This document shows, piece by piece, positions 1-34,605 of a stretch of 34,605 nucleotides of DNA. The translations under genes were made by a program, and so were the position numbers. Location of the stretch: assembly GCA_004375965.1 (NCBI GenBank), contig SOIS01000036.1, forward strand, positions 1 to 34,605. The letters run 5' to 3'. The stretch's first letter is position 1, and each line of letters begins with the position of its first letter. The notes under the pieces were generated by a model that saw only the letters and a program-made list of their open reading frames with translations, searched no databases and had not been told where the DNA came from. Source of the stretch: Candidatus Cloacimonadota bacterium (GTDB lineage: Bacteria; Hydrothermota; E44-bin80).

Positions 1-180
1 CGAAAAATATCTTGAAAAAAGAAGAAAAATAAAATAAAAAAGGGACCCCATTAGAATATTTCATATCTAACAGGGCAGGCAGGTTACTTTTCCAAAAAGC
101 TTAAAAGTTTACTCCTGTCCCCCAAAAACAAAACATGATTAAGTTATTATAAAAAACAACGGTGTCAGCACAACGATTTC
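1..180. other. Gene-free left edge with degenerate inverted repeat
   Basis: There is no credible coding region here. Between about 42 and 124 the ends carry GGGACCCC and CTGTCCCC, and the middle has an imperfect inverted match between TTACTTTT (near 85-92) and AAAAGTTTAC (near 103-112). This resembles the GGGGACAG-type remnants seen near REP-associated transposases in other genomes, but the copy is degenerate. It lies downstream of the minus-strand gene and could work as its 3' end, although no clear terminator hairpin with a T-run is visible. Confidence 0.3.
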
Positions 181-681
181 TCAAATCTCAAAAAGCCAGG
201 CGGATTTGCGTCCAGAAATTCTTTCTTTTATTCCCCACTGAAAATATATAATTCGATTATCTTTTATTGTTTTCAACCTTGCAGATGATACAAGATTTGC
301 AACGGTTTTCACCCTATTGTCTTTCGCTAAATCTGCAGGAAAAATTATTACTTCACGCGGTGTTACATAACAAAAGTAGGGAATGAATTTCCAGATCTTC
401 GCTGCTCTCTTTAACTTATCGCTTGCGATCTCTAAATCCAGGCAGAGTGACCGTTTCTGCCTTGTTTTTACACTTATTCCTATTAATTTATCTTTTTCAA
501 AGAGAAGCCCTCTCGTATCATTAACAAGTAAATCAAATCCTTCAGACTTTGCAACTATCACATGCAATTTTTTCTTCACTAAGTAATACGATATTAATAA
601 CTTACCAAAGTCACCCGAGACCAGTTCGTCAATACCACTGATTGACGGAATTGATATTCCTTTTAATATTTGTTTTGGCAT
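181..681 (-). CDS. Putative PD-(D/E)XK-fold nuclease-like protein
   Basis: A 166-residue protein without a firm family. Residues 23-75 follow the order typical of PD-(D/E)XK proteins of the intron-endonuclease / resolvase-like kind: a helix beginning GDFGKLLIS, a strand, then GFDLLV with Asp50, then IGISVKT with Lys72. Asp50 and Lys72 could be active-site residues, but Ser70 stands where Glu or Gln is usual, so activity is uncertain. The frame is open upstream to 777. I choose ATG at 681 because AAGGAG (688-693) sits just before it and because the promoter at 768-796 would start transcription downstream of the earlier ATG. It stands alone, divergent from the methyltransferase operon, with no methylase partner. 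No signal peptide or membrane segment is visible. The fold is inferred from motif order alone. Confidence 0.5.
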   Translation of the reverse strand: MPKQILKGISIPSISGIDELVSGDFGKLLISYYLVKKKLHVIVAKSEGFDLLVNDTRGLLFEKDKLIGISVKTRQKRSLCLDLEIASDKLKRAAKIWKFIPYFCYVTPREVIIFPADLAKDNRVKTVANLVSSARLKTIKDNRIIYFQWGIKERISGRKSAWLFEI

Positions 682-767
682 AATAACTCCTTTTTTACCG
701 TAGAGACCGCCCCATTGAATTGCTGATGTATACCAGTGTTTCCCTTCATGTTCTACCTTCTCATATA

Positions 768-796
768 AACATATCAAAAAAGTTTCTTGAAGTCAA
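768..796 (-). promoter_or_regulatory. Promoter for the 181-681 gene
   Basis: Read on the minus strand: TTGACT (791-796), a 17-bp spacer, TATGTT (768-773). Transcription would start near 761, giving a leader of about 80 nt before the ATG at 681. This argues against the upstream ATG at 777 as the start. Confidence 0.5.
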
Positions 797-891
797 GGGG
801 AAAAAAGTAAAGATTAGAGAGAATATATGTTAGAGGAAAGTAATTGTTTCCACTACACCAATTGTTTACAGTGGTATGTGGTAAATTTTTC

Positions 892-920
892 TTGCAATGT
901 TTTGGGATTTGCTGTAAGAT
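892..920 (+). promoter_or_regulatory. Promoter of the corrinoid methyltransferase operon
   Basis: TTGCAA (892-897), exact 17-bp spacer, TAAGAT (915-920). The predicted start near 927 gives a leader of about 29 nt, with the Shine-Dalgarno GAAAGGAG at 943-950 before ATG 956. The leader is too short for a cobalamin or SAM riboswitch. Confidence 0.5.
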
Positions 921-955
921 AACGCAAATTAATACTCTATTTGAAAGGAGTTGTA

Positions 956-2428
956 ATGAGGCCGATCCTGAGATTTCTTGATGATGAACTTATAGAGAGA
1001 ATAATTTCGGAAGCAAGGGATGTTCTCTGCAAACTTGGTGTCGAAATTAACAACAAGAACATTCTTTCTATGCTACAAGACCATGGTGCAACAGTGGAGA
1101 TAGATAATAACCACGTTCTTTTTACAGATGAGATTATTGACAGGGCATTGAAAACAGTCCCACCCTCCTTCAAACTCTACGATGTTCTTGGCAATGAAAC
1201 CCATAATTTTTCAGAATATAATGTCTATTTTACTCCTGGCTCTGCTGCGCTACATATCCTCGATTACGAAACAAAAAAAATTCGCAAACCAAAAACTTCT
1301 GATTACATCAGGTATGCAAAGGTTATAAGTCGGCTTGATAACATTGTTTCCCAGAGCACAGCATTTATACCTGCTGATGTTCATGAAAAGATCTCAGATA
1401 GCTATCGTCTCTACCTCAGCCTTCTTTTTTGTGAAAAACCTGTTGTCACAGGAGCATTTACAAGCGAAGCGTTTGCTATTATGAAGGACCTGCAGCTTGC
1501 AATTCGCGGTACAGAAGAAGGACTTGTTGCAAAACCCCTTACAGTATTCTCCTGCTGTCCAACTTCTCCGATAAAATGGAGTGATGTAACATCGCAGAAT
1601 GTTGTTGACTGTGCTCACTATTCTATCCCGATAGAATTAGTATCTATGCCATTGTCAGGATTTATTGCACCTGTCACCCTTGTTGGAACATTGGTGCAGC
1701 ATACCGTTGAGACACTAAGTGGTATTGTAATAAGCCAGTTAACCAATCCAGGAACACCAATCCTTTACGGTGGTTCACCCTCCATATTTGATGTCCGTTA
1801 CGAGACAACACCAATGGGGGCTGTGGAGACAGAGATGATTGATTGTGCATATAACGAGATAGGAAAATACCTTGGTATGCCAACCCAGGCTTATATATCA
1901 CTCAGCGATGCAAAACAGTTTGATGCGCAGGCAGGACTCGAATCATCAATGGGAGCAACTCTGGCAGCCCTTTCCGGTATAAACAGCATATCGGGTCCTG
2001 GAATGCTCGATTTTGAAAGCTGCCAGAGCCTTGAAAAGCTCATTCTTGACAATGAAATTTGCGGAATGACCCTTCGTTTAATAAAAGGAATAGAGACAAA
2101 AGAGGATTTTCCTTCACTTCCGAGATTCAAGGAACTTCTCAAGGAAAAACACCTCCTTATTTCAAAACATACCAGTCGTTACCTCAAAGAAGAATTTTAT
2201 TTCCCTGGACCTGTAATAGATAGGGCTAGCAGAGCAAGATGGCAAGAGGAAGGTAGTTTAACACTCTGGGAAAGGGCACATAGTGAGGTGGAAAGATTAA
2301 TAAAGGACTATTCGACATCAAGACTACAGGAAGATACAAAAAGGGAGTTGACAAAACTGATGAAAGCGGAAGCAAGCCGATATGGGATGGAGTTTTTACC
2401 AAGTGAGTGTAAAAAATATTTGCTTTAG
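956..2428 (+). CDS. MttB-family (non-pyrrolysine) corrinoid methyltransferase
   Basis: A 490-residue member of the trimethylamine methyltransferase family (MttB/COG5598 type). The family moves a methyl group from a methylated amine to the cobalt of a partner corrinoid protein. The sequence is family-like throughout, including the Gly/Pro-rich stretch PILYGGSPSIFDVRYET, the segment LSDAKQFDAQAGLESSMGA, and a C-terminal RARWQEEGSLTLWERAH. There is no in-frame TAG, so it is of the pyrrolysine-free kind, whose characterised members use quaternary amines such as glycine betaine. The actual substrate cannot be read here. ATG 956 is preferred over the in-frame TTG at 941, because that TTG lies within the Shine-Dalgarno region. 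It heads an operon with an activation protein, a corrinoid protein and a homocysteine methyltransferase, which fits methyl transfer to homocysteine. Confidence 0.88.
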   Translation: MRPILRFLDDELIERIISEARDVLCKLGVEINNKNILSMLQDHGATVEIDNNHVLFTDEIIDRALKTVPPSFKLYDVLGNETHNFSEYNVYFTPGSAALHILDYETKKIRKPKTSDYIRYAKVISRLDNIVSQSTAFIPADVHEKISDSYRLYLSLLFCEKPVVTGAFTSEAFAIMKDLQLAIRGTEEGLVAKPLTVFSCCPTSPIKWSDVTSQNVVDCAHYSIPIELVSMPLSGFIAPVTLVGTLVQHTVETLSGIVISQLTNPGTPILYGGSPSIFDVRYETTPMGAVETEMIDCAYNEIGKYLGMPTQAYISLSDAKQFDAQAGLESSMGATLAALSGINSISGPGMLDFESCQSLEKLILDNEICGMTLRLIKGIETKEDFPSLPRFKELLKEKHLLISKHTSRYLKEEFYFPGPVIDRASRARWQEEGSLTLWERAHSEVERLIKDYSTSRLQEDTKRELTKLMKAEASRYGMEFLPSECKKYLL

Positions 2429-2431
2429 TAC

Positions 2432-2482
2432 AACAGCCGATCCATCCTGGCTCGCAAAACGAGCCAGGATGCCTCGGCTGTT
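2432..2482 (+). repeat. Long two-part intergenic hairpin
   Basis: The outer stem AACAGCCGA/TCGGCTGTT (9 bp) encloses a 2-nt by 2-nt internal loop, then an inner stem CATCCTGGCTCG/CGAGCCAGGATG (12 bp) around the loop CAAAA. No T-run follows, so it is unlikely to be a simple terminator. It lies 3 nt after the mttB-like stop and about 20 nt before the next ATG. It may stabilise or differentially process the operon mRNA, or be a REP-type insertion. Confidence 0.75.
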
Positions 2483-2502
2483 AGACAAATCAGAGTAGCT
2501 TT

Positions 2503-3246
2503 ATGAGAGAGATAATCGAAATTTCAAACGGTGATATAACGGCAGAGAAAGACAAAGTTTTAATGAATCAGGGTATCTCTCTTAAAGATGAACTGCCAGA
2601 AAAAGTAATAACTCTTCTTGGAAAAGCAATGGATATTTTCATTACATTTTCCCATCCTGTAGGTATCATTTCAGATATTTCAATTTCTGAATTTGACACT
2701 GTATATAAGGGTGAAGGACTTAATGAAAAGGATACTCCCGTTGATGAAATTTTCAGGGAGGCAGATAATCTTGCTCTTTTTGCCGTTACAATCGGTGAAA
2801 AAGTGAGTAAAAAAATAGATGAACTCTTCAAAAAAAATGAATTTGCCCTGGGAAGTATGTTGGATTCTACAGCTTCAGCTGGTGCTGATAAGGCAGCTGA
2901 TATTGTTGAAAACCGTTTTTTAAATCTGCTCCTGAAAGATGGAGAGGCTACTCCCTCAACAGGAATTTTAAGATATAGTCCTGGTTACTGCGGGTGGCAC
3001 ATAAGCGGGCAGAAAAAGCTATTTGAATTTATCCATCCTGAGGAGATTGGTATCACACTGCTTGATAGTTTTCTAATGAAACCGTTAAAATCAGTATCAG
3101 GTGTAATCGTTGCTGGAAAAAAAGAAATTCATAACTTTGAAGACTCTTATCCGTTCTGCAGTCAATGCAAAACGCACTCCTGTAGAGAAAGGATACGGGC
3201 TCTCTTTATAGAAGATAGCCCTAACAACAGGCAAGGTAGAACATAA
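2503..3246 (+). CDS. MetH-activation-domain-like protein (corrinoid reactivation)
   Basis: A 247-residue protein related to the C-terminal activation domain of cobalamin-dependent methionine synthase, which binds S-adenosylmethionine during reductive remethylation of cob(II)alamin. The signature is RYSPGYCGWHISGQKKLF at residues 157-174, matching the RxxPGY SAM-binding motif. The C-terminus has a Cys cluster (Cys219, Cys222, Cys227, in FCSQCKTHSC) that could hold a metal or iron-sulfur centre; that is inference. Stand-alone versions occur beside corrinoid proteins and MttB-like methyltransferases. Its stop overlaps the next start by one base (TAATG), so it is translationally coupled to the corrinoid protein it probably services. 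The ATG lies about 20 nt after a long hairpin and has only a weak ribosome site. Confidence 0.8.
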   Translation: MREIIEISNGDITAEKDKVLMNQGISLKDELPEKVITLLGKAMDIFITFSHPVGIISDISISEFDTVYKGEGLNEKDTPVDEIFREADNLALFAVTIGEKVSKKIDELFKKNEFALGSMLDSTASAGADKAADIVENRFLNLLLKDGEATPSTGILRYSPGYCGWHISGQKKLFEFIHPEEIGITLLDSFLMKPLKSVSGVIVAGKKEIHNFEDSYPFCSQCKTHSCRERIRALFIEDSPNNRQGRT

Positions 3247-3887
3247 TGGATTTATTAAAAGAGATTTTGGAACACTTGCAGCACGGTGATGATGAAAAGG
3301 TAACAGCACTAACAAAAAAGGCTTTAGAAGAAAAAATACAACCTAAAGACATACTCGATAAAGGACTTATTGCTGGCATGAATATAATAGGTGAAAAGTA
3401 CAAGGCTCATGAAATATTTCTTCCTGATGTGCTCCTTGCTGCAAAGGCAATGTATGCAGGAATGGATCTGCTGAAACCACTGTTTATACAAGAAGGTATA
3501 CCAACTATTGGAAAAGTGATCATAGGTTCAGTTCATGGTGACCTGCATGATATCGGAAAAAACCTTGTAGGCATAATGCTCAAAGGTGCCGGCTTTGAAG
3601 TTATTAACCTTGGTAACAATGTTACACCTGAGAAATTTATAGAGACTGCACAGCAGGAAAATGCTGCTGTTATAGGTATGTCTGCTCTTCTTACAACAAC
3701 CATGCCAGTTATGAAAAGGGTTGTAGACCTTCTAAAAGAAAAAGGACTTAGTGGCAGAATAAAAATAATAATTGGTGGAGCACCCGTCTCAGAGGAATTT
3801 GCTCAAGAGATAGGAGCGGATGCATATGGCTATGACAGTGTTAACGCAGTTGAAACGGTCACAAGACTGATGAGTAAAAGCAGATGA
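3246..3887 (+). CDS. Corrinoid (B12-binding) protein, MtbC/MtgC type
   Basis: A 213-residue cobalamin carrier. Residues 1-85 form the helical cap domain (IGEKYKAHEIFLPDVLLAAKAM is characteristic in order, about 48-69). Residues 88-210 form the Rossmann-like cobalamin-binding domain with GDLHDIGKNLVG at 98-109; Asp99-x-His101-x-x-Gly104 is the lower-ligand motif, His101 being the cobalt ligand. A later GGAP motif fits the nucleotide-tail pocket. Its length is normal for the family. It would take a methyl group from the MttB homologue and deliver it to the homocysteine methyltransferase two genes on. It overlaps the preceding gene by one base. Confidence 0.92.
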   Translation: MDLLKEILEHLQHGDDEKVTALTKKALEEKIQPKDILDKGLIAGMNIIGEKYKAHEIFLPDVLLAAKAMYAGMDLLKPLFIQEGIPTIGKVIIGSVHGDLHDIGKNLVGIMLKGAGFEVINLGNNVTPEKFIETAQQENAAVIGMSALLTTTMPVMKRVVDLLKEKGLSGRIKIIIGGAPVSEEFAQEIGADAYGYDSVNAVETVTRLMSKSR

Positions 3888-3929
3888 GAAACGCAGGAAG
3901 CGCAGAGAGCAAAGGGATGGAATAGGAAA
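3888..3929. other. Short purine-rich spacer after a stop codon
   Basis: A 42-nt gap beginning directly after the corrinoid-protein stop, rich in CGCAG units (ACGCAGGAAGCGCAGAG). Such phrases recur between genes in some candidate-phylum genomes. A weak GGAATAGGA ribosome site precedes ATG 3930. Confidence 0.3.
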
Positions 3930-4829
3930 ATGAAAGATTTGCTTAAACGACTAAAGAATGGTGAGATCTTTATTGCAGATGGCGCAATGGGTACAATGCT
4001 TATGGCGTGCGGTCTTAAACCGGGTGATGTTCCAGAATCTTTCAATCTTACACAACCAGAGATTCTTGAAAAGATCGCCAGTCTCTATCTTGATGCCGGG
4101 GCAGAGATAATCCAGACCAATACATTTGGAGCTTCACCATTAAAGCTTTCGTTCTATTCGCTTGATGGCAAAACTGAGGAAATAAATAGAAATGCTGTCC
4201 TTGCAGTTCGGAAAGTAGTAGGAGAGCGCGCATACATCTCTGCATCTTGCGGTCCAAGTGGAAGGCTCTTAAAACCGTATGGAGATACTGAACCCGAAGA
4301 TGTTTATAGTAGTTTTGAAAGACAACTAAAGACACTCATACATTCGGGGGTCGATATTATCTGTATAGAGACAATGACCGATTTAACTGAAGCCACACTT
4401 GCCATCAAAGCAGCAAAAACCGTCTCGCCACCAACCCCTGTTATGGCAACAATGACTTTTGATCCCACACCAAGAGGTTTTTACACAGTAATGGGTATTA
4501 ACATAGAACAGGCTGCGAAAGGACTTGAAACTGCAGGAGCAGATATTATAGGCTCGAATTGTGGTAATGGCATAGAGAATATGATAAAGATAGCCATAGA
4601 GTTCAGGCAAAAAAGCAGGCTTCCATTGATTATCCAATCCAACGCTGGTCTTCCAGTGATAAAAAGGAATACTACTGTTTACCCTGAGACACCAGAGTTT
4701 ATGGCAGAGAAAGCGAAAGAACTTGTTTCGATAGGTGTCTCAATCATCGGAGGCTGTTGTGGTACAACCCCGGAGCACATTCGAGCACTATGTGAAATGG
4801 TGGATCGGAGAATAGGAAAGAACAGATGA
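3930..4829 (+). CDS. Homocysteine S-methyltransferase domain protein (MetH N-terminal module)
   Basis: A 299-residue stand-alone homocysteine-binding barrel like the first module of MetH. It starts GEIFIADGAMGTML (11-24), contains IIQTNTFGAS (60-69), and carries the three zinc-binding cysteines: Cys211 in GSNCG, and Cys276-Cys277 in GGCCGT. The zinc activates the homocysteine thiol. No pterin-binding or cobalamin module is fused; the cobalamin module is the separate gene at 3246. The predicted product is methionine made from the methyl group carried on the corrinoid protein. A folate-independent BHMT-type enzyme is the alternative, but the adjacent corrinoid gene makes the cobalamin route more likely. 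Confidence 0.88.
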   Translation: MKDLLKRLKNGEIFIADGAMGTMLMACGLKPGDVPESFNLTQPEILEKIASLYLDAGAEIIQTNTFGASPLKLSFYSLDGKTEEINRNAVLAVRKVVGERAYISASCGPSGRLLKPYGDTEPEDVYSSFERQLKTLIHSGVDIICIETMTDLTEATLAIKAAKTVSPPTPVMATMTFDPTPRGFYTVMGINIEQAAKGLETAGADIIGSNCGNGIENMIKIAIEFRQKSRLPLIIQSNAGLPVIKRNTTVYPETPEFMAEKAKELVSIGVSIIGGCCGTTPEHIRALCEMVDRRIGKNR

Positions 4830-4864
4830 CAGCATAATGTACAAGTTAAAAGTAAAAAGTTAAT
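4830..4864 (+). repeat. Post-stop repeat, copy 1
   Basis: Starts at the first base after a TGA stop and reads CAGCATAATGTACAAGTTAA followed by AAGTAAAAAGTTAA. A near-identical copy starts directly after the next gene's stop, at 6191. Confidence 0.65.
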
Positions 4865-4874
4865 ATGACGAAGA

Positions 4875-4897
4875 AATTCCTAATTTCCAGTCCTTAA
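4875..4897 (+). repeat. TTCCTAATTTCC-type dispersed tract
   Basis: One of several intergenic tracts built on TTCCTAATTTCC. Relatives lie near 6319, 14479 (reverse complement), 14551, 15831, 32538 and 33986. Confidence 0.45.
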
Positions 4898-4951
4898 TCA
4901 TGAGTCATCTGTTAAAATCTGCGTGAATCGGTATCTAAAATAAGTTTTTGC

Positions 4952-4980
4952 TTGACTTACACTGTGTTTTCTGATAGAGG
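4952..4980 (+). promoter_or_regulatory. Promoter of the amidohydrolase gene
   Basis: TTGACT (4952-4957), 17-bp spacer, TAGAGG (4975-4980, a weak -10). The spacer end TTTTCTGA also occurs in the same place in the proS promoter at 8020. The Shine-Dalgarno at 4991-4997 would lie almost at the start of the transcript. Confidence 0.4.
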
Positions 4981-5005
4981 ACTGAAAACGAAAGGAGACG
5001 ATTTT

Positions 5006-6190
5006 ATGGATGTTAAAAAAATGGCATTTGAATTAAAGGATAAACTAATAGAGATGAGAAGGCATTTTCATCAGTTTCCCGAAATTGCATACGAGGAGGT
5101 TAAAACATCTTCCTATATTGCTGATAAGTTATCAAAACTCGACATAGAGGTAAAAACAGGTATTGCAAAAACAGGTGTTGTCGGCATCCTTAAAGGTAAC
5201 GGTGATAAGACCATTGCCTTACGTGCAGATATGGATGCACTTCCTGTTACAGAAAAAAATGATATTGAATATAAGTCAAGGTATGAAGGAAAGATGCACG
5301 CCTGCGGTCATGATGCACATATGAGCATGCTCCTTGGAGCAGCTATGATTCTGTCAAAACTCAAAAAGCACCTTAAAGGAAATGTAAAATTCATTTTTCA
5401 GCCAAGCGAAGAGAGTTTACCAGGTGGTGCAAAGAAAATGATAGAAGAAGGGGTATTGGATAATCCTACGGTTGATGCAATTTTTGGGTTTCATGCTGAC
5501 CCCACTATGTCAACCGGGAAGGTTGGATACAAACAAGGTGTTCTTATGGCATTTACATCTGAGTTTACGATAATTTTGCAGGGTAAGGGTGGACACGCTG
5601 CAGTTCCCCAGAGGTCTATTGACCCCATTGTGATGGCAAGTGATGTCATACAGGAATTACAGAAGATAACCTCGCGATGGGTTAACCCATTAGAACCCCT
5701 TGTTGTTACCATTGGGTCTATACACGGTGGTACAACCTTTAATATCATTCCTGGAGAAGTTGAACTTAAGGGAACAGTAAGAGTTTTGAATATGGAACTC
5801 GTTGATAAAGTAAAAGGGATGATTGATAATATCCTGAAAGGAATAACGGATATCTATGGGGGCACATATAGTTTTGAATTCGTTAAAGGATACCCTGTGC
5901 TTAAGAACGACAAAGCATTTACTATCTTAGCAACCACAATTATAAAGGAGCTTTTTGGTGAGGAAAACGCAGTAGAGATAGAAGATCCACTTATGGGTGG
6001 AGAGGATTTTGCCTATTACCTTGAGAAAATCCAGGGAACATTCCTGAGATTGGGTACGGGAAATAAAGAGAAGGGCTCAAACTATCCATGGCACCACCAA
6101 AGATTTAATATTGATGAGGATGCACTACCATTAGGAACAGCCCTCTTTACAAAATTTGCTGTGGATTTTCTTAGTTTAGATGATAGATAG
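5006..6190 (+). CDS. M20D-family metal-dependent amidohydrolase
   Basis: A 394-residue peptidase-M20/amidohydrolase of the hippurate, N-acyl-amino-acid or IAA-conjugate hydrolase type. Visible motifs are RRHFHQFPE (19-27), ALRADMDALP (71-80), MHACGHDAHMSMLLGAA (97-113; Cys100, His102 and Asp103 metal site), QPSEES with catalytic Glu135 and Glu136 (132-137), and C-terminal GGEDFAYY. The insertion (dimerisation) domain lies roughly in the middle third. ATG 5006 follows a good AAAGGAG at 4991-4997; the frame is open further upstream but without a ribosome site. No signal peptide, so it is cytoplasmic. It has its own promoter, so a role in the upstream methyl-transfer pathway (for instance freeing an amino acid from a conjugate) is only a guess. 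Substrate unknown. Confidence 0.88.
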   Translation: MDVKKMAFELKDKLIEMRRHFHQFPEIAYEEVKTSSYIADKLSKLDIEVKTGIAKTGVVGILKGNGDKTIALRADMDALPVTEKNDIEYKSRYEGKMHACGHDAHMSMLLGAAMILSKLKKHLKGNVKFIFQPSEESLPGGAKKMIEEGVLDNPTVDAIFGFHADPTMSTGKVGYKQGVLMAFTSEFTIILQGKGGHAAVPQRSIDPIVMASDVIQELQKITSRWVNPLEPLVVTIGSIHGGTTFNIIPGEVELKGTVRVLNMELVDKVKGMIDNILKGITDIYGGTYSFEFVKGYPVLKNDKAFTILATTIIKELFGEENAVEIEDPLMGGEDFAYYLEKIQGTFLRLGTGNKEKGSNYPWHHQRFNIDEDALPLGTALFTKFAVDFLSLDDR

Positions 6191-6224
6191 CAGCATAACA
6201 TACAAGTTAAGAGTAAAAAGTAAC
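6191..6224 (+). repeat. Post-stop repeat, copy 2
   Basis: Begins directly after the TAG stop of the amidohydrolase and reads CAGCATAACATACAAGTTAA, then GAGTAAAAAGTAAC. It matches copy 1 (4830-4864) with only a few differences, and neither adjacent coding sequence is similar. Confidence 0.65.
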
Positions 6225-6303
6225 ATAGAAGATGGAAAATTAGATGACAGAGGAAAGTAATGTTTATGTTAAAAGAATTCAAAGATTTAAGGTTAAGGAA
6301 AAG

Positions 6304-7884
6304 ATGAGATTACTTCGCATTCCTAATTCCCAATTCTTCATTGCTTTTATTATATTTCTATTAGCAGCTTCTCTTTCTGCAAGAAAGTACAATCCATTTG
6401 TATGGACTACATACAAAGAATTCCCTTATATTTTCAGTATTACAATTAATATGGAAGCAGTCTATTTAGGCACATACGGAGGAATCCTGCGATTTAACAG
6501 GATAGAAAACAAGTGGGATGCACCTGTGACAAAGAGTGACGGTTTCCCTGGAGAAAAAGCGGAGATCGTTGCTTTTGATAGAGTTTTTAATAAACTATGG
6601 ATTGTTTCCGATAAGTCTCTTGCAGCCTACAATCCTCAAATCTCACTCTGGGAGAGAGATATTCTACGTATCAGTCTACCTTTACGTGCGATTAGCTCCA
6701 TTGGATTTACCCATGAAAGGATATTCCTTGAAGGGAATGGTTCTATTTATTCTTCTCAAAGGGGCAGTTTCACATGGGAGAAATGGACAGGGACGCTCCC
6801 AATGAATATTGATTGGTTTGGAGAAAAAGAGAAGGTCTCTATAAGGGATTATCCATTCTTAACACCGTATTATGCGTCTGATGAATACTTTAACAAGTAT
6901 GAATATACAACTGCTGCTGTAGATAATAAGGATATGTGGCTTGGAACAGACAAGTATGGGGTCTTTCATTATAATATCTACACGTGGAATGGAATTCATT
7001 ATATTGTAGGACTTGCAAATAATCGAGTTGATGCGATTTATCGTGATAAGGATAGTTATTGGCTCGGAGGGGGGAATGGAACAGATAAAGGTATTACCCA
7101 TATCAACTTTGAGACAGGTGAAGGAAAATATTTTCGTTCAGAAGATATATTTGGTTTAAACTCCAACACTGTATATGCGATCACTGGTGATAAGAAACGT
7201 ATTTGGTTTGGAACGAGTGATGGATTAATGTGTTATAAAAAGGGTGAATGTGTATGGAAAACTTACTCAATGTTTGATGGTCTTCCAAGCAACATTGTTA
7301 TATCACTCATTACAAAAGAAGATACTATTTTTATTGGGACAAAAGAAGGAATGGCTCTATTCTTACCTGGTACAGAAAAAATTGTAAATATAGAAACTTT
7401 TAATAATATCTCTGTTAATGCTTTTGGAATATATAGAGATAACCTGCTTATCGGAACGGAAAGAGGAGTATTTCTCAAAAAAGACAATAGGTTTGAGAAT
7501 ATTTCTGATCCAGATGGAGATTTCAACTTTGGTGTTGCAGCAATTTTTGTTGATGATGATGCACTATGGTTTGGGACGAGAAGGAAGGGAGTTGATGTAT
7601 ATTATCCTGACGATCTTGAATGGAAAGAATATCTCTACCCTACACCGATTTCAGGAGAATGGGTTTTTTCCATTTCAGGAGATGAGGATTATGTATGGGT
7701 GGGAACGAATAATGGTATATCAAGGTATAACAAAAAATTGAAGATGTGGAAAACATTCAACGAAACTGACGGACTCATAGACAATGAAGTGAGAACGCTG
7801 TATGTTGAAAAGGATTATATCTGGCTCGGAACAAAGGAAGGTGTGACAAGATTTAAATACAGAGATCCATCGGTACCACCATAG
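6304..7884 (+). CDS. Exported beta-propeller protein (Reg_prop repeats)
   Basis: A 526-residue protein with an N-terminal signal sequence (basic start, then FFIAFIIFLLAASLSA at about 11-26) and a body of short blades typed WLGT/WFGT/WVGT...G(I/V)..(Y/F). Examples are MWLGTDKYGVFHYN, IWFGTSDGLMCY, LWFGTRRKGVDVYY, VWVGTNNGISRYN and IWLGTKEGVTRFK. This is the two-component-regulator propeller repeat. There is no kinase or HTH domain after it, so it is a free sensor, binding or structural propeller, probably periplasmic or surface-bound. ATG 6304 is chosen because it exposes the signal peptide, with AAGGA at 6295-6299; an in-frame ATG at 6244 would add 20 residues of repeat-derived sequence. Codons for IPNSQF fall in a dispersed intergenic repeat, so the export signal seems built partly from repeat DNA. 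Confidence 0.78.
   Translation: MRLLRIPNSQFFIAFIIFLLAASLSARKYNPFVWTTYKEFPYIFSITINMEAVYLGTYGGILRFNRIENKWDAPVTKSDGFPGEKAEIVAFDRVFNKLWIVSDKSLAAYNPQISLWERDILRISLPLRAISSIGFTHERIFLEGNGSIYSSQRGSFTWEKWTGTLPMNIDWFGEKEKVSIRDYPFLTPYYASDEYFNKYEYTTAAVDNKDMWLGTDKYGVFHYNIYTWNGIHYIVGLANNRVDAIYRDKDSYWLGGGNGTDKGITHINFETGEGKYFRSEDIFGLNSNTVYAITGDKKRIWFGTSDGLMCYKKGECVWKTYSMFDGLPSNIVISLITKEDTIFIGTKEGMALFLPGTEKIVNIETFNNISVNAFGIYRDNLLIGTERGVFLKKDNRFENISDPDGDFNFGVAAIFVDDDALWFGTRRKGVDVYYPDDLEWKEYLYPTPISGEWVFSISGDEDYVWVGTNNGISRYNKKLKMWKTFNETDGLIDNEVRTLYVEKDYIWLGTKEGVTRFKYRDPSVPP
6319..6342 (+). repeat. TTCCTAATT tract inside a signal peptide
   Basis: ATTCCTAATTCCCAATTCTT, then CATT, resembling the intergenic tracts at 4875, 32538 and 33986. 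Here it is in frame and encodes part of the signal peptide of the propeller protein. Confidence 0.4.
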
Positions 7885-8019
7885 TATCTAAGAATCGGTG
7901 ACACGGTGTATTGGAGGAACGGAGAGACAAACTGCGCACCAACCCGCACCGTCGTTGTACTCCAAAACGAAAAATCGCACCCATCCTCTCACCAAACTTG
8001 ATTCACTCCAAAAAAAATA

Positions 8020-8048
8020 TTGACTAAAGTATTCTTTTCTGATATATA
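8020..8048 (+). promoter_or_regulatory. Promoter of proS
   Basis: TTGACT (8020-8025), 17-bp spacer, TATATA (8043-8048). A perfect TATAAT at 8051-8056 is too far from this -35. The leader to TTG 8160 is about 105 nt. No T-box stem or TGG-type antiterminator bulge was found in it. The rest of the 7885-8159 gap holds short phrases of repeat character. Confidence 0.5.
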
Positions 8049-8159
8049 GATATAATTGATTTTTGAATAGAGGATAAAGAAGCTATCTTGTTTGTCCAGT
8101 TTGTCGTCTTATTCGTGGTTAATTCTATATTCGTAATTAAAGAAATATAGGAGGAGATT

Positions 8160-9878
8160 TTGCGATTAAGTAAGTATTTTTTACCAACACTTAAGGAGTT
8201 CCCAAAGGAAGCGAAGGAAATCAGTCATATATTGCTTTTGAAATCTGGTTTGATTAAACCACTGATGAGCGGCGTATACGAATACCTTCCGTTCGGATGG
8301 CGTGTAATAATGAACATACAAAAAATCATTCGTGAAGAGATGAACAGAATTGGTGGACAGGAACTTTTATTACCCGTTTTAACAAACAGGGAAATGTGGG
8401 ATGAAACAAAACGATGGGACGATTTTGGCGAAGAGATGTTTAAATTCAAGGACCGAAATGAAAGAGACATCTGTCTTGCTCCAACCCATGAAGAGATAAT
8501 AACAGATCTTGCAAGAAGGGAAATTCAATCTTATAGAGAACTACCTCAGTTGTGGTACCAGATCCAGATGAAATTCAGAGATGAACCGAGACCAAAAGGT
8601 GCTGTTCTTAGGCTAAGACAGTTTATTATGAAGGACTCTTACAGTCTGGATAGAGATTTTGATGGGCTTGATAAGAGTTTTAAGCTACATTATGAAGCAT
8701 ACAAAAGGATTTTTCATAGATGCAGGCTTGATGTAATCGTTGTGGGTGCTTCAAGTGGACTCATGGGTGGATCTAAATCTAATGAATTTATGTTCTTATC
8801 AGAGAGTGGAGAAAATGCAATTGCACTGTGTAATAAATGTGACTATGCTGCAAATGTTGAAGTTGCTACTACCAGGTTAAATCCTGTTCATGGCGAGGGT
8901 GAAAAACTTGATAAAATTCATACACCTGTTCCAGGCACTGTAGATGCTGTATCAAATCTACTAAAAAAGCCAAAAGAATTATTTATCAAGAGTCTAATTT
9001 ACATTGTTAAAGATAAGCCAGTTTTTGTCCTTGTGAGAGGTGACCATGAAGTAAATGAAGTAAAACTTGCAAATATCTTAGGTTTTGAATTCAGGGCAGC
9101 AAATTCTGAAGAAGTTAAGAAACTGACCGGTGCTGACATAGGATATATTAGCCCAATAGGTATAGATAATGTTGAGACGTATACGGATTACAACCTTAAA
9201 GGTGCAACAGGAATGATTACAGGTGCAAATAAGAATGAATATCATGTTAAGGGTGTCAATATTGAGAGGGATATGAAAGTGAAGGAGTATGTAGATATTA
9301 TAATGGTGAGAGATGGTGATTCCTGCCCCCAGTGTGAAAGTGGAACCTTAAAAATAAATAAAGCAATAGAACTCGGGCATTTGTTTAAGCTCGGCACAAA
9401 ATACTCACAATCTATGAAATGTCTTTTTACTGATAGTGACGGAACTGAAAAACCAATTGTGATGGGAAGTTACGGTATCGGAATAGAAAGGATAATGGCT
9501 TCGATAATAGACAAGCACCATGATAAAGATGGCATAATATGGCCAATCATAATTGCACCGTTCCTTATACATATAATCCCCCTCGATATGTCTAACAAAG
9601 ATGTAAGAGAAACCTCTGAAAAGATATACAACGAAATCATAAAGGAAAATATTGAGCTTATCATTGATGATAGGGATGAAAGACCTGGATACAAATTTAA
9701 GGATGCAGATCTAATAGGTATTCCAGTCCATATAATCGTGGGCGAAAGATCGCTTAAAGATGGTTTTTGTGAAGTGAAATTGAGAAGGGAAGAAAAGAAA
9801 CATAAAGTTTCACCAAAGGAGGTAATCCCTTTTGTGAAAGATTTGATCTCTCAAGAAGAAAAAAAATATGAAACCTAA
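8160..9878 (+). CDS. proS: Prolyl-tRNA synthetase, bacterial type with editing domain
   Basis: A 572-residue class II synthetase that charges tRNA-Pro. Motif 1 lies around YLPFGWRVIMNIQKIIREEM (42-61). Motif 2 is in FRDEPRPKGAVLRLRQF. Motif 3 is GSYGIGIERIMAS, followed by the anticodon-binding domain (about 470-565, with PGYKFKDADLIGIP). The INS editing domain (YbaK-like) sits between motifs 2 and 3 at about 225-395, as in the long bacterial form, so mischarged Ala-tRNA-Pro is probably hydrolysed in cis. Translation starts at TTG 8160: AGGAGG (8149-8154) is correctly placed, and no ATG lies near the N-terminus of the homology. It precedes rimP-nusA-infB, as in several bacteria, though rimP has its own promoter. 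Confidence 0.96.
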   Translation: MRLSKYFLPTLKEFPKEAKEISHILLLKSGLIKPLMSGVYEYLPFGWRVIMNIQKIIREEMNRIGGQELLLPVLTNREMWDETKRWDDFGEEMFKFKDRNERDICLAPTHEEIITDLARREIQSYRELPQLWYQIQMKFRDEPRPKGAVLRLRQFIMKDSYSLDRDFDGLDKSFKLHYEAYKRIFHRCRLDVIVVGASSGLMGGSKSNEFMFLSESGENAIALCNKCDYAANVEVATTRLNPVHGEGEKLDKIHTPVPGTVDAVSNLLKKPKELFIKSLIYIVKDKPVFVLVRGDHEVNEVKLANILGFEFRAANSEEVKKLTGADIGYISPIGIDNVETYTDYNLKGATGMITGANKNEYHVKGVNIERDMKVKEYVDIIMVRDGDSCPQCESGTLKINKAIELGHLFKLGTKYSQSMKCLFTDSDGTEKPIVMGSYGIGIERIMASIIDKHHDKDGIIWPIIIAPFLIHIIPLDMSNKDVRETSEKIYNEIIKENIELIIDDRDERPGYKFKDADLIGIPVHIIVGERSLKDGFCEVKLRREEKKHKVSPKEVIPFVKDLISQEEKKYET

Positions 9879-9949
9879 TAAAGTGCGTATTATGATTACA
9901 CAAATTACTCAGACGGTAGAAAAGAAATGGAATTTTTTAAAGAAAATCC

Positions 9950-9978
9950 TTGAAAATTATATCTTTATATGTTAAAAT
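9950..9978 (+). promoter_or_regulatory. Promoter of rimP-nusA-infB, apparently leaderless
   Basis: TTGAAA (9950-9955), 17-bp spacer, TAAAAT (9973-9978). The expected start at about 9985 is within 2-3 nt of ATG 9987, and no Shine-Dalgarno precedes the ATG, so rimP would be read from a leaderless mRNA. Confidence 0.5.
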
Positions 9979-9986
9979 AGAATATT

Positions 9987-10274
9987 ATGAAAGAGAATGT
10001 AAAAAGATTAAAAGAAGAGTTAATTAACATCGTAAAGGAAACAATTAAGGAGCAATTTGTGGAAGAAGGCATAGAACTTATTGATTTAAAATTGAAGGGT
10101 AATGAGCACAAACGACTTTTGAGGATATTCATTGATAAAAAGGGCGGTATTACCCTTGATGACTGTAAACATTTTTCCAGAGGTCTTTCGGTGATGTTAG
10201 ATGTGAAGGACCCTATAAAATCAAAATATACGCTTGAGGTTTCATCTCCAGGAAAAAAATGGAAGACATTTTAG
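9987..10274 (+). CDS. rimP: Ribosome maturation factor RimP, N-terminal domain only
   Basis: A 95-residue protein matching the N-terminal domain of RimP, which helps assemble the 30S subunit. The family core is clear in the second half: [20 protein letters not shown] (about 44-63), then LEVSSPG near the C-terminus. In normal RimP (about 150 residues) that motif is followed by LDRPL and an SH3-like C-terminal domain. Here the protein ends eight codons later at TAG 10272-10274, and nusA begins in the overlapping frame, so there is no room for the missing domain. A run of seven A's (10253-10259) lies at the break. A frameshift there would only run into NusA. Either the lineage uses a one-domain RimP or a deletion fused the region. 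It starts at ATG 9987 with no ribosome site, just after a promoter. Confidence 0.75.
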
Positions 10275-11554
10275 GAGGACTTCTGCCAACCTTAGAAATT
10301 TGGAATTTATTTTCTGATATAGCAAGAGAACGAGGAATTGAAAAGGGCTATGTTATAGATACCTTCGAGTCGAGTCTTGCCTCAGTTGTCAAGAAGAAGT
10401 TTGGTAAGACAGCGGAGGTTGAGATAGAAATGTCTGAGGAATCTGGTGAAATAAAGATATATAGAGTGATGACTATTGTTAGAACAGTAGAAGATAGTTC
10501 ATTCGAGATGACAAAGGAAGAGGCAAAACAATACAAAAAGAAAACAAAATTCGGAGAGAAAATAAGAATAGAATACCCCTTAGAGGAATTTGGAAGAAAT
10601 GCTATTATTCTTGTGAAACAGGTACTTTTCCAGGGAATTAGACAGAAGGAGAAGGAGATAAATTTTGAACAATTTCATGAAAAGGTTGGTGAGATTATAA
10701 ATGGAACTGTTACACAAGTTACATCTAAGGGTATTTATCTAAATCTTGGAAGGGTTGAAGCCTTTATTCCGAGAAGTGACGTAATACCAGGAGAAAGATT
10801 ATTTCAGGGTACTAGTACAAGGGCGCTCATAAAAGATGTTGAGAGAACTCCGAGAGGCCCGAGGGTCGTTCTTTCAAGAACACACCCAGCTTTTCTTAAG
10901 AAATTACTGGAGGCTGAAATACCAGAAGTCTATGAAAAAATTGTTGATATTATTGCCGTAGCAAGAGACCCAGGTAATAGATCAAAAGTAGCAGTATCTT
11001 CGAATGATGACAAGATAGATCCTGTAGGTGCTTGTGTAGGAGTCAGGGGTTCAAGGATCCAATCGATCGTTAAAGAATTGAATGGTGAAAATATTGATGT
11101 AATCCAATGGAGTGTCGACCCAGGGCTTTTCGTATCGAGAGCACTCTCTCCTGCAAAAATATATAAGACTATAATAGTGGAGGAAGAGAAAAAGATAACA
11201 GTAATAATACCTGATGATCAACTCTCTCTCGCAATTGGGAAAACTGGCGTTAATACAAGACTTGCCAATAAACTTACTGGTTGGTCAATTGATATTCTAA
11301 GTAAGGAGGAAAATAAAAAACATGTAGAGGAAACAAAGCTTGCCCAATTAACTATTAGGGATTACAAAGAATTATCAAAAGGTATAAAAACTAAATTGGA
11401 ACGAGAAGGATATTTTACATTCCAAAATCTTGAGGAACTGGAAGAGAAAGACTTAATTAAGATTTCAGGTATTGGTAAAAGTGCTGCAAAAAAAATATTG
11501 AAAGCCTATGAAAAAGTCACAAAAGAAATTGAAGAAGAAGACAAATCAGAATAA
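10259..11554 (+). CDS. nusA: Transcription termination/antitermination factor NusA
   Basis: A 431-residue RNA-polymerase-associated factor. The N-terminal polymerase-binding domain spans about 12-140 ([20 protein letters not shown] at 21-40). The S1 domain is at about 144-205, with [20 protein letters not shown]1 is at about 224-290, containing [20 protein letters not shown]2 is at about 305-350, with [14 protein letters not shown] helix-hairpin-helix C-terminal domain follows at about 370-422 ([17 protein letters not shown]). It overlaps rimP by 16 nt from ATG 10259. A start at CTG 10283, eight codons in and 4 nt after a perfect AGGAGG (10273-10278), would give a more typical N-terminus and is a serious alternative. 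Confidence 0.95.
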
Positions 11555-11576
11555 AGCAAAAAAACAACACGCAACA

Positions 11577-13730
11577 ATGAGGGTTTATGAACTTTCCAAA
11601 GAATTAAACCTCTCGAGCAATGCCATTATTAATCTCTTAGGGGAACTCGGTTTTAAAGTTAAGAATCATATGTCATCCATTACGGTTGAAATGGTAACGG
11701 CTATTAAGGAGAAACTTGAAGCTGATAAAACACAATTAAAGGCAGAAGAGATAGAACGAAAAAAGATGATAAGAAGAAAAAAAGATGCTGCTACCATTAA
11801 ATTGAAAGAAGAAGATGAACTAGGGATAAAGAAAAGTAAGAGACGAGGAGAAGTAAAAAAGAAAAAAGAGGAAATACAAAAAAAGGTAAAAGAGACAGTT
11901 ACAAAGATGGAGGGGGTTTTAAAACCCAAAAAGATAAGAAGGAAGATTGAAAAAGCTACAACAGAGGAAATAGAAGAAGAAAAACATGTCATCAAAATCA
12001 TCGAATTCGTATCCGTTTCAGAGCTTTCAGATTTTGTTGGTTTCGATCCTACTAGTATAATTAAGAAATGCCTTGAATTGGGACTTCTTGTTACAATAAA
12101 TCAGAGACTTGATTTAGATACGATTACAATGATTTCTGATGAATATGATGTTGAGGTTGAACTTCTTCCCGAGTATGGGGCAGAAATAGAAAAAGAGGAG
12201 GAAGAAGATAAAGAAAAGCTTGAACCAAGACCTCCAATCGTTACAATAATGGGACACGTAGACCATGGAAAAACTCTACTTCTTGATAGAATTAGAGATA
12301 CAAATGTTATTGCTCAGGAAATGGGAGGTATAACCCAACATATCGGTGCATATTCGGTTTCATATAAAGATTATGTTATTACTTTCCTTGATACTCCAGG
12401 GCACCACGCTTTTACAGCAATGAGGGCACGTGGAGCCCAGGTTACAGATATGGTCGTCCTCGTTGTTGCTGCTGATGATGGAGTGATGCCCCAGACAATT
12501 GAGGCGATAGACCACGCCCGAGCTGCAAATATTCCTATAATTGTTGCAATTAACAAAATAGACCTTGATAGCGCAAACCCTGAATTAGTAAAACAACAGT
12601 TGAGTAAAAATAAAATCCTTCTTGAAGAATATGGTGGAAATATCCTTGGAGTAAACGTTTCTGCAAAAACAGGTGAGGGTATTCAAGAACTTCTTGATGC
12701 AATCATGCTTCAGTCAGAAATGATGGAACTTGAGGCGAGGAAAGAAGGTCCTGCAAAAGGTGTTGTAATTGAGGCAAAGATGGACAAAGGAAAAGGACCT
12801 GTTGCTACTGTTCTAATCCAGAAAGGAACTGTTCATATTGGTGATCCATTCGTTACAGGTATCTACAGCGGAAAGGTAAGGGCATTGATAGATGAATTTA
12901 ATGAAAGAATGGAGGTAGTAACACCTTCAAAACCTATTCAAATTATGGGACTCGATGGTTTGCCAGAAGTTGGTGACACATTTATTGTTTTTGAGAATGA
13001 ACAAAATGCAAGGGAAGTTGCACGGAAGAGACAACTTGCTAAAAGAGAACAGATGGAGAGAGGAAGATTCAGGTATAGTTTAGTTCAATTCCAGGAGGGG
13101 CTTAAGGAGGGTGAGGCTAAAGAACTAAAGATAATTATTAAAGGTGATGTTGCTGGCTCTGTTGAAGCATTAGCAGATTCTTTTAATGACCTTTCCACAG
13201 ATGAAGCAAGAATCGTTATTATTCACAAAGGAGTAGGACCAATAAATGATTCTGATATTCTACTTGCAGCAGCATCAAATGCAATTATTGTTGGATTCCA
13301 TGTTAAGGCAAATGACCAGGCGAAAGAAATGGCGAAGAAGGAAGGAGTAGAGATAAGATTTTACGATATAATCTTTGAAGCAATATCAGACATTAAACTT
13401 GCGCTTTCAGGACTTCTTGAACCTGAATATGAGGAAGAAATTATTGGCATTGCAGAGGTGAAACAGGTCTTTAACATTCCTTCTATAGGAATAATTGCTG
13501 GTTCTTTTATTGTCAGAGGAAAGATTATTGTAACAGAAAATGCCAGGGTAAAGAGAAATGGTGATGTTATATATGAGGATAAAATTACCTCATTAAGAAG
13601 ATTTACGGAAGATGTAAATGAAGTAGAAATGGGATTGGAGTGTGGCATTGGTATCGAAGGAATTAAAGATATAAAAGAAAATGATATAATTGAAGTATAC
13701 AGAATTATAGAGATAGAAAGAAAATTGTAA
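11577..13730 (+). CDS. infB: Translation initiation factor IF-2
   Basis: A 717-residue GTPase that places fMet-tRNA on the 30S subunit. An IF2_N domain opens the protein (MRVYELSKELNLSS), followed by a Lys/Glu-rich linker at about 50-140 and a second IF2_N-like domain at about 141-195. The G domain follows: GHVDHGKT (226-233), then GGITQHIG, DTPGHHAF, NKID and SAKTGEG. Domains II-IV end at about 715. ATG 11577 gives the classic MRVYEL start, 22 nt after nusA stops, although it lacks a Shine-Dalgarno. The frame is open from ATG 11508 inside nusA, which would add a Lys-rich 23-residue lead. Confidence 0.97.
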   Translation: MRVYELSKELNLSSNAIINLLGELGFKVKNHMSSITVEMVTAIKEKLEADKTQLKAEEIERKKMIRRKKDAATIKLKEEDELGIKKSKRRGEVKKKKEEIQKKVKETVTKMEGVLKPKKIRRKIEKATTEEIEEEKHVIKIIEFVSVSELSDFVGFDPTSIIKKCLELGLLVTINQRLDLDTITMISDEYDVEVELLPEYGAEIEKEEEEDKEKLEPRPPIVTIMGHVDHGKTLLLDRIRDTNVIAQEMGGITQHIGAYSVSYKDYVITFLDTPGHHAFTAMRARGAQVTDMVVLVVAADDGVMPQTIEAIDHARAANIPIIVAINKIDLDSANPELVKQQLSKNKILLEEYGGNILGVNVSAKTGEGIQELLDAIMLQSEMMELEARKEGPAKGVVIEAKMDKGKGPVATVLIQKGTVHIGDPFVTGIYSGKVRALIDEFNERMEVVTPSKPIQIMGLDGLPEVGDTFIVFENEQNAREVARKRQLAKREQMERGRFRYSLVQFQEGLKEGEAKELKIIIKGDVAGSVEALADSFNDLSTDEARIVIIHKGVGPINDSDILLAAASNAIIVGFHVKANDQAKEMAKKEGVEIRFYDIIFEAISDIKLALSGLLEPEYEEEIIGIAEVKQVFNIPSIGIIAGSFIVRGKIIVTENARVKRNGDVIYEDKITSLRRFTEDVNEVEMGLECGIGIEGIKDIKENDIIEVYRIIEIERKL

Positions 13731-13773
13731 AACAAATCAAGCCACATATTCCATTATATTAAGATATAACGTG

Positions 13774-14055
13774 ATGAGGATTGGAAACTGTATCATTGAG
13801 ATTTATATACATGACTCTTCTTCCCTTAAAGATAAAAGAAGTGTAGTAAAAGGACTAAAGAATAGAATTAGAAACAAATTCAATGTATCTGTATCTGAGA
13901 TAGATAGGAACAACAACCATAAAATCTCTGTTCTTGCTGTTGTAACAGTTTCGAACGATGGAAAGCATGTTGATAAATTACTCTCTTCTGTTGTAAAATT
14001 TATGGAGAAACAAAGACAGTTTAATGTTGTTAACTATAAAACTGAGATACTGTGA
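13774..14055 (+). CDS. ylxP: DUF503 family protein (YlxP-like)
   Basis: A 93-residue protein with the DUF503 core SLKDKRSVVKGLKNRIRNKF (about 16-35), followed by VSEID. The family regularly lies between infB and rbfA, as here, and is thought to assist ribosome assembly; its biochemistry is unclear. ATG 13774 is preferred over the adjoining GTG 13771; neither has a strong ribosome site. The end overlaps rbfA by 4 nt (GTGA), so the two are translationally coupled. Confidence 0.88.
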   Translation: MRIGNCIIEIYIHDSSSLKDKRSVVKGLKNRIRNKFNVSVSEIDRNNNHKISVLAVVTVSNDGKHVDKLLSSVVKFMEKQRQFNVVNYKTEIL

Positions 14056-14348
14056 TATCATTTCATCAGAGAAGGATCGAGGAAGAAATTAAGAAAGAAG
14101 TTTCTAGAATTATTGTCCAGGAACTTGCTGACCCAAGGATTGGGTTTGTTACAATTTCCAGAGTTTCTTTAACCAAGGATCTCCATTCTGCAAGGGTATT
14201 TATTACAATTCTTAATAGTGGAAAGAGTAGTCTCACTCTTCTCATTCTTAATAACGCAAAAAAATACATAAGATGGCTTCTTGCAAAAAGAATCAGGGTT
14301 CGCAGTGTTCCTGAACTCCATTTTTACATTGAAGGAAACCAATTTTGA
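14052..14348 (+). CDS. rbfA: Ribosome-binding factor A, short C-terminus
   Basis: A 98-residue KH-fold protein that binds 30S precursors. It shows the family pattern RRIEEEIKKEVSRII (7-21), ELADPRIGFVTISRVSL (24-40), SARVFITI, and the last core strand VPELHFYIEG. Most RbfA proteins continue another 15-25 residues past PELHF with a helical tail; here the stop comes six codons later. The KH core therefore looks complete, but the tail is absent. It starts at GTG 14052 within the preceding stop region. Confidence 0.88.
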   Translation: MISFHQRRIEEEIKKEVSRIIVQELADPRIGFVTISRVSLTKDLHSARVFITILNSGKSSLTLLILNNAKKYIRWLLAKRIRVRSVPELHFYIEGNQF

Positions 14349-14670
14349 CGGCGAAAATATTCCCCCACCAAAATACTGATGCTGGCGTGGGGTTAAACCA
14401 CAGAGATTATGTTTAAAAACATAATTATCAAGGATTGAAAGAGAATTTAAGAGGTGATAAATTAAAAACTAAAAAACGAAATTAGGAAAATGGAAAAATG
14501 CTCTTAACATACGAAAATACGAAAATCAAAAATGAGCCTATCAGTATGAATTTTCTAATTTCTCGATTTCGGGTTTATCAATTGCCCTATCTCTTAAAAT
14601 CCCTGTTGATATTAAATTTAATCCCCAGTGAACTCCCTTTTAACACTGTGGTTTATTACATTAATTCCCT
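14349..14670. other. 322-bp gap without a credible gene
   Basis: It contains CCCCCAC and GTGGGG in opposite orientation (near 14364 and 14389), a 9-bp AT palindrome at 14406-14425, and two tracts of the TTCCTAATTTC type (reverse complement near 14479-14500, direct at 14551-14567). An ORF of 63 codons at 14498-14689 has repeat-like composition and runs into nrnA in another frame. No clear promoter for nrnA was found. Confidence 0.4.
14406..14425. repeat. AT-rich palindrome
   Basis: ATTATGTTT and AAACATAAT separated by AA, a 9-bp perfect inverted repeat in the rbfA-nrnA gap. It could be an operator or chance in AT-rich DNA. Confidence 0.3.
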
Positions 14671-15651
14671 ATGCTATTCCAAGATATAAACAATTTTATT
14701 AATGAAAATCAGAGTTTCCTTATTACATCCCATATAGAACCTGATGGGGATGCAATTGGTTCAGAGCTATCTATGGCAATCCAGCTTGAGAAGATGTCGA
14801 AAAGGGTCTTCATTATCAATCCTGAACCTGTTCCAAAAAGATATCGTTTTCTTCGCAGATGGAAGGATATAGAAATTAAAAAACCACGCCAAAATATTAG
14901 AATAGACGCATCCATCTTTCTTGATGTGGGAAACACTAAGAGGGTATCCTGGATATTTGATTTTGTAAAGAAGAAAGGTATTCCCATCCTTAATATTGAT
15001 CATCACGTAAGTAATAGTTTGTATGGGGATATTAACTATGTTGATAAAGAAGCATCTTCTACATCTGAGTGTATTTTTGATATTTTCAAAGCATTGGGTA
15101 TTAAATTAAATGGAGAGATCTGTGAATGTATAGCAACTGGTATTATAACAGATACCGGAAGGTTTAGTTTCAAAAATACCTCAGAAAAGACATTCCGTGT
15201 CTGTGCTGAACTATCCTGTTGTGGTGTAGATTTCTCTTCTCTCTCGAATTACATCTATAACAAGAGGTCTATTGAATCAATACGATTGCTCTCTTTCGTT
15301 CTTTCTACAATTAAAGTAATCGAAGGAATTGCCTTTGTACAGTTAACTCAAAGAATGATAAAAGAATCCGGAGCAGGCGAAGAAGAAAGCGAAGGTTTTG
15401 TAAACTATGTTTTAGCTATCGGTGACATTAAATCAGCGGTCTTTTTCAGAGAGAAATCGAATGGAGAAATAAGGGTCAGTCTCAGATCAAAAGACGAAAC
15501 TATTAATGTAAACAGGATCGCTTCTATATTTAATGGCGGTGGACATAGTCAGGCAGCTGGTTTTCGCTCATTCAAAAGTATGAAGGAACTTGAGTTAGAA
15601 ATACTAATCGCATTTCAAAATATAGAAACGAAAAGAGATTGCTCATATTGA
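14671..15651 (+). CDS. nrnA: DHH/DHHA1 phosphoesterase, NrnA-like oligoribonuclease / pAp phosphatase
   Basis: A 326-residue member of the DHH family. Metal-site motifs are in order: SHIEPDGDAIGS (20-31, with His21, Asp25, Asp27), FLDVGNTKR, NIDHHVSN (the DHH motif), and GIITDTGRF. The C-terminal DHHA1 substrate-binding domain ends with FNGGGHSQAAGF. NrnA degrades nano-RNAs of two to five nucleotides, and many members also dephosphorylate pAp; some family members cleave cyclic dinucleotides or pGpG. The last point matters because a GGDEF protein lies downstream in this window. It follows rbfA as in Firmicutes-like gene orders. ATG 14671 lacks a clear ribosome site. Confidence 0.9.
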   Translation: MLFQDINNFINENQSFLITSHIEPDGDAIGSELSMAIQLEKMSKRVFIINPEPVPKRYRFLRRWKDIEIKKPRQNIRIDASIFLDVGNTKRVSWIFDFVKKKGIPILNIDHHVSNSLYGDINYVDKEASSTSECIFDIFKALGIKLNGEICECIATGIITDTGRFSFKNTSEKTFRVCAELSCCGVDFSSLSNYIYNKRSIESIRLLSFVLSTIKVIEGIAFVQLTQRMIKESGAGEEESEGFVNYVLAIGDIKSAVFFREKSNGEIRVSLRSKDETINVNRIASIFNGGGHSQAAGFRSFKSMKELELEILIAFQNIETKRDCSY

Positions 15652-15926
15652 TTTTAAAGAATGCTACAAAATATAAAAATGATAACAAAAAAATGATTAA
15701 GCCAAAAAAAAAGTTTCCATCCAAGATAACCCCACTAAACTAAACTCACTCTATATATTGGGAGAAAGATATTCAGACGAGCACATTTTTAAGATTAGAA
15801 GTAAGACAACAGTGTTTAAATGTCGAAACGTTCCTAATTTCTAAATATTAAATAACTTAATAACAATGTTTATGCAATTTACTCCCAAGGAGATAAGTTG
15901 AGTAAGGATAATCTAAAATTTTTTGG
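15652..15926. other. Gene-free AT-rich spacer
   Basis: The nrnA-TPR gap totals 386 bp. It holds A-runs, one TTCCTAATTTC tract near 15831 and a promoter at its right end. I see no hairpin followed by T's and no small gene. Confidence 0.4.
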
Positions 15927-15955
15927 TTGACAAATCTATATTTCTATTTTATTAT
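15927..15955 (+). promoter_or_regulatory. Strong promoter of the TPR/cyclase gene cluster
   Basis: A perfect TTGACA (15927-15932), an exact 17-bp spacer and TATTAT (15950-15955). It leaves a leader of about 76 nt before ATG 16038. It is one of the two best consensus promoters in the window. Confidence 0.65.
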
Positions 15956-16037
15956 ATTTTCAAGAGAGACTCAGTTGCTTTAATCAATGTCTGAAGTGGA
16001 ATTGTAGGACTTCAAGAGTCAATTAAAAGGATATATT

Positions 16038-19000
16038 ATGATTTTTTATGTTGGGGATTCACAAAAAACTATTGAAAGGGCACGAAAACTATATGCCGAA
16101 GGAAAAATAGAGAAGGCAATAATAACCCTTGAACGCGGGCTTACAGGAGATAAAGAGGAGTTTCCTCTCTATCTTGAGCTTGGAAAATACTTGTTTGACA
16201 GGAATAGGTTTGTTGAATCTGCAACAAATTTAAAAAAGGCTTATCATTTCTCACCCGAGAAGTGGGAAGAGATTATAGATACGATAGAAGCCACCCATTT
16301 TGCAGGCGGGACTCCCGTCGAAACTGGTATCTTACTAATTGAAATATATATTGATAAAGCTATGTTTGAGGAAGCAAGAAAGATTATAGATGTAAGCTCT
16401 AAGGAACAGGTTGAGGAGATGACTGAACGATATAAAACAATTTATAATAACGTAATATCGAAAAAAAGTACAGAGAATTACTTGAGAAAAGATATTTTGA
16501 ATGTTTTCTCTTTTTCCCTCCTGACACAAAAAATGGATTTAAAAGAAGGATTAAAATACTATGTAAAGATTTTTCTCGCCTTCCCTGACGAGAAACAAAA
16601 GATATTAAAGGATTTAGAAAAGATATCTCAGTTAAACTATAGTAATCCGTATCCACGATTTCTCATAGGAAAACTTCTATTTTATGAAAATAAGTTTAAG
16701 GAAGGGATAAAACATTTCGAAAGAGCAGTTGAATTAGATAAAAAATATATTGAAGAGACCGTTAAGATCATGGAAGGTATAACGAAAAAGGAAAAGATTC
16801 CTCTTTTACTTCTACACCTGGCAAAATATCAACTTATTCAAGGAAAGATTGATAAGGCAATTGCATATGCAATGCAAATGGAAAACTTAGAGGATATCCC
16901 GCTCAAGGAGATTATCAAGATCTACAGAGGAATCATTCGAAAAGATAATAAAAACATGGATGCTCATCTTTCCCTTGCGAAATTATATGCAAAAGAGGAG
17001 AAATTCGAGCCTGTTTTGAGTGAACTTACAAACATAGTTGAATTAAATCCTGAGAAATATGAAGAAGTATCAAGGATTGCAGAGGAGATTATTGAGAAGG
17101 ATCCCTACAATTCAAATTTACTATACTTTCTTTCTGATCTATATATTAAACGAGGAGAAACAGATAAAGCAATCCTTTCGTTAGAAAAACTTTTTAAGGC
17201 AAACAAGGAATTATCACATGAAATTATTGAAAAGTTAAACAAGATTTTAGAAAAGGATTTAGAAAATATTAAAGGTCTTACCCTCCTTGCTGAGGTTTAC
17301 TGCTACAAGAAAAAATTTGATGAAGCACTACTTATTTATGGACATCTGATGGATTTAAGCGATGCTTTTGAGCTTGCAGAAAGTGGGATAAGAAAAATTG
17401 CAGAAGATAATCCTGATCTATTAAAGGCGAAAATTTCTCTTGCTCTCCTTGCATTCAAAAAGGGAAATCGTAAGGAATCCCTCGATATAATTAATACTGT
17501 GTTGGAGATGGATTCTTCAAAGGTTTCACAACTTATTCCCCAACTTGACTACATTGTAAGGAACTCAGTTGAGCTTGCACCCTATGTATTAGAGATATAT
17601 GATACAATTCCCAGTGAAACAATCGATCCTTTTATTCTAAACTTTGCAAAAGCGGAGGCGTTTACACTTTCCGGTGATTACAAAAATGCTGCCCTTTATT
17701 ATACTAAATGTTTTGAAACAAAACCCGATCAAGTTGATAAAATTGTAAAAGGATTTCAAAGAATCCTTGAAAAGAAGGAGGATCTTTCTTTTGTACACTT
17801 TGCACTTGGAAAAATATATTTGAAAACAGGGGAAATCAGTGGAGGTCTTGAACACCTGAGAAAGGCAAACGAACTTGATCCTAATTTATATGATACAGTT
17901 ATCCACATCCTTTACGAACTCGTTAGAAAGCTTCCTCATGAGTCATTAGTGATAGATGAACTTCTCAAAGTGCTGATGCTTAAAGGTGCCTATGAGCAAG
18001 TAATCACTGAATGTGAAGATGCAATAGAGAAATTACCAAAGGAGAAAACAGGGCGTATCTATCTCATGCATGGACATGCAAGTCTTGAAAAAGGACTCCT
18101 TAAACAGGCATCTCTTTCAATTGTACATGCGCTCGATATTGATGAATCACTTGCATCAGATGCTTTGAAGTTATTAAAAAGAGCAACTGGGATTGACAAA
18201 AACAATGTTGTTGTAAAGTATGGTTTAGCAAAGGCCTGTGTAGCCGCGAAAGATTATGGTAAGGCAGCTTATCATTTCTTTGACATTACCAAAACAGATC
18301 CTACAAAGATTGGAAGAACAATTGAAGAATTAAAGAAGATTATCAAAGTGGATCGGGTAAATCCTGATGCCCACTTTTCATTAGGGAGTCTCTATTTGAC
18401 GGAAAAACGGCTGAAAGATGCGATAGACGAGTTTCGGATAGCATCAGAATTAAATGATTCTTATGTTGACAAAGTAATTGGAAAACTTCATTATATTGAA
18501 AAGCACAGTCCTGTACCTGAGGTACATCTTAATCTTGGAGAACTCTATTCACGAAAAAGGATGTTCTCAAAAGCAACCCACCATCTAATGGAGGCATACA
18601 GAAAAGATGCCAATCTCCTTGAACAGTCCGCATCGTATCTTAATATGATAAAAGATGAGGAACCACAAAACATCGCTTTACTTTATTCTCTCGCAGAGAT
18701 AGCAGAAAAAGAAAATGACTTAAAAAATACTATTGCAATGTATGATAAAATTCTTACTATGGTTCCTGAAGAACTACATAACGTGAGGCAAAAGGTTGAG
18801 AGATTGTTTGAAAAACACGAAGAGGAGATTGAACTCTTTATATTTTTATCAAAGTTACTTTCCATGGAGGGCAAGATAGAGAAAAGCATTAAGATACTTA
18901 AGGAGATCGCAAATGAGCATCCAGATGAAATACCTGTTGTTATGGCGCGATTGAAAGAGATGTCAGACAAAGGAGAGGATGAGGCAATTTTTGCTCTTCT

Positions 19001-19814
19001 TGAGTATTCGCTCGAGAATAATAGATACAATGACATAATTGCTCTATCAAAAAAGATAGAATCAAATTTTTCCTTTCATACTAAAATAGTTTATCTCTTG
19101 AAGAATCAAATCGCGAAGGATCCTAACCATCCAGGGCTCGTCTTATATCTTGCTAGATTCTTATACTTAAGAGATGATTGGGAAGCAATGAAGGAAGTAA
19201 TTTCAAGAGTACTTGCTGTGGTTAAAGATGAATCGACGAAACCTCTTTTACTCTTACATTTTCTTCTCCTTTCCAAAGAAGGAAAAGAGACCGCAAAAAT
19301 AAGGAATCAACTTATAAAGGAAATGGGAAAAAGGAAATTTTATTCATCATTGAAAAAACTGAAGAGAGAGAAAAGAGAGTTTCAGTTGAGAAGAGTTAGG
19401 TTTGCTAAAGAGAAGTCCCCAGAGGTTTCTTCTCTAAAATTTGAAGAAGCAGAACTTCTCAATGAGCTTGGTAGAACAGATGAGGCTATTAGACTTCTTG
19501 GAGAACCTTTTGAGCACAAGAAAGACAGAATTATGGCAAAATATATAACTGCAAAATCATTCTTTATAAAAAACAATCCTGTAAGAACAATAGAGATATT
19601 GAGAAGTATACCACTTCCTCATGATAGGGAATACAGAAATAACCTTTTACTTCTCCTATCATCATCATATGAGAAAATTGGGGATTACAAAAGTGCACTT
19701 ATAACGTTGAAGAATTGTGAACCCGATATAGATATTGAGAAAAGAACCTCTTACCTTAATGAAATGTCAGTTCATGCTGATATAAAAGGAGGAAATCCTA
19801 TAATTTCTGGTTAA
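16038..19814 (+). CDS. Giant TPR-like repeat protein (~52-residue period)
   Basis: A 1258-residue cytoplasmic solenoid with no signal peptide or membrane segment. The N-terminus begins with a TPR (ARKLYAEGKIEKAIITLERG). From Asn203 a unit of 51-53 residues recurs: a TPR-like helix pair (for example AHFSLGSLYLTEKRLKDAID) followed by an extra amphipathic helix (for example SYVDKVIGKLHYIEKHSP). Unit starts are seen at about 203, 254, 306, 358, 410 and 461, and again at 775, 827, 878 and 930. The last ~170 residues are less regular and basic. Such solenoids hold partner proteins; no enzyme motif is seen. ATG 16038 follows AAAAGGA (16025-16031). It leads a run of five genes ending in two nucleotide-cyclase-type proteins, so a scaffold role in signalling is plausible but unproven. 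Confidence 0.85.
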   Translation: MIFYVGDSQKTIERARKLYAEGKIEKAIITLERGLTGDKEEFPLYLELGKYLFDRNRFVESATNLKKAYHFSPEKWEEIIDTIEATHFAGGTPVETGILLIEIYIDKAMFEEARKIIDVSSKEQVEEMTERYKTIYNNVISKKSTENYLRKDILNVFSFSLLTQKMDLKEGLKYYVKIFLAFPDEKQKILKDLEKISQLNYSNPYPRFLIGKLLFYENKFKEGIKHFERAVELDKKYIEETVKIMEGITKKEKIPLLLLHLAKYQLIQGKIDKAIAYAMQMENLEDIPLKEIIKIYRGIIRKDNKNMDAHLSLAKLYAKEEKFEPVLSELTNIVELNPEKYEEVSRIAEEIIEKDPYNSNLLYFLSDLYIKRGETDKAILSLEKLFKANKELSHEIIEKLNKILEKDLENIKGLTLLAEVYCYKKKFDEALLIYGHLMDLSDAFELAESGIRKIAEDNPDLLKAKISLALLAFKKGNRKESLDIINTVLEMDSSKVSQLIPQLDYIVRNSVELAPYVLEIYDTIPSETIDPFILNFAKAEAFTLSGDYKNAALYYTKCFETKPDQVDKIVKGFQRILEKKEDLSFVHFALGKIYLKTGEISGGLEHLRKANELDPNLYDTVIHILYELVRKLPHESLVIDELLKVLMLKGAYEQVITECEDAIEKLPKEKTGRIYLMHGHASLEKGLLKQASLSIVHALDIDESLASDALKLLKRATGIDKNNVVVKYGLAKACVAAKDYGKAAYHFFDITKTDPTKIGRTIEELKKIIKVDRVNPDAHFSLGSLYLTEKRLKDAIDEFRIASELNDSYVDKVIGKLHYIEKHSPVPEVHLNLGELYSRKRMFSKATHHLMEAYRKDANLLEQSASYLNMIKDEEPQNIALLYSLAEIAEKENDLKNTIAMYDKILTMVPEELHNVRQKVERLFEKHEEEIELFIFLSKLLSMEGKIEKSIKILKEIANEHPDEIPVVMARLKEMSDKGEDEAIFALLEYSLENNRYNDIIALSKKIESNFSFHTKIVYLLKNQIAKDPNHPGLVLYLARFLYLRDDWEAMKEVISRVLAVVKDESTKPLLLLHFLLLSKEGKETAKIRNQLIKEMGKRKFYSSLKKLKREKREFQLRRVRFAKEKSPEVSSLKFEEAELLNELGRTDEAIRLLGEPFEHKKDRIMAKYITAKSFFIKNNPVRTIEILRSIPLPHDREYRNNLLLLLSSSYEKIGDYKSALITLKNCEPDIDIEKRTSYLNEMSVHADIKGGNPIISG

Positions 19815-19874
19815 TGTTACGTTGCCTAAAAACACGAATAAAGCAGTGAGACAATAGAAAAAAAGGAGAGCACT

Positions 19875-21473
19875 ATGGATGAAAATAATAACATAAATGA
19901 AGACCTGACTAATATTATTACTTCATTTGAGAAGAGAACACAACAAATCTCTGAGGAACAGAGGGAGGGAAGAGAACGGTTTGTTGTTGCTTTATCTGAG
20001 CTAAGCAGACAGTATGATCTTTTAAGGGAATGGACAGAAAAAAACAGTGAACAACTAAAGGATTTTCTTGAGAAGCTGGGAAAACCAAAAGAAGGTGATG
20101 AACTCCCACAGGTTTTGAGTGGTATTGCCGAGAAAATAGAGAATATCCCACAAGGATTTGCAAATATAGTAAAGTTGACAGAATCAGTTGAAACTATAGC
20201 AAAGAATTTTTCAAAACAACTTGGTGAGGTGGGAGCTTTCTCCAACGAAATTAAGGATTCTTTAAGCTCTTCCTTCTCAGCCTTCAATGATAGTATTGAG
20301 AAACTCTTACAGGTAATTAAAGATACAAATATAGATTATCTTGAAAAACAGAATGAGATGTCAGGAAGACTTCTTAATAAGATTGATGATAGCAACACTT
20401 CATTTAAGAATACGCTCACAGGACTTCAAGATAAAATTGAATCTGTTTTCGATAAAATAGAGAAGGTACAATTAGAACCAGTAGAGAAACAAGTGTCAAT
20501 ATTCCCAGAGATTCAGAAAGAACTACACTCATTGACTGACGGGATTTCAGTCCTTCAGGAAAGATTTAAAGTGGCCAGTGAGAATATCGAGATTGCGAGC
20601 AAGAAACAGGATGTTATCTCTGCTGTTATCGATAAGAGAGGAGAAGGTATTGAAGGAAAAATTGGCTTACTTGATGATGCTATTAAGAAATTTAATGAAA
20701 CTTCTATAGAAAAAAGCGGTGAATTAAAAACAGCAATTTCAGAACTCTCACTTTCCTTTGGAAATCAAATAAAACCACTTGAAAAGATACTCAAAGAAAG
20801 CGACAAAAACAGAAAAGCTGAGTCAGAAAAGATGACCAAGAACCTATCTTCCCTTCCAGAACAGTTAAACAAATATCTCGATTCAAACAAAAAAATTCTT
20901 GACGCTGTAGAGAAAACACAATCGAGTATAGGTAGCATTTCAAAAGCTATTGAGGATTTAACAAGTAATATTATTGAAAATGAAAAAAGGAGAAAAGAAG
21001 AAGAAATAACGGAGATGGCGCATAATCACCTTAGTAGAGGTGTTATCCTATTTTACAGAGGTTCACACGGTGCAGCTGAAAAAGAGATTAAAAAGGCACT
21101 TGAATTAAAGAATGACTTTGCTGAAGCATACCTTAATCTTGGAATGGTACTCGGTGAGACGGGAAAACCTGAAAAGGCAATTGAACATATAAAGAAAGCA
21201 CTCGAAATTGAACCGGGGCTTGAAGAAGCATATAATAATCTTGGAGTGATACAACTGCGAGGTGAAAAGTATGAAGAGGCAGTGGAATCGTTCAATGAGG
21301 CAATTAAATTGGGGTTCAAGTATCCTCTGCTATATCTGAATATGGCTAAGGCTCTTATTGGTCTTGATAGGATTAACGAAGCAGTTGATTCATTAAAGAA
21401 GGTTACTGAAATTGATCCCACTAATGCCGAGGCAAAAGAACTCCTCTCAACATACGAAAAAGACATCCTATAA
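19875..21473 (+). CDS. Coiled-coil protein with C-terminal TPR domain
   Basis: A 532-residue protein. Residues 1-375 are highly charged, Ser/Glu/Lys-rich and helical with heptad character, reminiscent of the cytoplasmic rod of chemoreceptors or phage-tape-like coiled coils, but without transmembrane segments or the receptor tip sequence. Residues 379-530 are four classical TPRs (for example AEAYLNLGMVLGETGKPEKA, then AYNNLGVIQLRGEKYEEAVE). ATG 19875 has AAGGAG at 19863-19868. It lies 60 nt after the giant repeat protein, probably cotranscribed. The long coiled coil suggests an oligomer or filament that displays TPRs. Function not recognised. Confidence 0.8.
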   Translation: MDENNNINEDLTNIITSFEKRTQQISEEQREGRERFVVALSELSRQYDLLREWTEKNSEQLKDFLEKLGKPKEGDELPQVLSGIAEKIENIPQGFANIVKLTESVETIAKNFSKQLGEVGAFSNEIKDSLSSSFSAFNDSIEKLLQVIKDTNIDYLEKQNEMSGRLLNKIDDSNTSFKNTLTGLQDKIESVFDKIEKVQLEPVEKQVSIFPEIQKELHSLTDGISVLQERFKVASENIEIASKKQDVISAVIDKRGEGIEGKIGLLDDAIKKFNETSIEKSGELKTAISELSLSFGNQIKPLEKILKESDKNRKAESEKMTKNLSSLPEQLNKYLDSNKKILDAVEKTQSSIGSISKAIEDLTSNIIENEKRRKEEEITEMAHNHLSRGVILFYRGSHGAAEKEIKKALELKNDFAEAYLNLGMVLGETGKPEKAIEHIKKALEIEPGLEEAYNNLGVIQLRGEKYEEAVESFNEAIKLGFKYPLLYLNMAKALIGLDRINEAVDSLKKVTEIDPTNAEAKELLSTYEKDIL

Positions 21474-21522
21474 AGAAAAGGTGTCTGATCAGGTATAATG
21501 AATATTACACAAGGAGGTAACC

Positions 21523-21972
21523 TTGGATGACGTAATAGAAAAGTTAAAAAAATTAAAGCAAAAGAAAGGGAAGGGAACGTCTCCACTTGAAGAGTTTTTT
21601 GAGATAGACAAAAATATTGGAAATAACGGTGACACAAAAACTGAATCAACTGAGAGTGATCTGGATATAAAACCACTTGGGAAAACATCTTATGAAGAGG
21701 CTCCCACAAAAGAAAGGGCAGAAGTCCGTGAGGGGACAAAAAATAGTAACAATATATCTGCAAAAGGAATAAGGGAATTTTCATTTGATGATCTTGAAAC
21801 CTTTGCTGAGACAAAGAAGATGGAAAAAGAAACAAGGGAAGAAAAAACCCTTATTGAGATAGAATCACAAGAACCTCAAAAGGTGAAATATATTAAACTC
21901 ATTATTGCACTCCTTGAAGCGGATCAATATGATGTAGCACTTCAAGAAATAGATAAACTAAGAAACATATAG
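21523..21972 (+). CDS. Small charged protein of unknown function
   Basis: A 149-residue protein that I do not recognise. The N-terminus (DVIEKLKKLKQKKGKG) is basic, the middle (about 30-115) looks disordered and Glu/Lys/Thr-rich, and the C-terminus (KLIIALLEADQYDVALQEID) is a hydrophobic helix pair resembling a single TPR-like hairpin. It starts at TTG 21523 after AAGGAGGT (21511-21518); no in-frame ATG fits. A TATAAT hexamer at 21494-21499 might be an internal -10, but its -35 is poor. Linear-motif ends joined by a flexible middle suggest an adaptor between the TPR proteins before it and the cyclase-like protein after it; this is inference. Confidence 0.7.
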   Translation: MDDVIEKLKKLKQKKGKGTSPLEEFFEIDKNIGNNGDTKTESTESDLDIKPLGKTSYEEAPTKERAEVREGTKNSNNISAKGIREFSFDDLETFAETKKMEKETREEKTLIEIESQEPQKVKYIKLIIALLEADQYDVALQEIDKLRNI

Positions 21973-22148
21973 AACAAGGCCATAACATTATCTTTATTTT
22001 TTAATCCATTATTCTTATAAATATACGTTAGTCAAAGGACAGGAAATCAGGAAAATGGGAGAAAAGAAAATGGTAAGATTTATAAAGTTATTGCGGAGAT
22101 GTCAAAGGTAGAGATTATAAAAGATTTTACAGGAATGACGGAGTTTTA

Positions 22149-24728
22149 ATGTTTGATATTTTACTTAGACAGATAGAAAACATCTGCGAAGAGGAAGGAA
22201 ATTATATTAGCCAACTAAAAAGAGAAATATCAAATCAGGATGATTATTTTAGAGATATCCAATTAATTAAATTATTTGAAAGCAAGTTCAGAATCCCTGA
22301 AGAACTACATAATCTCTTGGTAAAACAGGGTTGTCAACTTTTCTTTGAACTCCCCTTAAAAGAAGAAAAACATCACATCTCTTTCTTTGGTAATGTCTAC
22401 AAATTAAAAGATGATGATGGATCTATTGCTCATAAATTTAGTACATATAGGAATATTCTTTTTCACACATACAAAAATGTTTTGAAAAATGAGCCTGAGG
22501 CGGCAGCAGTATTTGAAATAGCGTACATAAATAAGGCAGCCGATTACATTAAAAAATATTTGCAGCATGAATCCAGTGATAGATTGACGAAAGAGATACT
22601 CTTTATGAAAAAGATAATAGACTTCTTAAGTAATATTAGGAATGAATTATCAAAGGAGTTTTCGCTTGCTAACTCGTTTTTTGAACATTTTATAGACCGT
22701 TTTCCTTTTGCCTCTATAATTGAACACCCTTTATGTGATTTTGAACCTCTTTTCCTTGCAAAAGGCTTCCCACTTCCTCTTTTCCAAGAAGTACATAATA
22801 TTTTTCTACATCACATATCACAAAAGCAAATTGTAGATCTGGTCGACGAGATAAAAAAGAATACATTTTTAACCAAAGAAGATATAAAAAAATGTAAATT
22901 CTCTCGATTTATTTTTCCCCAGAGCGAAGAATTAAAGATCCTTTTAAATGCAATAAAAAGACAGGCAGAAAGAAGTGAAATAGAACTAGTAAAGGACGAT
23001 AAGGAATTTTCCTTGATTGATCAAAGGGTTTCTGAACAGACGAAACGAATAGTTAAAGAAAAAAGCAAGCGAATTGCTGATGTTATTGAAGATAAAAATA
23101 AAAAACCGCTTATGGAATCCAGTTACAGAATATCAGAAGTACTTTCAGAGATTGAAAGAACCTGTATTGACTATATATGGCATCTTAAGGATTTTTTTAA
23201 TAAATCATACAATCTCAATATAAAAATTCAGGAGAATCATTCACTCCAATCTATGAAGTTGAAAGAACTAAAAGCAATTTTGGAGGAAGAAATTTATCAT
23301 GGGAAGGATGAGCTTACCAGACTTGGGATAGAATTTCTTAAAGTAAAACCTTTCCTAAATATTACAGAATCGAAAATTGAGAAGATGGTAATTCAGAAAA
23401 CATCTACATTATTTAATAGAGCAGAAAAAAGCGAAATAAAAAATGGAGTGATAATACGCGAGATTCTACTAACTCTGCGAGAAGAAGGTATGAAAAAGTA
23501 TCAGCCCGATGTTAGTAAGGTTATACAAGGTTATAAAAAGTCTGCAAATGAGATCCTTTTACCTCTTCTTATCTGTGGACTCCTACAGAGAAATATTAAG
23601 GAGTGGCCCCAAATAAACAAAGTGAAAACAATTCCTCAATCCCGTCTTTATAATGAAGCACATTATTTTGGTATCTACGCTATTCCAAAAGGTAAATTCT
23701 ATCATTTTTCATCGTCCGGAAATATAAGGGCACAAGAGGATTCATTTAATAACGAGACTCTAAATAAATTAGCTAATATATGTACAAAACACTTTATGAA
23801 GGTTGTAACAGTGCTTCTTTACGATATAAGAGGTTCAAGCTTCATGACATTAAAGCTTCATAATGCAGAGAGAGAGCAAATGATTATAAAGAATTTTCAC
23901 ACTACAATGGCAAAGATTGCCATTGAATATGGTGCATTTCTCTTGAAGGATATTGGTGACGGTGGCATTATCTGGTTTGGGAAAAACTCACAGGAACTTT
24001 ATAATTCGATTTATCGAGAATCAAAAACAAAGAAATTCAAAAATTTAAGACATTCACTAATGAGTGAAGAGGGTTTATTTCTCCAGAGTTCTTTTAACAG
24101 TTCTGAAAAGGCAATACTATGTGCTATATCTATGATTAAGGCTGCTGAGAAATTTATAAAGGACAATTATATAAAATATAGAGATTGGTTTAAGGATATA
24201 GAAGAGAAAGAACTAATTGTAGAAGGAACAACCTATGCCTTGCTTCCACCCAAGTTTCGTTCACTCTTCAGGCTTGGGATTGGGATCGCAAGTGGTATAC
24301 CTTCCCGAGATGTGTCAATCGGTCCGAATGCCTTTGGTGACCCTGACCTCAGGGGCATGCTTGTTAATGAAGCAAAGCTCCTTTCCGAAGGTAGAGACCC
24401 TGAAAATTCAGTTATTCTTGTTGACCATGCTACAATTTTGAATCTACTGCTGACCACATCCAAATTCACTTTTGGAAATACCGATCTTACAGTAGCAAAT
24501 AAAGAAGATATGATGTCAAGAGTAGCAAACATTTTAAAGGAAAAACTAAAAGGCGGAGTCCTAAATTTTTCAGGTAAAAATTTTATAGCGGAACCATACG
24601 AAATACTCTCGCTTGATACTTTAGAGAGAGTAAAATATTCTCCGACCACATTTAAAATTGATGAGGATGGAATACTTTATAATGAAAAGGGAGAAAAGGT
24701 GACTGTATTCTATTCGGTCAGAACATGA
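22149..24728 (+). CDS. Class III nucleotidyl-cyclase-like protein with large unknown N-terminus
   Basis: An 859-residue cytoplasmic protein. Residues 1-540 are mostly helical and unrecognised. Residues about 550-800 resemble the adenylate/guanylate cyclase catalytic domain: LLYDIRGSS with first metal-site Asp559, LLKDIGDGGIIWF with second metal-site Asp604, RLGIGIASG, and MLVNEAKLLSEG with the catalytic Asn740. At the usual Arg position (Asn+4) there is Leu744, with Lys743 one residue earlier, so turnover is doubtful or uses a shifted base. The product (cAMP, cGMP or none) cannot be read. ATG 22149 has GGAG about 6 nt before it. A 176-nt gap precedes it, and the GGDEF gene follows after 7 nt, so those two are almost certainly coexpressed. 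Confidence 0.75.
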   Translation: MFDILLRQIENICEEEGNYISQLKREISNQDDYFRDIQLIKLFESKFRIPEELHNLLVKQGCQLFFELPLKEEKHHISFFGNVYKLKDDDGSIAHKFSTYRNILFHTYKNVLKNEPEAAAVFEIAYINKAADYIKKYLQHESSDRLTKEILFMKKIIDFLSNIRNELSKEFSLANSFFEHFIDRFPFASIIEHPLCDFEPLFLAKGFPLPLFQEVHNIFLHHISQKQIVDLVDEIKKNTFLTKEDIKKCKFSRFIFPQSEELKILLNAIKRQAERSEIELVKDDKEFSLIDQRVSEQTKRIVKEKSKRIADVIEDKNKKPLMESSYRISEVLSEIERTCIDYIWHLKDFFNKSYNLNIKIQENHSLQSMKLKELKAILEEEIYHGKDELTRLGIEFLKVKPFLNITESKIEKMVIQKTSTLFNRAEKSEIKNGVIIREILLTLREEGMKKYQPDVSKVIQGYKKSANEILLPLLICGLLQRNIKEWPQINKVKTIPQSRLYNEAHYFGIYAIPKGKFYHFSSSGNIRAQEDSFNNETLNKLANICTKHFMKVVTVLLYDIRGSSFMTLKLHNAEREQMIIKNFHTTMAKIAIEYGAFLLKDIGDGGIIWFGKNSQELYNSIYRESKTKKFKNLRHSLMSEEGLFLQSSFNSSEKAILCAISMIKAAEKFIKDNYIKYRDWFKDIEEKELIVEGTTYALLPPKFRSLFRLGIGIASGIPSRDVSIGPNAFGDPDLRGMLVNEAKLLSEGRDPENSVILVDHATILNLLLTTSKFTFGNTDLTVANKEDMMSRVANILKEKLKGGVLNFSGKNFIAEPYEILSLDTLERVKYSPTTFKIDEDGILYNEKGEKVTVFYSVRT

Positions 24729-24735
24729 TTTGTAG

Positions 24736-26679
24736 ATGAAAGAAAAAGGGAAAGTTTTAATCTGGACACAAAGAAAAGATATCACAGAAAGGTTTAAAAA
24801 GGATATTAAAAATTTTATTTTTATTAAAGCATCATATAACGCAGAGTTACTTGCCTTAGCAGGAGGAAAAGATATATTTTTAATCCTTGTTGAAGTAGAC
24901 CCCTCAAATTTAACGTCGGGAATAAAAATTATACGTGATATAAGAACTCTCGCTAAAGAAGTCCCCATTGTGGTTTTTGCAAAACAACTTTCCACGCTAC
25001 TAATACACGAGATTATTCCCCTCGATGTATACGACTATCTTGTTACTCCTTTCAGCATCAATGAGATAAAACGAATCCTCAATGATTTAGAGAGTGGAGA
25101 AAAAGGGAAGGAAAATTACGCGCTCCTTTACAACCTATCAGAGAAACTACAGCAGTTATCCATTGAGAATGAAATTATAAGACTCCTCAACACAACATGG
25201 GAACTTGATACTATCCTTGATATAATTATTAAAAAAGCATTAGAGTTGGTAAATGTAGAAGCATCTTCTATCTTACTTTTTAATGAAAATAGAGACAGCA
25301 TAATTTTTAATGCAGTTTATGGTGAAAAATCAGATATGTTAAAGGGGATGGAACTCAAACTTGATCAGGGTATTGCTGGATGGGTTGCAAAGGAAGGTAA
25401 ACCAGCTATTGTCAATGATATCACTAAAGATAAACGATATTATATTGGTATTGATAAGATTACACAATTTCATACGAGATCAATCCTCTGTACACCAATA
25501 ATGACTGAAGATAGAATCCATGGTGTAATAGAATTAGTTAACAAAAAGAGAGGAGAGTTCAGTAACGATGATCTTGATAAAATTATGACACTTGCATCCT
25601 TTGCTGCTTTTGCTTTGCACAAGTCAAGTTTGATTAAAACAGAGAGGAAAAGGGTAGAGGAGATAACCCTTCTTTTTGAGTTAGGAACATACCTTTCTGG
25701 AATGCTCAATCTTGAAGCATTGTTACAGAAGAGCGCACATCTTATAAGAAATAGCTTTGGATTTTACTACATAGGTATATCTCTTATTAATCCTGAAGAG
25801 GTTGTTTTAGAGCTAAAAAGTTTTGATAGTAAAGAGAAAGTCGAACCGAAAAGAAAAAAAGTTACATTCGATCAGGGACTTATGGGATGGGTTGTTAGAC
25901 ATGGAACTCCTTTAAGGGTTGGTGATGTAACAAAAGATAACCGATACTTAAAAGGTATTGAGAGTGTTCGTTCCGAGATGGTTATTCCATTAAAAAGAAA
26001 AGATACTATTCTTGGCGTCATAGACATTGGAAGCAAAAAATGCGATTCATTCAACGATGATGATCAGATGTTAACGGAACAAATAGCGAGGCTTCTTTCC
26101 ATAAGTATTGAAAATGCAATGCTTTATAAAAAGGTGGGAAGGCTCGCTATTATTGACGACCTTACAGCATTGTTCAATGCCCGTTACTGCCATATTACAC
26201 TTGAGAGATTAAGAAAGGAAAAACAAGAAACATTTTCAGTAATATTTCTTGACCTCGATTTCTTTAAACTTGTCAATGACCGGTTTGGTCATCAGATAGG
26301 TGGGAAACTATTACGGGAAATAGGAGAGATAGTGAAACGTGTGGCAGGAAGAAATGGCATAACGATTCGTTATGGTGGCGATGAATATGTTGTTATCCTC
26401 TCAAGGATTGATAAAGAAGTGACATCACGAACAGCAATGAATATATTAAATTTAATAAATACTACTGTTTTTCTAAAAGACGAAGGTATTAACTATCATA
26501 TTACAGCGAGTCTTGGAGTTGCATCTTCACCTGAACATGCAACAAATGGAGAGGAAGTCCTCCAGCTTGCAGACAGAGCAATGTACTGGGTAAAAAATCA
26601 TGGAAGAAATGGCATTAAGATTTACGACAGTGATGTAGTAGAAATATCAGACTATCCATTACCGGGCAAAAGGATGTAA
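24736..26679 (+). CDS. Pseudo-receiver-GAF-GAF-GGDEF diguanylate cyclase
   Basis: A 647-residue protein in four parts. Residues 1-118 form a CheY-like fold whose phospho-acceptor position is Glu53 (LVEVDPS) and whose conserved Lys is Thr104 (DYLVTPF), so it is probably not phosphorylated. Residues about 145-300 and 320-475 are two GAF domains, both with the pattern GIAGWV/GLMGWV ... VGDVTKDNRY ... P(I/L)...GVI(E/D). Residues about 480-637 are GGDEF: DDLTALFNARY, FLDLDFFKLVNDRFGH, RYGGDEYVVIL (Gly547-Gly548-Asp549-Glu550-Tyr551). The signature is intact, so c-di-GMP synthesis is likely; no RxxD inhibitory site is seen in front of it. No transmembrane segment. It starts at ATG 24736, 7 nt after the cyclase-like gene, with a weak ribosome site. 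Confidence 0.93.
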   Translation: MKEKGKVLIWTQRKDITERFKKDIKNFIFIKASYNAELLALAGGKDIFLILVEVDPSNLTSGIKIIRDIRTLAKEVPIVVFAKQLSTLLIHEIIPLDVYDYLVTPFSINEIKRILNDLESGEKGKENYALLYNLSEKLQQLSIENEIIRLLNTTWELDTILDIIIKKALELVNVEASSILLFNENRDSIIFNAVYGEKSDMLKGMELKLDQGIAGWVAKEGKPAIVNDITKDKRYYIGIDKITQFHTRSILCTPIMTEDRIHGVIELVNKKRGEFSNDDLDKIMTLASFAAFALHKSSLIKTERKRVEEITLLFELGTYLSGMLNLEALLQKSAHLIRNSFGFYYIGISLINPEEVVLELKSFDSKEKVEPKRKKVTFDQGLMGWVVRHGTPLRVGDVTKDNRYLKGIESVRSEMVIPLKRKDTILGVIDIGSKKCDSFNDDDQMLTEQIARLLSISIENAMLYKKVGRLAIIDDLTALFNARYCHITLERLRKEKQETFSVIFLDLDFFKLVNDRFGHQIGGKLLREIGEIVKRVAGRNGITIRYGGDEYVVILSRIDKEVTSRTAMNILNLINTTVFLKDEGINYHITASLGVASSPEHATNGEEVLQLADRAMYWVKNHGRNGIKIYDSDVVEISDYPLPGKRM

Positions 26680-26821
26680 CCACTGCTAAATAGTAACTTA
26701 AAGAAAGTTAGACCTTTTGAAGAAATCCTTATTTAACGGGGTAAACCCAAATAACACACAGAGAGAAACAGTATGGAGTAAGTAGTAAAGAGAAAAAAGG
26801 ATAAAAGGGAAATCTAAAAGG

Positions 26822-26852
26822 GTCTCATTGCGAGAATATTCTCATAATCACA
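26822..26852. repeat. Degenerate REP-like element
   Basis: TCTCATTGCGAGAATATTCT followed by CATAATCAC. Its reverse complement contains TATGAGA and CTCGCAATGA, the ends of the element at 31977-32090, with the centre deleted. Confidence 0.45.
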
Positions 26853-26921
26853 AATGAATCAACCTCAACTTTAATAGAGGATAATTAAATACCTTCAGGG
26901 AACTTCAATATTTGATTTTTC

Positions 26922-26950
26922 TTGACTTTCAGTAAAAAAAATACTATATT
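26922..26950 (+). promoter_or_regulatory. Promoter before the Fis-HTH remnant and the protease
   Basis: TTGACT (26922-26927), 17-bp spacer, TATATT (26945-26950). The start near 26957 coincides with ATG 26958, implying a leaderless message for the small frame. The protease at 27190 could also be expressed from it. Confidence 0.5.
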
Positions 26951-26957
26951 AACAAAA

Positions 26958-27153
26958 ATGTTAAGAAGGCTTATTTTTGCTGGTATGAAAGAAAAATACA
27001 GGATTATTAAGGTTATAGCTACGGAAGGAAAGGGCTTTAATAACGTTAACAATAGAAGGACACTCTGGGAATAGAAAGGAGGCTGCGAGGATTCTTGGCA
27101 TCAGTTTACGGACATTACATAATAATATTAAAGAATGTGGAATAAAAGGATAA
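26958..27153 (+). pseudogene. Frameshifted Fis-type HTH protein
   Basis: Two overlapping frames together resemble the DNA-binding C-terminus of NtrC-type regulators or a stand-alone Fis-like protein. The first frame starts at ATG 26958 and runs to TAG 27072. The second, open from 27019 to TAA 27153 with no usable start codon, encodes EGHSGNRKEAARILGISLRT followed by LHNNIKECGIKG, a textbook Fis HTH (GNR..AA.ILGIS.RTL). A +1 shift near GGAAAGGGC (27026-27034) would join them into a product of about 65 residues. Possible causes are a recent mutation, a sequencing error or programmed frameshifting. The promoter is intact with start at the ATG, so decay, if real, is young. Confidence 0.6.
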
Positions 27154-27189
27154 TAATTATTTATGAAATCCATACATAGAGGAGTTAAC

Positions 27190-30100
27190 ATGAGTCAGAT
27201 AAACTTATCAGAGAATGTAAAAAAAACTGTTTTCCTTTCTATCATTATTTTTACAGTTTTCTGCAGTCTTTCCAATTCAAGCAACTGGTTAAAAACCCTT
27301 AAGAATAACTCAGGAAAACTTAAAAAACACGTCTTTGAGCAGGAGAGAAAGATATTCGAAAGAGACCCTCTTGCAAAAAGATATATTTCTCAACCCTCGC
27401 GGAGAAATATACTTGGAAAGAAATTTGAGGAGAGACTAAATACCATGACGCCCGAAATGGCAAGACAGGTCCCTGAAACAATCCTAGTGCTCGTACTGAG
27501 AATAAACTTCCTTGAAGATACTACAATATTAACAACAGGGAATGGCAAGATGGTGCTTGAACCGGATACAACATATGGTCAAGAGTACGAAGACGGTAAA
27601 CGGAATCTCTGGTATGAGCCTCCTCATGATTCTCTCTATTTTCATCACCAACTTGAAGCGCTCAGAAACTACTACTGGGATGATTCAAATCATAAACTTT
27701 GGATAGAGTGGAAGATTGTACCAGAGTCTAAAGATTCTTCATATACGGTTCCACATAAGATGACCTACTACGGCGATCCATACAATTTTGTTAGTGGACT
27801 TTTTAATCTATTGAAGGATGCTATTGCTGTTGCAGATACAGATTCACAGGCAGACATCGATTTTTCCGATTTTGATTCCTATATCATCTTCCATGCAGGC
27901 AGTATGTGGCAGACAGACTGGGGTGACAGTCCTTATGACCTTGCCGCAGTTTACATAGCTGGTGCTGAATACTTCTTCGGGGAACCTATCTTTGCCAACG
28001 ACAGAACAGATACAATATCGGACGCAGTACTCTATTGCGAAACAGCAAAACAGGATGGATTAGCTGCATTCATCCAGGGAGGCCTTGCACATGAGTTTGG
28101 ACATCAACTCGGTTTACCCGACCTTTACGATACATCAGGAAAAACTATGGGAGTTGGAGGCTGGGCACTTATGGGAACTGGCAATTGGAATATGGACGGT
28201 CTTGTACCCCCTCATACCTGTTCATGGAATGCTGCATTCGACTATATCATCCATCCCCATACAGCCCCTAATGATAGGCTCAGGTTTGTAGAACCAGTTG
28301 TCATTGACCATGACACAACAGGGATAGCAGTTTCATATATTGGAATTGTAGATACAATGATAAACGAGGTTGTTAAAATTCCAATAAATGCAAATGAATA
28401 CTATCTTGTTTCTAATAGATATACCTATATGAATCCCGATACTTTTCGCACTTTTCCTCCTGATACTATTAACGGCGTTGTCGTTGATTCAAATGGTTTC
28501 AGGGTGTGGAAACAGGCTGTTCTGGTCAAGACAGATGATTACGATATCTCACTTCCTCCAGAGATAAACAGTGGCGGACTTGCAATCTGGCATATTGACG
28601 AAAATAAGATTGCTCTCGGTTTTAATGATTCAACGAATTCAATTAACGCAGGTAGCCCAAAAGGTATAGATATGGAGGAAGCAGACGGTGTTCAGGATTT
28701 TGAAAAACATTTCTGGGATGTTTACGATATAGATGCTGCATTCTACGGAACGCCTTATGATGTCTTTTTCGATGGTGGCGTTAATAAAGAATTCACCCCA
28801 TCTACCACACCAAATACAGATGACAATTCAGGATGCAAAACCCATCTAAAAATTTACAATATATCTGAGCCTGGCGAAGTTATGACGTTTGATGTAAAAT
28901 ATGAATGGGGTGAAGAAGGCTTTCCACTCTTTCTCAAGGATGGCTTTGATGTCAATTCACCTATTGTATACGATATCGATGACGATGGCGAAAAAGAAAT
29001 TATCATAGGAACGATAGGATATAAAGATACTATTGATACAGTTGCTGGGAGATTACTGATATTCAACAGTGATGGTTCTTCGTATACAGGTGATCCAGAA
29101 GGTGTCGTGGCTGAATTCATACATGGAGGATACTGGTATTATACCTATTCCACAGTCGGACTTGGCGACATTAATGGTGATGGAAGCACAGACATAATCT
29201 CAGCTGATACAGATGGAAGGGTATATGTCTGGCAGGCGGATAGTATAATTGGTAATCGCATCCTGCTCCTTGATACATATGAAACCAACGGTGCCATCAT
29301 TACAACACCCCTGATTGCTGACATTGATGGAGATGGAATAGATGATATTGTGATTGGCTCTGACGATATGCGCATACACGCACTCACATTCCAGGATGAT
29401 ACACTAAGAACAATTCCTAATTTCCCTGTTATGCTTGGGCACTGGGTCTGGTCAACACCTCTATTTATCAATAACCATCTCTATACTCTTACAAACGACG
29501 GTCTACTTTATAAGATAAGCACGGATGGGGTGATTATATGGAAGAAACTTGAAGAGAGTCTAAGTTTTACAGCCTCATCCCCTGTTGCAGGAGATATGGA
29601 CAGGGATGGAACGTATGAGATTATAGTTTCAACAGGAAGAGGAGAAATCAGTTCAATTGATGAAGATGGAAAGATAGAATGGCAGAGGACAATCAAAGAT
29701 ACAACATTCTATTCAACACCAGCAATATCAGACCTTGATGGAGATGGCTTTCTTGATGTGGTTCTTGCTGCAGGAACAAGAATTTATGCTTTTGATAAAA
29801 ATGGTGCACTGCTTAATGGTTTCCCATTCGATTCTGGTGATTCACTCGGTATCCAGTCATCTATTACTCTTGGTGATCTGGATGATGATGAAAATATTGA
29901 CATCCTCGTTGGTTCTCTCAATAACAGGATTTATGCTTATAATTTTAGAGGAGAAAACCTTGCAGGTTTTCCCCTCTCCTGCGGAGGAAATGCCTATTCA
30001 ACTCCCAGCATAGTAAACCTTGATAACGATACGAAACTTGAGATTGTTGCCGCAGCGGATAATTCCGGTATATATGCATGGGAACTTCCATCAACATACA

Positions 30101-30483
30101 GAGAAAAAAACGTAACCTGGCCATTCATTAGAAGAGATATAAAACATAACGCAGTTTATCCTGATTCGCTCCTTCCTGATAAAATTCAGATATTGCAGGA
30201 TTTAATTTCTAAAAAGAGTTTTTATATCTACCCAAATCCTATTATTGGCAGTAAAGGGACAATCCGTTACAAACTTGGAGAGGACATAGAGAGGGTATCG
30301 CTAACGATTTTCAATGTCGCAGGTGACATCATGAGGGAGTTTCTCGGAAAAAATGAACAAGGATATAACGAAAATGAGGTTAATCTATGGGACATTGCTC
30401 CAGGTATCTATATATGTCAGATTGTTGTTGAAAAAGGTAAGGAAAAAGCTACCCATAATAAAAAGTTTGCCATCGTTAAGTAA
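27190..30483 (+). CDS. Secreted M6-family-like metalloprotease with FG-GAP repeats and sorting domain
   Basis: A 1097-residue exported protein. The signal peptide is at 1-31 (KKTVFLSIIIFTVFCSLS). The M6-like metalloprotease domain is at about 70-480, with the zinc motif HEFGHQLGLPDLYD (His301, Glu302, His305; Asp311 possible third ligand) and a following GWALMGTGNWN. From about 590 to 970 there are six or more FG-GAP/VCBS-like units of the form (D/N)(I/L)DGDG..D(I/V)(I/V).G...(R/G)(I/V)YA(W/F), which should bind calcium. The last ~85 residues begin FYIYPNPIIGSKGTIRYKL and end KKFAIVK, like type-A (T9SS-like) C-terminal sorting domains of FCB bacteria. ATG 27190 follows AGAGGAG (27178-27184), so the earlier in-frame ATG at 27163 is rejected. 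It is followed by another exported protein after 10 nt. Confidence 0.88.
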   Translation: MSQINLSENVKKTVFLSIIIFTVFCSLSNSSNWLKTLKNNSGKLKKHVFEQERKIFERDPLAKRYISQPSRRNILGKKFEERLNTMTPEMARQVPETILVLVLRINFLEDTTILTTGNGKMVLEPDTTYGQEYEDGKRNLWYEPPHDSLYFHHQLEALRNYYWDDSNHKLWIEWKIVPESKDSSYTVPHKMTYYGDPYNFVSGLFNLLKDAIAVADTDSQADIDFSDFDSYIIFHAGSMWQTDWGDSPYDLAAVYIAGAEYFFGEPIFANDRTDTISDAVLYCETAKQDGLAAFIQGGLAHEFGHQLGLPDLYDTSGKTMGVGGWALMGTGNWNMDGLVPPHTCSWNAAFDYIIHPHTAPNDRLRFVEPVVIDHDTTGIAVSYIGIVDTMINEVVKIPINANEYYLVSNRYTYMNPDTFRTFPPDTINGVVVDSNGFRVWKQAVLVKTDDYDISLPPEINSGGLAIWHIDENKIALGFNDSTNSINAGSPKGIDMEEADGVQDFEKHFWDVYDIDAAFYGTPYDVFFDGGVNKEFTPSTTPNTDDNSGCKTHLKIYNISEPGEVMTFDVKYEWGEEGFPLFLKDGFDVNSPIVYDIDDDGEKEIIIGTIGYKDTIDTVAGRLLIFNSDGSSYTGDPEGVVAEFIHGGYWYYTYSTVGLGDINGDGSTDIISADTDGRVYVWQADSIIGNRILLLDTYETNGAIITTPLIADIDGDGIDDIVIGSDDMRIHALTFQDDTLRTIPNFPVMLGHWVWSTPLFINNHLYTLTNDGLLYKISTDGVIIWKKLEESLSFTASSPVAGDMDRDGTYEIIVSTGRGEISSIDEDGKIEWQRTIKDTTFYSTPAISDLDGDGFLDVVLAAGTRIYAFDKNGALLNGFPFDSGDSLGIQSSITLGDLDDDENIDILVGSLNNRIYAYNFRGENLAGFPLSCGGNAYSTPSIVNLDNDTKLEIVAAADNSGIYAWELPSTYREKNVTWPFIRRDIKHNAVYPDSLLPDKIQILQDLISKKSFYIYPNPIIGSKGTIRYKLGEDIERVSLTIFNVAGDIMREFLGKNEQGYNENEVNLWDIAPGIYICQIVVEKGKEKATHNKKFAIVK

Positions 30484-30493
30484 AGGAGCTATT

Positions 30494-31195
30494 ATGAAAA
30501 ATATAGTCACTTCAATTATTATTCTTTTCATAGCCACTTCACTTTTTCCAAAAGAGATAGAAAAATTGGATGCAGTTGTGGGCAGTGGTATTATAAAACC
30601 TCCCAAAAAGTCGATGCCAAAGGCAATGATGTACTCAATTATGCTGCCAGGATGGGGTAATTTCTATGCAGGCAATAAAGGAACAGGAAAAGTGCTTTTA
30701 GGTGCGGAGATTGCGATATGGCTTGGATATTTCGGTTTCCAATACTATGGTAATATTCAAAAGGATGACTACATGCTGTATGCACATGAAAAAGCAGGAG
30801 CAAATTTCTCACGGAAAGGCGAAGATTATTACGATGCAGTTGAGGTTCACTGGACAAGCGAGGAATATAATAGATATGTAATGGAAGACGCGCGACTTCT
30901 CTATCCCAATGATCCCGAATTACAGAATCAGTATGTTCAGGAACACGGATACTTTGGAAAGGATGGATGGGAATGGAATGGAGAGAGTGTATTTATGAGG
31001 TATAGAAGGATGAGGATTTCAACAAGAGAAACATTTCAGAGAGCGTCCTTCATGACAGGTTTTGCAATTCTTAATCGATTATGTGCTGCAATCACATCCT
31101 CAAGGAATGTCCGCAACTACAACAAAAGAATAGAAGAGATTAAATGGGGTGTTGAATTTCTACCAAACAGGGTTAGTATAGTCTATAGATTCTAA
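30494..31195 (+). CDS. Exported or membrane protein, DUF5683-like
   Basis: A 233-residue protein with an N-terminal signal (MKNIVTSIIILFIATSLFP, 1-19). A segment AMMYSIMLPGWGNFYAGNKG (about 44-63) recalls the SxxlPGxGQ.Y.G pattern of DUF5683-type proteins, followed by a hydrophobic stretch GKVLLGAEIAIWLGYFGF. The second half is charged and aromatic-rich, with a later Ser/Thr-Arg-rich part and a C-terminal strand ending VSIVYRF, which looks like an outer-membrane-type ending (terminal Phe). AAAGGAG (30482-30488) overlaps the protease stop, so the two are cotranscribed and perhaps act together at the surface. Function unknown. Confidence 0.75.
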   Translation: MKNIVTSIIILFIATSLFPKEIEKLDAVVGSGIIKPPKKSMPKAMMYSIMLPGWGNFYAGNKGTGKVLLGAEIAIWLGYFGFQYYGNIQKDDYMLYAHEKAGANFSRKGEDYYDAVEVHWTSEEYNRYVMEDARLLYPNDPELQNQYVQEHGYFGKDGWEWNGESVFMRYRRMRISTRETFQRASFMTGFAILNRLCAAITSSRNVRNYNKRIEEIKWGVEFLPNRVSIVYRF

Positions 31196-31225
31196 GTAAC
31201 ACTTCATTGTAATAATTAAATAAGT

Positions 31226-31273
31226 GGGGTTTCCAGCCTCACAAAACCCTTTGGTAAGGCAAGATACCTTACC
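31226..31273 (+). terminator. Possible terminator hairpins after the exported-protein pair
   Basis: GGGTTT/AAACCC (31228-31249 approximately) is followed by GGTAAGG (31253-31259), loop CAAGATA, CCTTACC (31267-31273) and then TGTTATTCTT. The stems are short and the T-rich tail is imperfect, so termination is only possible. Confidence 0.3.
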
Positions 31274-31293
31274 TGTTATTCTTAATAACTCAT

Positions 31294-31956
31294 ATGGAAA
31301 TATTAGAGAGAATTGGCTATGCTGTGTGTCATCAATTACCCGAAAAAAGCATATTTATTGAGGGAAAACAATTACCCGTCTGCGCACGTGATACAGGTAT
31401 CTATTTTGGTTCTCTCATCTCGCTGTTCTTTATTCTTTTCTCAAGAAGAAGAAGGAGCAACAGCATCCCTGTCCCATATATCTCTTTTACCTTCGTCTTT
31501 TTTATGTTGCTTATGGGAGTTGACGCAGTTTCATCCTATGTTGGCTTCCGAGAGACAACAAACAGCATCAGACTCTTAACAGGACTTCTTGTTGGAATAT
31601 CACTTCCACTTTTTATGTATCCCATACTCATAGATAACCTTTTCGAGAAACATGATGAAGAACATATTCTTAAAAGCTGGTATGAATTATTATTACTGCT
31701 CTTTCTTGTCATTTCATCCTATCTTTTGATCTTATACTTCAATGTTCAACTATACTATCCTGTTGCATTTGCGACCGTTATAGGTATAGGAGCTCTTCAT
31801 TTCTTGCTGCTCTGCACGTTGATTAGCTTCTTTGTGTTTAACTTTAACATCAAGAGCAACATAAAAAAAGCATTACTAATTTTTCCACAAAGTTTTATCC
31901 TGCTTTTCGCTGAATTTGTAATACTCACAAAACTCCATAACCTTGTGAGCAAGTGA
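31294..31956 (+). CDS. DUF2085 family integral membrane protein
   Basis: A 220-residue polytopic membrane protein. The DUF2085 signature is visible: VCHQLPEKS (11-19), then LPVCARDTGIYFGSLISL (27-44), where many members have CARCTG; here the second Cys is Asp35. Hydrophobic segments lie at about 37-50, 63-81, 92-108, 131-149, 155-180 and 190-210. The two Cys-containing N-terminal motifs suggest a metal or redox site in other members, probably altered here. Function is unknown for the whole family. ATG 31294 has no recognisable ribosome site. A REP-like element follows the stop. Confidence 0.82.
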   Translation: MEILERIGYAVCHQLPEKSIFIEGKQLPVCARDTGIYFGSLISLFFILFSRRRRSNSIPVPYISFTFVFFMLLMGVDAVSSYVGFRETTNSIRLLTGLLVGISLPLFMYPILIDNLFEKHDEEHILKSWYELLLLLFLVISSYLLILYFNVQLYYPVAFATVIGIGALHFLLLCTLISFFVFNFNIKSNIKKALLIFPQSFILLFAEFVILTKLHNLVSK

Positions 31957-31976
31957 TATGAAAAACACTATTAAAC

Positions 31977-32090
31977 CACGTCATTGCGAGCCCAACGAAG
32001 TTGGGCGTGGCAATCTCATACTGCCTGAGAGAGAATATGAGATTGCTTCGCATCAGCAGAGCAAGAAGAAGCACTCGCAATGACATATAA
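31977..32090. repeat. REP-like element with two opposed units
   Basis: The left half reads GTCATTGCGAG, hairpin CCCAACGAAGTTGGG, CGTGGCAATCTCATA. The right half is its inverted counterpart, TATGAGATTGC ... CTCGCAATGACAT, with a different centre. So the ends are conserved and the middle hairpin varies. A half copy lies at 34462-34505 and a collapsed one at 26822. The style matches elements moved by REP-associated tyrosine transposases; no such gene is in this window. Confidence 0.75.
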
Positions 32091-32123
32091 GGTACTAATT
32101 TTTTCTTGAAAGGAGGTGATCGA

Positions 32124-32435
32124 ATGGGAGAAGAAGAAAAAAAATACGAGGAACCTACCAAACCTACACCATCAGGCGGCGAAGTTTCTGGCGGTCTTAA
32201 AGCACTCTTCATTATCCTCGCCATCCTCTTCCCAATCGTTGGTATCATACTCGGCATTATCTGGTTAACAAAAAAGACTAAGGAAGAGAAGGCACTTGGA
32301 AAACTGACACTTATCATAGGGATAATAATGATGGTTCTAAGCTGTATCTGCTGGCTTGTCATGATCGGATTTGGCGTCATGGGTGGACTCATTGAAGAAA
32401 TAAGTATGTTGTTACACTTTGTTGTAACAGCTTAG
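32124..32435 (+). CDS. Small two-helix membrane protein
   Basis: A 103-residue protein. The N-terminal 25 residues are charged, Pro/Gly-rich and probably cytoplasmic. Two membrane helices follow, at about 28-48 (LFIILAILFPIVGIILGII) and 62-86 (KLTLIIGIIMMVLSCICWLV within it), joined by a basic loop (TKKTKEEKALGK). This resembles DUF4190-like small membrane proteins. Translation at ATG 32124 has a very strong AAAGGAGGTGA just upstream, so it is probably well expressed; the open frame from TTG 32106 is an artefact. It stands alone, with a 12-bp hairpin after it. Role unknown. Confidence 0.72.
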   Translation: MGEEEKKYEEPTKPTPSGGEVSGGLKALFIILAILFPIVGIILGIIWLTKKTKEEKALGKLTLIIGIIMMVLSCICWLVMIGFGVMGGLIEEISMLLHFVVTA

Positions 32436-32451
32436 ATACATCTGACTTAAT

Positions 32452-32484
32452 GGGTAGGTTTGATTTTTTTTCTCAAACCTACCC
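32452..32484. terminator. 12-bp hairpin with T-rich loop, possible terminator
   Basis: GGGTAGGTTTGA (32452-32463) pairs fully with TCAAACCTACCC (32473-32484) around a loop of eight T's and a C. No T-run follows on either strand, so factor-independent termination is uncertain, but its place 16 nt after a strongly translated gene supports a 3'-end function. Confidence 0.5.
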
Positions 32485-32537
32485 TCCATTCCCCAATTAA
32501 GCACTAAGTAGTAGGCAAAAATAAGTGATTAAATCAT

Positions 32538-32560
32538 AATTCCTAATTTCTAATTTCATA
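32538..32560 (+). repeat. TTCCTAATTTC dispersed tract
   Basis: AATTCCTAATTTCTAATTTC then ATA, in the spacer before the endonuclease V gene; same family as the tracts at 4875 and 33986. Confidence 0.4.
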
Positions 32561-32597
32561 TTTTACAGGGCTCCCAATGACATAGTGGAGAAAACCT

Positions 32598-33323
32598 ATG
32601 CAGCAAAAGATAGATCATAAATGGAACATTACTCTAAAAGAAGCTAAACAAATTCAGAATTCCTTGAAGGAAAGAGTAAGAATACAGCCGCTAAAAAAAA
32701 AGATACACACAGTTTGTGGAATCGATTCTGCCTTTGAAAAGAAAAAGGGTTTATGTTTCACTGCTGCTGTTCTCATATCTTTCCCGGAGATGGAGACCCT
32801 TGAAGAGCTCTATGTTGTAGATAAATTACAAACTCCTTATATCCCCGGCTTTTTAAGCTTTAGAGAAGGACCTTCTATTATTAAGGTATTGAACCGACTA
32901 ACATCAATCCCTGATCTTCTTATGCTCGATGGACAGGGTATAGCACACCCAAGGATGTTGGGGATTGCGACCCATATTGGAGTGCTTTTCGACATTCCTG
33001 CCATAGGCTGCGCAAAATCAAGATTATTAGGCACATATGATGAAGTGGGTAAAAAAAGAGGGGATTTTTCTTTCCTCCTCGCCAAAAAGAATAAAAGAAT
33101 TGGAGTGGTGCTTCGAACGAGGGATAACGTAAAGCCGCTTTTTGTATCACCAGGTCACCTCATTGATATAAAAGCATCTATGGAACTCGTTCTTGATACA
33201 GCTAAAAAATTCAGGCTCCCTGAACCTACAAGGCTCGCAGACAAACTATCTAAAAAGGCAAAGAAACTTTTAGCCCAAATGATAGAATATAAAAATGATA
33301 TAAAAAGGAAAGACCTTGATTAA
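32598..33323 (+). CDS. nfi: Endonuclease V (deoxyinosine 3' endonuclease)
   Basis: A 241-residue DNA repair nuclease that cuts the second phosphodiester bond 3' to deoxyinosine. Family motifs are complete: GIDSAF with Asp43, PYIPGFLSFREGP with the wedge Tyr81 and catalytic Glu90, LLMLDGQGIAHPR with Asp111, GCAKSRL with Lys140, and SPGHLIDI with His187. The spacing follows the Thermotoga enzyme (Asp43, Tyr80, Glu89, Asp110) within one residue. The C-terminal tail is Lys-rich. ATG 32598 has GTGGAG about 11 nt upstream. It appears monocistronic, between two repeat-bearing spacers. Confidence 0.95.
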   Translation: MQQKIDHKWNITLKEAKQIQNSLKERVRIQPLKKKIHTVCGIDSAFEKKKGLCFTAAVLISFPEMETLEELYVVDKLQTPYIPGFLSFREGPSIIKVLNRLTSIPDLLMLDGQGIAHPRMLGIATHIGVLFDIPAIGCAKSRLLGTYDEVGKKRGDFSFLLAKKNKRIGVVLRTRDNVKPLFVSPGHLIDIKASMELVLDTAKKFRLPEPTRLADKLSKKAKKLLAQMIEYKNDIKRKDLD

Positions 33324-33438
33324 CTCCAGAAAATCGCACAGCGAAATTGCTTCAGTTGAAATTATGGAAGAATACTCACGGAATATTAAAAGAATAGGAT
33401 TTATACCATAACCCATATGCCATTCGCAATAGCCAAAA

Positions 33439-33458
33439 GGCAGACACACAGGTCTGCC
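33439..33458. repeat. GGCAGAC short palindrome
   Basis: GGCAGAC and GTCTGCC around ACACAG, followed by CCTACA. This matches a kind of short intergenic palindrome met in many unrelated bacterial genomes; it is one copy here, in the gap between convergent genes. Confidence 0.5.
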
Positions 33459-33492
33459 CCTACACAGCAATTTTCAAATGTGTAAAAGACAA

Positions 33493-33879
33493 TCACTGTT
33501 CTTTTAGTTTTAACATTATGCAGGCGCCGTAAACAGCTTCGATGTCCACATCCTTGCATTTCTGCAGTGTTGCATCATTGTATGTTCCTGGCTGCAACCA
33601 CATGACGTCAATGCCTAACCTCTTACATTCATCAATTAGTTTATCAGTGGCCCTTGGTGGCACAACAGCAACCACTACTTCTGGTTTTTCTGGAATTTCA
33701 GAGATTGATGAAAAACAGAATACTCCATCAATACTATCATATCGTGGGTTTACGGGAAATACCGTTTTATCATAGTTCTTAATTGTTTTATATATCTTAT
33801 AGCCAAATTTCTCTTTATTACGAGTTGCACCTACAACAGCATACTTGTTATATTTTCTTAACACTTCCGTTGGATTCAT
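33493..33879 (-). CDS. CoA-binding domain protein (YccU-like)
   Basis: A 128-residue stand-alone Rossmann-fold CoA-binding protein. Signs are KYAVVGATRNKEKFGYKIYK near the N-terminus, PVNPRYDSIDG, then VVVAVVPPRATDKLIDEC and VMWLQPGTYND, which is the expected order for the CoA_binding_2 family. Substrate and partner are unknown for most of these small proteins. The frame is open to TTG 33921; I choose ATG 33879 because the homology begins right after it and the upstream residues look repeat-encoded. Neither start has a good ribosome site. It lies downstream of rnpB on the same strand. Confidence 0.9.
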   Translation of the reverse strand: MNPTEVLRKYNKYAVVGATRNKEKFGYKIYKTIKNYDKTVFPVNPRYDSIDGVFCFSSISEIPEKPEVVVAVVPPRATDKLIDECKRLGIDVMWLQPGTYNDATLQKCKDVDIEAVYGACIMLKLKEQ

Positions 33880-33985
33880 TAATGTTATTCTTGGGTTATT
33901 GGATAATTGGTTAGCAAGCAATTAATCATTCCTAGTTATTTGATGTATGTCTATAGTTTTGCGTCGATATTTACGTAATATTTTC

Positions 33986-34004
33986 AGTTCCCAATTTCCA
34001 ATTA
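33986..34004. repeat. TTCCCAATTTCCAATTA tract
   Basis: AGTTCCCAATTTCCAATTA between the CoA-binding gene and rnpB, another member of the AT-rich dispersed tract family. Confidence 0.4.
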
Positions 34005-34030
34005 CTTAGTTACATAATTACAATAAATGT

Positions 34031-34358
34031 ATGGAGAGGAGCGTAAGCCGGATTCTGTTTGGATGGTCATCTATCTAAGCGACCTACCCGAGGGTCAAGC
34101 GAGCAGGACTACTCTTCCCTCCTATTCGGTCTTGCACCGGGTGGGGTTTACAAAGCACCTCATATTTCTATGAAGCCTGGTGTGCTCTTACCACACCGTT
34201 TCACCATCGCCTGTGTCTTTAATAAGACCATCGGCAGATTACTCTCTGTTGCACTATCCATCGCCTCACAACGCCTCCGTGTTACGGAGCACCCTGTCCT
34301 GTGGTGTCCGGACTTTCCTCCCCGGCAAATACCGGAGCGACCATCTGCTCCTCTCCAT
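34031..34358 (-). ncRNA. rnpB: RNase P RNA, bacterial type A
   Basis: The catalytic RNA of RNase P, about 328 nt. Read on the minus strand it opens with ATGGAGAGGAGC, which pairs perfectly with the closing GCTCCTCTCCAT (helix P1, 12 bp). It contains the near-invariant GAGGAAAGTCCGGACAC (start of P4 / conserved region I), GGTAAGAGCACACCAG (conserved region II-III), and the 3' conserved ACAGAATCCGGCTTA. The layout fits the ancestral A type. The ends are inferred from P1. It has its own strong promoter. Several open frames overlapping it are spurious. Confidence 0.96.
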
Positions 34359-34369
34359 GTAACTCTATA

Positions 34370-34398
34370 AATATAACCAGAAAAAGTGTGAATGTCAA
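34370..34398 (-). promoter_or_regulatory. Promoter of rnpB
   Basis: On the minus strand: TTGACA (34393-34398), 17-bp spacer, TATATT (34370-34375). The expected start about 7 nt downstream lies close to 34358, the 5' end predicted from helix P1. Confidence 0.7.
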
Positions 34399-34433
34399 GA
34401 AAATAATGAAAGACGGCAGAGGATTAAGCTTGC

Positions 34434-34453
34434 CCTGAACTTGTTTCAGGGGT
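34434..34453. repeat. CCCTGAACTTGTTTCAGGGG palindrome
   Basis: The 7-bp arms CCCTGAA and TTCAGGG flank CTTGT. It stands next to the REP-like element and is commonly a companion of it in other genomes. Confidence 0.5.
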
Positions 34454-34461
34454 GAGGGTGA

Positions 34462-34505
34462 AATATGAGATTGCCGCACCTGCCTTCGACAGGCTCGCAA
34501 TGACG
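34462..34505. repeat. REP-like element, half copy
   Basis: TATGAGATTGCCGCAC, hairpin CCTGCCTTCGACAGG, CTCGCAATGACGGG. It shares both ends with the halves of the 31977-32090 element but has its own central hairpin. Confidence 0.7.
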
Positions 34506-34605
34506 GGTTCACTGAGTATTTTCGCATGAACTGGAAAATTCTAGTCTAGCCCGACATGCGCAATTTACTCGTCAACTTAATTGAAAAATGAATCTATGGG
34601 ATCTC

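Follow-up and report, generated by a model that had tools for sequence, protein, structure and literature searches.

A conserved four-gene operon with an MttB-family methyltransferase and MetH-type modules, a candidate folate-independent methionine synthase

In almost every known route to methionine the methyl group comes from folate, and the known exceptions rely on MetE-type enzymes or BHMT. Four adjacent genes in a Candidatus Cloacimonadota genome (GCA_004375965.1, contig SOIS01000036.1; the window analyzed is a stretch of 34,605 nucleotides) raise the question of whether methionine may also be made from MetH-type parts supplied by a donor enzyme of their own. The initial annotation had described them as a dismantled methionine synthase with an MttB homologue in place of the folate module. 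The four reading frames it described all lie on the plus strand as given below, with matching Pfam domains, and the motifs it had named (RYSPGY, DLHDIG, and Cys211/Cys276/Cys277) are all present in the window proteins.

956..2428, plus strand: methyltransferase of the MttB superfamily (COG5598/PF06253) lacking pyrrolysine, with a proposed role as methyl-donor:corrinoid methyltransferase (PF06253, E=1.5e-70)
2434..2482, no strand assigned: hairpin in the gap between the MttB and activator genes (fold -41 kcal/mol, z -9.8)
2503..3246, plus strand: MetH activation-domain-like protein (TM0269-like), proposed corrinoid reactivase (PF02965, E=1e-10)
3246..3887, plus strand: MtgC/MtbC/MttC-type corrinoid (B12) protein, carrier of the methyl group (PF02310, E=1.2e-29; PF02607, E=1.1e-23)
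3930..4829, plus strand: MetH-type homocysteine S-methyltransferase (HMT), methyl acceptor module (PF02574, E=1.8e-65)

The MttB reading frame opens with an ATG at 956, preceded by AAAGGAG, and residues 2-468 of its product align with positions 29-492 of the 500 in the PF06253 profile, which places it in the superfamily. It is not a pyrrolysine enzyme: its gene has no in-frame TAG, the position of Pyl334 is Leu315 (Leu or Phe in all 84 sequences compared), and its score of 351.6 lies below the NCBIfam cut-off of 525 for the pyrrolysine trimethylamine methyltransferase. In the corrinoid protein, GDLHDIGKN, S146/L148 and GG177-178 are conserved in the alignment. The HMT combines the PF02574 fold with the three zinc ligands of a MetH-type module, Cys211, Cys276 and Cys277, which are invariant in 12 aligned HMTs. 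Among known structures it matches Thermotoga MetH best (1q7m, E=8.8e-52), against E=2.3e-19 for human BHMT; by these comparisons it is a MetH-type enzyme, suited to accept a methyl group from methylcobalamin, and not a BHMT-type one. Direct use of betaine by a BHMT-type HMT was rejected, the protein being far nearer to MetH. As previously noted, the folate module is missing: no pterin-binding domain (PF00809) was found in the operon of the window, which therefore does not amount to a complete MetH with pterin, HMT, B12 and activation modules. A dismantled MetH is nonetheless too free a description: with a corrinoid protein of the methylamine/MtgC type instead of a MetH B12 domain, the operon is better regarded as a new combination than as a broken MetH.

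Residues 6-202 of the activator match structure 1j6r (TM0269), and its C terminus carries a CxxCx4CxxR motif whose Cys219, Cys222, Cys227 and Arg230 are invariant in 60 of 60 sequences. In the RxxxGY AdoMet-binding motif, G161 is kept in 60 of the 60 aligned activators and Y162 in 59, and Arg157 in only 31; use of AdoMet by the activator is, on this pattern, uncertain. RamA, recognized by its RACo C-terminal domain (PF14574), is absent from 21 of the 23 genomes searched, so reactivation of the MtgBCDE/RamA type is not found there. The two genomes that have it (G036 and G046) carry an operon without the activator, and no other activator was found in them; this swap is confined to one genus and hence counts as one event.

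Do these genes belong together? The order MttB-activator-corrinoid protein-HMT is kept at 45 of 61 related loci (those with at least 2.8 kb of sequence beyond MttB) and spans at least ten phylum-level labels; at two other loci the activator has moved in front, and five are without it. At related loci the operon genes overlap or nearly touch, and these four are the only genes that recur in MttB neighborhoods across phyla. Pairwise distances among the four proteins are correlated (r 0.66-0.81, 47 loci). That they are chance or loosely co-located neighbors with no shared function is thus highly improbable, since so many loci keep the same order, even though in Terriglobia the same MttB mostly stands without partner genes nearby, and in the window 74 bases, including the hairpin, separate MttB from the activator. 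The hairpin is probably a REP-like mobile palindrome foreign to the system; a similar palindrome core occupies the same junction in another genome (G006), beside a REP-type transposase. By eye, the locus of that genome (L090) begins within the MttB C terminus, and an apparent loss of MttB there was dismissed, as the gene is simply cut by the contig end. The M20 peptidase downstream and the reading frame upstream were likewise rejected as operon parts, as they do not recur across loci. A search around the operon for cobalamin or SAM riboswitches, in the window and in 18 relatives, gave none, and the Rfam PYLIS_3 matches were set aside as mere homologous mttB coding DNA.

Taken together, the four genes probably encode a single methionine synthase that depends on cobalamin and not on folate, with MttB as its dedicated donor enzyme. 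MttB would transfer methyl from a methylated compound to the Co(I) of the corrinoid protein; on the HMT, the homocysteine thiolate, held on the Cys3-bound zinc, would then take it from methyl-Co(III) to give methionine; and the activator would re-reduce the corrinoid after a slip to Co(II). We infer the direction in which methyl flows, as well as the class of donor, the part of the activator in reactivation and the electron source. The proposal is based on the presence of all four modules with conserved active-site residues, on the conservation of the unit across phyla and on several genomes without another detected synthase.

MttB is the most conserved protein of the operon (mean 70% identity). 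It forms its own clade, with about 27% identity between the window protein and MtgB and 26-28% between it and the Roseobacter plasmid MttBs. Nineteen of the 120 phylum genomes carry it, each in a single copy, unlike methylotrophs. A docking model of MtgB proposed Y94, N199, R309, H345 and F/Y353 as glycine betaine contacts (PMC6855144). In our alignment, which assumes a one-residue offset, all five of these docking-derived contacts are replaced in the window protein, by S95, C200, Q310, S345 and E353; each of these residues recurs in 80-84 of the 84 clade members. Glycine betaine is therefore disfavored as the donor, within the limits of contacts that come from docking. AlphaFold, given a 15-row alignment, modeled MttB with a mean pLDDT of 54, and no conclusion rests on the model. 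The donor is most likely a quaternary ammonium compound, a class taken from the family alone; the methylated amine of the initial annotation has the same basis.

The source genome itself gives a mixed answer on other routes to methionine. Throughout, MetF was sought as PF02219, MetE by its catalytic domain PF01717 and the MetH pterin module as PF00809. The full-genome search that had been proposed as a check returned no MetE, no PF02219 match and, as the only PF00809 protein in the assembly, the dihydropteroate synthase (DHPS) FolP. The PF02219 result is misleading, because an HMT-MTHFR fusion is present, running off the end of contig C108. In a genome of the same family (G019), MetH starts 5 bp after this fusion, so MetH may be missing from the source genome only through an assembly gap. 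With folP and the fusion in place, the suggestion that this organism is short of folate C1 metabolism is not supported.

Single-contig relatives are more telling. Five (G090, G098, G120, G123 and G125) have neither PF02219 MetF nor a MetH pterin module, and all of these except G120 also lack MetE. As none of the three was detected in those four, three WOR-3 and one Zixibacteria, the operon is the sole methionine-synthase candidate found in them. Together with the split synthase and the MttB module in place of the folate module, they lend partial support to the proposed change of methyl source. Other genomes have an alternative to the operon: 6 of the 11 single-contig genomes (G072, G121, G122, G124, G126 and G127) have both MetF and the MetH pterin module. 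Beyond the single-contig set, PF02219 MetF is also absent from G033, G069 and G110. PF00809 matches are of the DHPS type only in the source genome, G090, G098, G110 and others, and no non-DHPS match was found in 13 of the 19 MttB-bearing phylum genomes, a count in which the source genome is weakened by its contig break.

The same parts could serve other ends. MttB and the corrinoid protein might chiefly deliver methyl groups to tetrahydrofolate by way of an MtgA/MtrH-like protein encoded elsewhere, the arrangement of Desulfitobacterium or Eubacterium, leaving methionine a side branch as with MtgBCDE of Ruegeria. Such catabolic routes are known for MtgB, MtpB, MtcB and MthB (PMC12155760) and in Ruegeria (PMC12478193), and searches that covered PF00809 but not the MtrH/MtgA-type PF02007 leave this reading some room. 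We consider it unlikely, however: no operon in any phylum includes a pterin methyltransferase, the conserved partner is an HMT and not a THF methyltransferase, and RamA, MetF and non-DHPS PF00809 proteins are missing from the genomes noted above. Slightly less probable still is that MttB has itself become a methyl-tetrahydrofolate:corrinoid methyltransferase, carrying out the usual MetH reaction with a non-homologous protein in the role of the folate module. MttB does sit in the place of that module, it shares a TIM-barrel fold with pterin methyltransferases (PMC9842639), and the clade pocket differs from that of MtgB. Yet methyl-THF synthesis is not expected in the eight genomes without PF02219 MetF (a search that covered PF02219 but not MTHFR_2, PF19345), and genomes with MetF retain a genuine pterin MetH or a MetE in addition to the operon.

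A more serious contender, though still the less likely one, keeps the chemistry and changes its purpose: hosts that do not make homocysteine would only recycle to methionine the homocysteine released by SAM-dependent methylation, or would methylate another thiol or selenol. De novo homocysteine synthesis is indeed not evident from the gene content of several operon genomes. Namely, the main PF01053 protein in the source genome, G098 and G123 most resembles methionine gamma-lyase, its gene in the source genome adjoins methylmalonyl-CoA genes, and G033, G036 and G046 have no strong PF01053 protein. On the other hand, in G125 a gene for a cystathionine gamma-synthase-like protein lies next to that for CysK, a reductive route to homocysteine (DUF39/NIL proteins) lay beyond the searches, and the HMT retains the zinc ligands of a homocysteine methyltransferase.

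As a methionine synthase with its own donor enzyme, the operon would add a MetH-type exception to folate dependence, spread over many uncultured phyla of sediments and the subsurface, and it would explain homocysteine methylation in lineages without MetF, MetE or MetH. It might even represent a fifth and widespread kind of methionine synthase working without folate, and the first assembled from MetH parts, with one specific methylated donor other than glycine betaine, trimethylamine or methyl-THF, and with an iron-sulfur MetH-type activation domain reactivating the corrinoid; we advance this wider reading tentatively, at somewhat less than an even chance. The MttB subfamily is unusually conserved, and with the predicted acceptor and reactivator in hand its donors could be screened directly through methionine formation.

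Among known systems, MtgBCDE of Ruegeria pomeroyi, Phaeobacter inhibens and Sinorhizobium, a split methionine synthase and glycine betaine methyltransferase (PMC12478193), comes closest: both have an MttB-family protein, a free-standing corrinoid protein shared by methyl groups and methionine, and a free-standing HMT. Methionine synthesis by MtgBCDE depends on a pterin subunit, MtgD, and descriptions of that system assign reactivation to RamA and DUF1638, whereas the operon has no pterin gene and carries a MetH-type activator, with RamA absent in nearly all genomes. As proposed for the operon, the core methionine synthases MesA, MesB, MesC and MesD (PMC7857596; core-MetE, PMC7005905) convert homocysteine to methionine with no folate-binding domain, and MesA-C are thought to take methyl groups from corrinoid proteins of central metabolism (PMC7857596). 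All four are MetE-type (Meth_synt_2, PF01717), in contrast to the PF02574 acceptor of the operon, which has its own corrinoid protein and donor enzyme. The HMT is closest to that of Thermotoga maritima TM0268, which joins HMT and folate modules in one chain where the operon has no folate module, and the activator differs from TM0269 by its extra CxxCx4CxxR tail. Finally, MtgB, MtpB, MtcB, MtyB and MthB share with the operon MttB the superfamily, the lack of pyrrolysine and an MtgC-type corrinoid partner; they hand methyl groups on to THF or CoM as a source of energy or carbon, whereas the operon MttB has another acceptor partner and differs from MtgB in its proposed contact residues.

Four adjacent genes of the window are read as a candidate folate-independent, split methionine synthase:

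956-2428, + strand, MttB-superfamily methyltransferase (PF06253)
2503-3246, + strand, MetH activation-domain protein, the activator (PF02965)
3246-3887, + strand, corrinoid protein (PF02607 and PF02310)
3930-4829, + strand, homocysteine methyltransferase, HMT (PF02574)

Every motif named in the initial annotation was found in these proteins. Among solved structures, the HMT best matches the corresponding module in Thermotoga MetH (1q7m, E=8.8e-52) and is distant from human BHMT (E=2.3e-19), while residues 6-202 of the activator match Thermotoga TM0269 (1j6r). The corrinoid protein scores higher against MttC and a corrinoid protein of Moorella than against the B12 domain of MetH, which assigns it by sequence to the methylamine/MtgC kind. 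The MttB clusters with Stahlbacteria/WOR-3 sequences and shares about 27% identity with the glycine betaine methyltransferase MtgB. Judging from these origins, the operon unites a biosynthetic half (HMT and activator) with a half usual in methyl-group catabolism (MttB and corrinoid protein).

Of 120 sampled genomes of the phylum, 19 carry MttB, each in a single copy, with 49-82% identity. A scan of genome contigs yielded 319 confirmed relatives; among the best 80 of these, 61 loci extend at least 2.8 kb beyond MttB, and 45 of the 61 have the order MttB-activator-corrinoid protein-HMT. The activator is placed in front in two loci and absent from five, one has the first three genes only, and N's interrupt another. 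MttB stands alone in the other seven, six of them from Acidobacteria/Terriglobia. The full order occurs under the labels Stahlbacteria, WOR-3, Zixibacteria, Planctomycetes, Aminicenantes, Neomarinimicrobiota, Fermentibacteria, Cloacimonadota, Acidobacteria, Electryonea, Eisenbacteria and Gemmatimonadota, these being MAG labels in which binning errors are possible. Besides the operon genes, no gene was found to recur beside MttB across these groups. Over 47 four-gene loci, mean identity is 70% for MttB, 62% for the corrinoid protein, 60% for HMT and 44% for the activator, and the distances of the four proteins correlate (r=0.66-0.81). In several loci of Terriglobia and other Acidobacteria (L182, L185, L187, L192 and L197-L201), an MttB of the same clade (~70% identity) occurs with the other three genes not nearby.

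Profile searches of relatives covered MetH modules (TIGR02082) and the pterin domain (PF00809) as well as MetF (PF02219) and the catalytic domain of MetE (PF01717); the eleven single-contig genomes give the fairest test. Pterin-bearing MetH and MetF were both found in six of them (G072, G121, G122, G124, G126 and G127), and neither was found in the other five (G090, G098, G120, G123 and G125), a 6/0 versus 0/5 split with a Fisher probability of 1/462 if relatedness is ignored. G120 has MetE-like genes; no MetE was found by PF01717 in G090, G098, G123 or G125, in which the operon is thus the only methionine-synthase candidate identified by these profiles. The drafts G033, G069 and G110 show the same pattern. 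PF02219 alone can miss a reductase, since in G036 and G046 an MTHFR_2-like gene adjoins a split MetE. In G036 (L095, 998-3962), separate genes for the C- and N-terminal MetE domains precede a weak match to mycobacterial-type MTHFR_2, and the operon lies in the same genome. The residual PF00809 proteins are dihydropteroate synthases, and therefore folate itself is made; the initial annotation's organism "short of folate" was too strong, and "without methyl-THF" is nearer.

The sole-synthase case is weaker for the window's own draft genome, G000 (2.29 Mb in 263 contigs, completeness 94.9%, the window being contig C24). PF02219 has no match there. Yet a 386-aa ORF at the end of contig C108 (L089, 6507-7665) matches PRK08645, an HMT-MTHFR fusion, as far as position 378 in a profile of 611, and the contig ends inside the ORF; an MTHFR gene therefore exists. 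In G019, of the same family, MetH begins 5 bp downstream of the same fusion, and in G006 the fusion is followed by a MetH-like HMT itself cut by a contig end, so the MetH of G000 may have been lost in an assembly gap. Of what the initial annotation held would count against its proposal, a complete metH or metE plus metF elsewhere together with no methionine formation by the reconstituted set, or methyl transfer to tetrahydrofolate only, half applies to G000. The window also encodes a bacterial class A RNase P RNA (34029-34356, - strand).

As to homocysteine supply, the main PF01053 enzyme in each of G000, G098 and G123 is similar to methionine gamma-lyase but scores under the curated cut-offs, and no strong PF01053 enzyme was found in G033, G036 or G046; in some hosts, the operon may thus only recycle homocysteine. 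The gamma-lyase-like gene of G000 (L223, 1640-3367) lies between genes for methylmalonyl-CoA epimerase and cobalamin adenosyltransferase/MeaB. In G125, a cystathionine gamma-synthase-like gene adjoins CysK.

Catabolic MttB systems use RamA for reactivation. RamA (PF14574) was not found in 21 of the 23 genomes searched, and the two that have it, G036 and G046, carry the operon without the activator, which is also absent elsewhere in either genome. This swap, a single one within one genus, suggests that the activator performs RamA's job. Its YSPGYCGW segment has invariant Cys163, Gly164 and Trp165 in 60 sequences, and the AdoMet-motif Arg is retained in only 31 of the 60. The C terminus (window 3090-3190), outside the TM0269-aligned stretch, carries a CxxCx4CxxR motif invariant in all 60, whose spacing leads us to guess at an iron-sulfur, zinc or other metal site. 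Between MttB and the activator lies a near-perfect hairpin (2434-2482; -41 kcal/mol, z -9.8). At the same junction in G006 (L090, 70-566), a REP-type (Y1) transposase accompanies a similar palindrome core, so the hairpin is probably a REP-like mobile element within the operon.

Non-pyrrolysine MttB relatives of known substrate act on acidic quaternary amines (PMC12155760), and in this clade the pyrrolysine position is Leu or Phe. For MtgB, five residues have been proposed as glycine betaine contacts on the basis of docking (PMC6855144). These residues map to S95, C200, Q310, S345 and E353, each retained in 80-84 of 84 clade members, given a one-residue offset between that numbering and the 9yce chain. 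The pocket is near-constant across the clade and unlike that of MtgB, which suggests that the clade shares one donor, other than glycine betaine.

The evidence on the four-gene unit is all comparative, and we found no description of it in the literature searched, whose coverage excludes subscription journals and preprints. The four known families of folate-independent methionine synthases, MesA-D, are MetE-type (PMC7857596). G098 has a second corrinoid cassette (L228, 3887-6424), consisting of an MtgC-like corrinoid protein, an MtaA/URO-D-like methyltransferase and an HGD-D reductase, and genes of the selenium system lie close by. Among described systems, MtgBCDE of Ruegeria and its relatives comes nearest to the four-gene unit: one corrinoid protein there serves both glycine betaine demethylation and methionine synthesis, but neither function can do without the pterin subunit MtgD (PMC12478193). 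The four-gene unit would share this corrinoid link to methionine synthesis; unlike it, MtgBCDE requires a pterin subunit.
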